Both the position numbers and the translations under genes were made by a program. Of a stretch of 42,755 bases of DNA, positions 1 through 42,755 are shown piece by piece. Origin of the DNA: a virus. Under the pieces are notes generated by a model, which searched no databases, was not told where the DNA came from, and saw nothing but the letters and a program-made list of their open reading frames with translations. Positions within the stretch are counted from its first letter, which is position 1. The number at the start of each line of letters is the position of its first letter. The stretch lies in the IMG/VR virus record IMGVR_UViG_3300031576_000120, positions 1-42,755 of that record; one strand, 5' to 3'.

Positions 1-12
1 GGGGGGCTGCCG

Positions 13-402
13 ATGAACGCCGCTGAGTTGATCCTCAAGGTGCCGAACGGTATCAGGCGCGGCTACGCCGCTGAGATCATCGCCGCTGCGTACATCATGG
101 GCCAGGGTTGGAACGTCGCTTTCACCGCTGCGGGGTGCGTGTTCGACCTGATCTGTGAGAAGGACGGACAGACGGCGACGGTGCAAGTCAAGCTGTCTTG
201 GAACAAGGACACGAGCAACCCGCTGGTGTCGCTGACGACGGACAAGAAGCATTACAAGGCTGGCGCGTTCGACACATACTGCTTTGTGATTCCTAACGAC
301 GAGGATGGCTCGGTCGATGTGTGCTTCATGCCCCTTGACGACCTGGACGGCCGCACAAACAGGAGAGTGGACGATGAAGTTCGCGCTAACAACGTCCTCT
401 AG
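13..402 (+). CDS. PD-(D/E)XK-like nuclease, small
   Basis: 129 aa. The core resembles small PD-(D/E)XK endonucleases of the group I intron/Holliday-resolvase type. A helix with E21 is followed by a beta hairpin carrying D45 (CVFDLICEKDGQ) and a Q58-V-K60 motif, which is the QxK variant of the catalytic ExK. The length suits a single nuclease domain. Its likely role is DNA cleavage during recombination or host DNA breakdown, but the substrate cannot be read from sequence. The 3' end overlaps the next start by 29 bases, as is common in this compact cluster. The fold call rests on motif spacing only. Confidence 0.6.
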   Translation: MNAAELILKVPNGIRRGYAAEIIAAAYIMGQGWNVAFTAAGCVFDLICEKDGQTATVQVKLSWNKDTSNPLVSLTTDKKHYKAGAFDTYCFVIPNDEDGSVDVCFMPLDDLDGRTNRRVDDEVRANNVL

Positions 403-616
403 GAAGGTGCGGCTAGACCTCGAACCGTGGGAACTAATCGCGTTGAACCCGTTGACGCACTGGTGCTTCGAGTGCAAGGCGATGCAACCCCACGAGCACG
501 ACGAAAAGCGCAATAGGTTCTTCTGCAAGCACTGCGGGTGTGTGCTACTCGTGCAGCAGCTTATCATCGAGGGACTGCTAAGCGAGAGCAAGTACCGTGG
601 GATCGAGGGCGCATGA
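374..616 (+). CDS. small zinc-ribbon protein
   Basis: 80 aa. Two CxxC knuckles (CFEC and CKHC, about 20 residues apart) make a classic zinc ribbon. The ATG at 374 is chosen because an AGGAG lies about 8 bases upstream (from 361). An upstream in-frame start at 305 would overlap the nuclease heavily. The stop overlaps the next ATG (ATGA). The function is unknown. Zinc ribbons of this size in phages often bind nucleic acid or a host protein, which is inference only. Confidence 0.65.
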   Translation: MKFALTTSSRKVRLDLEPWELIALNPLTHWCFECKAMQPHEHDEKRNRFFCKHCGCVLLVQQLIIEGLLSESKYRGIEGA

Positions 617-786
617 TTTTCGAACTCCTAACGTGGGCGGTACTTCCGGTGTTAGCCTTCCATATCGTGCTTGACTTGTTCGACAAGCACCAGCATGGTA
701 GCGGGTTTCACGACAATGTGAGCATCTTAGCCTACGTGGTACTGGCCTTGCATTTCGGACTCGACATTGTGGGGGTGATGCGATGA
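613..786 (+). CDS. small membrane protein, two helices
   Basis: 57 aa. Two hydrophobic stretches (about residues 3-19 and 36-54) flank a short polar His/Asp-rich loop, so this is probably a two-helix inner-membrane protein. It is translationally coupled on both sides by ATGA overlaps (613-616 and 783-786). No family was recognised. Confidence 0.6.
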   Translation: MIFELLTWAVLPVLAFHIVLDLFDKHQHGSGFHDNVSILAYVVLALHFGLDIVGVMR

Positions 787-1292
787 ACGAGACAAGCGGT
801 GTCTTTCACCTGTGCGAAGGCATGAACCGCATGACAGACCCGCCGCCGTACTACTACTTGCATGACGACGCACTAGACACGGCGACGGGCGAGCGCTTCC
901 GCATGGTGATGCTGGCAATCGCAGGACAGTTCTCATACGTCGCCATCCAGGTTGACTACTGCGCGTGGTGCGGGGTGCAGTTGACGGCACACACACGAGC
1001 GCGCACCGCTGCCATCCTAAGTGAAGGCGAGGCGTACAAGCTGTACCGCAAGCGCCATGTCAAGGCGGGTGTGCAGACAATGCCGCTCGGTATCGAGGAG
1101 TGGCGCACGGCGACGCGCGAGTACGACGAGACGTTGATGCTCGTGAAGTACGCCAAGCCCGAACACACACCGACGCTGGTGGCTTGTGCCAAGGCGTTGT
1201 GGAAGCAGCTAGGTCTTGACACGGACGTTACAGAAGGAGATTCGCATGTTGACAATCATGGTGACAGGGAGCCACAGCCTGACGGCGGCTGA
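783..1292 (+). CDS. hypothetical protein with CxxC motif
   Basis: 169 aa, family not recognised. A YCAWCG knuckle (about residue 59) is the only obvious motif, so one zinc- or redox-active CxxC may be present. The last ~16 residues are Gly/Asp/Pro-rich and overlap the start of the next gene by 47 bases, so the tail may be constrained by dual coding. It starts in an ATGA overlap with the preceding membrane protein. Confidence 0.6.
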   Translation: MNETSGVFHLCEGMNRMTDPPPYYYLHDDALDTATGERFRMVMLAIAGQFSYVAIQVDYCAWCGVQLTAHTRARTAAILSEGEAYKLYRKRHVKAGVQTMPLGIEEWRTATREYDETLMLVKYAKPEHTPTLVACAKALWKQLGLDTDVTEGDSHVDNHGDREPQPDGG

Positions 1293-1752
1293 AAGGGAGT
1301 GGACGGAGACGACGATGGCCAACATCTTTCGCCGCTATCGACCCGCCGCAGCGCGCCTGATCCACGGGTACGCCCATGGTGTGGATCGAGCGGCCAAGAA
1401 GGCGGCAGAGCGGCTCAAGTTTGCGCGCATCGAGGGCTTCAACCCTGATTGGGACGGCCCGTACAAGCGCGGCGCAGGAATCGCCCGCAACGCCGAAATG
1501 GTGCGCGAACTGAACAGGGCCAAGGCGCAGGGCGACGACACGCTGGTAATCGCTGTGTTCCCGAAGGGTGTGATCACCAACGGCACAAAAGACTCCTGCC
1601 ACCGTGCTGTCAGTAACGGTCACAGGGTCGAGGTGTATGGCCTTGACGACTACGCTACACTTTTAACGGGGATGCTCGACTTCGAACTCGACACGAGCAT
1701 GATCCTCTGCGTCCCCCGCGCCTTGATTCGCAAGGCTAACGCAGCTAGCTAG
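1246..1752 (+). CDS. SLOG-family (DUF2493/YspA-like) protein
   Basis: 168 aa. It begins with VTGSHSL and continues with LIHGYAHGVDRAAKKAA and a GIARNAEMV segment. This is the pattern of the SLOG (YspA/DprA-like Rossmann) family that binds nucleotide-derived ligands. AAGGAG at 1234-1239 places the start at ATG 1246 rather than the upstream in-frame codon at 1216. Family members are common in phages and next to defence genes, where they are thought to sense or process nucleotide signals. The role here is not known. A (GCTN)n repeat tract starts directly at the 3' end and supplies the last Ala-Ala-Ser codons. Confidence 0.7.
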   Translation: MLTIMVTGSHSLTAAEREWTETTMANIFRRYRPAAARLIHGYAHGVDRAAKKAAERLKFARIEGFNPDWDGPYKRGAGIARNAEMVRELNRAKAQGDDTLVIAVFPKGVITNGTKDSCHRAVSNGHRVEVYGLDDYATLLTGMLDFELDTSMILCVPRALIRKANAAS

Positions 1753-1857
1753 CGAGCTAAGCTCTACACATACAAGCAAGCTAGTTAGCTTAGCTAAGCG
1801 AGCTAGTTAGCTGAGGGTAACACATCTGTCAAGGGGAAGCTAGCGTAGCTAGCTAGA
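1743..1857. repeat. (GCTN)n tetranucleotide repeat cluster
   Basis: An intergenic tract built of AGCT/AGCG/AGTT-type tetranucleotides, with several copies of the GCTAGC core. It is interrupted by about 60 bases with no clear structure and ends one base before the ribosome site of the SWIM gene. Similar tracts occur at 39038-39134 and 40193-40482 and as short copies inside many genes. Confidence 0.75.
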
Positions 1858-1867
1858 AGGAGTGAGC

Positions 1868-2434
1868 ATGGACTTCAAGTCGGAGATTGCGAACCTCAAC
1901 AATCAAATTGAGGAGAAGCAGTCGAAGCGAAAGGGCGTAGAGGCTGACTTGTATCAGGCGAAGCAGCGTCTTGCGAATGAGGAAGCAACGGTTCGCCGCC
2001 TGAATGTGGTTTGCCTAGGCTACAGTGAAGCCATCAACAAGCTGGCGACTGCGCGCGATGCGCTTGCGGCACTGGATGTTGCACACCCACCTGTGGTGGC
2101 ACGTCGGCCTCGCGAGGTGACTCCCGAAATTGCGGAGACGCACACATACGAAGTGGTGGACACGGACGATTTCCGAGGCCGCAGCGGTTGGTACGAGATC
2201 GAGACGGTGTACGTTGACAAGCGGTTCTTCGTGTACCGCTGCGACTGCCCGAAGTTCCGCTTCACGGGGGGTGAGGTAGCAAATGGCAAGACGTGCAAGC
2301 ACATCGACTCGTTCACGCAAGGCCGCACCCGAAGCACCGCCCAAGCCACGGCGCGCGTCGCGGCGCGTCGCAAGGGCTTCCGACCAAGCGCCAACGCAGA
2401 CTTCCGAGGCGGCTACACCTTCCATTACAGTTAG
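1868..2434 (+). CDS. coiled-coil protein with SWIM zinc finger
   Basis: 188 aa. Residues 1-70 are a charged heptad-like coiled coil. Residues 125-145 match a SWIM finger (CxCx(n)CxH), with C125, C127, C143 and H145. SWIM domains bind DNA or protein in SWI2/SNF2, MuDR and recombination-mediator proteins. ATG 1868 is chosen over GTG 1862 because AAGGAG (1856-1861) then has normal spacing. The last 152 bases are shared, in another frame, with the Cas4-like nuclease gene. The Arg/Ala-rich tail after residue 150 is probably a consequence of that overlap. Confidence 0.7.
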   Translation: MDFKSEIANLNNQIEEKQSKRKGVEADLYQAKQRLANEEATVRRLNVVCLGYSEAINKLATARDALAALDVAHPPVVARRPREVTPEIAETHTYEVVDTDDFRGRSGWYEIETVYVDKRFFVYRCDCPKFRFTGGEVANGKTCKHIDSFTQGRTRSTAQATARVAARRKGFRPSANADFRGGYTFHYS

Positions 2435-3326
2435 GAACCCGTCGCCTCTGGCGGAAGCACTCGCCAAGCTAGAGGCTGACCAGTCCTTCCGAAATCGGGA
2501 CGGGTTCAGCATCAGCGGCATCGGTAACTGTGCCGCACAGCAGTTGTTCGGTATCTCGGGCTTCTCACGGGGCAACCCGCCGCCTGGACGGACGCTGCTG
2601 ACGTGGCGGCTAGGGAACCTGATCGAGCAGGAGTTGTATTACCTGATCGAACAGGTCGCTGGCTACACCATCGTCGGGAAGCAGAAGCAGCTTGTCGGTA
2701 GTGGCCCGCCGAGAGAGGGACACACCGACGGGTTCATCCTGATGAATGACAAGCTGTGGCTGTTCGATGCTAAGTCTGCCAACTCCCGCTCGTTTGACGA
2801 GTGGCTGGCGGCAGCGGGTGAGAGCAAGTGGTCGGTGATGAAGTCAGGCTTCGCCAGCTTCGACCCGATCAACATCCACGACCAGTCGTACCGTGCGGTG
2901 CGTCAGGTATACGAGTCCTACTTCACGCAGGCGCTAGGATACCTTGAGCTAATCAACAACCGCGAGGAGTACCAGTCGTACCGCATCGACAACATGGCCG
3001 ACGTGCCAGAGGCGCTGGCCGCAGCCGCCATCGACGGTGCGGTGCCAATCGCCACTGAGGGCATGTACTTCTACGTGTACAGCAAGGACGACAGCAGGCT
3101 GTACGAGGAGTTCGTGCCTTACGACGGCAGCTACGTCGAAGAACGACTCCGCATGTTGGCAGAAAGTTACGAGCGCGTTGCCCCCATGCTCCCTGCCGAC
3201 ACCGCCGAGAAGCAGGACGAACTGATCGCCGTCATTCAGGAGTACAGGGAAGTACCGCTCAAGGAAGATGGCGACAAGCACTGGAAGTGTGTACGCTGTC
3301 CGTTCGTGGAAGTGTGCCGCCCTTGA
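2283..3326 (+). CDS. Cas4/RecB-like PD-(D/E)XK exonuclease with Fe-S cysteines
   Basis: 347 aa. The nuclease core shows D149 (GHTDGFIL) and D162-A-K164 (LWLFDAKSA), followed by a QxxxY-like helix. C83 upstream and C336, C339 and C345 at the C-terminus match the one-plus-three cysteine layout of the 4Fe-4S cluster in Cas4/AddB-type nucleases. Such enzymes resect DNA ends for recombination. Here it sits with an HNH nuclease and a SWIM protein, suggesting a recombination or DNA-degradation module. The first ~50 residues are basic and low complexity and overlap the SWIM gene by 152 bases. A GGGGTGAGG sequence precedes the ATG. Confidence 0.75.
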   Translation: MARRASTSTRSRKAAPEAPPKPRRASRRVARASDQAPTQTSEAATPSITVRNPSPLAEALAKLEADQSFRNRDGFSISGIGNCAAQQLFGISGFSRGNPPPGRTLLTWRLGNLIEQELYYLIEQVAGYTIVGKQKQLVGSGPPREGHTDGFILMNDKLWLFDAKSANSRSFDEWLAAAGESKWSVMKSGFASFDPINIHDQSYRAVRQVYESYFTQALGYLELINNREEYQSYRIDNMADVPEALAAAAIDGAVPIATEGMYFYVYSKDDSRLYEEFVPYDGSYVEERLRMLAESYERVAPMLPADTAEKQDELIAVIQEYREVPLKEDGDKHWKCVRCPFVEVCRP

Positions 3327-3352
3327 CACAGCGTTGTTGAATGTGCTAAGAT
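3323..3352 (+). promoter_or_regulatory. sigma70-type promoter before HNH gene
   Basis: TTGACA at 3323-3328, an 18-base spacer and TAAGAT at 3347-3352. The -35 box overlaps the stop codon of the preceding gene. The ten bases covering the -10 entry (AATGTGCTAA) are identical to those of the promoter before the tRNA array. Confidence 0.7.
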
Positions 3353-3371
3353 TTCAACAGAGGTATCAAGC

Positions 3372-3689
3372 ATGTTCGACAGGAAGGCATACAATCAAGC
3401 ATGGTACAGGGTGCATAAGGCAGAGAGGCTACCTCGTGTCATGCAAAGGATTCGAGACAACAAACTCAAGGCCATCGCCTACAAGGGCGGGAAGTGTCTC
3501 GATTGTGGGTTTGACGACCTTACACGGCCAGAAGTTTTCCAGTTCGACCATCTTCCCGAACTAGGAAAGACGTGTAACGTGGGCAATATGCTTGGCTACG
3601 CTTGGGCGAAGGTCACAGCAGAGTTGGACAAGTGTGAGTTGGTATGTGCCAACTGCCACGCAACAAGGACGAAGGCAAGGAGCAACTGA
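3372..3689 (+). CDS. HNH endonuclease
   Basis: 105 aa. C42/C45 and C92/C95 are the two structural zinc knuckles. FDH (D59-H60) and the terminal CxxCH (H96) form the HNH beta-beta-alpha-metal centre. A basic N-terminal helix probably grips DNA. Free-standing HNH enzymes in phages act as homing or packaging nucleases. It has its own promoter (3323-3352), unlike its neighbours, which fits a mobile or independently expressed gene. The stop overlaps the next start (TGATG). Confidence 0.8.
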   Translation: MFDRKAYNQAWYRVHKAERLPRVMQRIRDNKLKAIAYKGGKCLDCGFDDLTRPEVFQFDHLPELGKTCNVGNMLGYAWAKVTAELDKCELVCANCHATRTKARSN

Positions 3690-4060
3690 TGTTCTCGACC
3701 AAGGTGTATTTCAATGTCGTCGTGTCGGGCGACAAGTTCGCAGGCGAGACGACCATTAGCGCCGACGACAGCAAGACGTATCAGGAAGCCATGAGCGACT
3801 TCCTTTCGACTCTCGCTGCCAAGCTGGACGAATCGGGCGAGCCGCTGTTCGTCACGTTCGAGCCGCGCGGCATCGCAGGGGTGCCAGCGCCCGCAGGCAA
3901 GCCGCTTGAGCCAGCGCCCGCTGCGCTGAACCTCCCGAACTGCCCGTTCCACGGCGTTCCCGTGAAGCAGAAGAACGGTCGGAACGGCGTGTTCTACTCG
4001 TGCAGCGAGCGAAAGGCGGACGGCGGCTATTGCAACTGGAAGCCTGCTGAGGCGAAGTAG
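3689..4060 (+). CDS. hypothetical protein with C-terminal zinc ribbon
   Basis: 123 aa. The N-terminal ~60 residues look like a small alpha/beta domain, followed by a Pro/Ala linker. The C-terminal segment (CPFHG ... YSCSERKADGGYCNW) resembles a GRF or topoisomerase-type zinc finger that binds single-stranded nucleic acid. The start at 3689 follows AAGGAGC with normal spacing. An earlier in-frame ATG (3644) lies inside the HNH motif region. The function is inferred from the finger only. Confidence 0.6.
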   Translation: MFSTKVYFNVVVSGDKFAGETTISADDSKTYQEAMSDFLSTLAAKLDESGEPLFVTFEPRGIAGVPAPAGKPLEPAPAALNLPNCPFHGVPVKQKNGRNGVFYSCSERKADGGYCNWKPAEAK

Positions 4061-4423
4061 ATGGAGAGCGAGAGAATCTTTCGTATTCCCCCGCTGCAAC
4101 CCACCTACGTCGCACACCCCGGCAACATGGACGCGGACGAAGCGTTCGCCATCGTGTTCCGTGGGCCAGAGGAAGGGTTCACAACAGACAAAGGTTACTT
4201 CATCAACGACGCACACATCGTAGCCCGCCTGCTAGCGTGGCTCACCTCCCAGGTGTGGCAAGATGCGTTCGCCGCTGAGTTTCAGCGAGCATGTGCTGAG
4301 GTCGAGGCCGATTCTGACGGGATCGATGCTGCCGATCTTTCGGAGTTTCTTGGCGGGCCTGTGCCTACGGCTGCCATCGAGCTTCATCAAACTGTGAGGG
4401 TGTCAGGGGTACAGGAGTCGTAG
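4061..4423 (+). CDS. hypothetical protein
   Basis: 120 aa, not recognised. Acidic and soluble, with a Trp/Leu-rich helix (about residues 57-75) and no transmembrane segment. It starts directly after the preceding stop (TAG-ATG), so it is probably translationally coupled. It is the last protein gene before the RNA region. Confidence 0.5.
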   Translation: MESERIFRIPPLQPTYVAHPGNMDADEAFAIVFRGPEEGFTTDKGYFINDAHIVARLLAWLTSQVWQDAFAAEFQRACAEVEADSDGIDAADLSEFLGGPVPTAAIELHQTVRVSGVQES

Positions 4424-4713
4424 CTGGCGATAGGTGGAAGGGTACGCGGATGCAACCCCCCGTGATACCACCGACTCGCCAGAGGAATTATCGCCCACCG
4501 CTTGCAACGCACCGACAATGAAGAAGGTCGGCGGGTGTGGCATGGATGCCCACCCAGGTCATGCCAACAGAGACGAGTAGCGGATGATTGAAACGGGGTA
4601 CAGGCTGCGGGGTGCGAGTCCTAGCGGGTAGCAAGCATGGACTAGGACGCAAAGGCGTAGGATGGCCAACAGGGGGATTACGGCATAGAACAGAAGGCGA
4701 GATACACTGGCCC
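4424..4713 (+). ncRNA. candidate structured RNA upstream of the tRNA array
   Basis: No convincing gene lies here, but the sequence is full of complementary segments. CTGGCG (4424-4429) pairs with CGCCAG (4477-4482) and GGTGG (4433-4437) with CCACC (4468-4472), forming one two-part long helix. GGCGATA (4426-4432) could instead pair with TATCGCC (4489-4495), which is mutually exclusive with the first helix. Further stems are CCGAC/GTCGG near 4512-4531, TGGCATG/CATGCCA (4538-4544 with 4560-4566) and GTCCTAG/CTAGGAC near 4618-4648. The strand is taken from the flanking genes. No known RNA family was recognised. Confidence 0.5.
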
Positions 4714-4743
4714 TTGACAGCCCCTCACGAAATGTGCTAACAT
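4714..4743 (+). promoter_or_regulatory. promoter of the tRNA array
   Basis: TTGACA at 4714-4719, an 18-base spacer and TAACAT at 4738-4743, followed by a leader of about 60 bases before the first tRNA. It is identical in spacing and in the AATGTGCTAA block to the HNH promoter. It probably drives the whole RNA array. Confidence 0.75.
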
Positions 4744-4808
4744 ACATAGGTGGCCAGACAGATAGGCACGAATGCGCGCTGTTGCCGATACTGAGTAACC
4801 ACAATCGC

Positions 4809-4884
4809 GCTTTCGAAGTGTATTGGATTGCACACTCGCCTGTCACGCGAGAAGCAGCGGGTTCGATCCCCGTCGATAGCGCCA
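4809..4884 (+). tRNA. tRNA-Asp(GTC)
   Basis: 76 nt with encoded CCA. D-stem GTGT/GCAC, anticodon stem CTCGC/GCGAG, anticodon GTC at 4842-4844, T-loop TTCGATC, discriminator G as usual for Asp. A T4-T69 mismatch interrupts the acceptor stem. Confidence 0.9.
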
Positions 4885-4955
4885 GCGGAGTCCATTGGAT
4901 GGTGGCGAAACTCCAAATCTCGCCTTCGTGGGTTCGATTCCTACACGCCGTGCCA
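4885..4955 (+). tRNA. tRNA-Trp(CCA), shortened D arm
   Basis: 71 nt. Anticodon CCA at 4913-4915 in loop CTCCAAA, T-stem GTGGG/CCTAC and encoded CCA. Only about 14 nt separate the acceptor from the anticodon stem, so the D arm is reduced. One mismatch in each of the acceptor and anticodon stems. Confidence 0.75.
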
Positions 4956-5040
4956 GCAGAATTGGTGGAATTGGCAGACACACTGGTCTTAGAAACCAGC
5001 GCCGCAAGGCATACGGGTTCGACTCCTGTATTCTGTACCA
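4956..5040 (+). tRNA. tRNA-Leu(TAG)
   Basis: 85 nt, class II with a long variable arm. Anticodon stem CTGGT/ACCAG, loop CTTAGAA, acceptor GCAGAAT/ATTCTGT, discriminator A, CCA encoded. It abuts both neighbours. Confidence 0.9.
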
Positions 5041-5115
5041 GCTTCGTTCGTCTAGTGGTTAGGACGCCACCCTCTCAAGGTGGCGACAGCGGTTCAACTC
5101 CGCTACGAAGTACCA
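5041..5115 (+). tRNA. tRNA-Glu(CTC)
   Basis: 75 nt. Anticodon stem CCACC/GGTGG, loop CTCTCAA, acceptor GCTTCGT/ACGAAGT, encoded CCA. A second Glu tRNA (TTC) lies at 5885. Confidence 0.9.
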
Positions 5116-5190
5116 GCTTCTCTAGCTCGAAGGCAGAGCAGTTGCTTTACACGCAATTGGGTGCGGGTTCGATTCCTGCGAGAAGTACCA
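5116..5190 (+). tRNA. tRNA-Val(TAC)
   Basis: 75 nt. D-stem GCTC/GAGC, anticodon stem GTTGC/GCAAT, loop TTTACAC, T-stem GCGGG/CCTGC, acceptor GCTTCTC/GAGAAGT, CCA encoded. Confidence 0.9.
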
Positions 5191-5267
5191 GCACACGTAG
5201 CTCAGATGGTTAGAGCACCGATCTGATACATCGGGGGTCGCACGTTCGAGTCGTGCCGAGTGTACCA
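5191..5267 (+). tRNA. tRNA-Ile(GAT)
   Basis: 77 nt. Anticodon stem CCGAT/ATCGG, loop CTGATAC, T-stem GCACG/CGTGC, CCA encoded. There is an A5-A68 mismatch in the acceptor stem. Confidence 0.9.
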
Positions 5268-5341
5268 CAGAGTGAAGTGTTACGGCAGCACAGGTGGTTT
5301 GGGGCCATCGGGACGGGGTTCAATTCCTCGTACTCTGACCA
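5268..5341 (+). tRNA. tRNA-Pro(TGG)
   Basis: 74 nt. It starts with C1 paired to G72, as expected for bacterial Pro tRNA. Anticodon loop TTTGGGG, T-loop TTCAATT, acceptor CAGAGTG/TACTCTG, CCA encoded. Confidence 0.9.
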
Positions 5342-5415
5342 GCATCGTTGGGCTAGCGGCAGACCGTGACGTTGCCAACGTCGAGGCGCGTGTTCGATTC
5401 ACGCACGATGCACCA
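5342..5415 (+). tRNA. tRNA-Gly(GCC)
   Basis: 74 nt. Acceptor GCATCGT/ACGATGC pairs perfectly. Anticodon stem TGACG/CGTCG, loop TTGCCAA, T-stem GCGTG/CACGC, CCA encoded. Confidence 0.9.
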
Positions 5416-5416
5416 C

Positions 5417-5491
5417 GGGGGATTAGGCTATCAGGGAAACCATCTGCCTTGCAAGCAGAATTGCGGAGTTCGAGTCTCCGATTCTCCACCA
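5417..5491 (+). tRNA. tRNA-Ala(TGC)
   Basis: 75 nt. Acceptor GGGGGAT/ATTCTCC contains the G3-U70 wobble that marks Ala tRNA. Anticodon stem TCTGC/GCAGA, loop CTTGCAA, CCA encoded. Confidence 0.9.
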
Positions 5492-5492
5492 C

Positions 5493-5566
5493 ACTCCATT
5501 CGTTCAATGGTAGGATACGCGGTTGTTACCCGTAGGATCAGGGTTCGAATCCTTGATGGAGTGCCA
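5493..5566 (+). tRNA. tRNA-Asn(GTT)
   Basis: 74 nt. Acceptor ACTCCAT/ATGGAGT, anticodon loop TTGTTAC, T-stem CAGGG/CCTTG, discriminator G as usual for Asn, CCA encoded. Confidence 0.9.
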
Positions 5567-5643
5567 GTTCCTTTAGCGCAGTTGGATAGCGCGCGACCCC
5601 GCGAAGGTCGAGGTCAGTGGTTCGAGTCCACTAAGGAATACCA
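5567..5643 (+). tRNA. tRNA-Arg(GCG), C33 variant
   Basis: 77 nt with a perfect anticodon stem CGACC/GGTCG. The loop reads CCGCGAA, so the nearly universal U33 is C, and the anticodon is GCG instead of the usual bacterial ACG. Acceptor GTTCCTT/AAGGAAT, CCA encoded. Confidence 0.85.
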
Positions 5644-5719
5644 GCTTCGGAAGCTCAATTGGCAGAGCAGGCGGCTCTTACCCGTCCGGTTGCGAGTTCG
5701 ACTCTCGCCCGTAGCACCA
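5644..5719 (+). tRNA. tRNA-Lys(CTT)
   Basis: 76 nt. D-stem GCTC/GAGC, anticodon loop CTCTTAC, T-stem GCGAG/CTCGC, CCA encoded. It has the same T4-T69 mismatch as tRNA-Asp. Confidence 0.9.
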
Positions 5720-5809
5720 GGAAGATTGGCAGAGTGGCCGATCGCAGCAGTTTGCTAAACTGTAGCCCGTGAATTCGGGCCAGGGGTTCGAATCCTCTAT
5801 CTTCCGCCA
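5720..5809 (+). tRNA. tRNA-Ser(GCT)
   Basis: 90 nt, class II with a long variable hairpin (AGCCCGTG...CGGGCC). Anticodon loop TTGCTAA, acceptor GGAAGAT/ATCTTCC, discriminator G, CCA encoded. Confidence 0.9.
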
Positions 5810-5810
5810 C

Positions 5811-5884
5811 TGTTCGTTCGTCTAACGGTAGGACGCGGGCCTCTGAACCCCGAAATCATGGTTCGAATCCATGAGGAACAGCCA
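5811..5884 (+). tRNA. tRNA-Gln(CTG)
   Basis: 74 nt. U1-A72 with discriminator G is typical of Gln. Anticodon loop CTCTGAA, T-stem CATGG/CCATG, CCA encoded. C31-C39 and G6-G67 mismatches. Confidence 0.88.
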
Positions 5885-5958
5885 GGATCATTCGTCTAAC
5901 GGTAGGACGCGGGCCTTTCAAACCCGCAACCGGAGTTCGACTCTCCGATGATCTACCA
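5885..5958 (+). tRNA. tRNA-Glu(TTC)
   Basis: 74 nt. Anticodon loop CTTTCAA, T-stem CGGAG/CTCCG, acceptor GGATCAT/ATGATCT, CCA encoded. The anticodon stem has a C31-A39 mismatch. Its 5' half is closely similar to the adjacent Gln(CTG), suggesting duplication. Confidence 0.88.
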
Positions 5959-6028
5959 GCCTTCGCTCAAGGCGAGCGCCGTCCCTCGTAAAGACGGCTT
6001 GAGAGTTCGATTCTCTCCGATGGCCCCA
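5959..6028 (+). tRNA. tRNA-Thr(CGT), compact D arm
   Basis: 70 nt. Anticodon loop CTCGTAA, T-stem GAGAG/CTCTC, CCA encoded. A 4-bp D hairpin with a 5-nt loop (GCTC/GAGC) begins inside the acceptor linker, so the D arm is shortened. T4-T69 and C31-A39 mismatches. Confidence 0.8.
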
Positions 6029-6029
6029 C

Positions 6030-6092
6030 GGGTCTTTACATGGCTGTCCTTGCTAGCGGGGGCTGGTTCGATTCCAGTAATGAGACTCATCA
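6030..6092 (+). pseudogene. degenerate tRNA
   Basis: A T arm (GCTGG-TTCGATT-CCAGT) and a plausible acceptor (GGGTCTT/GAGACTC) are present. However, three extra bases (6079-6081) split T stem from acceptor, the 3' end reads TCA instead of CCA, and no good anticodon stem can be drawn. It is most likely a decayed tRNA, or a tRNA-like element of unknown use. No anticodon is assigned. Confidence 0.5.
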
Positions 6093-6093
6093 C

Positions 6094-6179
6094 GGAACGT
6101 CTAACATTGGCGTGTGCAACCGTCTTGAAAACGGCAGGGTGTGAAAGCCTTGAGGGTTCGATTCCTTCACGTTCCGCCA
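6094..6179 (+). tRNA. tRNA-Ser(TGA)
   Basis: 86 nt, class II. Anticodon loop CTTGAAA, long variable arm, T-stem GAGGG/CCTTC, acceptor GGAACGT/ACGTTCC, discriminator G, CCA encoded. Confidence 0.9.
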
Positions 6180-6254
6180 GCGAGTTTAGTGTAGCGGCTA
6201 TCACGCCTGCCTTCCAAGCAGGAAACCGGAGTCCGATCCTCCGATCTCGCACCA
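6180..6254 (+). tRNA. tRNA-Gly(TCC)
   Basis: 75 nt. Anticodon stem CCTGC/GCAGG, loop CTTCCAA, CCA encoded. The T loop is TCCGATC, so the usual U55 is C. T6-T67 mismatch in the acceptor. Confidence 0.88.
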
Positions 6255-6255
6255 C

Positions 6256-6329
6256 TGAGGGTTCGTCTAATGGTAGGACGGGAGCCTTTGAAACTCCCTA
6301 CCTGGGTTCGAATCCTAGACCCTCAGCCA
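6256..6329 (+). tRNA. tRNA-Gln(TTG)
   Basis: 74 nt. Acceptor TGAGGGT/ACCCTCA with U1-A72 and discriminator G. Anticodon loop CTTTGAA, C31-A39 mismatch, CCA encoded. Confidence 0.9.
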
Positions 6330-6405
6330 GCCATGCTAGTGACAACGGCTAGCACAGGGACTTGGTAAGTCTCAAGACTGAGTTCGATTCTCAGGCGTGG
6401 CTCCA
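6330..6405 (+). tRNA. tRNA-Thr(GGT)
   Basis: 76 nt. Anticodon stem GGGAC/GTCTC, loop TTGGTAA, T-stem CTGAG/CTCAG, acceptor GCCATGC/GCGTGGC, discriminator T, CCA encoded. The D arm can form GCTA/TAGC shifted toward the acceptor. Confidence 0.87.
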
Positions 6406-6406
6406 C

Positions 6407-6483
6407 GGCAACGTAGCCCAACGGCAGAGGCAACGGCTTCAAAACCCGTACAGGTGCCAGTTCGAATCTGGCGGTTGCTACCA
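6407..6483 (+). tRNA. tRNA-Leu(CAA)-type, short variable loop
   Basis: 77 nt. Spacing from the 5' end places the loop TTCAAAA at 32-38, giving anticodon CAA. Bacterial Leu tRNAs have long variable arms, but this one has only about 6 nt, so charging is uncertain. C31-C39 mismatch. T-stem GCCAG/CTGGC, CCA encoded. Confidence 0.75.
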
Positions 6484-6484
6484 C

Positions 6485-6559
6485 TGCGGAGTGGTGCTCT
6501 GGTGAGCACATCAGATTCATAACCTGACAAGGCGAGTTCGATCCTCGTCTCCGCTACCA
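6485..6559 (+). tRNA. tRNA-Met(CAT)
   Basis: 75 nt. Anticodon loop TTCATAA, D-stem GTGC/GCAC, T-stem GCGAG/CTCGT, CCA encoded. Position 1-72 is a T-T mismatch, reminiscent of initiators, but the three G-C pairs of an initiator anticodon stem are absent. Elongator Met or Ile2 are also possible. Confidence 0.85.
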
Positions 6560-6629
6560 GCCCTCGCGCACGGTGCGTGCAGCCCCTTGTAAGGGCAGCC
6601 ACAGAGTTCGACTCTCTGCGATGGCTCCA
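6560..6629 (+). tRNA. tRNA-Thr(TGT), compact D arm
   Basis: 70 nt, the same compact architecture as Thr(CGT). Anticodon loop CTTGTAA, T-stem CAGAG/CTCTG, discriminator T, CCA encoded. Position 4-69 is again mismatched. Confidence 0.82.
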
Positions 6630-6630
6630 C

Positions 6631-6707
6631 GGTGTTGATAGTGTACTGGTTGTGCATGGTAGGCTGTGAACCTGCTGGTACGAGTTCGATCCTCGTTCAT
6701 CACCCCA
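6631..6707 (+). tRNA. tRNA-His(GTG)
   Basis: 77 nt including an extra 5' G(-1) at 6631 opposite discriminator C73, the hallmark of His tRNA. Anticodon stem GTAGG/CCTGC, loop CTGTGAA, CCA encoded. T4-T69 mismatch. Confidence 0.92.
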
Positions 6708-6784
6708 CTGTCGGTAGAGTTCTGGCGGAACGACGCGGACTGTAAACCCGCTCAAGCGTGGTTCGATCCCACGACGACAGACCA
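6708..6784 (+). tRNA. tRNA-Tyr(GTA), class I type with C1-G72
   Basis: 77 nt. Anticodon loop CTGTAAA is typical of Tyr. It has C1-G72 and a short variable loop, whereas bacterial Tyr tRNAs normally have G1-C72 and a long arm. T-stem CGTGG/CCACG, discriminator A, CCA encoded. Confidence 0.82.
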
Positions 6785-6860
6785 GACGCGATAGCTCAGT
6801 TGGTAGAGCGTTCGGTTGAAACCCGAAAGGTCGGCGGTTCGAGTCCGCCTCAAGTCACCA
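6785..6860 (+). tRNA. tRNA-Phe(GAA)
   Basis: 76 nt. D-stem GCTC/GAGC, anticodon stem TTCGG/CCGAA, loop TTGAAAC, T-stem GGCGG/CCGCC, CCA encoded. Two acceptor mismatches (4-69 and 5-68). Confidence 0.9.
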
Positions 6861-6936
6861 GCATCCTTAGCTCAGTGGATAGAGCGGCGCGCTTCGAACG
6901 CGAAGGTCGGGGGTTCGAATCCTCTAGGGTGTTCCA
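6861..6936 (+). tRNA. tRNA-Arg(TCG)
   Basis: 76 nt. Anticodon loop CTTCGAA in stem GCGCG/CGCGA, T-stem GGGGG/CCTCT, acceptor GCATCCT/AGGGTGT, discriminator T, CCA encoded. Confidence 0.9.
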
Positions 6937-7009
6937 GCATCGTTCGTCTTGGATGGCGTAGCAGTGTTCTAAGCTGCGAGGGTGGGTTCGAATCCTACAC
7001 GGTGTACCA
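6937..7009 (+). tRNA. tRNA-Arg(TCT)
   Basis: 73 nt. Anticodon stem GCAGT/GCTGC, loop GTTCTAA, T-stem GTGGG/CCTAC, acceptor GCATCGT/ACGGTGT, CCA encoded. The D arm is two bases short and G32 is unusual. Confidence 0.85.
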
Positions 7010-7010
7010 C

Positions 7011-7093
7011 GGGGGCAGACGGGTTCGACAGCGACGCAGAACCGCACGTCGGAGTGTTGCTGGACAGGAGTTCGACTCTCCTTGCTTCCACCA
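7011..7093 (+). ncRNA. tmRNA-like tRNA-like domain without message region
   Basis: 83 nt. Acceptor GGGGGCA/TGCTTCC has the G3-U70 pair and A73-CCA needed for alanine charging, and the T arm AGGAG-TTCGACT-CTCCT is normal. The D side reads ACGGGTTCGAC, matching the conserved GG(N)TTCGAC of tmRNA 5' ends. There is no anticodon arm. Instead CAGCGAC and GTTGCTG form a 7-bp helix like tmRNA helix P2, closing a ~20-nt loop. No tag reading frame with a stop is present, so it may be a deletion remnant or a minimal functional form. A very aberrant tRNA is the alternative. Confidence 0.55.
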
Positions 7094-7094
7094 C

Positions 7095-7169
7095 GGCGCT
7101 TTAGCCAAGCGACTAAGGCTCCTGTCTGCAAAACAGGGATCGTGAGTTTGATTCTCACAAGCGCCTCCA
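7095..7169 (+). tRNA. tRNA-Cys(GCA)
   Basis: 75 nt. Acceptor GGCGCTT/AAGCGCC is perfect. Anticodon stem CCTGT/ACAGG, loop CTGCAAA, CCA encoded. The T loop is TTTGATT, with U in place of the invariant C56. Last member of the array. Confidence 0.9.
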
Positions 7170-7175
7170 TATGAA

Positions 7176-7223
7176 ACAACCCCGCCACCCGCTGGCATGA
7201 GCCAGAAATGGGAGCGGGATTGT
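7176..7223 (+). terminator. bulged hairpin after the tRNA array
   Basis: ACAACCCCGC (7176-7185) pairs with GCGGGATTGT (7214-7223) with one mismatch, and CTGGC-ATGA-GCCAG forms an inner hairpin. It lies just past tRNA-Cys and before the next ribosome site. It could terminate array transcription or be an RNA-processing signal. No strong U tract follows. Confidence 0.45.
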
Positions 7224-7243
7224 CGTTGTTCGAAAGGATCGCC

Positions 7244-7438
7244 ATGAGATTCAGCGACACAATCGATCCCACCTGCTTGTTCCACGGAAAGCGCCGCAGC
7301 GAGCATCAGTGTATCGTGTGCTGCATCTGCTTCGAGACGCTGACGCTGGATGAATGCAACGTGCGCCCTGACGGGGAGAAGGAAGATGTGTGCGTTCGGT
7401 GCGCCGAGCAAGAGCGCGCCTTCCACTCGCTAGTCTAG
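7244..7438 (+). CDS. small zinc-ribbon protein
   Basis: 64 aa. Cysteines occur as CLFH, CIVCCIC and CVRC, enough for one or two zinc sites. The ATG at 7244 follows an AAAGGA ribosome site. An earlier in-frame start (7208) would lie inside the post-array hairpin. The function is unknown, as with the other small zinc proteins of the early region. Confidence 0.6.
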   Translation: MRFSDTIDPTCLFHGKRRSEHQCIVCCICFETLTLDECNVRPDGEKEDVCVRCAEQERAFHSLV

Positions 7439-7485
7439 GGAGCCTTGACAAGCGAGGTATAGTCAAGTGAGAGAGGAGAGTGAAC

Positions 7486-8409
7486 GTGGAGTTTCAAGAA
7501 GGTACTCCGCACCTGTTCTCCCTAGCCGAGGTTGCGCGGAAGCACGGGGGCGAACTCGTGCGGCGCGCTCAGAACGTCACTGAGCGATACGGTATCGGCA
7601 CGGGATGGCAGGAGCTAGACAACCTTCTGCGCGGCGGTGGCTTGCTCCCAGGACTGCTCTATGTCGTCGGCGGACGCCCAGGCATGGGCAAAACCACCTT
7701 CATGCAGAACCTTGCTGTCAACATTGCGCGGCAAGGCACACCAGTAGCCGTGTTCTCATTGGAGTTGTCGGCTGCGCGCCTACTGGAACGCCTAGCGTAC
7801 CAAGAGGCGGGCATCGACTACGCCTACCACTACCGCAACCAGATGCCTATGAGTGAGGCTCAGGTGCAGTTGTTCGCGGAGACGTTGCGCGGACTGGCCA
7901 AGCTCCCCATCTACGTGCAGGACACAGCGGGCATGACGCCCAACATGATCGCGCAGACGATGCACAAGCACCGTGACCTACACGGGTTGAAGGTGATGTT
8001 CATCGACTACCTTCACATCATGCGACCGGACGGCAAGATTTGGGGTGGTGGACGTGAGAGGGAGATCGGTACGATGGTCGAGGTCGTGCGAGACACAGCG
8101 AAGATGCTCCACGTAGCGTGTGTACTGGCCAGCCAGTTGAACCGCGCGGGTGAGGAGAAGCCGCCGTTCATTCCCGCACTACAGAACCTCAGAGACAGCG
8201 GCAGCATCGAGCAAGTGGCCTACGCCGTGCTCGCGCTGTACCGTCAGGACTACTACATCCTCAACGGGCAGATGCCTGCGGACGACGACGGCAACTTGCC
8301 ACCGCTGAACGAGAGCATGGACGTTGTGGTGCTCAAGCAACAGGACGGGCCTATGGGTACGGCCCACTTGAAGTTCATCGACGGTACGGGAAAGGTGGGG
8401 AACTGGTGA
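7486..8409 (+). CDS. DnaB-like replicative helicase, RecA domain only
   Basis: About 307 aa. It contains Walker A GRPGMGKTT (near residues 63-71), Walker B VMFIDYLHIM (near 170), ASQLNRAGEE and an arginine-finger-type C-terminus (VLKQQDGPMGTAHLKF). It lacks the N-terminal DnaB domain that binds primase, so it corresponds to the DnaB C-terminal hexamer domain. It unwinds DNA at the fork with the primase and polymerase encoded downstream. GTG 7486 is preferred because AGGAG (7474-7478) then has 7-base spacing; GTG 7480 is the alternative. The stop overlaps the next GTG (GTGA). Confidence 0.85.
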   Translation: MEFQEGTPHLFSLAEVARKHGGELVRRAQNVTERYGIGTGWQELDNLLRGGGLLPGLLYVVGGRPGMGKTTFMQNLAVNIARQGTPVAVFSLELSAARLLERLAYQEAGIDYAYHYRNQMPMSEAQVQLFAETLRGLAKLPIYVQDTAGMTPNMIAQTMHKHRDLHGLKVMFIDYLHIMRPDGKIWGGGREREIGTMVEVVRDTAKMLHVACVLASQLNRAGEEKPPFIPALQNLRDSGSIEQVAYAVLALYRQDYYILNGQMPADDDGNLPPLNESMDVVVLKQQDGPMGTAHLKFIDGTGKVGNW

Positions 8410-8588
8410 GCAGAGACGACACCATCAGCCTCGCCATCAGGCGACTGATTCGTGCGAAGTCCCAACTGTGGGACGCGCAAGAGAATCTTCGTCGGTGCCG
8501 AGACGCGGACGCCAAGCGAGCGGTGTCCTACGCGCTCGACCAACTCGACGTATCGGTGAGGCAGTTGCGAAAGGCATTCAAGGTATGA
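8406..8588 (+). CDS. small helical protein
   Basis: 60 aa, rich in Arg, Leu and Gln, predicted all-helical with heptad-like spacing. It starts at GTG 8406 overlapping the helicase stop and ends overlapping the next ATG. Family unknown. Its place between helicase and nucleotide enzyme suggests a replication accessory role, which is inference only. Confidence 0.55.
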   Translation: MSRDDTISLAIRRLIRAKSQLWDAQENLRRCRDADAKRAVSYALDQLDVSVRQLRKAFKV

Positions 8589-9229
8589 GTTGGTTTACCG
8601 ATGTACTGAACTTCCACGGTAAGATGCGCTCGCCGATTGGCGAGGGCATGACCGTGAAGGTGCTGCGTCGCAGGCGCGCACTGATGGACGAGGAGTGGAA
8701 GGAAGTTTGCCACGCGTTCTCGGACTACGAGCGGTACAGCACGTCGCGCTACTTCACCAAGAGCGCGGCCATCACCGAGAACTACCTCAAGCAAATCTGC
8801 GCCGAGTTGGTTGACCTGATGTACGTCACGCTCGGCACGTTCGCTGAGGCGGGCATCGATCCGAAGCCCGTGTGGGACGCAGTTCACGCCGCCAATATGG
8901 AAAAGGAACCGCATCCTGACGGCGGCAAGCCAGTCAAAGGGGAAAAATGGCAGAAGCCCAACATCGTGTTGTTTTCCATCCCAATCCTACCACAGCGTAT
9001 TGCGGGCTTCGACCCAAACCAAGGGGGCATACAATCAAGGGGTGCCCTGCCTGCCGGAAGGGTCACGCAGGCTATTGGGCAGCCGTTAGAGCGCAGTCCG
9101 CAGCCGCGCACCCAGGTTGGCCGCGCAAGCGACACCCTACCAGAGAGGAAGTCGAACAGCGGCTTAGGCAACTGCTATCTTTGCGGCAAGCCACGAACAG
9201 CGGGCGGCGGTTGCGAGGGCAACTGCTAG
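8585..9229 (+). CDS. MazG-type NTP pyrophosphohydrolase with extended tail
   Basis: 214 aa. Residues 1-120 match phage MazG/PRA-PH-like enzymes. E36/E37 and E40 (MDEEWKEV) plus E74-x-x-D77 (AELVDLMY) form the metal-binding ExxE...ExxD set, followed by the typical GIDPKPVWDAVHAANMEK segment and a PDGGKP...KGEKWQKP ending. Such enzymes hydrolyse NTPs or dNTPs to monophosphates and may lower ppGpp or clean the dNTP pool. After residue 120 the protein continues 90 residues beyond the usual family end. It finishes in a CYLCG...C cysteine cluster and overlaps another plausible gene in a different frame. Confidence 0.75.
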   Translation: MSWFTDVLNFHGKMRSPIGEGMTVKVLRRRRALMDEEWKEVCHAFSDYERYSTSRYFTKSAAITENYLKQICAELVDLMYVTLGTFAEAGIDPKPVWDAVHAANMEKEPHPDGGKPVKGEKWQKPNIVLFSIPILPQRIAGFDPNQGGIQSRGALPAGRVTQAIGQPLERSPQPRTQVGRASDTLPERKSNSGLGNCYLCGKPRTAGGGCEGNC

Positions 9230-9291
9230 AAAGGGAACATGGACTACGAATTGTTCGGATGGCTCGGCCTACTACTTATCCACGGCAGTAG
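8947..9291 (+). CDS. possible overlapping zinc-knuckle protein
   Basis: 114 aa, read in a different frame from the 3' third of the MazG gene and into the next gene. It has an AAAGGGG ribosome site five bases before its ATG, an ordered CGLRPKPRGHTIKGCPACRKGH cysteine/histidine region (shown here as CG, H and CPAC positions near residues 19-35) and a plausible helix TREEVEQRLRQLLSL. Either this frame, the MazG tail, or both may be translated. A frameshift in the source sequence is another explanation. Confidence 0.45.
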   Translation: MAEAQHRVVFHPNPTTAYCGLRPKPRGHTIKGCPACRKGHAGYWAAVRAQSAAAHPGWPRKRHPTREEVEQRLRQLLSLRQATNSGRRLRGQLLEREHGLRIVRMARPTTYPRQ

Positions 9292-9565
9292 AATCCCACA
9301 ACTGATCCACATGCTAGCTAGCAAGCGAGCCACTGGCCTCTCGCTCAGCGGTACGGCAGCGATAGAGGCGGGGCTAGCTAGCTATCTCGTGTACGCCATC
9401 GTGCGGCACGACCGAGTGTTCATCGCCAGCAACCTGATCGGCTTCGCGCTGCAAGGGTTCGTGCTGTACCTGAACTGGCTGTGGCGAGAACGGAAGCAGC
9501 CGATTGCAACCAGCGACGGCGACTTCTATTGGCGAGAAGGCAAGTTGCACAGGGGGCGACCGTGA
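9239..9565 (+). CDS. SemiSWEET/PQ-loop membrane protein
   Basis: 108 aa. Three hydrophobic helices (about residues 5-24, 38-56 and 60-82) carry the PQ-loop signature in helix 1 and after it: RIPQLIHMLASKRATGLSL (P20-Q21, then K...GLS). This is the triple-helix bundle of SemiSWEET sugar transporters, which act as dimers in the inner membrane. The C-terminal ~25 residues are charged and cytoplasmic. It is unusual in a replication cluster. Start AAAGGGAAC-ATG. It contains two GCTAGCTAGC tracts. The sugar-transport role is inferred from the family; nucleoside or another small solute is possible. Confidence 0.7.
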   Translation: MDYELFGWLGLLLIHGSRIPQLIHMLASKRATGLSLSGTAAIEAGLASYLVYAIVRHDRVFIASNLIGFALQGFVLYLNWLWRERKQPIATSDGDFYWREGKLHRGRP

Positions 9566-9936
9566 GGACACCAGCATTCGCACTTGAGAACGACGCCTAC
9601 TACCTGACCATGTTCGAGCGCGAGGCGCAGGATATGGTGGCGCTGGTCACATCGAAGCGCAAGGACTACGGCAGCAGCATGGGGTTCCACGGGCCGAAGG
9701 GCATCGTGCCACGTATCGCTGACAAGTTCTTCCGCCTCGACAACCTAGTGTGGTCGGACGGCAAGCCGAAGTTCGAGAGCGCCATCGACACATGCAGGGA
9801 CTTGGCGGTGTACGCCCTGTCACTGGCAGTCGCGTTGCAGTACGAGGCAGACAATGTGGGCGAAGCAAACATCAAGCGGCCTACAGCTAGCGTTCCCGAC
9901 TCTGGTTCCCCTGCTCCACTATCGGAGTCCTGCTGA
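9562..9936 (+). CDS. DUF1599/Nmad1-like nucleotide-modification-associated protein
   Basis: 124 aa from GTG 9562, which overlaps the previous stop. Motifs are KRKDYGSS (K34-D35-Y36-G37), RIADKFFRLDNL (R51, D54, K55, R58) and ESAIDTCRDLAVYAL (E72, D76, D80), the pattern of DUF1599/Nmad1 proteins linked with phage nucleotide metabolism and base modification. The acidic helix pair resembles all-alpha NTP-pyrophosphatases, so it may act on a dNTP. The tail overlaps the next small gene. Confidence 0.65.
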   Translation: MRTPAFALENDAYYLTMFEREAQDMVALVTSKRKDYGSSMGFHGPKGIVPRIADKFFRLDNLVWSDGKPKFESAIDTCRDLAVYALSLAVALQYEADNVGEANIKRPTASVPDSGSPAPLSESC

Positions 9937-10042
9937 GCGGGAGCCGAGTGGCCAGACATTCGCGTGTGAGTGGTACGCGCAACCCGTGATGAAGGAACTG
10001 AGCGCGGCGGACGTGCTCCTGATTGAAGGGACGATTCCATGA
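9854..10042 (+). CDS. small hypothetical protein (start uncertain)
   Basis: Up to 62 aa, filling the gap between 9936 and 10039. The ATG at 9854 lies inside the preceding gene and has a weak ribosome site; ATG 9989 would give only 17 residues. The stop overlaps the next ATG (ATGA), which supports translation of this frame. No motif was recognised. Confidence 0.4.
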   Translation: MWAKQTSSGLQLAFPTLVPLLHYRSPAEREPSGQTFACEWYAQPVMKELSAADVLLIEGTIP

Positions 10043-10695
10043 GCAGCCCGAAGCGACCAACCTGGGTAGCGTTCGACGTAGAGAGCGAGCGCCTATCTCA
10101 CGAAGTGCAGGGCGGATGGGACAACCCGTTCGGGTTCGGCTTCACGGTCGGATGCACCACGGACAACGACGGCATCAAGCGCGCATTCAGTTCGCACAAC
10201 AGTAGCGACGCTCGCCAGCGGTTGCTTGAGTACCTAATGAAGTACGACCGAGTAGTCAACTTCAACGGGCTGCGCTTTGACAACCCCGTGATTGCGGGTG
10301 ACACGCCAGACAAGCTGGCCCACCTGAACGAGCGCACGTTCGACGTGAAGGTGCTGATGGAGAAGGCTTGCGGCATCAACGACAAGTACGGGCCACACAT
10401 CATCAGCCTCGTGAGCACAGCGCGCCCGACCATCGACGCGGAGAAGTCCGCTGGTTACGAGGATGGACGAGAAGCAGTGAAGCGGTGGCGTCGTGGCGAC
10501 TTCGATAGCGTCGTCCACTACTGCCAGAACGACGCCGATATGACGGCGGACGTGTACGCCTTCGGACTCAAGCACGGGTTCGTGCTGTTCGAGCCGTCGC
10601 GCTTTCCGCTAGAGTTCAACGGGCGCGCGAACACAAGCGCACCCGCCGTGCAACTGGTAGCGAGGGTGCAAGCACTGTGGAGAACGAACGACTAG
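10039..10695 (+). CDS. DEDDy 3'-5' exonuclease
   Basis: 218 aa. Exo I VAFDVESE (D13, E15), Exo II VVNFNGLRFDNP (N76, D81) and Exo III HYCQNDADMTADV (Y161-x3-D165) make a DnaQ/RNase-D-type nuclease. It degrades DNA or RNA 3' ends, and near a family A polymerase whose own Exo II site is altered it could supply proofreading or repair. It starts in an ATGA overlap. Its 3' end overlaps the resolvase gene by 19 bases. Confidence 0.8.
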   Translation: MSSPKRPTWVAFDVESERLSHEVQGGWDNPFGFGFTVGCTTDNDGIKRAFSSHNSSDARQRLLEYLMKYDRVVNFNGLRFDNPVIAGDTPDKLAHLNERTFDVKVLMEKACGINDKYGPHIISLVSTARPTIDAEKSAGYEDGREAVKRWRRGDFDSVVHYCQNDADMTADVYAFGLKHGFVLFEPSRFPLEFNGRANTSAPAVQLVARVQALWRTND

Positions 10696-11201
10696 AGTTC
10701 CGCTTCTCAATGCCCGACTCTGGCCTTGGCACGAACCATCGCCGCCGACTGCATTGGGGGGCCATCAACGAACTGACCGAGAAGTGGAAGGCAGTTCACA
10801 AGCAGGAGCTACTGGCACAATGTCCGACACTCCCATTTTTCGACTACGCCCTAGTGGAGATCGAGCAAATCCTGCCGAACTTTCGCAGCGTGACGGACAA
10901 CGACAACCTGACGGGCAAGACCAAGACATTGCTGGACGCAATGACGGAGTGCGGGATGTGGGAGGACGATTCACCTTCGCACGTCGAGATCGCAATCCGA
11001 GCGCGGCAGCAGAAGGGGGCGGAAGCGTACCTACGGGTGCTCGTTCAGCCTTGGACGAGGCCCGAACCGTTGGAGCCGTTGTCCGGTGGTGGCAAGAGCG
11101 GCAAGTCCAGATCATCCCCGCGAAGCGGCAAGAAAAGTTCCCGTCCCTCGAATGGCGCGGCTACGCCTACGGGGAACCCCTGGGTTTTGAAGCGACGGTA
11201 G
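10677..11201 (+). CDS. RusA-like Holliday junction resolvase
   Basis: 174 aa from GTG 10677. Residues 20-125 match RusA: RRLHW, then VTDNDNLTGKTKTLLDAM (D74, D76, K81, D87) and GMWEDDS (D97, D98). These acidic residues bind the metal that cuts four-way junctions. After about residue 127 the protein becomes a Ser/Gly/Lys-rich tail that is read in another frame as the start of the primase, so the tail may be little more than an overlap product. It follows the DEDD exonuclease and fits late replication and recombination. Confidence 0.75.
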   Translation: MENERLEFRFSMPDSGLGTNHRRRLHWGAINELTEKWKAVHKQELLAQCPTLPFFDYALVEIEQILPNFRSVTDNDNLTGKTKTLLDAMTECGMWEDDSPSHVEIAIRARQQKGAEAYLRVLVQPWTRPEPLEPLSGGGKSGKSRSSPRSGKKSSRPSNGAATPTGNPWVLKRR

Positions 11202-11980
11202 CCCTGTTCGGAGGCGCAGATGAACCAGCAGATGCCTACAACTACGCCGTTCTCGGTGGGTCTACATCTGACGGGCTGGTTGTTATCGACTGGGACGACA
11301 GAGCACGGGCTTTGGAGAACTCAGTTGACACTCTTACTGTGGACACAGGGAAGGGTCGTCACTACTACGTTCGAGTTCGAACTGGAACCGCAGTCGGAAA
11401 CCGTAGCTTTCCTAGAGCGCGTCTTGACATTAGGGGTAGCGGGGGAATTGCCATTGCGCCGCCTTCTAAGCACCCTTCGGGAGCTATGTACGCATTGGGG
11501 AGCGACCAGCCAATCCGTGAAGTCACCCAGGATTGGTTCGATTCCTACCTCGCGGTTGCCCTCGCTCGATATGGCGAAGTCAATCAGCGGGCTGACGGAC
11601 ACAGCGCTCGTGAGCAAGGATGGTTCGGAACGACGTTCACGGAAGCCTGCCCGCAAGGTGGCAGGGACAACACGGCGACGGCGCTCGTCGGCAGGCTCCT
11701 AAACGGCTTGCATCCTAACGACGTGCGCGCTATCATGTACGTGTGGGCGGAATACAAGTGCGACCCACCACTGCCGCGCCAGGACATTGACCGTATCGTG
11801 TCCTCGCTCGAAAGAAAGCGAAGGTTTGACAACGAGGTTTCAACAGCGAGCGACGCTGCCACGCAGTCCGTGGCAAACGAACCACCCATCGACACAGGGC
11901 CAGAGGACGAGTGGTTCAAAGACCTTGTTCCCCCCACGTGCCCGACTGATTCGGACGCTGGCGGAAGCGAAGGAAGTTGA
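10820..11980 (+). CDS. prim-pol family primase with C-terminal primase domain
   Basis: 386 aa from ATG 10820. The archaeo-eukaryotic primase domain shows LVVIDWDD, then TGKGRHYYVR and RLDIRGSGGIAIAPPSKHPSG, the DxD, H and D triad of bifunctional DNA primase/polymerase enzymes. The C-terminal block GRDNTATALVGRLL...DIDRIVSSLE resembles the PriCT domain. It makes primers for the polymerase encoded next. The start is uncertain: the first ~75 residues are low complexity and share DNA with the RusA tail. TTG 11051 just before the domain, or TTG 10754, are alternatives. Confidence 0.75.
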   Translation: MSDTPIFRLRPSGDRANPAELSQRDGQRQPDGQDQDIAGRNDGVRDVGGRFTFARRDRNPSAAAEGGGSVPTGARSALDEARTVGAVVRWWQERQVQIIPAKRQEKFPSLEWRGYAYGEPLGFEATVALFGGADEPADAYNYAVLGGSTSDGLVVIDWDDRARALENSVDTLTVDTGKGRHYYVRVRTGTAVGNRSFPRARLDIRGSGGIAIAPPSKHPSGAMYALGSDQPIREVTQDWFDSYLAVALARYGEVNQRADGHSAREQGWFGTTFTEACPQGGRDNTATALVGRLLNGLHPNDVRAIMYVWAEYKCDPPLPRQDIDRIVSSLERKRRFDNEVSTASDAATQSVANEPPIDTGPEDEWFKDLVPPTCPTDSDAGGSEGS

Positions 11981-13955
11981 CCTCAGCACAGCCGACGTGT
12001 GGGACTACGAGACGACGGGCCTGTACCACTGGCTTGACAAATGGTACGCGCTCGCCGCACTGATTGACGACGTTCCATACGTGTTCGTAGAGGAAGCACT
12101 TGAGTACGCGAGGGCTGCGTTGCAGCGCAACATCGGAGACGAGGCCAGCGTTGTCATTGCGTACAACGCGAAGTTTGAACTCCACTTCACGTCACGCGAG
12201 ACGCTCCCTGTTCGAGCACGTATCATCGACCCGTCACTCGCGCTGTTCCTCATTGACGAGAACCGCTTTAGCGGATCAGGCCACGGCTTGAAGGACGCAG
12301 TGAAGCAGTTGTTCGGCTACACCATGACCGACTTCAAGAAGATGCTCGGTCGCGTGACAGAGGAGACAGGCGAATATAAGACGCGGAAGTGTACCCGATG
12401 CGCGGGTAAGGGATGGCGTGGGCGTGACCACTCGCAGTGTGACGGCTGTGCTGGCGTAGGCACGGAAGCCCGCCCCGTCACCCGCAACCGCTTCCGCCAC
12501 ATCAGCGAAGTGCCAGTGGAAGAAATGGCACAGTACGCAGGAGAGGACGTGTGGTTCACCAAGCGCGTGTGGGAGTGGGCTGAGGCCCGCTTGCGCGCGA
12601 ACCCCGACCTAGAGAGGAACTTCCATGAAGTCCAGATGCCGTTGCTCGTCACTCTGTACGATGGTGAACATCGTGGCATCCGTGTTGACCTTGATGCCTC
12701 TGCGGAACTTCGTGAGCACTACCTTTCGGAGATCGCAACTATCGACAGTGACGTTCACACTCTCACTGGACTACGTGTACACGGTGCCTCGTCGCTTGAC
12801 GAAGGTGACGACGATTCAAGTGGCACCACTGACGACGGATGCGGTGCAAGTGACGCTCGGGGGGATAGGACTGTCAATCTCGGAAGCCCTGCTCAAGTAG
12901 ACTGGTTCCTGTACCAGCACTTGAAGCTACGGCGTCCGCCGTTCCGTTCGAAGCGCAAGGCGAAGGATGGCTCGCGCGTAGCCAGCAAGTGGCAGACGGA
13001 CGAGAACTGCCTGCTATGGCTTGCGAAGCACAGTGGCAACCCCGTCGCCAAGATGATCTGGCAGCGCCGCAAGTACGCGAAGTACGTCGGCACATACCTC
13101 GACAACATCATCAAGTGGGCCGTTGAGGAGAGCGACGGAGTGTGGGTGCTGTACCCGAACTTCAACCAGACGGCAGCGCGCACTGGTCGGTTGAGTAGCA
13201 GCAAGCCGCTGAACTTCCAGAACATCCCGCACGAGGCTGCGTTCCGCCGACTATTCATCGCTCGGCCTGGGTGCAAGTTCGTTATCGCAGACGCGAAGCA
13301 GATTGAGTTGCGGTTCCTTGCTCACTACTCCAATGAGCCAGCACTCGTGGATGCGTACAGCGACCCGAACCGCGACCTTCACCAAGAGACTGCCTACAAG
13401 TATGGCATCACGCGGTACGTGGGCAAGACAGCGAACTTCGCTGAGGTCTACGAAGTCTACGGCAACACGTTCTCGATGCAGTTATTCGCTGACACAGAGG
13501 GCGAGGTTGACTTGACGAAGGATCAGGCGCAGGAGATTCTCGACAACATCCGCGCGGGACGGCCAGCCGTCAAGCGATGGAAGGGCGGGGTCGTGCAGTT
13601 TATGAAGGCGCACGGCTACATCACTACCATCGAGAACCGTCGCCGCCGACTCAAGGATGTGAACGACCCGAATTGGGGCAAGGCGAAGTACGCAGAAAGG
13701 CAGGGCATCAACGCGAAGATTCAGGGTAGCGTAGGCGACTTGTTCGCCCGTGAGTTGGGCAAGCACACGTTGTACATCGGCGCGTTCCGCTTGCAGATTC
13801 ACGACGAGATTCTCAGTGAAGTGCCAATGGTTGAGAGCGAGCAGTTCTCCCGTGACGTGAAGGTGAGCATCGAGTCGTTCACGGAGTTGTACAAGACGCG
13901 GGTTCCCATCCTCGCAGATGTTTTGGTGGGTAACGATTGGAGTGCAAAGGCATGA
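11787..13955 (+). CDS. family A DNA polymerase with DnaJ-type zinc insert
   Basis: Up to 722 aa from TTG 11787; TTG 11925 is another candidate, and the first ~45 residues share DNA with the primase. The exonuclease domain has DYE (D73, E75), NAKFEL (E131 where D is usual) and QYAGED (Y250, D254). Two CxxCxGxG repeats (CTRCAGKG 202-209 and CDGCAGVG 218-225), a DnaJ-type zinc finger, are inserted between Exo II and Exo III. In the polymerase domain TGRLSS (466-471), motif A DAKQIELR (502-509; DYSQIELR is usual), motif B R543/K547/F551 with a changed FAEVYEVYG ending, and motif C HDE (672-674) are visible. It replicates the phage genome. Confidence 0.88.
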   Translation: MTVSCPRSKESEGLTTRFQQRATLPRSPWQTNHPSTQGQRTSGSKTLFPPRARLIRTLAEAKEVDLSTADVWDYETTGLYHWLDKWYALAALIDDVPYVFVEEALEYARAALQRNIGDEASVVIAYNAKFELHFTSRETLPVRARIIDPSLALFLIDENRFSGSGHGLKDAVKQLFGYTMTDFKKMLGRVTEETGEYKTRKCTRCAGKGWRGRDHSQCDGCAGVGTEARPVTRNRFRHISEVPVEEMAQYAGEDVWFTKRVWEWAEARLRANPDLERNFHEVQMPLLVTLYDGEHRGIRVDLDASAELREHYLSEIATIDSDVHTLTGLRVHGASSLDEGDDDSSGTTDDGCGASDARGDRTVNLGSPAQVDWFLYQHLKLRRPPFRSKRKAKDGSRVASKWQTDENCLLWLAKHSGNPVAKMIWQRRKYAKYVGTYLDNIIKWAVEESDGVWVLYPNFNQTAARTGRLSSSKPLNFQNIPHEAAFRRLFIARPGCKFVIADAKQIELRFLAHYSNEPALVDAYSDPNRDLHQETAYKYGITRYVGKTANFAEVYEVYGNTFSMQLFADTEGEVDLTKDQAQEILDNIRAGRPAVKRWKGGVVQFMKAHGYITTIENRRRRLKDVNDPNWGKAKYAERQGINAKIQGSVGDLFARELGKHTLYIGAFRLQIHDEILSEVPMVESEQFSRDVKVSIESFTELYKTRVPILADVLVGNDWSAKA

Positions 13956-14371
13956 GTGAAGTTCGAGAAGCAACGCTGACGCAGAGACGTGGCACCTACG
14001 ACTTGAAGCGCAAGGGACTCATGGAGTTCATCGAGGCGAGAGAGGAAGAAGGTGAGAAGAAGTACGGCAAGGGCAAGCGGAACGCTGGCTACCGCCGCGA
14101 CAACCTGATGGACGTGATTGAAGAAGTCACGGATGCCATCAAGATTTTCACCTACTTCTTCGAACGCATCGGCAAGAAGGCGGACGCGACGTGCATCTAC
14201 GACGTGAGGAAGATCAACGAGGCCGCGCTCGTCTACAACACCCTGCTCGATGTAACTGTGAAGGTGGACGAGATTCGTGAGTGGGTTGACGACTGCTTCC
14301 CGCAGTTGCTCCGCGAGGATGTGAAGCGTCTCGTGGCGCTTGAGCCTCAGCCGAACGACAGAGAGGACTAG
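13952..14371 (+). CDS. hypothetical protein, helical
   Basis: 139 aa. It starts at ATG 13952 overlapping the polymerase stop. Strongly charged and helical, with basic N-terminal third and LMEFIEAREEEGEKKYGKGK, then acidic helices. No family was recognised. Coupling to the polymerase suggests a replication partner or a nucleotide-pool protein, which is inference only. Confidence 0.5.
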   Translation: MSEVREATLTQRRGTYDLKRKGLMEFIEAREEEGEKKYGKGKRNAGYRRDNLMDVIEEVTDAIKIFTYFFERIGKKADATCIYDVRKINEAALVYNTLLDVTVKVDEIREWVDDCFPQLLREDVKRLVALEPQPNDRED

Positions 14372-14372
14372 C

Positions 14373-15254
14373 ATGGATATTCGAGGGAAGAAGGGCGCGT
14401 GGATCAACCAGTTCGCCATGCCGACGCCAGACCAACTCATGGTTCGCGCGCCAGCGGTGGACTACCTGATCATCAAGTACGGGATGCGCCAGTACGAACT
14501 CGCCGCCAACGTGAAGGGCTGGCCCTGGCTGGCTGAGCGCATGGCAGAGGGAGGGGCTGGCGACCAGACTGCTCCTGCGCGCGCTGAAATGTACGGACAA
14601 CAGCTTGCGGAGCAGGCGAACCAACCTGGGTGCGTGGGCGCGGTGATCAACCTTGAGGAGAGCGACGGCGGCTGGCACACAGACGACGGCACGGCGACCC
14701 TCAAGCTAATCCGCAAGTACCGCTCGCTGTGCAACAAGCCGCTGTATGCGTCACTGGACACACGCGGCAACCGACCGAACTACCCGTACCAACGGGTGTG
14801 CGCGGAGCAGTGTGACGGTGTGATGCCGATGGTGTACCCAAAGGCGTTCGGTCAAACGGCGGCGCAGGCGTTCGCTGCTTCACTAAACGCTCTGTTTCGT
14901 AGCATGTGGAACAGCAAGCCCATCATTCCGACCATCCAGAGCTACGACGCCATTACACCGCAGGGCGTGGTAGACCAGATGATCACAGCAGGGCGGTACA
15001 GCGTCAGTGGCGTCAGCGTGTACACCCTAGGTCATGCCACCAACTCAGAGTGGATGGCATTCGTCAACACGATGATCCTGTTCCCGTCGATTCCAACGCC
15101 CCCGCCAGTGACGACACTTCCGAACGACGCAGTGCGAGCACTGCTGTTCGAGGCGCGCGTCAAGCACCTAGAGGCCATGATGCAGTTGGCCATGCGGGGT
15201 ACGCCGACCGAGATTCTGGCTTACGCCACGTTCTGGAAGAACGCAAGCGAGTAG
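14373..15254 (+). CDS. TIM-barrel glycosidase-like protein, possible endolysin
   Basis: 293 aa from ATG 14373 (GAGAGGA upstream). Alternating strands and helices such as VDYLIIKYG, VGAVINLEESDGGW, PLYASLDTRG, CDGVMPMVYPKAF, PIIPTIQSYD and VSGVSVYTLGHA follow the beta-strand-end pattern of (beta/alpha)8 glycosidases like GH25. The acidic pair in NLEESD is a candidate catalytic site. A Pro-rich linker (IPTPPPVTTLP) leads to a ~45-residue helical C-terminal domain that could bind cell wall. Its location beside small membrane proteins at the convergence point suits a lysin. The family is not certain. Confidence 0.55.
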   Translation: MDIRGKKGAWINQFAMPTPDQLMVRAPAVDYLIIKYGMRQYELAANVKGWPWLAERMAEGGAGDQTAPARAEMYGQQLAEQANQPGCVGAVINLEESDGGWHTDDGTATLKLIRKYRSLCNKPLYASLDTRGNRPNYPYQRVCAEQCDGVMPMVYPKAFGQTAAQAFAASLNALFRSMWNSKPIIPTIQSYDAITPQGVVDQMITAGRYSVSGVSVYTLGHATNSEWMAFVNTMILFPSIPTPPPVTTLPNDAVRALLFEARVKHLEAMMQLAMRGTPTEILAYATFWKNASE

Positions 15255-15266
15255 AGGAGAGTTCCG

Positions 15267-15539
15267 ATGAAGTCAGACAAGGTGTTCGCTTTCGTAGCTT
15301 GTTTCTTGGCGTCAGCCTGTGCAGTGTTGATGCTGGCTATTGGCATCAATGTTCTCGGGAATGGCTCTGAGCCGGTAGACCCAGGCTGCTACATCGTGAC
15401 CGACAACGCTGGTGGTGTACACAGGCTCGTGGAACCGCCTCAGTTCGACATTCGTGTGGGCGCTGTGCTTACCGAGGATGGAGACTGGTTATTCCCGTCA
15501 GTGGTCGAAGTAGACGAGCAGTGCCTAAGCGTCGAGTAA
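15267..15539 (+). CDS. small membrane-anchored protein
   Basis: 90 aa. An N-terminal hydrophobic helix (residues 6-29, with a cysteine in ASACAV that could suit a lipobox poorly) is followed by a ~55-residue soluble domain with two cysteines. GAGGAGAG precedes the ATG. Directly downstream of the putative lysin, it may be a spanin-like or other lysis accessory protein, but sequence alone does not prove that. Confidence 0.5.
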   Translation: MKSDKVFAFVACFLASACAVLMLAIGINVLGNGSEPVDPGCYIVTDNAGGVHRLVEPPQFDIRVGAVLTEDGDWLFPSVVEVDEQCLSVE

Positions 15540-15546
15540 TAAGGAT

Positions 15547-15562
15547 GGGGGCGCAAGCCCCC
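15547..15562. terminator. bidirectional terminator at gene convergence
   Basis: GGGGGC-GCAA-GCCCCC forms a tight 6-bp stem with a GNRA tetraloop between the stops of the last rightward gene (15539) and the last leftward gene (15562-15564). No clear U run follows on either side, but the position fits transcription termination for both operons. Confidence 0.65.
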
Positions 15563-15762
15563 TACCCTTCATCTTCCTCGATCGATTCTTCGCAGTGGCC
15601 TGGGTCGATCCGATCTAGCACGGCGCAGATGAAAGCCGCCACGCGACTCTTGTGCTTGTTCTTGCCGAGCCTAGATGAAATGGTTTCGTCAGGATACCCG
15701 CCAGTCAGGGTATTCAACAACTGGTCGATGGCCACAAGCACCTGAAAGATGTATCTCCGCAT
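15562..15762 (-). CDS. conserved-type small phage protein near lysis genes
   Basis: 66 aa. The GGYPDETISSRLGK motif after an amphipathic N-terminal helix resembles small proteins I associate with phage lysis cassettes (consensus GGdPDETlSsR); this is from memory, not a search. C-terminal His/Cys and acidic residues follow. GGGGTGG lies before the ATG. Only one base separates it from the stop of the upstream gene (TAAG-ATG), so it is in an operon. Confidence 0.6.
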   Translation of the reverse strand: MRRYIFQVLVAIDQLLNTLTGGYPDETISSRLGKNKHKSRVAAFICAVLDRIDPGHCEESIEEDEG

Positions 15763-15763
15763 C

Positions 15764-16078
15764 TTACCACCCCATGATCAACTCCTTGATCGCTGCTACC
15801 ACTACAACCGCTGCGCTAGCTAGCAAGCCAGCGACTCCTGCCTTCTTCGCGTCTAGCTTGATCTGCCGAGCTACGACTACGCTAGCTTGCTCTTGAGTGT
15901 GCCGCGCGTCGTGCGTGGTCTGCCGTTCGTGCAGGCCGTTGATGGAGTCCTGCAACGTCGTGAAGCGTTCGCTGATGCCCTTGTCCAGTTGGAACAAGGC
16001 GTCATACAGGTTCGCTGTTGTCACCCGCGTCGTCTTGCGCTGTCGCAGGATCGTTAGCTGTTGCTTGCGCTTCACCAT
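15764..16078 (-). CDS. coiled-coil protein with C-terminal membrane helix, holin-like
   Basis: 104 aa. A basic N-terminus, a Gln/His-rich coiled coil (about residues 25-75) and a single C-terminal hydrophobic helix (about 82-100) give a tail-anchored layout seen in some phage holins and lysis regulators. A GTG three bases after the ATG gives better spacing to GAAGGAAG. It overlaps the preceding gene by 77 bases. The last helix contains a CTAGCTAGC tract (Leu-Ala-Ser). Confidence 0.5.
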   Translation of the reverse strand: MVKRKQQLTILRQRKTTRVTTANLYDALFQLDKGISERFTTLQDSINGLHERQTTHDARHTQEQASVVVARQIKLDAKKAGVAGLLASAAVVVVAAIKELIMGW

Positions 16079-16211
16079 CTTCCTTCTCCCCTGCCGTGAT
16101 CTGTTCGAGCACCTGTCTGGTCTGTGCCAGTTGCTTGCGCTCCCTGAACAACTCGATCTCCTTGTAGCCGAGTAGCATCGCTAGCTCGTCAATGTTAACA
16201 AACTGTTCCAC
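16002..16211 (-). CDS. small charged protein
   Basis: 69 aa from GTG 16211, preceded by AAGGAG with 7-base spacing; the longer in-frame ATG lacks a site. The N-terminal half is helical (ELAMLLGYKEIELFRERKQLAQT) and the C-terminal half is acidic and disordered. It lies 18 bases after the structural gene and overlaps the holin-like gene by 77 bases. No family was recognised. Confidence 0.5.
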   Translation of the reverse strand: MEQFVNIDELAMLLGYKEIELFRERKQLAQTRQVLEQITAGEKEDGEAQATANDPATAQDDAGDNSEPV

Positions 16212-16228
16212 AGTTCTACTCCTTCCCG

Positions 16229-16915
16229 CTAGAGAGCGGATACTTCGTCCCACACCATTCCGATCTGGAACACAATCGTACCTGTGGCTGGCCACACAAC
16301 CCTGTTGCGTAGCACAAGTCCTTCTTCGTTGGCCAGAGTCAGCGGGTACTCCCCGCTTGCGAGGTCAACTTCGTAGATCAGCGTCGGATCGTTGACGCGC
16401 GCTTCTTCTGTCGCAGCAGCGGGGTTGGTGCGCTGTCCCTCGCCAATGCTCTGAGCGATGGCTAGCGCGTCCAGCGTAGTGATCGCCGTGAGCGCCGCTG
16501 TGGTGGCGATACGAACATCACCAGCGGTTGCGAGTAGGGAGTTCGCCATTGTGGTACGCATCTTCGTCTTGGCTGTTGCACCTAGGTCTGTGCCGCCGCC
16601 ACCAGCGCTGACCGCTGTGGCCTTGAACAAGTCGAAGCCGAAGTCGGTCGCGGCAGCAGCGAAGGGCGTCAGAGTTTGCATACGCATGATGAACTTACGA
16701 AGCACGAAGAATCGTGTGTCGTCCGTCCAGCGAACGTAGAAAATCTGAGCCGCCGCTGCCAATGCAGCAGCCATCGTACCGCTCGTTACCGCGATGCGGT
16801 AGCTACCAAGCGCTGCGGATTGAGCAAGTGGCTTCGGCGTGACGTGTACAGCGGAAGCCGCTACCGCTCCTACCTCCGCGAGATTGCCACTTACTGCACC
16901 TTCGGTTACTGCCAT
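16229..16915 (-). CDS. small virion structural protein
   Basis: 228 aa, Ala-rich. The arrangement GSYRIAVTSGTMAAALAAAAQIFYVRW ... TDLGATAKTKMRTTMANSLL ... EYPLTLANEEGLVLRNRV resembles a class of phage virion proteins found after tail spikes, possibly head or tail decoration proteins. It is beta-rich and has no signal peptide. The ribosome site AGGAGAGGAAC is strong, as expected for an abundant protein. The exact role is unknown. Confidence 0.55.
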   Translation of the reverse strand: MAVTEGAVSGNLAEVGAVAASAVHVTPKPLAQSAALGSYRIAVTSGTMAAALAAAAQIFYVRWTDDTRFFVLRKFIMRMQTLTPFAAAATDFGFDLFKATAVSAGGGGTDLGATAKTKMRTTMANSLLATAGDVRIATTAALTAITTLDALAIAQSIGEGQRTNPAAATEEARVNDPTLIYEVDLASGEYPLTLANEEGLVLRNRVVWPATGTIVFQIGMVWDEVSAL

Positions 16916-16927
16916 TGTGTTCCTCTC

Positions 16928-19900
16928 CTACGTGAGCACCATGTAGGTGAACTTCACGTTTCCTCTGACCTTGCCATGCCGACGTGGGATAAACACATCC
17001 GGCCACCGTTGGTTGTCAAGACGGTCGAACGTAGTTCCTCCCACGATCGAGTGCGCCTGTTGTACCTCTCGAACCATCGCCACGATAGGCGGCGTCTCCC
17101 AATACACCACGCACGAGCCTGCCGCTGGTGCGGCTGCGATTACATTTACGGGCTGTGCAGCCGCTTCATCCGCTAGGGTTCCCTTTCCAGTATAAGGCCC
17201 AGGAGCCTGCCACACAAGCACCTTGCTAGCGGCACCGATAGCCGCATCGGTGATGGTGAACTTGCCACTAGACTTGGCCGTAGAACCCAGGTCTACTTCA
17301 ACCGTCGTGGCTGTACCACCGCCTCCACCGCCACCAACAGGAGCGACAGACCCCACATCGTACCACTCGGTATTCACAGACGACCAGACGAACTCGTGAA
17401 TCTCGCGCGGAGCGAGAGGGATGTTAGCTGCTGTGCGGCTACGCACATTGCTTCCAGGGAGTGCGCTCTCATCTTGCAATGTGACTGTATCTACTGTGTC
17501 CTCGTTCATAATGTACAATCGTTGTCCGTCCGCTTGACCGTTCGCAATGGACGGAGTGCTCGTCAGTGTGAACGACGCGCTCGCAGTGATCTTCACCAAC
17601 TCCGCGTCGGATGGAATGGTGTTGCCTACTGCCGTGATGTTCGTCGCTGCCGCTGGTAGCATGACGTGTCGTCCAGCGTTGCGGACACCAACCAGCAGAC
17701 CACTCGCGCCAGAAGGCTTCTCCGCGTCGAACTGGATGTAGTCTACTGCTCCACCGAGTGCGTGGTCGCGCGCCCAATAGCCGCGCGCAATGTTGAACAC
17801 CATACCACCGAAGGCGGGCTGGTCAGTCGCAAAGTATGACGCCCGTAGGATTCGTCCCGTGCTTGTGCCCGATGGACGCGCCCCGATACGCCCCATGACG
17901 CCAGTAACGTCGTCAAGCGTACCAGTCGTGGCGGGCGAGCTAGAGTCAAGCACAGCGCCGACGCCAAGTAGACCAGTTAGGCGCGCGCCTAGTGCATCGC
18001 TGCGCCATCGGTTGTCTCCGTAAATAGCTTGTACTGTGTCAATCGCAACTCCAGACGCGGGAGCGATGATAGACTGGAAATACAAAGTACGAAACTCACT
18101 GCTGCTGTTCGCCACAGGTGCGATGGTGGGGTTCCAAAACGAGTGGATAACCGCACCAGGGGCAGTGTCGGTCATGGTTCCGTACATGCCGATGTAGCGT
18201 CCTGCTGTCGCACCAAACGCTACGTCGTTTGCAAGACGAAGGCGCTCGATTGTCAAGTCTCCATCGGTTACGTTTGTTGGAGCTACGAGACTACCCACAC
18301 GCATGAAGCCGAGTACACGCGCACCACCATCAGCACCGATACGCATCCTTTCAAGAGGAGTATTGCTGCCAGCCGGTGTTGTCCAGAAGGTGAGTCTACC
18401 CGGTAATGCTGTACCAGAAACAGTCCCATCAACGACCCCCGTGATTCTGGCACCGATTTCGTAATCTGTGCCATCGTAACCAGCGTAGACTACATCTCCT
18501 AGGTAATTGTCAAGAGCCACGACAACAGGTGCAGCCGGTGTTCCAGTTGCGCGGGTAAAGATGAGGTCAGGGGAAGTCGTAGCGCTGAACATCCTATTGA
18601 CAATGCTGCCGAACAAAGTCCCATCCTGTGATGTGACACCAAGCAACGCCTTGTAGTTGACACCCTGCAAAGTAATGTCATCTAGTGTGCCGTTGACAGA
18701 AACGCGCGTTCCATCCGCCGTCGAAGAACCCAATTGGATTCGGCCCTTCGTTGCGTGAGCAGTGCTCTCCAACACAAGGTTCTCGTCGGCTGCCGTACCG
18801 CCGCGCACAGTCTGTCCTGTCACTCGTCCAGCCAGTAAAGCGTAGATGTTGTGGTCGTCGTCGGATAGACCGCTCAACAAGCCGTGGTCGCCGCCGATGC
18901 CAACAGCACCCGCGCCACCAACAGTCGTTGTCCAATCACGGTATCCGTTGTTGACGTAGCTGGTTGTCAGGGCCACACTGATGTTGATAGCCGTGCCACT
19001 TCCAGGCCCATCCAGCGCGTTACTCGCGATGCTGATGTTGCTACCAGCACCAGCCGCAGGGCTAATGTCAACGAAGCGCGCACCAACCGCAGTCGCCTCA
19101 TAGTTGTTGCCTGTGATCGATACATCGCTAACACCGGTCGAAGCCGCTGTACCGATGTCGATGAAGTCCTGCGCGCCTGAGTGTCGCAGTGTGTTGGTAC
19201 TCACGGTCAGCTTGGCGGAACTGAATGTGCGCTGTAGCAAGTATGATGTGAGGGTCAGATCGTTGTCGGTGAACAAGTACGAGTTGCCAACTTCGAAGTT
19301 GGTAGAGGCACTTCGCACGATGCCGTTGATCATCGACAGGTGATTGCCGCGAGCACGGAATGGGCCTGTTGCTGCACCGGCAGAACTGGTGTTACAGAAT
19401 GCGTTGAGAGAACCAGTGCAGTCCTCAAACATTAGCCCGCGTACTGTAGCCGAACCACTACCGCTAACGTCTAGGGCCAGCGTCCACGCAGTGCTGCTTT
19501 CTCCCCAATCTACACCTACAAACTCAAGCGTGGGCAAACCAGGGCCACCCGTGGCTGCGATAAACACGCCAGAGTTGCCAGCCCCTCGTACCAATCGGAT
19601 GCGCTCAAAGCGCAATCGAGAGTCGGAGCCAGCAGAGGGAGCAACGATAGTCAAGACGGCGCTGTTGTGTGAGTATGTGACCACTCCACGTCCACGGCCA
19701 CCAGAGGCTACGGTGATGCGCTGGCTAGTTGCTAGCGACGTAAGAGCTTGGCTCGTCGTTACGTTCTCTGTGTGCGACGCGCAGACCCAAATGAACTTGC
19801 TGACACCAGAAGCGATGGCATCAGCCAGTGCGCCGCCAGCGCCATGCAGAGCGATGTGCGTTCCGCCACCGCCAGCGTCCACCACGTAGTCAGCGTTCAT

Positions 19901-20119
19901 GCTGTCCTGCGCGTTGAGGATGACCATCTTTAGGCGGGACTTGTAGGTTGGTGTCACCATCGGACGCGGATACCACGTACCCGCCTGCACGATCTCAGCT
20001 ACGCCCTCACTGTTCGTGGGGTACAGGGCCAGGATGGTCTGGTCGGACGTGCGGACAGCAGCCACGGTGCAATGCACCGGAAGCCCCTTCTCGTCCAAGA
20101 CCTGAACTAGTACTGCCAT
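16928..20119 (-). CDS. tail spike or fibre with beta-helix repeats
   Basis: 1063 aa. The first ~60 residues may attach to the virion. Residues ~90-450 have short Asn/Gly/Val-rich turns (VSDVSITGNNY, ISIASNALDG) typical of a right-handed parallel beta helix. Around residue 460 the block HGLLSGLSDDDHNIYALLAGRVTGQT and following GGTAADENLVLESTAHATKGRI (positions given in part) is a well-known phage fibre pattern. A poly-Gly hinge (GGGGGGG) precedes a compact C-terminal domain. It recognises or degrades the host surface. It is the most likely receptor-binding protein in the window. Confidence 0.8.
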   Translation of the reverse strand: MAVLVQVLDEKGLPVHCTVAAVRTSDQTILALYPTNSEGVAEIVQAGTWYPRPMVTPTYKSRLKMVILNAQDSMNADYVVDAGGGGTHIALHGAGGALADAIASGVSKFIWVCASHTENVTTSQALTSLATSQRITVASGGRGRGVVTYSHNSAVLTIVAPSAGSDSRLRFERIRLVRGAGNSGVFIAATGGPGLPTLEFVGVDWGESSTAWTLALDVSGSGSATVRGLMFEDCTGSLNAFCNTSSAGAATGPFRARGNHLSMINGIVRSASTNFEVGNSYLFTDNDLTLTSYLLQRTFSSAKLTVSTNTLRHSGAQDFIDIGTAASTGVSDVSITGNNYEATAVGARFVDISPAAGAGSNISIASNALDGPGSGTAINISVALTTSYVNNGYRDWTTTVGGAGAVGIGGDHGLLSGLSDDDHNIYALLAGRVTGQTVRGGTAADENLVLESTAHATKGRIQLGSSTADGTRVSVNGTLDDITLQGVNYKALLGVTSQDGTLFGSIVNRMFSATTSPDLIFTRATGTPAAPVVVALDNYLGDVVYAGYDGTDYEIGARITGVVDGTVSGTALPGRLTFWTTPAGSNTPLERMRIGADGGARVLGFMRVGSLVAPTNVTDGDLTIERLRLANDVAFGATAGRYIGMYGTMTDTAPGAVIHSFWNPTIAPVANSSSEFRTLYFQSIIAPASGVAIDTVQAIYGDNRWRSDALGARLTGLLGVGAVLDSSSPATTGTLDDVTGVMGRIGARPSGTSTGRILRASYFATDQPAFGGMVFNIARGYWARDHALGGAVDYIQFDAEKPSGASGLLVGVRNAGRHVMLPAAATNITAVGNTIPSDAELVKITASASFTLTSTPSIANGQADGQRLYIMNEDTVDTVTLQDESALPGSNVRSRTAANIPLAPREIHEFVWSSVNTEWYDVGSVAPVGGGGGGGTATTVEVDLGSTAKSSGKFTITDAAIGAASKVLVWQAPGPYTGKGTLADEAAAQPVNVIAAAPAAGSCVVYWETPPIVAMVREVQQAHSIVGGTTFDRLDNQRWPDVFIPRRHGKVRGNVKFTYMVLT

Positions 20120-20200
20120 CGCTCACCCCAATGTGCCAATTTGCGGACAACTGCATCATGTCTCGTTTTTGATACATTTTGCAGTACCCCTCGATTCTAA

Positions 20201-20674
20201 TTAGCGTAGTACACTTTCCGCCGCAGCCGTCATGCGCCCCATCATGGCGAGATTCATCACGCGGTTCACATTCTCATCCACTTCGCTAGCTAGCAAGTCG
20301 AGTACCGTGTACCCCTTTCCCTCCCAAATTACTCGCTGGATCGTATCGAGCGCGTGAGCCGCACCGCTCAAGTTGGGCCAAAGATAGCCTTGTACGCGCA
20401 GGGCTAGCTTGCTAGTGAAGATCAGGAAGTGAATCTTCGCATTACCGATGTGCGACACACCCCCACGTCGTTCTGCTTGAAAGATGAAGTCGATCCCAGG
20501 AACGAACCCCTTGCCCACCAGCCACTTGTAGACGTGGTACTCGCTAGGCGAGCCGCCTGTCCGTGCTTCGAACGCTGCTTCCGCCTCACCCTTCGTCTCC
20601 TTGTCCAGTGTCTTAGACAGAGGAGCGAGGTCGGATAGGAAGCCGCGAGTGAATTGCTCAGCCATAGTGGTCAT
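20201..20674 (-). CDS. degenerate PD-(D/E)XK-fold protein in virion operon
   Basis: 157 aa. The segment GIDFIFQAERRGG...AKIHFLIFTSKLALRVQGYLW...DTIQRVIWEGKGYTVLDLL follows the layout of Vsr/DUF559-type nucleases (VDFLI...LAIEVDGxxWH...D..K...L...GY.V). The catalytic D and E are replaced (H in KIHFLI, R in LALRVQG), so it is probably inactive and structural. It overlaps the propeller gene by ATGA. A leading Met pair (MTTM) leaves the start slightly open. Confidence 0.5.
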   Translation of the reverse strand: MTTMAEQFTRGFLSDLAPLSKTLDKETKGEAEAAFEARTGGSPSEYHVYKWLVGKGFVPGIDFIFQAERRGGVSHIGNAKIHFLIFTSKLALRVQGYLWPNLSGAAHALDTIQRVIWEGKGYTVLDLLASEVDENVNRVMNLAMMGRMTAAAESVLR

Positions 20675-22596
20675 ACGGGTTCCTCGACTGTCACGCGGAA
20701 CGTGCTCGTCTTGGTCGTGCCGTCCTGACGCTGCTGGTCGATGCGCGGCACATTCACGAACCGCACGTACACTGTGCTCTCCCCTGTGTACGAGAAGTCG
20801 TACAGCGGGTTGCCGTCGATCAGGTTGTTGAGGTAGTCAATCACAACCTCCTCTGTCTCCCCACGGTGTCGAGCAGTTGCTTCAACATCGATGGTGAAGC
20901 TGTAGCGTGAGCGCAGTCGAGGCACCTTGATGAACTTGAACACCATAGCGCGCACAACAGGCGTCAACAGGTTGTTGCCCACAGTTCTCTTGAGCAAGAA
21001 CTGGAATTGGATGTTCTTGAACTCGATGCCCTGCCCCGCTGGTGTGCCGAAGCGCAGACGGTGAACCGTCGCTGTACCGTTCGTGGTGCCTAGCGAAGTC
21101 CATGCTCCTGTACTGTTGTCCAGTCGGTACTGCACTTCGACGTACTCGTTCGTAGTGAACAGACCGTGAATCTCGAACTCGATAGCGGTGCCGTTCATTT
21201 CCGCGAAGCCACCATCGAAGTATGGCGTGATGATGTGAGCGAGCACACCGCCAGCGTACTTGTGCGCTCCGTTCAACTGTGGGTTCTTGAACGCATCTGC
21301 GCTCATGTGGTAGATGTACGGACGTGCGGGTGCGCTAGGCAGAAGGCTGTACGCCATGACGAACAACTCCTGCGCGGGATTGAACACACTCGCGCCGTTG
21401 TACTGGATGGTCGTCTTGCTGCCTGGATTACTCCACACACCGAACGGCCCAAAGATGGCGTCAGAACCCGTGATAACGTGCCAACCCGCACCATCCCACA
21501 TATACAAGTTGAATCCGTTGCCGCCGTCTACCTGAGCTACGAGGTACTTGCCCGCTACGGTGTACAGTGATCTGATGAACACCAGAGAAATTACTCCGTT
21601 GTCTCGGTCAAAGCCCATGTTCTTCACAGGGCGATTCGGGTGATACGCCTTGACGTAGTACCCGTCCGACGCAATCACTTCACCATCCTGCCATACGGTC
21701 GCCACCGTCACGCTAGACGGCAGGCCAAGGTCAACAGGAATGGCTTGATGCGTCCACACATCCACTGCGTATAGGATGCCAGCGCTCACGAGATATGGCA
21801 TCAACTGACCGTATGGGTCAAGGCCGATACCCGCCCATCCAGGCTTGAAGTTGGCGTCGCTCTGCACCTTGATAATGTCCGTCCACGTCACGCCGCCATC
21901 CGCGCTGATGGCAATCTGGCCAGCAAGCACACTCAACAACTTGCCGTCGAACACAATCAGGTCGTCACTCTTTCGGCCCGCCGCAGGCTGGCTCCATGTA
22001 CCAGCTACGAGATTGCGCTTCCAAATGTCGGCAGCGCCACCCGTCGCCCAAAAGATGGCACGGTCTGTCAGGTCGGTTGGGTCGGTGTGGTACACAAGCG
22101 CAAACGTCTGCGCGTTAGCAGGCCCACCGCCAGGAGTAATGTCTGTGAACACAGGAGCGATGGTGCCAGTCGTGGTGAACACCTTATTGCCCATCGCGCC
22201 GAACAGTGTGTACGCGCCAGCGGAATCGGGGGCCATAGCCCAACCACCGCCAGGGTACAGACCGGCACTCGCGCTAGGTACGATGGTGCCAAGCGTCGCC
22301 TCGACCAAAAGCGGCGCTAGTGTAATATCGCCCTCGCTGTCCCACGTTCGAATGTCCCGACTGCCCCAAAAGCGGTCGGGGAACTCGCGGGCGCTGCCCA
22401 CTCGCACACCTAGTCCGCCGCGAAAATCGTTGAAGTTCTTGAAGAACGCGCCTTCGCGGGCGTCATAATCTGGCGGCCCCATTCGCAGGCCGACCGCATA
22501 TTCCTCTGCGGGCGCGCGCTCCACAGCACCGTCGATCACCCACTCAAGAGTGTCGAGCGTAATCTTGTTCGGTTCGCTGTATGCGCTCGTTGGCAT
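20671..22596 (-). CDS. virion protein with propeller-like Asp-box, tail hub candidate
   Basis: 641 aa, beta-rich with Trp/Gly/Asp turns. One clear Asp-box (SADGGVTW) and repeated blade-like strands in residues ~100-400 suggest a beta-propeller, as in phage stopper/tail-knob proteins. The C-terminal ~200 residues form a separate jelly-roll-like beta domain (FEIHGLFTTNEYVEVQYRLD). Placed between neck and spike genes, it probably forms the tail hub or knob. It is not a proven enzyme. Confidence 0.55.
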   Translation of the reverse strand: MPTSAYSEPNKITLDTLEWVIDGAVERAPAEEYAVGLRMGPPDYDAREGAFFKNFNDFRGGLGVRVGSAREFPDRFWGSRDIRTWDSEGDITLAPLLVEATLGTIVPSASAGLYPGGGWAMAPDSAGAYTLFGAMGNKVFTTTGTIAPVFTDITPGGGPANAQTFALVYHTDPTDLTDRAIFWATGGAADIWKRNLVAGTWSQPAAGRKSDDLIVFDGKLLSVLAGQIAISADGGVTWTDIIKVQSDANFKPGWAGIGLDPYGQLMPYLVSAGILYAVDVWTHQAIPVDLGLPSSVTVATVWQDGEVIASDGYYVKAYHPNRPVKNMGFDRDNGVISLVFIRSLYTVAGKYLVAQVDGGNGFNLYMWDGAGWHVITGSDAIFGPFGVWSNPGSKTTIQYNGASVFNPAQELFVMAYSLLPSAPARPYIYHMSADAFKNPQLNGAHKYAGGVLAHIITPYFDGGFAEMNGTAIEFEIHGLFTTNEYVEVQYRLDNSTGAWTSLGTTNGTATVHRLRFGTPAGQGIEFKNIQFQFLLKRTVGNNLLTPVVRAMVFKFIKVPRLRSRYSFTIDVEATARHRGETEEVVIDYLNNLIDGNPLYDFSYTGESTVYVRFVNVPRIDQQRQDGTTKTSTFRVTVEEPV

Positions 22597-22597
22597 G

Positions 22598-23263
22598 TTA
22601 CTCTACCCACAGCCCACCGGGACTCTCGATGATTTCCTGGTCGTCGTACCGCGCGATCTCTTGCTGCATGGCCTGCCATTGCCGCATGTGCTTCATAAGG
22701 TCATTATTGTCTCGGCCTGTCGCGCTCGTGTGAAGGTACGCCTTCGCCACGTTCAGCAGCACGGGGTACGGGATAACGCACGTATCCGCGCTCGCTGTCA
22801 GCAGCGGCGGATGGCGGTAGCCAATGAGTCGCATCTTGAGGCCCGTCTGGTTGAGGTTGTGCCGCGACATGCTGTTTTTGTCGAAGTGCAGCAGCACGTT
22901 CGTTGGCGTGGACGGGTCGCGCGTGAACGTCACAATGTCCAGCGGCACGATGAACTCGTACAGGCCAGAGCCAACGCTTGGCCCGTGCGCGTAGAGATTG
23001 CCGTTCGCCTCGGCCTTCGCTTCCGATAGGTAGGCGAGGTCGGAGTCGGTAATGTCGTAGTCGTAGGTGCCACTGGTGATGGTTACGAGCACAGCCGTCC
23101 GCTCCATGTGCTTCTTGCGGAGGACTTCGATGCTCGCATTGATGGAGTCTCGATACTCATCAATACCCCATCGCGCGAAGGCAGGGACACCAGCACTGCT
23201 GGCATCCCCCACCCTACGCGCTAGTTCTGTCTCAAGCTGGCTCCGTGTTCTGCTGTTCGCCAT
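22598..23263 (-). CDS. head-tail connector (gp6-like adaptor)
   Basis: 221 aa. The helical start (RSQLETELARRVGD...ARWGIDEYRDSINASIEVLRKKH) followed by a beta insert and C-terminal helices (AKAYLHTSATGRDNNDLMKHMRQWQ) resembles phage adaptor proteins that ring the portal. It is ordered between capsid and tail genes, as expected. It overlaps the glycosyltransferase gene by 32 bases. Confidence 0.55.
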   Translation of the reverse strand: MANSRTRSQLETELARRVGDASSAGVPAFARWGIDEYRDSINASIEVLRKKHMERTAVLVTITSGTYDYDITDSDLAYLSEAKAEANGNLYAHGPSVGSGLYEFIVPLDIVTFTRDPSTPTNVLLHFDKNSMSRHNLNQTGLKMRLIGYRHPPLLTASADTCVIPYPVLLNVAKAYLHTSATGRDNNDLMKHMRQWQAMQQEIARYDDQEIIESPGGLWVE

Positions 23264-26200
23264 CTTCTGCCGCCCGCGTCAATTCAGCCTGACGCTGCTT
23301 GATGTTCGCCTTCACACTCTTGTCGATCAGCCCCTTCCACTGCTTGTGGACTCGCTCCCAGGTGAAGCTGAGGGCATGTGTTCTGAGGGAAGCACGTAGC
23401 TCCCTCGTATCTCCATTATACCGCGCGAGGACTGCCAGAATCATCTCGTCCTCGTCCAAGGCGAACTCGCTCAGGATCGCGCCCACCTTGCCGATGCGCT
23501 CAGGCAGTGCGCCCTTGTCCGACACAATAGGGATCACGCCTGCCGCCTGCACTTCGAGTGCGGTGATGCAGTACGTTTCCTCGAACTTCGTTGGGTACAG
23601 CCAGTAGCTCGCCTTGGCAAACTCGACTGGCATCTGGTTCTGCGGGATGCGACCTACGTACTCGATGCCGTCCTGCTGTAGCTTCTGCACGATGTTCGCT
23701 CGGAAGGCGTTGTATGCGGCGTTGTTGGGGCCGTACATGGTGTCGGCCACGTCGAACCCGTAGTACACCTTCAACTCTGCGGCTGGCATCCTCTCACGGA
23801 TTGCAGGCCACATATCGAGCACCCGCTCTAGGCCACGGTCGAACGAGGAACTCCAAACGAACCGTGTAGGGTAGCGCTTGTCCTCGTCGGGCACGTCAGC
23901 GAACCGTTCGGGATCGATACCGTTTCCTGTGACCACGAGCTTGTCGGCCACATGCGGGTACTTCTCGGAGAACAGTCGCTTGTGCCATTCGGACAGCACA
24001 AGGATTGTATTGATTTCCTTGGCCCGCTCCGTGGTGATGCGGTCGCCGTAGTTATTGTCGTGGCACCACAGCCACTTCACAGCGGCGTTCACAGGGGCAT
24101 CGAATACCTCTGGAACTCGACTCGATACGAATAGTAGCGCGCCCGCGCCAGCGGCAGGGCCGCTTGGATCGAAGTGCTTGTAGTGGCGATAGAACACACC
24201 GTCCCATACACCGTCCACCATGCCGTACACGAACACAGCGTGTCCAGCATTGCGGAACAGCTTGGCCATTTCGACCACAGCCGTCTCGCTGCCGCCGATG
24301 CCCTCTCCGTCCACTTGCTCAGGGTTCCACTTCTCGACCGATGGGCCTACGTAGAACACTACTGGCAGCTTCAACTCCTCGCGCCTCTTGAGTTCGTACA
24401 GCCAGTTGCCGTATCCAGGCAGCATGTTGCCGACGCTCATGGCCGTCGTCAGAGTCTCGATGCTGGCTCCTACGCCTACCGCTAGGCGGCATAGCATCCC
24501 GAAGTCAAACTCGCGGACGTGGTGCAGATGCACACCGTCAGGCGTGTTCCGTAGCTCCGCGCCCACCGCTTGATGCGGCGTCGTGATGATCATGCGGTCG
24601 GCCACTTCGAGTCCGAACATGACCAACTGAGCGGGATCGATGATGTGCTCGATTACCTCAAGGCAGATCGATACGTCATGCGCCCCCACATCTTCGATAG
24701 CTAGCGAGCGAGCGTCGCCAGCGATGAACCGCATCTTGTCAGCTACGCCCCGCTCCTCGGCGTACTTTCTAGCTAGCTCGATGTTGTATGCGTTAGAGTC
24801 GATCAATGTCACTAGCCAGCCATACTTCTCTACCATGCGGATAGCGATCAGTCCGTCTCCCCCGCCAATGTCTACGATGGTCAGATTCTTTCCAGCCTTC
24901 GCGCGCTCCGCAGCGACCTTCTCAAGTCGCTCGAACACAGCCGCGACTCTCTGCATCTTCTCTGGTTCGGCTTCGTATGTGTGAGCACCACGACCAGCGA
25001 TGTACTTCTCGCCGTCGTAAATGTCCAGCGAGGGATCGAATAGGTGCTCGACCGCTGCGTATGCGGCCTGCTGCAACTGCTCGAACTCCTCTTGGTCAGC
25101 CACATTCTTCGGAGCGAACTTGAGGATTTCCAGTGCGTTCAGCGCGTCTCCACGATTCTGCAAGTGGTAGACCAAGTGCCGCAGGCTCTCAAGTGACTTC
25201 TGCGCGAGCAGTGTCTCTCGGTATCCGTTGAAGTAGTACGTGAACCCCTCGTGCTGACCCTTCGTGTACTCCAACGCCTTGCCGCAGATTTCGAGTGCCT
25301 GCTCCACGAATCCACACGCGGCCAGCGAGCGGTGCTCGTAGGCCCATCGGTTGAACGTGTAGCGTCCAGGGAGTACGAACAACTGGCTCGGTGGCATGGC
25401 CTTGTCGTTGGCCATCTTGTACCACGCCAGCGCCTTGTCGTGCTGGTTCGTCTGCGTCAGGCAGGCAGCGACGCCAAGGTACGAGTCGATGACCTCAGGG
25501 CGCACGTCGATGGCTTGGTGATACCAACCGATGGCACTCTCGAAGTCGCCAAGCTGCTGCGAGCAATCGCCCGCAAACACCGCAGCCTGCCACTGCTCTA
25601 GCTCGTTCTGAGGCTCGTTGTAGTAGTCCGCGAACCACTCACGGGCGTTAGCCCAATCCTCAGCACTGTAGAGCGAGTGCGCGATGTACAGCGTCGTGCG
25701 ACGGTCAGCGGGGTTCTCCTCATAGTACGCGCGCAGCAACTCAAGGTTGCGGTCGTGTCTAGTATCGCGGTTAGCCTGCCACTGGTGAACCCACGTCGCG
25801 TTGTCAAAGCGCACGATGCGGTGCGGCGTGTTTGTCGTCATCGTCTCGTGTACCGGACGTACCCATCGCCAGTCGAGAGACAAGCGGATTACCCTCTCTC
25901 GGTCATGCACGACCTGAGGATTGCCATTCTCGTCGGTCTGATAGACGTATGGGAATTGAATCGAGCCAACGTCTTCAGGTGCGTCCTTCACGATGGCAGG
26001 GATTGTTTCTGGACTCAGGATGTAGTCGTCTGCGTCCATCCACAACATCCATTCGAAGTCCTTTGGCGTGGCGTCCAACACACGGTTACGCGCGTCGGAA
26101 AAGTTCACGAACTCGAAGTCCTCTGTGATGAATGCGCTGTCCGTGTTGGCTTCGAGCCATGACATGACGATCTCACGGGTCGAGTCGTCAGACTCTCCCG

Positions 26201-26300
26201 CGAAACCGATAACGTAGAAGTCAACTGCTGGCTTGACGCTGTTCAGCGCCTTTTCAATGGTGTCCGCAGCATTGCGAACGATCATGTTGAGGACGATCAT
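23232..26300 (-). CDS. GT2 - TPR - methyltransferase - GT4 fusion protein
   Basis: 1022 aa with four parts. Residues 1-230 are a family 2 glycosyltransferase (MIVRNAADTIEKAL, FAGESDDSTREIV, DxD in WMDADD 88-92). Residues ~190-430 are TPR-like helices. Residues ~470-620 are a Rossmann SAM methyltransferase (motif I VDIGGGDG 476-483, then LEVIEHI). Residues ~645-1000 are a family 4 glycosyltransferase (GIGGSETAV 668-676, GNGIDPERF, AAGVIPIVSDKGALPERIG). It probably adds and methylates a glycan, on virion protein, DNA or the host surface. It lies inside the structural operon between a capsid-region gene and the neck gene. Confidence 0.85.
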   Translation of the reverse strand: MIVLNMIVRNAADTIEKALNSVKPAVDFYVIGFAGESDDSTREIVMSWLEANTDSAFITEDFEFVNFSDARNRVLDATPKDFEWMLWMDADDYILSPETIPAIVKDAPEDVGSIQFPYVYQTDENGNPQVVHDRERVIRLSLDWRWVRPVHETMTTNTPHRIVRFDNATWVHQWQANRDTRHDRNLELLRAYYEENPADRRTTLYIAHSLYSAEDWANAREWFADYYNEPQNELEQWQAAVFAGDCSQQLGDFESAIGWYHQAIDVRPEVIDSYLGVAACLTQTNQHDKALAWYKMANDKAMPPSQLFVLPGRYTFNRWAYEHRSLAACGFVEQALEICGKALEYTKGQHEGFTYYFNGYRETLLAQKSLESLRHLVYHLQNRGDALNALEILKFAPKNVADQEEFEQLQQAAYAAVEHLFDPSLDIYDGEKYIAGRGAHTYEAEPEKMQRVAAVFERLEKVAAERAKAGKNLTIVDIGGGDGLIAIRMVEKYGWLVTLIDSNAYNIELARKYAEERGVADKMRFIAGDARSLAIEDVGAHDVSICLEVIEHIIDPAQLVMFGLEVADRMIITTPHQAVGAELRNTPDGVHLHHVREFDFGMLCRLAVGVGASIETLTTAMSVGNMLPGYGNWLYELKRREELKLPVVFYVGPSVEKWNPEQVDGEGIGGSETAVVEMAKLFRNAGHAVFVYGMVDGVWDGVFYRHYKHFDPSGPAAGAGALLFVSSRVPEVFDAPVNAAVKWLWCHDNNYGDRITTERAKEINTILVLSEWHKRLFSEKYPHVADKLVVTGNGIDPERFADVPDEDKRYPTRFVWSSSFDRGLERVLDMWPAIRERMPAAELKVYYGFDVADTMYGPNNAAYNAFRANIVQKLQQDGIEYVGRIPQNQMPVEFAKASYWLYPTKFEETYCITALEVQAAGVIPIVSDKGALPERIGKVGAILSEFALDEDEMILAVLARYNGDTRELRASLRTHALSFTWERVHKQWKGLIDKSVKANIKQRQAELTRAAEDGEQQNTEPA

Positions 26301-26312
26301 CGTCCCGCCTTT

Positions 26313-26948
26313 CTAGTCTACGGTTGGAGCAGGGTGGTTCGCCGCGTCAGCCGCAGCCACCACATTCTCCTTGCCAGCCCATCCGGTCTGTAGGAACTTC
26401 ACTCCAGCACCGAAGCCGCGCTCAGATTCCGTTTCCTTCTTGGTCAAGCGCAATGTCTCGCGCGAGTCCTGAATGATTTGCACCACAATCTTGGGAAGGA
26501 CGTAGCCGTGGTTCTCAGGAATTGCGGATGGGTCAACGTCGCGGGGAATGTCGTACACCACGCCTTCTGTCAATCGGAACTGCCAACCACCAGGAGTGAC
26601 AATCACTTCCGTCTTTGGAGCGATGAACTTGTTCTCGGTTCCCCACACCTTGAACAGATCGGACAAAGTGTACGGCTTCTTGAAGGTAAACATGCCAACT
26701 TGAACGTACTCCCCAGGCTTCACGTCCTTGGGAGCCGCCGTCTCCTGCACCTTCTGGATGATGGCTTGCATCGCAGGCAAGTCGAGGATGGCCTTCTGGG
26801 TGTTCTCGTTCAGGTTCTCGACTACGCTGCTGATCGTTGAGAGTGCGGACTCGTCAACCTTCTCGCTCTCCGCGAGCGCTTCAAGTGCTGCTGCCACAGC
26901 AGTCAGGGCACCCGTGTCAACTGTTTCCTTCTGTTCTGTATCGGCCAT
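26313..26948 (-). CDS. virion-operon protein, unknown
   Basis: 211 aa. A helical N-terminal third (Ala/Glu-rich, DTGALTAVAAALEALAES) leads to a beta-rich centre (YVQVGMFTFKKPYTLSDLF) and C-terminal GFGAGVKFLQTGW. No family was recognised. Position after capsid and acidic protein suggests a head or completion protein. Its start overlaps the previous stop by one base. Confidence 0.5.
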   Translation of the reverse strand: MADTEQKETVDTGALTAVAAALEALAESEKVDESALSTISSVVENLNENTQKAILDLPAMQAIIQKVQETAAPKDVKPGEYVQVGMFTFKKPYTLSDLFKVWGTENKFIAPKTEVIVTPGGWQFRLTEGVVYDIPRDVDPSAIPENHGYVLPKIVVQIIQDSRETLRLTKKETESERGFGAGVKFLQTGWAGKENVVAAADAANHPAPTVD

Positions 26949-27175
26949 TAGTTGTCATCCTTTTCTTCTACCTCGACTTCATCGCGCGCATCCTCAGCTT
27001 CCGCCTCGGTCTGCTCGTCCTCAGCGGTATCGTCGGCTACTGTCGCAACTTCCGCGTCTGGCCCCTTCACTTCTGCGCTATCGCTAGCCGCAGCCTGTTG
27101 CTGCGTTGCCGTCGCGTTGGCGTCCTTCGTGCCAACCGTATCTGTGCTGTTGGCTGCGTATACTGTGTCTGCCAT
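26948..27175 (-). CDS. small acidic virion-operon protein
   Basis: 75 aa from ATG 27175, chosen because CAGGAG lies just upstream; a longer frame (27232) would overlap the post-capsid hairpin. Thr/Ala/Gln in the first half, then almost entirely Asp/Glu (ends EVEVEEKDDN). Probably disordered. It lies between the capsid terminator-like hairpin and the next gene. Confidence 0.5.
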   Translation of the reverse strand: MADTVYAANSTDTVGTKDANATATQQQAAASDSAEVKGPDAEVATVADDTAEDEQTEAEAEDARDEVEVEEKDDN

Positions 27176-27197
27176 GTGGTTCTCCTGAAAGTAGCAA

Positions 27198-27221
27198 GGG
27201 GGCCAGCTTTCGCCAGCCCCC
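27198..27221 (-). terminator. hairpin after major capsid gene
   Basis: Read leftward, GGGGGC-TGGC-GAAA-GCTG-GCCCCC forms a 10-bp stem with two wobble pairs and a GAAA tetraloop, 11 bases past the capsid stop. Its place suits partial termination that raises capsid expression over downstream genes. Only a short T-rich stretch follows. Confidence 0.6.
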
Positions 27222-27231
27222 TCGTCACTCA

Positions 27232-28191
27232 CTACGCCGCGTTCTTGACGCTCGTTACGTGCTCGATGCGTACCAGACGGGTCTGGTCAAGGATGCCACC
27301 GCCCCAGCTTGCCTTCCAGCCCACCGTAGCGAACTGGTTGAGCGGGTCAACAGCACCCGCGCTACCGAGTGGCTTCACAATGAGAGCCATGCTCTGAGCA
27401 TCGTACTTGATCGTGCCGTAGGCGTCCTGTCCGAACACCACGGTTGCGTACACGTCGGCACCAGACAGACCAGCGCTTGAGAACACCTTGGCCTGCGAGG
27501 TAATGTCGAAGCGTACACCCATCCAGTCGAACAATTCCCCCGTGAACAGAGGGTTCTGCTCGTTGCCGCGTGGTGCAGCATACTGGTAGGCGTTCACCGC
27601 GTCGCTGTTGCCCATGAAGTCGAAGCGCGCGTCAGGGTGGATGATGGCCACGTAGCGGCCAACACTCACAACCTTTGGTGCGTTGTTGCGACTCAGGGTA
27701 CGAACAGCCTCACGAATCTCGGCTGGCAACAGGTAGTCGCCAGAACCGACCGTCAGGCGGGAGGTCGCGTCAGCAGCATACTGCACGTTCGTTCCAGAGA
27801 TGATGTTCTCGCGGGTCAACTGGTCGAGTGCGTCCGCGCCACTCTCTCCGAAGTTCTGGCTGTACTCAGCCAGCAAGTCGTCCTGGGATTGGCGGATAGA
27901 CACGTCGCTCAGGCGCGAGAACTGTCCGTACTGGTTTGCCGTGAAGTTGATCTCCACAAACGTACCTTGCGTCTCAGATGGCGGGGTACCTTCTGTCAAC
28001 GCCGTGGTGCTCGTTGTGATGCGCTCGAAGCGGCGGAACTGGATGTTGTTACCGCCGAGCATCGGGATGCCCTTCACCTTCGCGTACTTCATGTACACAA
28101 ACTGCGGAACTGAGCGAGCAAGCAAAGCCTTCTCGTACCAGCGACGGGCTTCAACCGTCAGACCGCCAGTTGCAAATAGTTCGTTGGCCAT
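27232..28191 (-). CDS. N4-gp56 family major capsid protein
   Basis: 319 aa. FERITTSTTALTEGTPPSE and the following FTANQYGQFSRLSDV are the N-terminal-arm and E-loop patterns of the N4-gp56 family. NAPKVVSVGRYVAIIHPDARFDFMG and PLGSAGAVDPLNQFATVGWKASWGG (parts) match its P and A domains. HK97-fold capsid protein forming the phage head. Preceded by GAGGAG, and located after the scaffold-like gene. A hairpin follows. Confidence 0.88.
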   Translation of the reverse strand: MANELFATGGLTVEARRWYEKALLARSVPQFVYMKYAKVKGIPMLGGNNIQFRRFERITTSTTALTEGTPPSETQGTFVEINFTANQYGQFSRLSDVSIRQSQDDLLAEYSQNFGESGADALDQLTRENIISGTNVQYAADATSRLTVGSGDYLLPAEIREAVRTLSRNNAPKVVSVGRYVAIIHPDARFDFMGNSDAVNAYQYAAPRGNEQNPLFTGELFDWMGVRFDITSQAKVFSSAGLSGADVYATVVFGQDAYGTIKYDAQSMALIVKPLGSAGAVDPLNQFATVGWKASWGGGILDQTRLVRIEHVTSVKNAA

Positions 28192-28236
28192 GTTACTCCT
28201 CTCTCCTAGGGTGCGTTACGCCCCGATTTTGACGCT

Positions 28237-28953
28237 CTAGCGGGCCGCTGTGCGGCGCTCGTTAGCCTTCTTCTGGATCGCATCGACTTCGCCCTTGAGC
28301 TTGTCCAGCTTCGCAATGGCATCTGGATCAGCCATATCAATCTGGTCGATCTTCTCAAGGAGAGCGCTCGTGCGATTAGCGCTCGTGCTTCGGCCCGTAT
28401 CGAACTTCCGCTCGCCTTCGGGCGTTTCGCCGTCCTTCTTCGCGGTAGCCTTCACAGGAGCTAGCGAGCCATCTGCCTTGAACTCAAGGATCAACTCGCG
28501 CGCTCGGAGGTCTAGCTCCTCAGGTGTACGAGCGCTTGAGAGTGAAGCGATCAGATCAGGAATCTCGTCCTTCTCGACGCCTAGCTCGCTCGCTAGCTCG
28601 TAAGCCTTCGCCTTTCGGCTGCCTTCCATGCCGAACTTGAGTGCGTCCGACACCACGCCACGTACCTTCGTGCGATCTTCCAGCGCTGCGCGAATCTTCG
28701 CTGCGGTTGCTGGCTCCACGCCAGTCAGGTCAATCTCGTCGCCAGCGGTCTGTTGCTGGTCGCCACCACCGCGCGTTACTGCATCCTGCTGCGCCTTGAT
28801 AGCCTGTCGCGCCAGAAAGTCTTTGCGCTTGCCCTTGAGGTCGGCTGCTGCCTTGGCTGCTGCGGCTACCGCTGGATCGGGCAAGTTGCCCTTGTCACCA
28901 CCGTCGCCACCTTCGCCGCCTTCGTCGTTAGGCTTAGTTACATCGTCAGCCAT
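28237..28953 (-). CDS. scaffolding-type protein
   Basis: 238 aa from ATG 28953 (AAAGGAG upstream). The N-terminus is acidic and Gly-rich (EGGEGGDGGD), the centre is helical with heptads, and the C-terminus is basic and helical (KLKGEVDAIQKKANERRTAAR), which resembles phage scaffolds that bind the capsid protein through a basic C-terminal helix. The gene is directly upstream of the capsid gene, the usual scaffold position. Two GCTAGCTCG-type tracts lie inside. Confidence 0.65.
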   Translation of the reverse strand: MADDVTKPNDEGGEGGDGGDKGNLPDPAVAAAAKAAADLKGKRKDFLARQAIKAQQDAVTRGGGDQQQTAGDEIDLTGVEPATAAKIRAALEDRTKVRGVVSDALKFGMEGSRKAKAYELASELGVEKDEIPDLIASLSSARTPEELDLRARELILEFKADGSLAPVKATAKKDGETPEGERKFDTGRSTSANRTSALLEKIDQIDMADPDAIAKLDKLKGEVDAIQKKANERRTAAR

Positions 28954-28978
28954 GAATTGCTCCTTTCCCTCTAGTTGC

Positions 28979-29007
28979 ATTATACAGCGTATACGTGCAT
29001 CCCGCAA
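28979..29007 (-). promoter_or_regulatory. promoter before scaffold/capsid
   Basis: Read leftward, TTGCGG (29002-29007), a 17-base spacer and a perfect TATAAT (28979-28984), then about 25 bases to the scaffold ATG. The -35 is only half-consensus. It would boost the capsid module independently of the long upstream gene. Confidence 0.55.
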
Positions 29008-29009
29008 CA

Positions 29010-32000
29010 CTACTCATTGTCGGCCTCAGGAGAGTCCGAACTTAGTTGAATCACACGGCCCAAGACCCTCTCTGCGACGGCCTGAGATTCCTTCGTCAGT
29101 GGCGCGCTTCCGAACCAGATTACCAATTGGGCATCCAATTCGGGGTTGTTGATGCGACGAATCTTGCGGGCGTTTGTCGTCAGCTTCTCTACCAACTTCC
29201 AGGCTGCTGACTTCTCAGGGAGATAGCCACCCTCTGCGGCGTCAGCGCGAACGAACTCCGCGAACTCCGAGTAGGTATCGAAACCGAAGTCTCCGTACTT
29301 CGCCTGTCCGGCTGCGCTATTCAGATACTCGATGGTGTCGTCTCGCATATCCCAATAGCCAGAGTCGTCAATCTTCTGCACGGCGCTACGGTACTCGCGC
29401 TCGGTCTGCGTCTTACCCGTCACGAAGCTGCGCTCAAGCGCGCTCACGCCTTCCTTTCCTAGAGCTTCCTCAATGCGGCTCATGGCTTCCGCCTCAGCCT
29501 CACCAAACTCCTCACCCGTCAGTACGTCTCCTGGCTGCAACTTCTGGTATTCCTTGAGCGTCTCGAAGTACAGGTCGCGCGCCTTACCCTGCGTAGAGTC
29601 GGCCTCGAAATCCTTGTCCTCAAGTACGTTGGCGCGCGCCCACGCGCTGCCCGTCATAATCTCTCCACGTCGCTCGGCATACTGTCGGCGAAAGAATGGG
29701 TCGGCCTTCACAACAGCATCCAACTCCGCGAGTTGCGTGTCCTTCGCCTGAGTGATTGTGCGGCCCAACTTTACTTGCTGAGACACGTTGTTCGACGCCT
29801 TGAATTGGCCAGCGTACTGCTCATCGAATGCAATCTTTTCCGCATCCTCAAGGCCACGGTAGCCGAACTGATCAACTTCTGCGCGGCGCGGGTCGCCCTC
29901 GGGATATGGATTGAACTTGCGGGCGGCTTCATTGCGCGCCTCACTTGTCGTCTGCTTGCTGGTACGCAGACCTGTCAAGCCGAATCCAACCGTGCTCCAA
30001 TTCTCCCCTTCCAAGCGCGCCTGAACTGCGAACGGCAATGCACTCTTTCCAAGGTGCAGAGCAATGTCGGGCAATCCGTCTACGTCCTCGTATGGCAGGA
30101 AGTCTCCGTTCGTGGTGCCTTCACCGATAGCTCCGACCACATTCGGGCCAGGAGCACCACGGTTCATCCAGAAGCGGGCTAGCGGGTTGTTTTCGAAGTC
30201 GTTGCCAATGAAATCTCGTGGACTGTTGAGAGACGACGCGACGCCAGCCATCAACTGTGTGATAGCGCGAATCTGCCCGCCGATTCCAATCCAGTCTTCG
30301 TTCACTTCAAGGCTCAGGAACTTCTTTCCGCTTAGCGGGTTCAGACCCTCCTTGATGGTTTCCAGAATCTCGTCTGCTGACTTACCTTCTGCGTGGCCCT
30401 GTACCATAGCTGCGGCGCTGTACACACCAGCGGCTCCCGTCACGAGACGGCCCAATGACGTGAATGCACTGCGTCCGCGAGGATTGTTAATTCCGTACTT
30501 CAAGTCAGCGATGAGACCAACCGTGCTGCGAAGCAAACGGGGGCTGAACGCCAACCACATGCTCTCGAATGAGCGCTGGTTTGCCATCACACCGAGTGCG
30601 CGAGGGTCTAGTCCACCAGTCAGGTTGTTGATATGTGCTGCAAGGTCGGACAACTTACCGCCGTTGCGTGTCCAGCTTTCTTCCATCGCTTCCCACATCA
30701 TCACGCGAGACTGAATCAGGAAAGTGTTGTAAGACGCCTGAAATCGTCCGAACGTCTGTCGGCTGAATCCCTGTCGGAAGTTTGTCAGTGGCTCGCCAGC
30801 AATCGGCAGTTGCTTGATAACTGCATCGACGTTGAAACCACCAGTGATGGTAGCGCCCTTGAAGAACTCGTTGTCGCCCATCGCCATGCCGTACTTCGCG
30901 GCCTTCGCGTAGGTAGCTCGGTGCTCGCGCAGGAATCGAGACTGAACCGTTGGGTCAATCCATGCGAGATAGTGTGCGAAGGTTGCCTTCGACCACACGC
31001 CAGGGTCGCGCGCCAACACAGGCAAGCCATGTACGAACGGCGCAGCAAAGTCTCCGACACTGGCAAGGTATCGAATAGAGTTACCTGTGCGGTCAATCTG
31101 ACGCCATACGAAGCCTTGCGCGTTTACATCTAGGCTGTCCACAATGCGCGTCAGTTCCTTTACATCCTCACGCGGATAGAACATCTTGTGCCATTCCTTG
31201 ATGCCGATACGATCCTGGGCCTTGCCGAATAGATTGCCAGTAGCAACCTCAGTCTTGGCCGCAGTCTTTACAGCGTTGCGGTACGAAGCGAAGATGGGCT
31301 TCGCGTTCTTCTCCAACTCGGCAATCTTAGCGGCCTCTGTCACACGCATTGCCTCAAGACGCTTCTGCGCGCTGTTGCGCGCTGCGCCAGTGACGCTGGC
31401 AACCAAGTTCTCTTGCGCCTTCAATGTCGTGCGGCTCAGCGCCTTTGCCTCGTTCAGCACCGTGGCAGTTTCAAGGAACTTGTTGGTGATGCCATTGTCC
31501 ACAAGGTCGCTGGCCTTCACACCGAACTGCGCCACAGCGTCGCTAAGCTGCTTCTCAGCAACTTCCTGGTACGCTGACTTGACGTGCAGTTCCAGCACTG
31601 CGCGCACGTCGTTTTCGTATTCGATGCCCGCTGCCACGCCATCCTCTGCGTTCTCAAACAGACGCTTCAAGTTAGGATCGGTTACGCCCTCAATCACGAC
31701 ACCCTTCACACCCTGCACATGGCGAGGAATGTAGAAGCCGTCCTTCAAGATGTTGCGAGCCTTCAAGCCCGCGAGCACACGCATTGCCTCCACTTCCTTA
31801 GCTGTGCGGATTACATCGTCAATGACAGCACTCTGCGAGTCAGTCAACAGATACTTCGCGGGATTGCGAAATACGTCATTCCAGTGGAGTGATAGTCCAG
31901 CCGTCTTACCAGCCACGTTCGTTAACTGACCACTGCGTGTGAACTGGAATACGTGCCCGCCAGCCTTCGTGAAGCCAAACAATCGGCCCGTCACAAGCTG

Positions 32001-34349
32001 TGCGTGTCGGTCAATCGCCTTGGCCAATGCAACCTGAGTCAACCCTTCCGTCGCCACAATCTGGCGCGCGTAAGCGGTCACGAGTCGCCCGATTGGGCTA
32101 TTGCGAAGGATAGACGGATTAACTCCGGTCTTGCCAACGAGGAAACGCAAGATGCTGCGGTTCCACAAGAATCCGCCTGGATCGACAGTCACGACCTCAT
32201 TCACGATGCCATCAGGCCCACTCAGTGGTCGAAGGTGCTCGATGATGTTGTTGCCGCTATTCAGCGGTGCATCCAACTTGCGCCCACCCATCACAATGAC
32301 AGACGCCTGATCAAACACACGGATGATAGGGTGACCCTGCTTGTGAATCAAGACGCCAGAGATACCCTCAGCTTCCATCACAGCATCACGGAACGCCTGC
32401 TTCGCAGTGCCGCCTGCTTCAACGGGGATCGCAGCGTACTCTGGTGAGTTGACGATCTTCTCAATCAGGTTGGCGTGTTCCGCACTGTTCGAATCGATGA
32501 TACGAAGTCCCGCAGGCAGACGAGTCATAAGAATGTCGCCCGCCTCGGATGCAAACTGCTGTGCCGTCTCAACGGCTGGCGTCAGATTGACCACAGGGCG
32601 CGGTGCTGCGCCGAGCATCTGGCCGCTCGCTAGTGGGTTCTCAGCCGTAATGTGGGACACATCATCGATGCCACGGTAGAGCACTTCCTCACCTGTGGTT
32701 GTGATGATGCCCGCTACAGGAGCCTCAAGCCCCTGCGAAAGTTGCGGTACTGACGGACGTAGTGCGCCAACCTCGCTAGTCAATCGCGCCAGCACAGCCT
32801 TGCGGGGTGCATGTCGCGCTGTCCACCATGCAGCAATACGGTAACTCGTGTCAGGAGCCATCTTGCCGAACGCTGTCATAGGAATCTTGACCGTCGCGCC
32901 AGCAGGCTTCAAGCCCAACTTCGCGCCAAACTTCAACTGCGCCCCACCAATCAGTGTTGATGGTACAGCAATGAAACGCAACGGTGCGCCAAGGTCTACC
33001 CAATCTGGTAGTGCCGTCTCCTGGCCGATGTTGATTCGCTTGCTCTCGCTACGGAAGAACTCAGTCCAGGCTTCGGGATTCTCGAATCCCCCGAACTGGT
33101 CGATCTGCGTCTTGGCGTAGTCAACATACTCGCGCGTGTGCGAGAAGTTCACGTCACCCGTAGCAGCGTTGAATGTATCGTTGATGAATGCAGCGCCACC
33201 GTAACCGACGCTCTCTACCGCACCCTCAGCAGTGCGGCTAATCAACTCCGTCTCACGGTCGAACGTGCGAAGCGGGTGGGCCATCGCATCGTCAATGTCG
33301 CTCAGGGACACGTCGAGGAAGAACTCACTATTGTAGATTGGAGCGCCAATGTCGGCCAACTTGCTAACCACACCATCAGGCAGCGGAGCGAGCGCCTTGC
33401 CGATCAACCCCGTGATGCCAATCTTCGTGAAGAAGCTGTCCTTCTTGGAAATGACGTTGCCAAGCTCCTCGCGCGTTAGCAACGAGCGGAAGCCAGGATC
33501 GTTCTCGTACTTCTCACCACGGAAGTCGGCCCACTTTCGCCATACACCTTCCTCATTCGGATGGATGTACCATTGTCGCGTCTCGCCCTTCTCAATGTCG
33601 CCCTTCTCAAAGGACACAGCAGCCCGCTGCTCTGGTGTAGCTTCTGCCCAAGGAATGATCACGCCCTCACTGTCCTCAAGGTACAGTGGGTCACGACCGC
33701 CGCTGCGATAAGTACCTGGGGTGCCGCCTACCTTCTGGATGGCGTCAAGGTCAGAAACCGCTTGATCAATCTGACGGAAGTAGAGCGTCTCAAAGCGCTC
33801 ACGATCCTCGTCAGTCTTGAGTTCCGTCGTGGCAAACTCTACTAGCTCGTCGCGCACCGCAGGCGGCAGAGCAGCAACAGTCTGCAAGTTGTTCGAGAAC
33901 TGCTCAGGATTCTTCACGTTCGCAGCGCGCGCAGCTTCGACCAATTCCTTGCCGCCGTAGCGGTTGATTGGGTCGTCGGCAAACGCCTTCTCCTCGCGCA
34001 CCGCACGGATGAACGGGTCGTCAGCGAGTGCCTGGAAAATGTCCATCGGCCCCTTCGTGCCACTCAATCCGCTAGCTAGCGAGTCTGCGAAGAACTGCTC
34101 TGAGAGGTCGTCAGTTTGCTTGCTAGCATCCTGAATGTCCAGGTCGCCAGAGCGTAGCTCGCGGAGCATTCCCTCTACGCGATCTTGAGGCAGCACCGAG
34201 CTATCTGAGAAGTCCTTGATAGCTTGCTCGCTAGCTTGCTCGCGCTTGCGCTGCTGCTGCGCCTGCCCTTCGGGAGACGCGGCGAACTCGCGCATATCGC
34301 GCTGGAAGTTTCTCTGCTCTTGGCTGTCTGTTTCGTACTGGCTTGGCAT
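29010..34349 (-). CDS. giant virion/ejection protein with ART-like module
   Basis: 1779 aa. The Gln/Arg-rich start (residues 1-60) is coiled-coil-like. Residues ~555-690 (EVLYRGIDD ... AEGISGVLIHKQGHPIIRVFDQASV) resemble the ADP-ribosyltransferase-type modules of phage polyvalent proteins. Residues ~1350-1600 (LMAGVASSLNSPRDFIGNDFENNPLARFWMNRG, in part) match the LPD-type regions of large virion proteins. Several hydrophobic helices (e.g. GAAGVYSAAAMV) could cross a membrane. The size, position next to portal, and lack of a tape measure fit an internal protein ejected with DNA. The function is inferred. Confidence 0.6.
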   Translation of the reverse strand: MPSQYETDSQEQRNFQRDMREFAASPEGQAQQQRKREQASEQAIKDFSDSSVLPQDRVEGMLRELRSGDLDIQDASKQTDDLSEQFFADSLASGLSGTKGPMDIFQALADDPFIRAVREEKAFADDPINRYGGKELVEAARAANVKNPEQFSNNLQTVAALPPAVRDELVEFATTELKTDEDRERFETLYFRQIDQAVSDLDAIQKVGGTPGTYRSGGRDPLYLEDSEGVIIPWAEATPEQRAAVSFEKGDIEKGETRQWYIHPNEEGVWRKWADFRGEKYENDPGFRSLLTREELGNVISKKDSFFTKIGITGLIGKALAPLPDGVVSKLADIGAPIYNSEFFLDVSLSDIDDAMAHPLRTFDRETELISRTAEGAVESVGYGGAAFINDTFNAATGDVNFSHTREYVDYAKTQIDQFGGFENPEAWTEFFRSESKRINIGQETALPDWVDLGAPLRFIAVPSTLIGGAQLKFGAKLGLKPAGATVKIPMTAFGKMAPDTSYRIAAWWTARHAPRKAVLARLTSEVGALRPSVPQLSQGLEAPVAGIITTTGEEVLYRGIDDVSHITAENPLASGQMLGAAPRPVVNLTPAVETAQQFASEAGDILMTRLPAGLRIIDSNSAEHANLIEKIVNSPEYAAIPVEAGGTAKQAFRDAVMEAEGISGVLIHKQGHPIIRVFDQASVIVMGGRKLDAPLNSGNNIIEHLRPLSGPDGIVNEVVTVDPGGFLWNRSILRFLVGKTGVNPSILRNSPIGRLVTAYARQIVATEGLTQVALAKAIDRHAQLVTGRLFGFTKAGGHVFQFTRSGQLTNVAGKTAGLSLHWNDVFRNPAKYLLTDSQSAVIDDVIRTAKEVEAMRVLAGLKARNILKDGFYIPRHVQGVKGVVIEGVTDPNLKRLFENAEDGVAAGIEYENDVRAVLELHVKSAYQEVAEKQLSDAVAQFGVKASDLVDNGITNKFLETATVLNEAKALSRTTLKAQENLVASVTGAARNSAQKRLEAMRVTEAAKIAELEKNAKPIFASYRNAVKTAAKTEVATGNLFGKAQDRIGIKEWHKMFYPREDVKELTRIVDSLDVNAQGFVWRQIDRTGNSIRYLASVGDFAAPFVHGLPVLARDPGVWSKATFAHYLAWIDPTVQSRFLREHRATYAKAAKYGMAMGDNEFFKGATITGGFNVDAVIKQLPIAGEPLTNFRQGFSRQTFGRFQASYNTFLIQSRVMMWEAMEESWTRNGGKLSDLAAHINNLTGGLDPRALGVMANQRSFESMWLAFSPRLLRSTVGLIADLKYGINNPRGRSAFTSLGRLVTGAAGVYSAAAMVQGHAEGKSADEILETIKEGLNPLSGKKFLSLEVNEDWIGIGGQIRAITQLMAGVASSLNSPRDFIGNDFENNPLARFWMNRGAPGPNVVGAIGEGTTNGDFLPYEDVDGLPDIALHLGKSALPFAVQARLEGENWSTVGFGLTGLRTSKQTTSEARNEAARKFNPYPEGDPRRAEVDQFGYRGLEDAEKIAFDEQYAGQFKASNNVSQQVKLGRTITQAKDTQLAELDAVVKADPFFRRQYAERRGEIMTGSAWARANVLEDKDFEADSTQGKARDLYFETLKEYQKLQPGDVLTGEEFGEAEAEAMSRIEEALGKEGVSALERSFVTGKTQTEREYRSAVQKIDDSGYWDMRDDTIEYLNSAAGQAKYGDFGFDTYSEFAEFVRADAAEGGYLPEKSAAWKLVEKLTTNARKIRRINNPELDAQLVIWFGSAPLTKESQAVAERVLGRVIQLSSDSPEADNE

Positions 34350-35179
34350 TAGAGAATCCTTCGCAATGGTGCAATCTGCCCTGCATCACGCTGGCCGCGC
34401 TCGTTCGGTGCGGTCAGTTCGAACGCCTGCTGCAACTTCGGCTTCTCCGTCTCAAGGAAGCCACGGAAGTTGCCCTTCACGCGCTCCTTGATAAAGTCCT
34501 CAAACGCAGGGACACTGCCGCCAGCACCGTCGAAGTCACCGCGCTCCTTCGTGCGGTACAGCTTCTCGTAGTCGGCGCGCAGTCCCTCTTGAAACCCAGG
34601 CTCGTTGAACTGCTTGAAAATGTCGGTCATAAAACGACTCTCAAGTTCCTTCGCCTTGCCCGCCACGAACTTGTCGTAGGGGCTGCTCATCTGCGTGAAG
34701 TCACCGAAGTTCTCCGCGAACACATCGCGGAACAACAGGTCGGGCGCGGGGCCGGTAGCAGCGTTCTCCACGCTATTGAACAACTGGCCTTCGCTTGGTT
34801 GCTGCAACACACTTGGGCGGAACGTGCGTCCACCAGTTTCGGAGCCGTAGCGGTCGAAGAACTCCGAAAGCAAATTAGGCAGTTCTCTGCCCTGCTCAAC
34901 TTCGAATGCGGCTTGTTCGCCAGCGCGCTTGAACACACTAAGGGGGTCGCCAGTAGAACTATCCAGACCCTCTCGGAAAATATCCTCAGCCGACTTGCCC
35001 TCGCCACCGCTCAGCAAGCGGTCGATCTCATCCAGCAATTCGTCCTTAGTTCGTGCGAGCGGCAAGCCACCTTCGCGCAAGCGCTCATTGCGCTGGCGCT
35101 TTCGATCGGCATCTGTCTGGCCGTCATTGCCATATTCGTTCGGGTCGAAACCCGAACCGCCTCCGTTATCCGTCGTCAT
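34349..35179 (-). CDS. virion-operon protein, helical
   Basis: 276 aa, not recognised. Charged and mostly helical, with a disordered Gly/Asp-rich start and ERLREGGLPLARTKDELLDEID. It lies between portal and the giant protein, where portal-associated or internal proteins are usually encoded. Its stop overlaps the next start by one base. Confidence 0.5.
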   Translation of the reverse strand: MTTDNGGGSGFDPNEYGNDGQTDADRKRQRNERLREGGLPLARTKDELLDEIDRLLSGGEGKSAEDIFREGLDSSTGDPLSVFKRAGEQAAFEVEQGRELPNLLSEFFDRYGSETGGRTFRPSVLQQPSEGQLFNSVENAATGPAPDLLFRDVFAENFGDFTQMSSPYDKFVAGKAKELESRFMTDIFKQFNEPGFQEGLRADYEKLYRTKERGDFDGAGGSVPAFEDFIKERVKGNFRGFLETEKPKLQQAFELTAPNERGQRDAGQIAPLRRIL

Positions 35180-35182
35180 GGA

Positions 35183-37000
35183 TTACCCTGCTGCGGGTGG
35201 CCGTCCGCCCCCGCCGTATGCCCCTGCCTGCTCGCCGATACCCGATGCCTCAGGTGGGAGTGTCGAAGAACGCGGCCCTGCTCCCTCTGGTCGGCCAGTC
35301 GTATTGGCTGGCACGTTGCTTTCCTTGCTTGGTTCACCCCCCGCCTGGATGCCCTGCGCCGCAAGTTGCTGAATGATCAACTTGGCTGCTTCCATGCGCC
35401 CTGCCTCAACCAAGTCCGCTACCGCTTCGAGCATCAGCACAACAGGCAACTTCGAAATGTCCTGTCGGCGCTTCTCGCGCACCCATGCGCCACTATCATC
35501 GGCATCGAAGATTTGCTCGTAGATAATGAAGTCGGGAACGCCCGCCTGCACCCACAATTGCGCGGCTTGACCCTTCTGCACGGGGTCATCAGGCATTCCA
35601 TCCTTGAGTGTGACCTGGGGGATGTACATCTTCGATACATCCTTGGCGCTGATCTTCTCCATGAACGCCTTACCGCGACCATCGAAGCCCTTGACCTCGA
35701 ACTTGCGCTTGCGTCCAATCACCACGAACTGCTCGGTCAACTCCTGGGCAATGAAAGAGTAGGCACTCTCGACCGCATCCACGAATCCACCGATAAGTGT
35801 CTCGATTGCTCCGCGCAATTGGAGCATACCGAAGCCCGATACCGTGAACGGAAGGTTTCCGAACACCACGTCGCTCACGCCAGCCTTGCTCCACTCGTTC
35901 TGCACGAATGACATGAACTCCTTAGCCTCGTTTGCCATCTGCGGCATACCTACAGGGCCAAACTCCTCGCCTGGGGCGATGCGAATGGTCGTGAAGGCGC
36001 GTGGCGAGCCGATATTCTTGTTCTTACCACCCTTGTACACCCACGGGCCGATAGCTCCGTCGCGCAAGTAGAGTGAGTAGAGCGTTGCAGCACGATTAAT
36101 CCACGCGATTGTCGTGCGGACGTTCGTGTAAATGCTCTCCCACTGGTCTGCGCGCCACGAACCATATGTGTCGCCACTCAGATTGCCCATTCGGGCGGGT
36201 GTGCCACCACTTCGAATGACGTAAACGGGAATATGAGTGAACTCACGGTGTAGAGTAGGCTCCTTCGCCCACTTATCACCAGCAATCACGGCATTGTAGA
36301 CCACTGGACGTGCGTTTGCGTCGGGAATCGAGTCGTCGTCACCCTTCTCAACCCACCAAATGTCGAACATTTCGACTTCTTGGGTCGTAGTTGAACTCTG
36401 AGGGTGTCCTTCGCTCTCATCGAAGTTCCATCGGTCAAGAACAGATGGCAAGTCCTCTCGGTAATGTCGCACGAAGAAGGTCAAACCCTCGTATCCGTCG
36501 TCCCACGCACATTCGTAGGGGTCGTATACGTCGATTGGGAATGCGGTGATACGGTTCTCGGGCACCACGAGTGGTCGAATGATTACGCCGCCTCGGTGAG
36601 CGACATACCACACGATTTCCTGCTGCATCTTCTGGTCGCCACGGCGTCCGCGAATCAGGTCGTTCTCATATAGCGCACCTTCGATCAAGCGCTCGTTCGC
36701 GTTGATGATTCGCGACTCGTCCATCGTCACGTCAGGTGGCAAGTTGATTCGGATGCGCGGCGCATTCTTGGTCAGCATGGCCATCACCGCGCGGCTCAGG
36801 GTGCGCGGGGCGTTACTAGTGAAAGAAGGATAGTTCTCCTTCTTGATGCGCGAGTTGTGCTTGACTTCCTCAAGGATGTACTCGTCCAATCGCCACAGGA
36901 CGTGATCTTCCTCGTGCATCGAACGACGCATCTCGTGCTGAGATTCGACCTTCGTTACACGCGCCAGCAGATCGGGGATTTCAGTGTATCGATTGGCCAT
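35183..37000 (-). CDS. portal protein
   Basis: 605 aa. Motifs common to phage portals are visible: helical start, PRTLSRAVMAMLTKNAPRIRI, ANERLIEGALYENDLIRGR, HRGGVIIRPL, PYECAWDD, then a clip/stem region with FMSFVQNEWSKAGVSDVVFGNLP and a long C-terminal helix (QLAAQGIQ). The last ~40 residues are Gly/Pro-rich and disordered. It forms the dodecameric DNA channel at the head vertex. AGGAG precedes the ATG. Placement after terminase is standard. Confidence 0.82.
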   Translation of the reverse strand: MANRYTEIPDLLARVTKVESQHEMRRSMHEEDHVLWRLDEYILEEVKHNSRIKKENYPSFTSNAPRTLSRAVMAMLTKNAPRIRINLPPDVTMDESRIINANERLIEGALYENDLIRGRRGDQKMQQEIVWYVAHRGGVIIRPLVVPENRITAFPIDVYDPYECAWDDGYEGLTFFVRHYREDLPSVLDRWNFDESEGHPQSSTTTQEVEMFDIWWVEKGDDDSIPDANARPVVYNAVIAGDKWAKEPTLHREFTHIPVYVIRSGGTPARMGNLSGDTYGSWRADQWESIYTNVRTTIAWINRAATLYSLYLRDGAIGPWVYKGGKNKNIGSPRAFTTIRIAPGEEFGPVGMPQMANEAKEFMSFVQNEWSKAGVSDVVFGNLPFTVSGFGMLQLRGAIETLIGGFVDAVESAYSFIAQELTEQFVVIGRKRKFEVKGFDGRGKAFMEKISAKDVSKMYIPQVTLKDGMPDDPVQKGQAAQLWVQAGVPDFIIYEQIFDADDSGAWVREKRRQDISKLPVVLMLEAVADLVEAGRMEAAKLIIQQLAAQGIQAGGEPSKESNVPANTTGRPEGAGPRSSTLPPEASGIGEQAGAYGGGGRPPAAG

Positions 37001-37035
37001 AGTGCTCCTGAGCAGGCTCGTAGTCCTCTGCTGAC

Positions 37036-37041
37036 AGTATA
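37036..37041 (-). promoter_or_regulatory. possible extended -10 before portal
   Basis: Read leftward, TGG-TATACT is an extended -10 (TGn plus near-consensus hexamer) about 35 bases before the portal start. No TTGACA-like box is found at 17-18 bases, so it is a weak call. Confidence 0.35.
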
Positions 37042-37045
37042 CCAG

Positions 37046-38680
37046 CTAGTCCCATTCCTCGACGCCCATCGCCGCGCCAGCGCTTCCTTCGGCCTTCACG
37101 AAGTTGACGATGAACGCGCAGTTCAACATATCATCGAACGTGCCGCGCAGCGCTTCCATCTTGCCTGTACGGGGATTGTGCTGGAAGGCCATCGCCTGTC
37201 CAATCACTTCTGCATCGTGGGCCTTGTAGTCGCCAGCCTTCACGTCCTCTCCGAAGCGCTGCACCGCAACCTCGCGGCTGCTACGTGACGGACGCCACCC
37301 TGGAATCTTCACGAGCTTGTTCGCTTCCTTGTCAAACTCCTCGTGGTAGTAGATGCGGTAATCGTAATTCGTGTTGCCCTCGTTCTGTAGCAACGTGTCG
37401 ATCACACTATATCCCTTGCTGGCACGCTCCACAGCCACGAGAGCGCCGTTGTATTCCGTTGCCAACTCCATGACTACCTGGGCGAACTCAGGCGCTCCTA
37501 CGCGCGCCTTGGCTGTTACGACTTCCTCGGCCTTCCGGTCAGTCACATCAGCAACTACGAGCGCGTGGAAGTCGGATGATTCCTTCTCGCCCTCGGCCAT
37601 ATCGACGCTAATGGCATACTGGTGGCCGGATCGAGCGCCCTTCCAATACTTGCACTCGACTTCGTGGCGATCGCGTGTATAGACAGGTTCCTCTAGCTCC
37701 AAGCGGCGGCGTACTTGTTCTAGCACATCCATGATGCTACTGAACACACTGGTTCCCGTTGAAAGGAAGCATGTGTCTGCGTCCTCAGCATACTCCTGCC
37801 AGAACACCTTGCCCTTGGCTGCGATCTTGTCGCGCCGCCATTGGAAGTGTTCAGGTTCGAGCTTGAACTTGTACTTACGCCATGCCATTTCCTTGAGCGC
37901 CATTTCGTCGTCCGTCAACTTGATCGTCTCACGGACTGGCTTGCGATACTCGTCGTCAAGAGAGAACCACCACGGGAAGAAGATGCCACGGTATCTACCC
38001 ACGCTGCGCTGGCTCTGCACCCACCGCTGGTGGAACACGTTGCCATAGCCGTTCGCGGTGGACTCAATTCGGAGAATCGCACCTGGACGATCTGGCACCG
38101 ACTCCTCAAGTCCTGAGAGGATTGTTTCTGCGTCCTTGTCGGCCTCAGATGGCCAGAATGCAAGCTCGCTCATGTGGACTGCGTGGAAGGTATCTCCGCG
38201 CCCTAGCGTAAAGTTGCCAGCGCTTCCGATATACAGGGATGAACCCCGCCCGCCACCGATGCGCCTGCCGTGCTTGTCGTAGATAGGGGCTTCGCTGACC
38301 AGGTAGCGGTCACGCCCGTACTTCATCGGCAACTTGTACTTGTCTGGCAGCATATCTAGCGCCAGCCATGCGATCTGCAAGAGGCGCTTCGCCTTATGCT
38401 CGTCCTCGCTGATGATGATCCCGTTGAACCCATCCACGAACAGAAAGTACGCAAGGAACTCAAGCACCGTCATGGTGCTCACTCCCAACTGGCGGGCCTT
38501 GAGGATAATGTCGGCTCCCGTCTTGGTGCCTAGCAGGATACGCAACTGTGCCTCGGACGGCACCCACTTCTGGATACCCGTGTCCTTGGTACGGATATGG
38601 AACAGTTCTGGCGCGATGCTAGGCAACGAGCGCCGAACCTGGGCCATCCGTTCGAAGATGCTGTTCTTAGTTCCCTGCAT
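37046..38680 (-). CDS. terL: terminase large subunit
   Basis: 544 aa. The ATPase part has a Walker-A-like KARQLGVST (61-69), Walker-B-like HAVHMSELAFW (E172) and coupling motif ESTANG (206-211). The RNase-H-like nuclease domain has D360 (YAISVDMAEGE), E418 (VAVERAS) and D516/D517 (FDDMLN). It packages DNA into the head and cuts the concatemer. ATG 38680 overlaps the preceding gene and lies about 8 bases after GAGGG. The classical GKS lysine of Walker A is replaced by VST, with K61 or R63 a possible substitute, as in other phage terminases. Confidence 0.9.
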   Translation of the reverse strand: MQGTKNSIFERMAQVRRSLPSIAPELFHIRTKDTGIQKWVPSEAQLRILLGTKTGADIILKARQLGVSTMTVLEFLAYFLFVDGFNGIIISEDEHKAKRLLQIAWLALDMLPDKYKLPMKYGRDRYLVSEAPIYDKHGRRIGGGRGSSLYIGSAGNFTLGRGDTFHAVHMSELAFWPSEADKDAETILSGLEESVPDRPGAILRIESTANGYGNVFHQRWVQSQRSVGRYRGIFFPWWFSLDDEYRKPVRETIKLTDDEMALKEMAWRKYKFKLEPEHFQWRRDKIAAKGKVFWQEYAEDADTCFLSTGTSVFSSIMDVLEQVRRRLELEEPVYTRDRHEVECKYWKGARSGHQYAISVDMAEGEKESSDFHALVVADVTDRKAEEVVTAKARVGAPEFAQVVMELATEYNGALVAVERASKGYSVIDTLLQNEGNTNYDYRIYYHEEFDKEANKLVKIPGWRPSRSSREVAVQRFGEDVKAGDYKAHDAEVIGQAMAFQHNPRTGKMEALRGTFDDMLNCAFIVNFVKAEGSAGAAMGVEEWD

Positions 38681-38963
38681 TGTCAGCACCCTCGAATGCG
38701 CGCTTGCTCGCCTTCGGCAACACAGGCACGTTGTCGATCCGCTGGACAGCGCCAGCCTGCTCCATCTTGGCCATGTACTTCTCCGCGAAGTCGATGGACG
38801 GCGTGAAGGGCAACCGAAGGTTCTTCTTCAATCGGCGGCGAAAGGCTCGGTTGAACTGCGTGGTGTTGACAGGCTGCGCCCTGTGGACGGGCGACTGAAC
38901 CGAAGGCTCTAGCCTGTACTGAGGGTTCTCGTCGTCTGCAATGTCCGGTAGTGGGTTGCGCAT
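38667..38963 (-). CDS. small basic protein before terminase
   Basis: 98 aa from ATG 38963 (AGGAG six bases upstream). An Arg/Lys-rich centre (FNRAFRRRLKKNLRLPF) suggests nucleic-acid binding. It overlaps the terminase start. It could be a small terminase-related protein, but no fold was recognised. Confidence 0.5.
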   Translation of the reverse strand: MRNPLPDIADDENPQYRLEPSVQSPVHRAQPVNTTQFNRAFRRRLKKNLRLPFTPSIDFAEKYMAKMEQAGAVQRIDNVPVLPKASKRAFEGADNAGN

Positions 38964-38993
38964 CACGCTCTCCTATCTTCTAGGACTGATTGC

Positions 38994-39032
38994 TTCCCCC
39001 ACTCACTACGCTGCGCTACGTTCGTGGGGGAA
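38994..39032 (-). other. hairpin in terminase operon leader
   Basis: TTCCCCCAC (38994-39002) and GTGGGGGAA (39024-39032) form a 9-bp perfect stem over a 21-base loop. It lies in the leader transcribed from the 39098-39127 promoter, so it may regulate or protect the terminase operon mRNA. Confidence 0.5.
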
Positions 39033-39037
39033 CCTCA

Positions 39038-39134
39038 AGCTAGCGAGCTAAGCTCTTAGCATACAAACAAGCTGTACTAGCTCTCTAGCTCTAGCTTAGT
39101 ATACTCAGCTTGTTAGCTTGTTGTCAAGAGCTAA
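39038..39134. repeat. (GCTN)n repeat cluster at promoter
   Basis: AGCT/AGCG/GTTAGC-type tetranucleotides surround and form the spacer of the leftward promoter. The unit is the same as at 1743-1857 and 40193-40482. Confidence 0.7.
39098..39127 (-). promoter_or_regulatory. leftward promoter for terminase-structural operon
   Basis: Read leftward, TTGACA (39122-39127), an 18-base spacer and TATACT (39098-39103). It has the same TTGACA-N18-TAnnnT design as the rightward promoters at 3323 and 4714. Confidence 0.75.
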
Positions 39135-39135
39135 G

Positions 39136-39166
39136 CTGACGACCCACTTCGTGGGCACCCCGTCAG
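39136..39166 (-). terminator. bulged hairpin after small operon
   Basis: CTGACG (39136-39141) pairs with CGTCAG (39161-39166), and CCCAC-TTC-GTGGG forms the inner stem. It sits 11 bases past the stop of the 39178-39708 gene and before the next promoter, which suits termination of the short upstream operon. No U run is present. Confidence 0.45.
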
Positions 39167-39177
39167 AGCGGTCAGGA

Positions 39178-39708
39178 CTAACTTGCTAGCTCGCTCAGAG
39201 AAAGTGGAGCCGCTTCCTCAACCCTTGAGTCCTCATCAAGTCCGTCGTCCAGGTCTGTCTCGGCCTGCGCGTCCTCAAGGAGATTGTCCATTTCTTCGGT
39301 CGGCAGTGGTTCGCTATCACTTAGTTCGATACTGCTGGCTGTGGACTGAGCCAGTCGGATCAATTCCTTGGCAGCGGTGGCACGGACGTTCGACTTGGTT
39401 TCGGGGTCGAGTGCTAGTTCGTACAGGACGCTCACCATGACTGGCGCGAGCTTGTTTCCCATGATGGCAGCCATGATCCAGGGGCGTCCCTTCACCATGC
39501 CGAGCACCTTCGTTACCTGGGATTGGGCGACGATGCGCTTCCGCTGGTCGTAACCCAGGTCGGGCCACAACTCGTTGCTGATAGTAATCAGCGCCTTGTC
39601 TGGATTCATAATCTTGCTGATGAGCAGGGCGATGTGTCGAGGCTCCATCTCTTGGAACAGCTCAGCGACCTGACTGTTGACGAGTGCGACTTCCCTGTTG
39701 CTTGGCAT
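39178..39708 (-). CDS. possible small terminase subunit
   Basis: 176 aa. The N-terminal ~130 residues are helical with a helix-turn-helix-like ITISNELWPDLGYDQRKRIVAQSQV, and the C-terminal 45 are acidic and disordered. Size, acidic tail and location one gene before the terminase fit a small terminase subunit, which binds packaging sites, but no clear family motif was seen. The last three codons (Leu-Ala-Ser) are a GCTAGC tract. Confidence 0.5.
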   Translation of the reverse strand: MPSNREVALVNSQVAELFQEMEPRHIALLISKIMNPDKALITISNELWPDLGYDQRKRIVAQSQVTKVLGMVKGRPWIMAAIMGNKLAPVMVSVLYELALDPETKSNVRATAAKELIRLAQSTASSIELSDSEPLPTEEMDNLLEDAQAETDLDDGLDEDSRVEEAAPLSLSELAS

Positions 39709-39711
39709 GAC

Positions 39712-39882
39712 CTATCCCTTCCTCAAGACGCAGACCCAAGCCCCAGGCCCGTTCCGCATCAACTCGAATCCCGCGATTGGCACCCATCCCTGCGCTGCCC
39801 AGTGGTTCAGGTCACGCTCCCCGTCAATAAGCGACGTGATGATAACCTTGAAAGCTGGAATTGCTGGTGACTTCGGAGGCAT
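39712..39882 (-). CDS. tiny DUF4177-like protein
   Basis: 56 aa. LNHWAAQGWVPIAGFE...AWVCVLRKG matches the pattern of DUF4177 proteins (LN..G..GWE.V......VL.R). It ends three bases before the next ATG. The start follows directly after the previous stop (TAAC-ATG), so translation is coupled. Confidence 0.6.
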   Translation of the reverse strand: MPPKSPAIPAFKVIITSLIDGERDLNHWAAQGWVPIAGFELMRNGPGAWVCVLRKG

Positions 39883-39883
39883 G

Positions 39884-39997
39884 TTACATCACCGCCCGTA
39901 CCAGCAGCGCAAGCGGAGTTGCCACAGTAGCGACTGTGTTGACAATAAGAATCATGAACAGCAGCCGCTCGTTGTGAACGTGATCTCCGTCAACCAT
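39884..39997 (-). CDS. 37-residue membrane protein
   Basis: 37 aa. A polar His-rich start (MVDGDHVHNER) is followed by a single ~22-residue hydrophobic helix. The strong ribosome site AGGAGGG five bases before ATG supports expression. The role is unknown; a small lysis or membrane-associated peptide is possible. Confidence 0.55.
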   Translation of the reverse strand: MVDGDHVHNERLLFMILIVNTVATVATPLALLVRAVM

Positions 39998-40007
39998 TTC
40001 GGCCCTC

Positions 40008-40142
40008 CTAGTCCAGCACGTTGTCTGGCTCCTTCTTCTCTGGATCGGCTGTCTCATCCGTTTCCTCGGCCCCTTCCAGGTCGCCCTGTGTTGACTGGCC
40101 CAGGATTAGTTCTGTGAAAGCATCTGGCAACTTCCAGGTCAT
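40008..40142 (-). CDS. 44-residue acidic protein
   Basis: 44 aa. A short amphipathic start (MTWKLPDAFTELILG) followed by an Asp/Glu-rich tail. GGAGGG lies four bases before the ATG. First gene of the operon from the 40320-40349 promoter. No family was recognised. Confidence 0.5.
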   Translation of the reverse strand: MTWKLPDAFTELILGQSTQGDLEGAEETDETADPEKKEPDNVLD

Positions 40143-40319
40143 CCGGCCCTCCGCGTAGCACTACGAAAATGTTTTGAAGAGTTCACTCCCTACTAGCGAG
40201 CGCGCAAGCTGTAAACTAGGTGGGGGGTATCGGCGCTCGCTAGCTAGCGAGCTAGTAAGCGAGCTAGCTTCCTTAGCTCGTATCCGATCCTTCGCCACTA
40301 GCTCGCTTGCTATACACAC
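40143..40319. other. 5' leader region of leftward operon
   Basis: About 180 bases without a gene, between the promoter and the first leftward ATG. It contains part of the (GCTN)n cluster and an 18-bp perfect palindrome at 40235-40252. No other structure is evident. Confidence 0.5.
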
Positions 40320-40482
40320 ATAGTAGCTCGCATGATACCAGTGTGTCAAGCTAGCATACGAGCTAGCGAAGCTAGACGGACGCGCGCTAACTAGCTCGCT
40401 AGCGAGCTAGTGTGGCGCTGATCATCGCTCACTCGCAAGCGAGCTAGCAAGCGCGGCATCCTCGATAGCTCGCTAGCTAGTA
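40193..40482. repeat. main (GCTN)n / GCTAGC cluster with palindromes
   Basis: The densest tract of the GCTN tetranucleotide family, with units GCTA, GCTC, GCTT and GCGA in runs on both strands. Perfect palindromes of 18 bp (40235-40252) and 22 bp (40390-40411) lie within it. It overlaps the leftward promoter and sits at the strand-switch point, which suggests replication or transcription control. Confidence 0.75.
40320..40349 (-). promoter_or_regulatory. leftward promoter at strand switch
   Basis: Read leftward, TTGACA (40344-40349), an 18-base spacer and TACTAT (40320-40325), inside the GCTN repeat cluster. It drives the small-gene operon at 40142-39178. Confidence 0.75.
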
Positions 40483-40649
40483 GTGTAACGAGCATATCAC
40501 TTATCAGGGACTAGCTAGAGTTTACACTTTGTTCATACAATCAATACACAATCAGCGCAATGTCAGGCTCGATCCGCCGATTATGCTAGTGTAAGGATCG
40601 AACAGAAGCAGCGAACAGAGCACCCGATGAACGCCGAACATTAGTAGGC

Positions 40650-40786
40650 GCGGGTATTCAGAAGTCAAAGCACTGGCCGATACCTACAACGTAGGTAGAA
40701 CGTCGCAAGGTAATGCGGGGATGTAGCACATAGGGACTTGGTGATACCTACAGAACACAGTTAGAAGGTCAACGGGTAGCGCGGGT
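40650..40786. repeat. iteron-like ~65-bp tandem repeats
   Basis: GATACCTACA occurs at 40679-40688 and 40743-40752. TAGAA, GGTA and GCGGG follow in the same order, with GCGGG at 40650, 40715 and 40781. That is about 2.5 degenerate copies spaced 64-66 bases apart. Confidence 0.55.
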
Positions 40787-41042
40787 GTTGCGAACACTCA
40801 AGCGAACCGAACAGGGATGCGAACGCTCGATAAGCTAGACCGCTCACTATCCGGTGAGTTAGCCAAAACAGGCTAGGCAAGGGTGACAGAGCGTAGACCA
40901 TATGGCATGAGAGGCCATATCAGCCAGGATGCTCGGCTATACTCAGAACGGGTGAACGTGGCGCGGTAACGAGCGACGATGAGCCTACGGGATTGACACC
41001 CCGTACATCTAGGCACTCGCCGAATCCCTACCCCTGTATGAT

Positions 41043-41130
41043 GATTGAATGACAAGCTATCAGCGCGTTAGTCTATGCCGGATTGTCACTCGTGACAGCT
41101 AGGCTAGCGCGTTGTCCTAGTCACTCAATC
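41043..41130. repeat. long inverted repeat (cruciform/RNA hairpin)
   Basis: GATTGA-a-TGAC (41043-41053) pairs with GTCA-c-TCAATC (41120-41130), closing an 88-base element. Inside is a second stem TGTCA-CTCG-TGACA. It is not a tRNA (no T loop). It may be an RNA element before the rightward genes or a protein-binding cruciform. Confidence 0.6.
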
Positions 41131-41162
41131 CGATAGTGACACACACTTAGGAGCGCCGAGCT

Positions 41163-41330
41163 ATGACTATCAAAGTGTTCACAGCGCACAACGCCTATGT
41201 TGTCTCAGTTGACCGCGTACCAGTAGCGATGTTCACTCGGCTACCCGAGGCGAGGAGCGCCGCAATGGAACGCGCTATCATGGCGCGCAACAAAGGCGAA
41301 TCAGTGACGCTTGAAGAGGTGATAGGTTAG
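41163..41330 (+). CDS. small hypothetical protein
   Basis: 55 aa. A beta-hairpin-like start (MTIKVFTAHNAYVVSV) is followed by a helix (PEARSAAMERAIMARN), with no motif recognised. TTAGGAG lies about nine bases before ATG. First rightward gene after the strand-switch region. Confidence 0.5.
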   Translation: MTIKVFTAHNAYVVSVDRVPVAMFTRLPEARSAAMERAIMARNKGESVTLEEVIG

Positions 41331-41333
41331 GTG

Positions 41334-41453
41334 ATGCGATTCCTGATAGTGTGCAAGTGCGGTCACACGTTCTGGCGTAGCTATCCATGCAATCCCAAGA
41401 ACCTGAGACCGTATGACTGCCCGCGCACACAACACGCATCGCACACGATGTAG
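41334..41453 (+). CDS. 39-residue zinc-ribbon-like peptide
   Basis: 39 aa. CKCGHTFW at the start and two further cysteines (positions 19 and 29) suggest a minimal zinc ribbon. It starts three bases after the previous stop. Very short, so moderate confidence. Confidence 0.45.
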   Translation: MRFLIVCKCGHTFWRSYPCNPKNLRPYDCPRTQHASHTM

Positions 41454-41541
41454 CACGGTCGAACAGCAGATGATGCACAACTGGCGACGCGCGCAACAGA
41501 ACATGACGAGCGCGCCGATACTAACAGCAGGAGAGTGACGC

Positions 41542-42249
41542 ATGAACAAAGCAACCGCAAGCGCGCGAGGTCGGACACAGTTCGTAGACACGCCCAGTGG
41601 TTACAGCGCCGTCAAGCCGGTGTCGGACGTGAACGTGCTCAAACGCTCGATGGACAATACGAAGCTAGGCAAGCTACGCGAATGGCGGGCGGGTGCGTTC
41701 AAGGGAATGCCACTGTACTCGCTGACGCTTGAGGAGCGCGCGACGTGCGAGCGCACATGCAACGCTTGGGATGTGTGCTATGGCAACAACATGCCGTTCG
41801 CGCATCGCTTCGATGTGACTCAGGATGGTGGACTCGCGTTGATGGCGCGCTTGACTGTCGAGCTAGACAAGCTGGACACAAAGCACAGTGCAACGGGCTA
41901 CAGTGTGCGCTTGCACATACTCGGCGACTTCTTCAGCGTGGAGTATGTTGACTTCTGGCGTGAGCAGCTAGAGACACGGCCATTGCTTCACATCTACGGG
42001 TATACTCATCGGCAAGGCGCTATCAAGGCGCGCATCGATGATGTGTGGCGCGAGTTTCATGGGCGCTTCAACATCATGCAGAGCGATGGCACATCTGACG
42101 ACGTGAAGCCTATCGCCCTAATTGAAACAACGGATGGCGCTTTCAAGCTGCCTATCTGTCCGGTGCAAGTAGGCAAGGCCAAGGGCTGTCTAGATTGTGG
42201 GCTATGCACCCTGCCCAACGTCAAGGGTGTCAGGTTCTTGATTCACTGA
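41542..42249 (+). CDS. Gp88-like cysteine-rich phage protein
   Basis: 235 aa. CERTCNAWDVCYG early and CPVQVGKAKGCLDCGLC at the end give clustered cysteines. The centre VRLHILGDFFSVEYVDFWREQL and LLHIYGYTHR matches the VR-HxSGDF-s-eYl-...YaYT pattern I know from actinophage gene-88 proteins. The biochemical role is not established; an Fe-S or radical-type centre is possible. CAGGAGAG precedes the ATG. Confidence 0.7.
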   Translation: MNKATASARGRTQFVDTPSGYSAVKPVSDVNVLKRSMDNTKLGKLREWRAGAFKGMPLYSLTLEERATCERTCNAWDVCYGNNMPFAHRFDVTQDGGLALMARLTVELDKLDTKHSATGYSVRLHILGDFFSVEYVDFWREQLETRPLLHIYGYTHRQGAIKARIDDVWREFHGRFNIMQSDGTSDDVKPIALIETTDGAFKLPICPVQVGKAKGCLDCGLCTLPNVKGVRFLIH

Positions 42250-42272
42250 GGAGTGATAACGCAGCGTATGGA

Positions 42273-42289
42273 CTGCGTAAAGTGAAAGG
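42273..42289 (+). repeat. gene-leader repeat, copy 1
   Basis: CTGCGTAAAGTGAAAGG, 17 bases, just upstream of the 42302 gene. An identical copy lies at 42602-42618 before the next gene. Confidence 0.65.
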
Positions 42290-42301
42290 ACGGAGAGCAT
42301 A

Positions 42302-42580
42302 ATGGGTCTGTCGATGAACGTAGACAAGTACGCAATGGAAATGATGGAGCGTGTTGAGTGCTGGCAAGGGCAAGACGCGCAAGGCAAAGTGATTGATTGC
42401 GCGGCGCGCTCGATAGCACAAGCGGCTTGGGTTCTCAGTCTCAAGTACGGCGTGGATGTGGCGACGATTCACGCCATCGCGTTGCGCGACGCATCGCCTG
42501 ACACACAAGAGGACTGCATCGAGGAATCGCGCATCGCCTATGATACGTCGCGCGCTGAGGCGATGCAGCACTACGAGTGA
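42302..42580 (+). CDS. hypothetical protein
   Basis: 92 aa, helical, not recognised. Two cysteines in the middle and an acidic C-terminal half (DTQEDCIEESRIAYD). GGAGAG lies before the ATG, within a leader that carries the 17-base repeat. Confidence 0.55.
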   Translation: MGLSMNVDKYAMEMMERVECWQGQDAQGKVIDCAARSIAQAAWVLSLKYGVDVATIHAIALRDASPDTQEDCIEESRIAYDTSRAEAMQHYE

Positions 42581-42601
42581 GCGTGAGCCTGCGTGTACGG
42601 G

Positions 42602-42618
42602 CTGCGTAAAGTGAAAGG
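42602..42618 (+). repeat. gene-leader repeat, copy 2
   Basis: Second copy of CTGCGTAAAGTGAAAGG, with similar bases (CGTGTACGGG versus CGTATGGA) just upstream of both copies. It overlaps the candidate GTG start of the last gene. Confidence 0.65.
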
Positions 42619-42755
42619 GGTTACCATAAGTAAGGTTCTAGAGGCCGCCGAAAGACGTGAAGCTTTGATAGACGAGATAAAGGTTCGGTTGTTTGCGGCC
42701 CGAACGAGCCGCGAGGCTCAGAAACTAGAAGATGCTTTGCGAGAAGCGCTCAACG
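42611..42755 (+). CDS. partial helical protein at window edge
   Basis: At least 48 residues, open at the window end. From GTG 42611 it reads through KVLEAAERREALIDEIK and continues as a charged heptad-like helix. The GTG lies inside the 17-base leader repeat, so the true start may instead be a non-standard ATA at 42625. It is a coiled coil or similar. Confidence 0.45.
   Translation, partial: MKGVTISKVLEAAERREALIDEIKVRLFAARTSREAQKLEDALREALN

Follow-up and report, generated by a model that had tools for sequence, protein, structure and literature searches.

RNase P RNA is an ancient RNA enzyme that frees tRNAs from longer transcripts in cells. It is among the oldest known ribozymes and is regarded as a cellular housekeeping gene. 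The described forms include bacterial class A RNA (RF00010) and archaeal RNase P RNA (RF00373). The reduced RNase P RNAs of CPR bacteria resemble the RNA studied here in that P12, P18, and other elements are absent and that they were found only below model cut-offs; they differ in belonging to cellular genomes, and the text searched describes no phage copies (PMC8172020). GOLLD and ROOL RNAs occupy the same genomic neighborhood, beside phage tRNAs. No earlier report of a phage-encoded RNase P RNA was found in the open-access PMC literature searched, which is weak evidence of novelty; a survey of huge phages that lists translation genes makes no mention of RNase P in its searched text. In this study, we describe an RNase P RNA-like region in a bacterial virus and compare it with these systems.

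The window, the whole stretch of DNA analyzed here, is the 42,755-base virus record IMGVR_UViG_3300031576_000120. Its gene set is that of a tailed phage (terminase, major head protein, DnaB-like helicase, and DNA polymerase); together with the CCA encoded in its tRNAs and its sigma-70-like promoters, this points to a virus that infects bacteria. No useful relatives of the phage were obtained by protein searches with DnaB, TerL, and a Cas4-like protein or by an exact 17-mer search, from which records very similar to the window may have been hidden, and sequence searches found no close homolog of the RNA. The region lies between the end of an open reading frame (ORF) at 4423 and the first tRNA at 4809, directly upstream of a 27-tRNA array. 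We consider it likely that 4394-4728 is a divergent, shortened RNase P RNA gene whose product cuts the phage's own tRNA array; expression and catalysis are predicted from sequence.

By its sequence, the region is homologous to RNase P RNA, with P1-P5, P7-P9, P15, CR-I, CR-II, CR-III, CR-V, and the P4 pseudoknot all assignable on the plus strand. The ends of the gene are approximate and were set by P1. P1 was traced by hand from complementarity. Its 5' strand (4394-4414) falls within the last part of ORF 4061-4423, and its 3' strand (4707-4728) includes the TTGACA of the array promoter; 4401-4414 pairs with 4707-4719 (13 pairs, A4411 bulged), and 4394-4400 with 4722-4728. The P2 5' strand GTCGTAG (4417-4423) pairs 7/7 with TTACGGC (4678-4684). 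The complementary segments reported in the preliminary description were found where it had placed them and form the P3 hairpin (4424-4482): CTGGCGA (4424-4430) pairs 7/7 with TCGCCAG (4476-4482), and distally GGTGG (4433-4437) pairs with CCACC (4468-4472). P2 and P3 adjoin P4. CR-I (GAGGAA, 4482-4487) and the P4 5' strand ATTATCGCC (4487-4495) together occupy 4482-4495, and the P2 3' strand, CR-V (ACAGAA, 4690-4695), and the P4 3' strand GGCGAGAT (4696-4703) occupy 4678-4703. P4 itself, ATT(A)TCGCC with GGCGAGAT, has 8/8 pairs in the canonical register, is flanked by CR-I and CR-V, and carries a single bulged nucleotide at position 69 (A4490, where U69 is expected), as RNase P RNA requires.

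The 5' strands of P5 (CACC, 4496-4499) and P7 (CGCA, 4508-4511) span 4496-4511. They are followed by the P8 hairpin (4512-4531; CCGAC at 4512-4516 with GTCGG at 4527-4531), which was assigned by covariance model (CM) alignment and whose 5' CCGAC occurs twice, and by the P9 hairpin GGGTGTGGCA/TGCCCACCC (4533-4555). CM alignments also placed CR-II AACAGAGACGA (4566-4576), a minimal P12, and CR-III TTGAAACG (4588-4595) within 4566-4595. The 3' strands of P7 (TGCG) and P5 (GGTG) and J5/15 (GCGAG) span 4606-4618, with G4616 at the A248 position, and P15 (GTCCTAG/CTAGGAC, 4618-4648) encloses the loop GGGTA (4626-4630) with a candidate CCA-binding GGU. The pairings of P5, P7, P8, P9, and P15 are complete, the S-domain CR-II/CR-III and J5/15-P15 occur in the expected order, and P10-P12, P16/17, and P18 are weak or absent. 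In E. coli, G292-U294 binds CCA (PMC11143913); by analogy, L15 could do so here.

No Rfam family reached its gathering score in the region, in a search that the preliminary description had proposed. At a relaxed threshold, RF00373 was the best-scoring Rfam model and matched 4413-4715 over its full length at 26.4 bits (E = 6.6e-6 for all families on 381 bases; E = 1.8e-7 for this one model on the whole record), sharing the motifs ACAGAGACGA, UGAAACG, GGACGC, and GAACAGAAGG. This score is below the gathering threshold of 84, so the RNA was not assigned to this Rfam family, and the window, in contrast, has the features of a bacterial virus. RF00010 (gathering threshold 100) has CR-I/CR-V with P4, P1-P5, P7-P9, CR-II/III, and P15 in common with the window RNA; however, it gave no match, so the RNA was not assigned to that family either, and the window RNA differs in having no clear P12, P16/17, or P18, A at position 69, and G at position 248. 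Most other phage copies, unlike the window RNA, score above the RF00010 cut-off. The GOLLD and ROOL models gave no match in the window, and the RNA resembles neither in sequence or structure.

A set of 12 RNase P RNAs from other phage records, the window left out, served to build the covariance model R1. With filters off, R1 gave a full-length match to 4455-4712 that scored 38.3 bits (E = 1.9e-14, a rough value owing to shortened calibration), and the runner-up in the window scored 8.2 bits; with default filters, only an 8.9-bit fragment was kept in the window. A descriptor of CR-I, CR-V, and P4 in register matched once in the window and not at all in 5.13 Mb of shuffled window sequence.

The preliminary description had proposed a structured, switch-like RNA at 4424-4713. 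A structured non-coding RNA beside the tRNA array was borne out. The coordinates given are too short, since P1 extends to about 4394 and 4728. The region was also called gene-free: no plus-strand ORF of at least 80 aa is listed within 4424-4713, but a minus-strand ORF (4559-4981) is present, which extends into tRNA-Asp and is a mechanical match. The switch reading was dropped. TATCGCC is located at 4489-4495, where it had been read as an alternative partner for the 5' part of the first stem; that stem is P3, the supposed competitor is the 5' half of P4, and P4 explains this segment better, with its partner (4696-4703) 200 bases downstream and in the canonical register. The suggestion of an unrecognized ornate RNA like GOLLD or ROOL was not supported either, as the family is recognizable from homology to RNase P RNA. 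The folding energy of the region is ordinary (MFE -97.8 vs. -96.0 ± 5.2 for shuffles; z = -0.35); hence, energy alone would not pick it out. Judged by sequence conservation together with pairing, the region exceeds chance by a wide margin.

Searching IMG/VR with the pattern CR-I + CR-II + CR-III retrieved 30 contigs, of which 12 carry an RNase P RNA according to RF00373, and a second pattern added further records. RF00010 matched 24 of the 26 pattern-selected records (window included) and its cut-off was exceeded in 21 of the 26, on contigs of up to 379 kb; because the records were selected by RNase P patterns, these counts are no frequency among phages. Viral origin was supported by phage genes, namely T4-like Gp23 (G035), terminase (G040), and portal, terminase, and DNA polymerase (G061). 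The RNase P RNA gene lies among tRNA genes in many fetched loci. In six RNase P RNA-bearing loci (L012, L025, L035, L038, L043, and L014), the tRNAs of the fetched locus are only Ala, Asp, Cys, Glu, Gly, and Val, a set that equals the GNN codons plus Cys. RNase P RNA and GOLLD RNA occur together in one phage tRNA array (L026, 2782-3109 and 3479-3941). An RnpA gene (PF00825) was found in none of the 26 records, which may be fragments; host RnpA, or the RNA alone, would thus have to serve.

Covariation in homologs, on which the preliminary description had let its proposal depend, was checked on the phage homologs and is present. In the 12-RNA phage alignment, 86% of cells are paired and double changes occur at 41 of 53 pairs (neither value was reached in 500 shuffles), and shifting the pairing partners abolishes the signal; this covariation speaks for the phage class, and for the window only its own compensating differences count. 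When 17 different P4 helices, that of the window among them, are compared, 7 of the 8 pairs vary through compensatory or alternative standard pairing, and a single broken cell occurs, in one pair. R1 with strict filters had no match in eight tRNA-rich phage isolates, a result that carries little weight. A blastn search of a phage collection with six other phage RNase P RNAs returned only bacterial rnpB, chance pieces, and tRNA pieces; an Acinetobacter 'phage' match was taken as host rnpB, as it adjoins bacterial genes and a prophage integrase.

The proposed substrate is the array of 27 ARAGORN tRNAs (4809-7169, plus strand), which also includes a mini tmRNA and additional tRNA-like sequence. 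CCA is encoded in 27/27 tRNAs, and the 24 short spacers comprise 17 of zero length and 6 of one base. With this arrangement, 5' cuts would leave the previous tRNA ending in CCA or in CCA plus one base, and, judging from the anatomy, RNase P cuts alone could yield both ends of most array tRNAs. The stretches 5959-6093 and 6937-7010 are tRNA-like and were not called by ARAGORN. The tmRNA-like element is 83 bases long (7011-7093), lies between tRNA-Arg and tRNA-Cys, and matched RF00023 at 57.4 bits with the ends of the model joined; it has no room for a tag reading frame, and its acceptor stem has a G3-U70-like pair. A promoter-like TTGACA-18-TAACAT (4714-4743) precedes the array, and another, TTGACA-18-TAAGAT (3323-3352), could transcribe the upstream ORFs and the RNase P RNA; both are on the plus strand. 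The two sites have AATGTGCTAAnAT in common (3340-3352 and 4731-4743), which by count alone is within chance.

A very divergent RNase P RNA-like sequence with P4 paired 8/8 was observed in L134 (5041-5327, minus strand), within an array of 38 tRNAs that has 27 spacers of zero length. No rate is claimed for how often RNase P RNA accompanies abutting arrays, as the RNA or the finding led to the choice of L005, L036, and the window; L134 is the only unbiased case, and most of the 120 loci found by a tRNA pattern are without the RNA in the fetched locus.

U at bulged position 69 is near-universal in RNase P RNA and was not treated as defining. The window has A at this position vs. U in 28 aligned phage RNAs, a set in which two pairs are the same RNA twice. 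The bulged U69 is implicated in metal binding (PMC11143913). The A in the window RNA could impair metal binding, which lowers confidence in the predicted catalysis.

Residue 248, numbered here from a Salmonella RNase P RNA, adjoins the scissile bond and neighbors the base that precedes the cut. Of the 28 phage matches, 24 have it as the A in GCAA; L044 and L112 have GAAA, and L005 and L090 have GCGA. J5/15 of the window, read by hand, is also GCGA, with G at 248. When A stands at -1, cleavage by the G248 mutant of the E. coli RNA is faster than that by A248 RNA (5.8 vs. 0.08 on a minimal substrate; PMC10465520). The G248 loci are the window, G002, G061, and G123, the last being the one new RNA from a G248-requiring pattern (26 tRNAs, 2 of them with U at -1, and spacers mostly of 3-6 bases). 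L134 was excluded from the statistics, as it scored only 9.1 bits with R1 and its residue 248 was assigned by hand. U stands at -1 in 17/121 tRNAs of the four G248 loci vs. 240/437 of the 21 A248 loci (exact rank test, p = 0.0006; p = 0.024 for the two non-abutting G248 loci alone), with tRNA 5' ends as called by ARAGORN, loci sampled unevenly, and kinship ignored. This relation was partly noticed after the fact, covers four G248 loci, in two of which abutment partly forces it, and was weakened when the -1 U of G061 rose to 14/46 (30%) on wider sampling. The low -1 U in G248 phages is in line with the published kinetics, and the G248 of the window appears to suit the A and C found at -1 in its array.

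In the mechanism that we propose, the RNA would be made during infection, most likely from a long upstream transcript that starts at the promoter at 3323. It would bind the RnpA protein of the host, because the phage shows no RnpA gene, and would then cut the phage tRNA array, each cut 5' of a tRNA also leaving the preceding tRNA with a mature or nearly mature 3' end. A broader proposal, to which we give somewhat less than even confidence, is that bacterial viruses encode an RNase P ribozyme of their own that is matched to the tRNA arrays they carry. The G248 RNA and the spacer-free CCA-tRNAs of the window would then form a unit of enzyme and substrate: cutting by RNase P alone would make most tRNAs mature, or nearly so, at both ends, and only the protein subunit would come from the host.

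The same lack of RnpA means that any product would compete for the host's, so the RNA could instead be a decoy derived from RNase P RNA that occupies RnpA or precursor tRNAs and lowers host tRNA processing. The A at position 69, given the role ascribed to U69, agrees with such a decoy. However, CR-I, CR-V, P4, and the L15 GGU are intact, the RNA is located immediately ahead of the tRNA array of the phage itself, and residue 248 covaries with phage tRNA leaders, pointing to phage substrates; we therefore regard a decoy as unlikely. The substitution at 69, the low scores, and the missing helices would also fit a decaying gene without function. Drift would break pairs, yet P4 is unlike that of other phages at most pairs and is still paired 8/8, and P2, P3, and P15 are complete, which makes decay quite improbable.

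Least probable of all, and already disfavored, is a chance likeness to RNase P RNA in some other structured or switching RNA, such as a GOLLD/ROOL-like RNA or a riboswitch. The tRNA-array setting, the ordinary folding-energy z-score, the absence of any family above its cut-off, and the joint presence of GOLLD and RNase P RNA in one other phage array are compatible with it; nevertheless, two independent covariance models pick the same place over their full length, and the descriptor had no match in the shuffled sequence. An RNase P RNA that acts on the phage tRNA array remains our preferred reading.

If this is true, phages would take over tRNA processing itself, beyond tRNAs and synthetases. 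They would also provide an extensive natural collection of divergent RNase P RNAs, each with its substrates in one genome, and the A248/N-1 contact, debated from mutants, would become testable by natural covariation.

Follow-up and report, generated by a model that had tools for sequence, protein, structure and literature searches.

A tag-less tmRNA in a compact viral tRNA array belongs to an RNA family found across phages

A tightly packed series of tRNA genes in a viral record of 42,755 nt (IMG/VR IMGVR_UViG_3300031576_000120; the whole of this stretch is referred to as the window) raises the question of what such an array supplies to a phage, and whether all of its elements are tRNAs. Based on ARAGORN and Rfam, the array occupied positions 4809–7169 of the plus strand, on which all the features described here are located, and comprised 31 elements separated by gaps of 0–2 nt: 29 tRNA genes, one tRNA-like element of 63 nt, and one tag-less tmRNA. 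The first-pass annotation had given the position, strand and head-to-tail packing correctly, and its statement that CCA is encoded in all the genes was confirmed for 29 out of 29 tRNAs, but its gene list missed the tag-less tmRNA and the 63-nt element. From the 29 tRNAs that it counted, 27 were called by ARAGORN, the last being a tRNA-Cys (GCA; 7095–7169), and the other two are only probable. The 27 called genes alone cover 20 out of 20 amino acids, as had been claimed; however, only 21 of the 29 tRNAs passed the stricter Rfam cut-off, none of them for Trp, Pro, Thr or Tyr, and whether the amino-acid set is complete thus depends on the scanner.

The two sub-threshold genes are nevertheless plausible. 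The probable tRNA-Thr (CGT; 5959–6028), which had no ARAGORN call and no Rfam match up to E=10, showed six of seven acceptor pairs, a T stem of 5 bp and a C discriminator, and its acceptor mismatch (4:69, a position read by eye) was also present in the ARAGORN-called tRNA-Thr (TGT; 6560–6629). The probable tRNA-Arg (TCT; 6937–7009), also without an ARAGORN call, scored 25 bits against an Rfam cut-off of 29 and had complete acceptor (7/7) and T (5/5) stems. The 63-nt element (6030–6092) lies in the array register without a called identity and combines a 7-bp acceptor and a T arm with the loop TTCGATT (T arm read by eye) with a 3' end reading ATCA where ACCA was expected (i.e. TCA and not CCA). 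Upstream of the first tRNA, at a distance of 65 nt, we found a sigma-70-type promoter-like site (TTGACA-18-TAACAT; 4714–4743; 10 of 12 matches, with TG preceding the second hexamer), though chance alone would be expected to produce about one in that region.

The first-pass annotation had also proposed that the array makes the virus independent of the host tRNA pool. We compared the anticodons with 10,082 codons from 23 ORFs that we selected, and the outcome depended on the wobble rules. If U34 is allowed to read all four codons of a box (relaxed wobble), 58 of the 61 sense codons are covered by the array, and the unread AAA, ATA and TTA make up 13 of the 10,082 codons, which is consistent with independence; strict wobble lowers the coverage to 48 of 61, with 13.2% of the codons unread. 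The share of AAA was 0.030, far below the 0.188 predicted from other viral loci (z -3.3, 82 loci). This shortage could reflect host codon preference, because another locus without any tRNA gene in its available 14.8 kb (L085) was also extreme (z -3.0). Moreover, the array contains a single Met tRNA and no clear initiator, and therefore the set falls short of full self-sufficiency. The window ORFs that were scanned with Pfam or PHROGs included no tRNA-repair or tRNA-nuclease gene. A complete set, described in the first-pass annotation as uncommon in phages, is not unique: phage XacN1 is reported to carry 56 tRNAs that likewise serve all 20 amino acids (PMC5852040), but that is a jumbo phage with the tRNAs in its terminal repeats, whereas here they are found in a 42.7-kb record with near-zero spacing.

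We then focused on the element at 7011–7093, which sits in the array register with a tRNA-Arg on one side and the tRNA-Cys on the other. Its best clan match in Rfam was tmRNA: the 83 nt, with encoded CCA, matched RF00023 with 57.4 bits (cut-off 47; 62.2 bits with the model R1) in an alignment that spanned model positions 1–374 and skipped 294 of them. The tRNA-like domain is retained, including the acceptor (5' strand GGGGGCA, 7011–7017), in which G3 pairs with U70, the TTCGAC that is the analogue of the D loop (7024–7029), the GGAC, the T arm AGGAG-TTCGACT-CTCCT (7066–7082) and the CCA. The G3-U70 pair is the alanine identity pair. The two halves of the domain are joined by one capped stem without pseudoknot: a P2 stem-loop (7029–7062) takes the place of the mRNA-like domain, with nine consecutive pairs running from the C of TTCGAC to the first G of GGAC. 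The mRNA-like domain, tag and pseudoknots were absent from 7011–7093 in the Rfam alignment, and no forward frame of the 83 nt contains a stop codon and thus there is no tag reading frame. Compared to the bacterial one-piece tmRNA (RF00023), the phage RNA shares the elements of the tRNA-like domain and the base of P2, but lacks tag frame, resume codon and pseudoknots and has 83 nt against a model of 374 positions. A permuted two-piece tmRNA (RF04321) was ruled out, since the halves are in normal order and that model gave only a partial match of 12.2 bits. The element does not form the four-arm cloverleaf with 7-nt anticodon loop of a tRNA (RF00005), and ARAGORN made no call there.

The same anatomy was recovered in many other phages. 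A pattern scan of IMG/VR yielded 86 stretches, 78 of which share it together with a 7-bp acceptor, and we found 81 distinct family sequences in all, including unannotated members in cultured phages of Streptomyces, Pontimonas and Stenotrophomonas; Streptomyces phage Shaeky and Pontimonas phage phiPsal1 are among the carriers. G3-U70 was present in 63 out of 63 distinct sequences (first scan plus the window), although the pattern had left position 70 free. P2 covaries strongly: its first four pairs are formed in 80, 80, 79 and 77 of the 81 sequences (shuffles, 41–53%), 92.6% of its cells were paired in 16 sequences (47–52% when slid), and both sides had changed in seven out of eight pairs. The size range is narrow, and the size is a discrete class: a scan for longer inserts (43–73) gave 12 stretches, four of them with a 7-bp acceptor and a longer P2 domain. 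tRNA scanning, including the tmRNA mode of ARAGORN, mostly overlooks these RNAs, while the Rfam tmRNA model detects them. A pattern scan found no members in 398 genomes, a small sample from a single phylum, where the sole match (25.6 bits) had a broken 5' half. No SmpB gene was detected in 50 out of 50 carrier records, with positive controls detected; the phage RNA must therefore work through host factors. The existence of the family is firmly supported, and its function we infer.

Several candidates that match the tmRNA 3' end were left outside the family. In the phages phAPEC8, KP2025, PSTCR5, Validus, SYP and B15 the R1 scores there were below family strength (36.4 bits at best, in KP2025), and Rfam gave no tmRNA match. 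AM4 carries a full tmRNA and not the tag-less form, Sf-FS3, SM1, Rb1 and RpAliso have permuted tmRNAs, and phi14:2 and Kabachok reached R1 scores of at most 25.5 and 26.7 bits. Vibrio D419, at 43.1 bits, is a borderline case. T4 rnaC is a long-known stable RNA with, to our knowledge, no known function; it was rejected as a member, since its R1 score of 23.7 bits is no better than that of T4 tRNA-Gly and it lacks TTCGAC and GGAC at the positions that these occupy in tmRNA. For the window itself, a megablast search of phages with the array region gave no close relatives, nor did scans of IMG/VR for the terminase and DnaB, and its terminase shares only about 25% identity with those of known phages.

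The closest published counterpart that we considered is the tmRNA of Mycobacterium phage DS6A, described as 'TLD only'; a similar molecule is reported to strongly inhibit tmRNA, perhaps by titration of SmpB (PMC4131195), and the DS6A form is described as inhibiting the endogenous tmRNA upon expression in E. coli (PMC11915505). Like DS6A, the element at 7011–7093 is a phage tmRNA reduced to little beyond the tRNA-like domain and has no mRNA-like domain. The two were compared by description only, and the descriptions, in which DS6A is the single phage case, mention neither a tRNA array around it nor a larger family. Tag reading frames are also absent from organellar CDS-less tmRNAs: those of plastids are given as about 65 bp, and the mitochondrial forms persist alongside a targeted SmpB encoded in the nucleus (PMC11915505), whereas the phages studied here lack SmpB.

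We consider it rather probable that this RNA, which is widespread in phages, is a decoy against host trans-translation. The array would supply the phage with an almost complete tRNA set of its own and with one tmRNA-derived RNA, which tRNA-processing enzymes would cut out. This RNA keeps the features for alanine charging and for binding of SmpB and EF-Tu, with no message to resume on. Once charged by the host AlaRS and bound by the host SmpB, it would compete with the host's own tmRNA for both SmpB and stalled ribosomes, so that trans-translation (i.e. the tagging of incomplete phage proteins and the degradation of phage mRNAs) would be damped in infection, and the phage tRNAs would sustain translation. 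The match to RF00023 above the cut-off with only the tRNA-like domain present supports the decoy, as do the shared anatomy, the invariant G3-U70, the pairing in P2, the discrete size, the lack of SmpB in the carriers and the published reports on DS6A. Against it, one carrier (L008's record) additionally has a full-length tmRNA, which is odd for a pure inhibitor, and trans-translation is reported to help at least one phage, lambda-immP22, whose plating drops about 10,000-fold when this pathway is missing (PMC2862035). Full tmRNAs are also carried by other phages, and the mitochondrial tag-less tmRNAs with SmpB hint that a tag-less form may be useful in rescue (PMC11915505), two observations that likewise speak against a decoy.

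Taken further, that last hint would make the phage RNA a rescue factor that replaces host tmRNA and does not block it: alanylated and bound to SmpB, it would enter stalled ribosomes and take the nascent chain, and the ribosome would be recycled with the product untagged. In its favour, none of the features for charging or for entry into the ribosome has been lost, mitochondria and plastids retain tag-less tmRNAs, and the strong conservation suggests a positive function. However, without a resume codon nothing would serve as a template once the peptide has been transferred, so that release is unexplained, and the DS6A form is reported as an inhibitor (PMC11915505); we regard this role as unlikely. 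The loss of the message part and the existence of a few longer intermediates could also suggest that a tmRNA of phage or host origin is decaying, without function, inside the tRNA array, but this is strongly disfavoured by the changes on both sides of P2, the invariant G3-U70 and the narrow size range, and by the occurrence of the RNA across many records, one of them from a compact 31-kb phage in which it adjoins the capsid gene.

Two further readings we hold to be extremely improbable. Phages do integrate into ssrA, and the Gordonia phage Yeezy has a stretch similar to a tmRNA 3' end beside its integrase, which resembles an attachment site and was not taken as a member, so the element could be a host ssrA fragment used for integration. 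A fragment of this kind is missing the 5' half, though, and scored 28.3 bits in Yeezy against 62.2 bits in the window (R1), whereas the family has a conserved 5' half and a covarying P2; none of the window ORFs scanned with Pfam or PHROGs was identified as an integrase. G3-U70 and the tRNA-like upper half would equally fit an extra, codon-reading alanine tRNA of unusual shape, but none of the 81 members was overlapped by an ARAGORN tRNA call, where a tRNA has its anticodon arm the family shows a stem without a conserved 7-nt anticodon loop, and the array already includes an ordinary tRNA-Ala (TGC; 5417–5491).

With the decoy as the preferred reading, there is about an even chance that many kinds of phages carry a dedicated, stripped tmRNA that sequesters SmpB and that, in small array phages like this one, it is deployed with a private, codon-matched tRNA set as one unit for the takeover of translation. 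The published reports considered here provide one phage tag-less tmRNA (DS6A), to which this study adds at least 81 distinct sequences that form one clearly covarying family. Trans-translation is pursued as an antibiotic target, and if these RNAs block ribosome rescue they would represent a natural RNA inhibitor of that pathway; whether trans-translation limits phage growth would then become directly testable.

The 158-nt gap 5' of tRNA-Cys in the tRNA array of the window holds a plausible tRNA-Arg and an 83-nt tag-less tmRNA gene (7011-7093, + strand), that is, a tmRNA-derived RNA with a tRNA-like domain and without an mRNA-like domain. The latter was missing from the gene list of the first-pass annotation, and Rfam calls it tmRNA (57.4 bits; cut-off 47) in a match that runs from position 1 to position 374 of the model and skips 294 positions in between. 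Its acceptor has 7 bp and includes G3-U70; TTCGAC follows, then a nine-pair stem between the two halves (P2), GGAC, a T arm of 5 bp and CCA. None of the forward frames of 7011-7093 contains a stop codon, so a tag reading frame is absent. Folded on its own, the sequence has an ordinary energy (z -0.40), so the case for this RNA rests on comparison.

We searched IMG/VR with a pattern that fixed TTCGAC, GGAC, parts of the T arm and CCACCA and allowed 12-42 free bases between the halves, and recovered 86 stretches: the 7-bp acceptor was correctly placed in 78, absent in 7, and cut by the contig end in one (L073). Together with the window these made 63 distinct sequences, and U70 stood opposite G3 in 63 out of 63, position 70 having been left free by the pattern. 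A scan for members without CCA gave another 21 stretches, 18 of which passed a stricter filter. With both scans and the matches in named phages combined, the count came to 81 distinct sequences, spread over 103 loci and with the window among them; they were chosen on the seven acceptor and five T-stem pairs and not on P2. P2 pairs 1-4 were formed in 80, 80, 79 and 77 of the 81 sequences, versus 41-53% with shuffled partners; G3-U70 was present in all 81, U70 being fixed by the pattern for the second-scan members. A covariance model of the family (R1), built from 16 sequences, scored the window at 62.2 bits, though the window was outside the model, and ordinary tRNAs at about 15-36 bits. Within those 16 sequences, 7 out of 8 P2 pairs showed changes on both sides, and P2 cells were paired in 92.6% of cases versus 47-52% when slid. 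We take both the RNA gene and the tag-less tmRNA family as established.

When the insert allowed was lengthened to 43-73 bases, the scan recovered 12 stretches. Four of them were longer forms of 112-125 nt (L132, L135, L137 and L141), and the rest included L139 (5 of 7 acceptor pairs), L134 (cut by the contig end) and L140 (a member of normal size); the size class is thus fairly discrete. No ARAGORN tRNA call overlapped any of the 81 members, and in 40 scanned loci there was a single case (L025) of a tmRNA call, 324 nt long and built on the 3' half of the member. In six of the 81 members (L007, L009, L025, L034, L047 and L086), the leader closes with a C-rich run and TTC, which have the potential to pair with the 5' strand of the acceptor.

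Named carriers were the Streptomyces phages Shaeky (67.0 bits, inside its tRNA array), Alone3 (48.8 bits; 36.8 bits with the Rfam tmRNA model RF00023, below the cut-off) and BRock (70.0 bits), Pontimonas phage phiPsal1 (69.0 bits, in a genome of 31 kb, where the protease-side genes and the major capsid gene flank it) and Stenotrophomonas virus Jojan60 (73.4 bits, overlapped by a hypothetical CDS). None of these five has a tmRNA annotation at the member site. An ARAGORN tRNA lay within 500 nt of 26 out of the 81 distinct members, a lower bound because many loci are short; a tRNA array is thus a frequent, not a required, setting of the tag-less tmRNA. We also found unannotated full or permuted tmRNAs in public records of Lactococcus phage AM4 (L089, 1184-1533), Pseudomonas phage SM1 (L123, 1418-1809), Xanthomonas phage Rb1 (L126, 977-1282) and Ruegeria phage RpAliso (L127, 950-1256).

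The array itself (4809-7169, + strand) contains 31 elements. The first-pass annotation had read 29 tRNAs serving all 20 amino acids, and the 27 that ARAGORN called already suffice for the complete set; the other two, Thr-CGT (5959-6028, + strand) and Arg-TCT (6937-7009, + strand), have plausible folds and are below threshold. Encoded CCA was indeed present in 29 out of 29, and the tight packing held, with a range of 0-2 nt between neighbours over the 31 elements instead of mostly zero or one. The Rfam gathering score was passed by 21 of the 29 tRNAs, and at that strictness Trp, Pro, Thr and Tyr are unsupported. A promoter-like site is located 65 nt upstream of the array, although such sites are not clearly more frequent than chance. 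At 6030-6092, a tRNA-like element of 63 nt keeps the register of the array; it has a 7-bp acceptor, TTCGATT as its T loop, three additional bases that separate the T stem from the acceptor, and the end ATCA. In the only Met tRNA (6485-6559), positions 1 and 72 form a T-T mismatch and, read by eye, the anticodon stem lacks the G-C run typical of initiators.

Codon use was counted in 23 window ORFs chosen by hand (10,082 codons), with both sub-threshold tRNAs included in the array. With U34 reading whole boxes, 58 out of 61 codons are covered by the array, a number that drops to 48 under strict wobble; without Arg-TCT, AGA and AGG (44 codons) are also unread. AAA occurred 8 times versus 436 for AAG, ATA once and TTA 4 times. 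The AAA share was 0.030 versus 0.188 expected from GAA, CAA and GC3 in 82 other viral loci (z -3.3), and it was about equally extreme in L075 (20 tRNAs, Lys-CTT only) and in L085 (14.8 kb of sequence, free of tRNA genes), so that either the phage's own tRNA set or host preference may be its cause. Three other array phages (L075, L076 and L090) have large tRNA sets, Lys-CTT as the only called Lys tRNA, and a tag-less tmRNA inside the array. Elsewhere in the window, 9239-9565 encodes a small PQ-loop repeat protein with weak similarity to SWEET-type sugar transporters, unusual for a phage, and 23232-26300, within the structural arm, a 1022-aa protein with two glycosyltransferase-like regions.

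G3-U70 is an alanine identity determinant, and the tRNA-like domain acts in SmpB binding. Since both are retained and an inhibitory result has been reported for Mycobacterium phage DS6A, the 7011-7093 RNA would probably be charged with alanine, be bound by SmpB and inhibit trans-translation, competing as a decoy with host tmRNA. PMC4131195 lists DS6A as 'TLD only' and states, citing Mao 2009, that tmRNA is strongly inhibited by a DS6A-like molecule whether or not this can be charged, perhaps via SmpB titration; PMC11915505 likewise describes inhibition of the endogenous E. coli tmRNA by the DS6A form as demonstrated, and mentions CDS-less tmRNAs in plastids. The main rival is a rescue role of the tag-less RNA, and it is counter to the decoy reading that lambda-immP22 needs trans-translation (PMC2862035).

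In line with dependence on the host, SmpB (PF01668) was found in none of 50 carrier records, a subset of the carriers and possibly fragments; in a control set of 14 well-known genomes, the same profile was detected in 10, each of them bacterial. RF00023 matched in 50 out of 50 records, 49 of them over the cut-off (the exception being Alone3), and one record (G006, that of L008) combined a tag-less form (46486-46567) with a full-length tmRNA (77588-77979). Full tmRNAs are given for 402 out of 18,146 phage genomes by ARAGORN in PMC9004378, and our search of the tmRNA literature, which covered mainly open-access papers, brought up no wider family of tag-less tmRNAs in phages. The interest of the tag-less tmRNA family lies in its wide occurrence and its conservation, in the failure of tRNA scanners to pick it up, and in its being open to tests in laboratory strains.

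Follow-up and report, generated by a model that had tools for sequence, protein, structure and literature searches.

The locus described here raises the question of whether a small tmRNA-like RNA with no message, encoded inside a viral tRNA array, is a working gene and, if so, how it may act in the infected host. The window, which is the whole stretch of DNA analyzed in the present study (42,755 bases), is from a virus and encodes a major head protein, a terminase large subunit, a DNA polymerase, and a DnaB-like helicase. Its terminase shows only 24-30% identity to known phages, and a search of viral contigs for relatives of the window through its helicase found none. The tRNA array (Table 1) covers all 20 amino acids, though the record is only 42.8 kb. 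In two of its genes, tRNAs Trp and Thr (4885-4955 and 6560-6629), the anticodon falls at position 29, which would fit a shortened D arm, and the gap at 5959-6093 holds tRNA-like stretches of 70 nt (5959-6028) and 65 nt (6029-6093) without an ARAGORN call, one of them apparently lacking a D arm. The element in question, 7011-7093, is separated by a single base on each side from a weakly scoring tRNA upstream (6937-7009; 25 bits with Rfam at 6937-7006, sub-threshold) and from a tRNA-Cys gene downstream (7095-7169).

Table 1. Positions of the array, the element and its parts, and the adjoining helicase gene in the window.
Feature	Positions	Strand	Support
tRNA array with near-zero spacers; message-less tmRNA penultimate	4809-7169	+	27 ARAGORN tRNAs and an Rfam sub-threshold tRNA at 6937-7006
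Predicted message-less tmRNA (tRNA-like domain and capped P2, encoded CCA)	7011-7093	+	RF00023 57.4 bits; R1 62.5 bits
Acceptor stem 5' strand GGGGGCA, G3 at 7013	7011-7017	+	7/7 pairs with 7083-7089
tmRNA-type D side GACGGGTTCGAC	7018-7029	+	alignment to RF00023 consensus
P2 5' strand AGCGACGC	7030-7037	+	8 pairs with 7054-7061; P2 covaries in 65 representatives
Purine internal loop AGAA/A and apical hairpin CCG-CACGT-CGG, replacing the mRNA-like domain	7038-7053	+	folding, alignment
P2 3' strand GTGTTGCT	7054-7061	+	pairs with AGCGACGC, 8 bp
Connector GGAC, P2 to T arm	7062-7065	+	RF00023 alignment
T arm AGGAG-TTCGACT-CTCCT, 5-bp stem	7066-7082	+	RF00023 alignment, fold
Acceptor 3' strand TGCTTCC (U70 at 7087), discriminator A73, CCA	7083-7093	+	RF00023 alignment, pairing
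DnaB-like replicative helicase, downstream of the array	7480-8409	+	phrog_19, E 6.7e-62

Regarding its identity, the element is 83 nt long (GGGGGCA...TGCTTCC-ACCA), and the limits given in the original prediction, which regarded it as a tmRNA-like RNA without a message, were exact. The proposed check against a tmRNA model bore this out: when the whole window was searched, the Rfam tmRNA model RF00023 matched the element at 57.4 bits (E 4.9e-20; cut-off, 47 bits), and at 48.8 bits when a short stretch was searched. This match spans model positions 1-374, with a few nucleotides in place of 294 of them. The GGGGG start, D side, G3-U70 pair, T arm, and CCA that had been named were all found; the tRNA-like domain consists of a 7-bp acceptor stem, in which G4-U69 lies alongside G3-U70, the D side GGNTTCGAC, GGAC, the T arm, and the CCA end, and the identity marks for alanine are G3-U70 at 7013/7087 and A73 at 7090. 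A P2-like helix was also present as claimed, whereas it is an 8-bp helix of AGCGACGC and GTGTTGCT, relative to which the 7-bp CAGCGAC/GTTGCTG of the original description is displaced by one pair in the outward direction.

The stop triplets TAA, TAG, and TGA do not occur anywhere in 7011-7093, and the element thus cannot encode a tag, in agreement with the claim that its 83 nt contain no tag frame with a stop. Only 32 nt lie between TTCGAC and GGAC, a tag reading frame with a stop codon is absent, and the pseudoknots around the message domain are missing from the RF00023 alignment. A better tRNA fold with a real anticodon arm had been considered as a refutation; the sequence of the element does not allow an anticodon stem of 5 bp with a loop of 7 nt. 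ARAGORN, which had also been proposed as a check, made no call at 7011-7093; this program almost always misses message-less tmRNAs. An ordinary tRNA with an odd arm was rejected because there is no 5-bp anticodon stem and ARAGORN was silent, a permuted tmRNA because RF04321 scored 18.4 bits against a cut-off of 47 and the acceptor strands are in the normal order, and a two-piece tmRNA because of this same order and the hairpin that closes P2. The unconstrained minimum-energy fold of the element is the proposed structure. Since its energy is not below that of shuffled sequences (z -0.27), the support for the structure is the covariance-model score and comparison, not folding energy. Judged from its sequence, 7011-7093 is a message-less tmRNA that has kept all of the sequence features by which the tRNA-like domain of tmRNA is recognized.

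Comparison with related phages, which had been suggested for this element, revealed the same form in at least 117 viral contigs and in isolates. Viral contigs were scanned with a pattern that combined the D-side TTCGAC with GGAC and a portion of the T arm and allowed a gap of 18-48 bases, the acceptor stem not being included, and at least 120 loci matched; among the 120 matches listed, at least 117 were complete message-less tmRNAs by a structural filter, and one beyond these (L024) looks like a copy whose acceptor carries a small deletion. A second pattern, consisting of the top hairpin alone with no part of the tRNA-like domain, matched 44 viral loci, and the complete element was present in 34 of them. 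The same 34 were recovered at 55-89 bits by R1, a covariance model that we built from 65 representatives. In size, the relatives vary: L032 (11908-12002) and L044 (11235-11329) have a P2 that is much extended, to 11-14 pairs when counted by direct pairing, and ARAGORN calls one of these two as tmRNA*, while the smallest forms, L074 (7440-7508) and L115 (1914-1980), have 19 nt from TTCGAC to GGAC and a plain P2 hairpin without an apical stem. The L115 element is called tRNA-Arg by ARAGORN.

In a 65-sequence alignment, two-sided changes over the whole structure amounted to 379 cells; shuffles gave 139.6 +/- 8.8, and sliding the partners gave 78-129. All seven P2 pairs covary, and the first is formed in 65/65 sequences with 37 two-sided changes. 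The MAFFT alignment puts some acceptor strands 1-3 columns out of place, and the figures for helix 1 are lowered as a result; acceptor counts were taken from a direct structural parse, and the parser demanded 6 of the 7 acceptor pairs and a plausible first dinucleotide and left pair 3:70 unconstrained. Among the matches listed, G1-C72, G2-C71, G3-U70, and A73 were present in all 93 distinct sequences parsed, and pairs 4:69, 5:68, and 6:67 each vary among GC, CG, AU, and UA. As an independent test, the complete elements found through the top hairpin had G3-U70 and A73 in 34/34 cases. When the scans were pooled, 113 sequences passed among the matches listed, two of which were ordinary tRNAs by inspection, and the remaining 111 all retained G3-U70 and A73. 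That the alanine identity never varies suggests a role for entry of the charged RNA into the ribosome, beyond the soaking up of SmpB. In the top-hairpin set, the combinations of D side and connector were TCGTC with GCAC, TAGCC with GTAC, and TTCGAC with GGAC; in L215, L225, L226, L229, L236, and L246, the D-side GAC and the connector GGAC change jointly (GTC/GCAC and GCC/GTAC), which suggests a co-varying junction contact in the tRNA-like domain.

These results bear on the alternative, raised in the original prediction, that the element is a deletion relic of a full tmRNA and has no present function. The message domain is indeed absent, and the window element lies within a tRNA array, a setting in which genes are readily gained and lost; nevertheless, the strong covariation, the invariant identity elements, and the recurrence of one cap across many unrelated viruses and in several genomic settings contradict a relic, and we give this reading almost no credence. 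Since more than 100 virus sequences carry the same form under clear selection, the message-less tmRNA is, on this comparative evidence, a conserved viral form under strong selection and a working gene, not debris. The first reading of the window element, as a tmRNA-like RNA without a message, is accordingly confirmed by its Rfam match, the covariation of P2, and the existence of over 100 relatives.

A different function would be that of an instant-stop tmRNA, in which translation would resume on a stop triplet located where P2 meets the loop, and the peptide would be released with one alanine added. Of 69 representatives, 43 have a stop triplet close to the loop where 35.3 +/- 3.3 would be expected, a weak excess that is uncorrected for relatedness. 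However, in 18 of the 69 the stretch bounded by the P2 ends is free of stop triplets, as it is in the element in the window, which makes this mechanism highly improbable.

Regarding genomic context, the location in a tRNA array holds for the window element and does not extend to the form as a whole. Among the matches listed, a tRNA was found within 500 bases at only 25 of 126 loci, and approximately 80% of the elements stand alone outside tRNA arrays. The next genes include those for major head proteins, head maturation proteases, DnaB-like helicases, and replication initiators, and the element therefore occupies different modules in different phages. It may be supposed that the RNA is a tRNA-like processing or stability element that punctuates a transcript of the phage, for instance ahead of the major capsid gene, and has no role on the ribosome. 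The head protein is the next large gene at several viral loci, and in the Pontimonas phage phiPsal1, a lone element lies directly upstream of the major capsid gene. On the other hand, the contexts vary among tRNA arrays, replication genes, and head genes, and such an element would need neither tmRNA-specific D-side features nor an invariant alanine identity pair; we consider this explanation very unlikely.

Besides phiPsal1, BLAST with the consensus element matched the Streptomyces phages pSt2308, LuckySocke, GiJojo, Alone3, and BRock. The full element is present in pSt2308, BRock, LuckySocke, and phiPsal1, and Alone3 and GiJojo are known from the BLAST match alone (79% and 98% of the query, respectively). 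No tmRNA is annotated at the element in these Streptomyces phages or in phiPsal1. The neighborhood common to pSt2308, BRock, and LuckySocke comprises Arg, Arg, and Val tRNA genes, the element, Ser genes, Ile, thioredoxin, His, Tyr, and RNA ligase. Partial BLAST matches in S-RIP1, nepoznato, GodonK, Rb1, and GMA2 were rejected as ordinary tRNAs or full-length tmRNAs, those in GodonK, GMA2, and Rb1 being the 3' ends of longer tmRNAs and not the short form.

In cellular genomes, a near-identical pattern gave 78 matches in 84,980 bacterial and archaeal genomes. Eight were real short forms, on contigs labelled Bacillota, Acidimicrobiales, Prochlorococcus, cyanobacterium, Mycobacterium, and Parafrankia, and most of the 78 were 3' ends of ordinary tmRNAs or chance matches. 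R1 matched strongly in 3 of 297 genomes drawn evenly from the class of the Parafrankia seed genome and in 2 of 194 drawn evenly from the phylum of the Prochlorococcus seed genome, the seed being included each time. These low rates indicate that the short form is mainly viral and rare in cells. One cyanobacterial genome (L213 and L214; near 1501-1579, - strand) has two near-identical short tmRNAs of 48 bits in large tRNA arrays, with GGAT instead of GGAC and with G3-U70 retained.

In 37 of 39 records, the short form was the only RF00023 match above the cut-off; in one record the match was below it, and one record had no match. None of the 39 has a second, full-length tmRNA beside the short form, an absence that is provisional since many records are fragments. 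SmpB was found on none of 49 records, an absence that is provisional for the same reason, and host partners would thus be needed.

The original prediction had raised the possibility of a decoy. The best explanation of the present element, which we regard as probable though by no means certain, is indeed a decoy, charged with alanine, that would rely on the SmpB and EF-Tu of the host and obstruct trans-translation there. The RNA would be transcribed together with the tRNA array, excised by RNase P, and charged with alanine by the host alanyl-tRNA synthetase. Host SmpB and EF-Tu would then bind the charged RNA and deliver it to ribosomes stalled at the ends of broken mRNAs, where it would compete with host tmRNA. 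With no reading frame to resume on, full trans-translation, namely, tagging and release, would fail, and the host rescue-and-tag pathway would be suppressed during infection. It counts against this reading that some phages are known to need tmRNA. The invariant alanine identity elements agree with a decoy, as does the strong inhibition of E. coli tmRNA by an RNA of the type found in mycobacteriophage DS6A, as reported in PMC4131195 and PMC11915505.

The main rival of the charged decoy is rescue without a tag, in which the RNA, charged with alanine, would take over the stalled peptide and remove the truncated mRNA, with no degradation tag added. The peptide would be released by drop-off and peptidyl-tRNA hydrolase or by another release factor, and ribosomes would be freed with the phage's own truncated proteins spared. 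The invariant G3-U70 and A73 imply that charging matters, and the short form alone is present in the 39 records examined for a second tmRNA. Tag-less tmRNAs also exist elsewhere, as outlined in PMC11915505: those of jakobid and oomycete mitochondria have no tag frame and are retained together with SmpB, and two plastid tmRNAs of approximately 65 bp also lack one. However, no known step ends translation after a message-less tmRNA, and the one reported test of a form with the tRNA-like domain only gave inhibition. We therefore consider rescue of this kind to be possible but rather doubtful. The broader proposal, that the widespread viral, alanine-charged RNAs are a distinct selected class that frees stalled host ribosomes untagged and does not only titrate SmpB, is likewise tentative and on the unlikely side.

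For the charged decoy, the most useful point to test is a conflict. An account in PMC4131195 states that inhibition by the RNA with the tRNA-like domain only was independent of its chargeability, which suggests that SmpB titration alone can suffice and is at odds with the invariant G3-U70. One resolution is that charging counts in nature yet not when the RNA is overexpressed; the other is that G3-U70 serves a different purpose. A change in G3-U70 is predicted to abolish the natural function if charging matters and to leave it intact if SmpB titration suffices, and the isolated Streptomyces phages are ready material. Whether phages routinely switch off or replace the host rescue of stalled ribosomes has thereby become a testable question.

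Among known systems, the published precedent is the 'TLD only' tmRNA that phage DS6A encodes (Mao et al. 2009, cited in PMC4131195 and PMC11915505). Like the element in the window, which is an RF00023 match without a message in a virus record, it is phage-encoded, has little beyond the tRNA-like domain, and has no tag frame; the likeness is drawn from the published description. Our literature search, which covered few subscription journals, found no other reports of short or phage message-less tmRNAs. The bacterial one-piece tmRNA (RF00023) shares the acceptor stem with G3-U70 and A73, the D side, the T arm, and the start of P2, whereas the element has no tag reading frame and no pseudoknots and is approximately 80 nt long instead of approximately 350. 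The jakobid and oomycete mitochondrial and Mallomonadaceae plastid tmRNAs also consist of a tRNA-like domain without a message; however, the mitochondrial genes are usually permuted and their SmpB is nucleus-encoded, while the element here is viral, contiguous, and hairpin-capped. Full-length phage tmRNAs (Bxz1, Wildcat, and Gordonia and Stenotrophomonas phages) are similarly phage-borne and often beside tRNA genes, but carry a message, with an annotated tag peptide in Streptomyces phages such as Forrest. DS6A is treated as a single case in the papers, a curiosity, whereas in the present study a single scan contributed at least 117 viral contigs, to which several isolates are added, and the data point to a common viral gene under strong selection. 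The kind is known but almost undescribed, and what is new is its spread and constraint.

Follow-up and report, generated by a model that had tools for sequence, protein, structure and literature searches.

Nine discrete arrays of GCTAGC-type boxes in a tailed-phage genome: possible sites of a replicon-maintenance or regulatory DNA-binding protein

In the genome of one tailed phage the palindrome GCTAGC returns in clusters both between and inside genes, which raises the question of whether it is a word spread over the whole genome, a by-product of composition, or a set of sites read by a protein. The window analysed here is the whole virus record, 42,755 bp long; it carries the large terminase and major capsid protein genes of a tailed phage, together with replication genes for a DnaB-type helicase, a Prim-Pol primase and a family A DNA polymerase. 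Genes run rightward to ~15.3 kb, leftward from ~39.7 to 15.6 kb and rightward again past 41.1 kb, and since gene-dense sequence extends up to both ends, the record is probably incomplete at both.

The preliminary description had seen a genome-wide repeat family and a striking enrichment of CTAG, recalling highly iterated palindromes. Against a Markov expectation GCTAGC is clearly over-represented, with 44 copies against 12.65 (order 1) or 17.1 (order 2) expected, and so are GCTAGCTAGC (7 against 0.04-0.17), GCTAGCGAGC on both strands (11 against 0.25) and AGCTAG on both strands (69 against 22.9). Close GCTAGC pairs number 23, compared with a mean of 6.6 and a maximum of 15 when 44 sites are placed at random, and in pairing at 20-160 bp GCTAGC comes third among the 927 frequent hexamer classes; a total of nine loci with two copies at most 160 bp apart is unexceptional for 44 scattered sites (mean 5.6, maximum 13; 5000 trials). 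These nine loci, whose limits were drawn post hoc, span 1,253 bp together and hold 32 GCTAGC, that is, all of the excess. Once they are masked, GCTAGC (12 against 10.7 expected), CTAG (105 against 103.8) and GCTAGCTA (0 against 0.3) stand at background. The family is therefore a set of nine discrete arrays and not a genome-wide word: it is real, non-random and exceeds composition, as had been claimed, but it is no highly iterated palindrome, and a HIP1-like word, one palindrome over-represented throughout a genome, is ruled out by the same background. Nor does the striking enrichment of CTAG hold, as its 156 copies in the whole window, against 159 (order 0) or 118 (order 1) expected, make it neither rare nor strikingly enriched.

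Three of the loci are at least mainly intergenic, and six lie inside genes as arm pairs, one of them with three arms. All three clusters named earlier (1743-1857, from ~39037 on, and 40193-40482) are present, as are the in-gene copies near 9313, 15815, 20285, 24700, 28581-28599 and 34071, each of which has another arm within ~45-155 bp. The loci and the features associated with them are as follows (window coordinates; a strand is given where the feature has one):

1743-1857: array 1, intergenic, upstream of gene 1862-2434; GCTAGCGAGCTAAGCTCT is common to arrays 1 and 8
9312-9385: in-gene pair, within the PQ-loop protein gene 9239-9565
15814-15892: in-gene pair (array 3), within the 104-aa gene 15764-16078, beside the convergent gene junction
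20284-20416: in-gene pair, within the 157-aa gene 20201-20674
24697-24783: in-gene pair, within the 1022-aa gene 23232-26300, in the part encoding the methyltransferase domain
28458-28600: in-gene pair, within the 257-aa gene 28237-29010
34070-34241: three-armed in-gene array, close to the 5' end of gene 29010-34349 (1779 aa)
39037-39196: array 8, intergenic save for its overlap with the 3' end of gene 39178-39708 (last codons, -LSELAS)
39098-39127, minus strand: sigma70-like promoter candidate TTGACA-18-TATACT, 11/12 and the best in the window, a consensus match only; within array 8 and upstream of the late genes that run leftward
39178-39708, minus strand: gene for a 176-aa protein, all-helical by prediction, between the hub and the terminase
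40193-40482: hub array (array 9), 8 GCTAGC, in a non-coding divergent region
40320-40349, minus strand: sigma70-like promoter candidate TTGACA-18-TACTAT, a consensus match only; inside the hub array

The arrays are under selection at the DNA level. When synonymous codons were shuffled with proteins and codon counts kept, none of the 300 shuffles reached the in-gene counts, which are 26 for GCTAGC (shuffled mean 11.9), 5 for GCTAGCTAGC (mean 0.05) and 7 for pairs 20-160 bp apart (mean 0.64). Composition or codon bias as the cause of the in-gene counts is thereby ruled out; the preliminary description had staked its family on counts beyond base and codon composition, and both the Markov counts and the shuffles bear it out. 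It had also remarked on the recurrent codons CTA GCT AGC for Leu-Ala-Ser. That reading does recur, but it is no protein signal: GCTAGCTAGC is a 10-mer identical to its own reverse complement, and its two other frames read TAG, so that only one frame is free of TAG and the Leu-Ala-Ser frame is forced. In two genes the arms fall inside a Pfam domain match (PQ-loop 4-58 and methyltransferase 475-557), which suggests that these arms arose by substitution rather than insertion.

The arrays share an internal order. The flanks of in-array GCTAGC run on as (T/G)AGC, in 4-bp steps. All 11 plus-strand copies of GCTAGCRAG in the window are in arrays, three of them in the hub; it is the leading motif, with one copy in each of eight loci, always on the plus strand. 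Its reverse complement occurs nine times, seven in arrays and two outside, and in those eight loci the reverse motif, if present, always lies at the right whatever the gene direction. Since the leading motif is on the plus strand in 8/8 loci, in rightward and leftward genes alike, its orientation is independent of transcription. Spacing of the loci is more even than that of random points, with a coefficient of variation of 0.355 in a post hoc test (p = 0.002 on a circle, 0.006 on a line and 0.00015 with the last two loci merged). The hub also contains an 18-bp perfect palindrome, GCTCGCTAGCTAGCGAGC, at 40235 and an imperfect 29-nt inverted repeat (40236-40264/40382-40410). Cumulative GC skew has its minimum near the hub and its maximum near 15.5 kb, close to array 3, and also tracks gene direction.

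Other features of the record deserve mention in their own right. Between 4809 and 7169 stand 27 tRNA genes, almost back to back and covering all 20 amino acids, in a phage of 42.7 kb; the gaps of this tRNA array hold repeats that suggest further tRNA-like genes. Within it an 83-nt Rfam tmRNA match (7011-7093; 48.8-57.4 bits, cut-off 47) spans both ends of the model with ~290 internal positions absent, so that the tRNA-like domain of a tmRNA is present and the tag-coding part is not, and its fold is no better than that of shuffled sequence (z -0.27). Promoter-like sites at 3323-3352 and 4714-4743, the second directly upstream of the tRNA genes, both carry TTGACA and AATGTGCTAA[GC]AT. The 1022-aa protein of 23232-26300, encoded between capsid and adaptor/tail-type genes, combines a methyltransferase domain with TPRs and two glycosyltransferase domains. 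A 24-bp direct repeat (42266-42289 and 42595-42618, 92% identical) lies close to gene boundaries at the window's right end. Restriction-type words are strongly avoided across the window: 30/64 hexamer palindromes are absent where 1.5 would be expected, and GGWCC (0 against 82), CCSGG (3 against 81) and CCGG (31 against 188) are depleted, as are non-palindromic words such as GCACGC (2 against 61-63). The palindrome depletion, to 0.45 of expectation, is common to several capsid relatives, some of which are even lower.

Searches for the phage itself yielded no close relative, just chance-level short DNA matches or distant protein matches. Viral contigs scanned with the terminase, capsid, polymerase and portal-position proteins gave no related locus, searches with an 18-mer and with the arm-pair pattern gave no relative, and a 16-mer search returned nine loci without marked enrichment; plasmid searches found no related sequence. 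A literature search found no paper describing such GCTAGC arrays, which is not proof of absence. A capsid-profile scan returned 80 loci, and among the 62 of at least 9 kb examined (the 18 shorter ones were left out of the GCTAGC count) the top count, 6, belonged to L075, a distantly related phage whose capsid protein is 34% identical to that of the window. Of the eight GCTAGC in its record, six fall in a 285-bp stretch of a gene that matches a phage replication protein and is followed by a DnaC-like loader gene, and the record has no AAA_31 match; the cluster has the look of an origin embedded in an initiator gene.

Genome contigs scanned with a 17-mer resembling the hub gave seven loci from unrelated taxa, and among these L104 alone has dense GCTN arrays on a CTAG-normal background. 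An archaeal MAG locus, L102, has many GCTAGC, but CTAG is enriched throughout it (114 against 30.7), and it was not counted as an array case. L104 is a 42,250-bp contig of Mangrovactinospora gilvigrisea, in which a ParA gene (AAA_31, E 1.4e-32) has dense GCTN arrays on its upstream side and a shorter GCTN run stands on the far side of the ParA operon; the product of the parA partner gene is not ParG-like. All four copies of GCTAGCTCGCT in this genome are on the L104 contig, and the paired-array pattern GCTAGCTAGCN{2,32}GCTAGC was found in 1/150 genomes, at four places, all on that contig around parA.

Homologues of this ParA occur at 24 loci in 22/150 genomes, and GCTAGCTAGC is found at two of the 23 ParA loci other than L110 (0.084 expected), namely L114, whose two GCTAGC overlap, 781-785 bp upstream of parA, and L128, where it lies 48-52 bp upstream (L138 coordinates) and where the gene after parA matches Pfam ParG with 22.1 bits (cut-off 21.4). 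With the L128 ParA as query, 24 loci in 21/396 genomes were recovered; the three closest, all actinobacterial, L138 (the same place as L128, 100%), L139 (88%) and L140 (74% identity), each have two GCTAGC at most 75 bp upstream of parA. The upstream test covered 16 of the 24 L128-type and 15 of the 24 L104-type loci, leaving out more distant homologues and loci at contig starts. Thirteen of the 16 have no GCTAGC within 1 kb, and 13 of the 15 lack such arrays, two of these 13 having a single GCTAGC within 1 kb. Over the 23 L128-type loci other than L138, GCTAGC is below expectation (13 against 27.3), and the upstream signal of this type is thus confined to close orthologues. The GCTN-type arrays near parA in actinobacterial contigs (L104:6520-6880 and 3735-3770; L139:1428-1441) are candidate centromeres. 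L104 and L075 were picked by GCTAGC content before their genes were inspected, and L114 and L128 were found via ParA. Because the arrays of the former two lie at replicon-maintenance genes and the boxes of the latter two upstream of parA, we read the window arrays as of replicon-maintenance type.

With somewhat less than even confidence, we favour an explanation in which the nine loci are arrays of tetramer boxes, one hub at 40.2 kb with eight satellites, on which a DNA-binding protein with a regulatory or replicon-maintenance role assembles cooperatively; a partition-like role is mildly preferred to an origin-like one. RHH centromere-binding proteins and iteron-binding initiators bind side by side on repeated boxes, and the predicted protein would do likewise on GCTA/GCKA/NAGC steps that form mostly inverted arms. 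The hub, in a divergent control region, would be an origin, centromere or control site, and the other arrays would be satellites across the genome, six of them accommodated in genes through the choice of codons. The putative protein may coat the hub, overlapping the leftward promoters there, and may bridge or hold the satellites for replication, segregation or compaction of phage DNA; binding protein, bridging and exact role alike are our inference. Set beside an RHH-type ParABS system (type Ib), the window has the array of short centromere-type boxes, in tetramer steps and at nine loci. This record, which is probably incomplete, contains neither a ParA Walker motif nor a significant homologue of the L104 ParA or its partner, and ParG and RHH_1 (PF09274 and PF01402) have no match in it. 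As two features of such a system are thus missing, we claim only that the arrays work like a partition system, not that they belong to one.

The main rival, on account of the promoter candidates in arrays 8 and 9, is an operator or stoperator network, in which a transcription regulator of the phage would use the boxes as operators, with arrays 1, 8 and 9 controlling promoters and the in-gene pairs acting as roadblocks or silencers. Two of the 17 sigma70-like matches in the window, the best (11/12) included, lie inside these two arrays with boxes upstream, within the spacer and downstream, and arrays 1 and 8 have a longer stretch in common. Dispersed in-gene dyad sites are known, too, in Cluster O phages, where their description likens them to the stoperators of Cluster A (PMC4351075). 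The six in-gene pairs, however, overlap none of the 17 matches, the motif orientation ignores transcription, and no repressor or integrase was found among the Pfam-scanned proteins; we consider this network unlikely. The same proteins revealed no methylase for the GCTAGC site, such as the preliminary description had proposed to look for, the sole methyltransferase domain being that of the glycosyltransferase-type fusion protein.

Packaging, with the boxes as pac-like sites for a small terminase, perhaps the 39178-39708 product, seems quite improbable to us. Repeated short boxes are a feature of P1 pac sites, and arrays 8 and 9 flank this mostly helical 176-aa ORF upstream of the large terminase gene, a position which suggests a small terminase or another DNA-binding protein. 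Nine dispersed pac sites would nevertheless be unusual, and a small terminase could not be shown, as the protein has no family match and its poor model (pLDDT 58.6) no fold match at E 0.001. Hairpins in single-stranded DNA or RNA, serving as priming or processing sites, would account for arms that are inverted repeats and that pair, left with right, in the minimum-energy folds of most loci. Yet most in-gene loci show no unusual degree of structure (plus-strand percentiles 1.5-53.7), and arms pair no better with their own partner (-20.1 kcal/mol, 8 pairs) than when swapped between loci (-20.9 kcal/mol, 56 pairs), which favours a shared recognition sequence and makes hairpins very improbable. 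Scarcely credible is a HIP-like host-wide iterated palindrome or a mobile repeat of host origin: the core is palindromic and the copies are many, but the background outside the nine loci, the few and taxonomically unrelated matches to the hub 17-mer and the arms inside domain matches all speak against it.

Under the preferred reading of the loci as box arrays for a cooperative protein, if they do bind one protein, the organisation, segregation or control of a small lytic genome would acquire a compact, testable model, and a link would emerge between partition and origin arrays on one side and, on the other, families of phage sites whose function is unknown, the Cluster O repeats among them; GCTA/GCKA box arrays would likewise be a sequence handle for overlooked centromeres in actinobacterial plasmids. 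To our knowledge, chromosome-like organising sites along phage DNA in the cell have rarely been considered. A more speculative form, which we judge decidedly unlikely, is that a lytic-looking phage with no recognisable partition genes spreads centromere- or iteron-like arrays evenly as phage-scale chromosome-organising sites, or that it makes use of, or titrates, a partition protein supplied by a resident plasmid.

Among known systems, the RHH-type ParF/ParG system with TP228 parH resembles the window in its 4-bp boxes in arrays, and GCTAGC boxes lie beside the parA/ParG-like pair of L128 and, in the closely related L139 and L140, upstream of parA. The box sequence of parH differs, however, and the window has nine arrays over the genome, six of them in genes, with no ParA, ParG or RHH_1; RHH centromeres described so far consist of a single array or a pair, rather than nine spread along a genome. 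Replication-origin iterons of the lambda-O style lie inside the initiator gene and are comparable in that GCTAGC repeats are in coding sequence, as in L075, where nearly all GCTAGC are at one place in a replication gene, whereas those of the window are dispersed and no such initiator was found. Chromosome-organisation sites of the matS/MatP and SBS/SlmA kinds are palindromic, fairly evenly spread, often in genes and independent of transcription, all of which recalls the window, but they belong to cellular chromosomes and are single fixed palindromes with known proteins. Phage-borne centromere arrays of short repeats are found in mycobacteriophage RedRock, whose parABS comprises parA/parB and two parS loci of eight 8-bp direct repeats (PMC7157519), whereas no par genes were seen in the window. 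A precedent for the dispersal is the 17-bp dyad repeat of Cluster O mycobacteriophages, which is described as palindromic sites spread over the genome, about one third of them in coding regions, with function unknown (PMC4351075). There the sites are more than 30 single fixed 17-bp copies, and here they are variable tetramer arrays, paired, at nine loci; dispersed dyad sites, some of them in genes, are thus a known kind on which the arrays of the window are a variation (PMC4351075).
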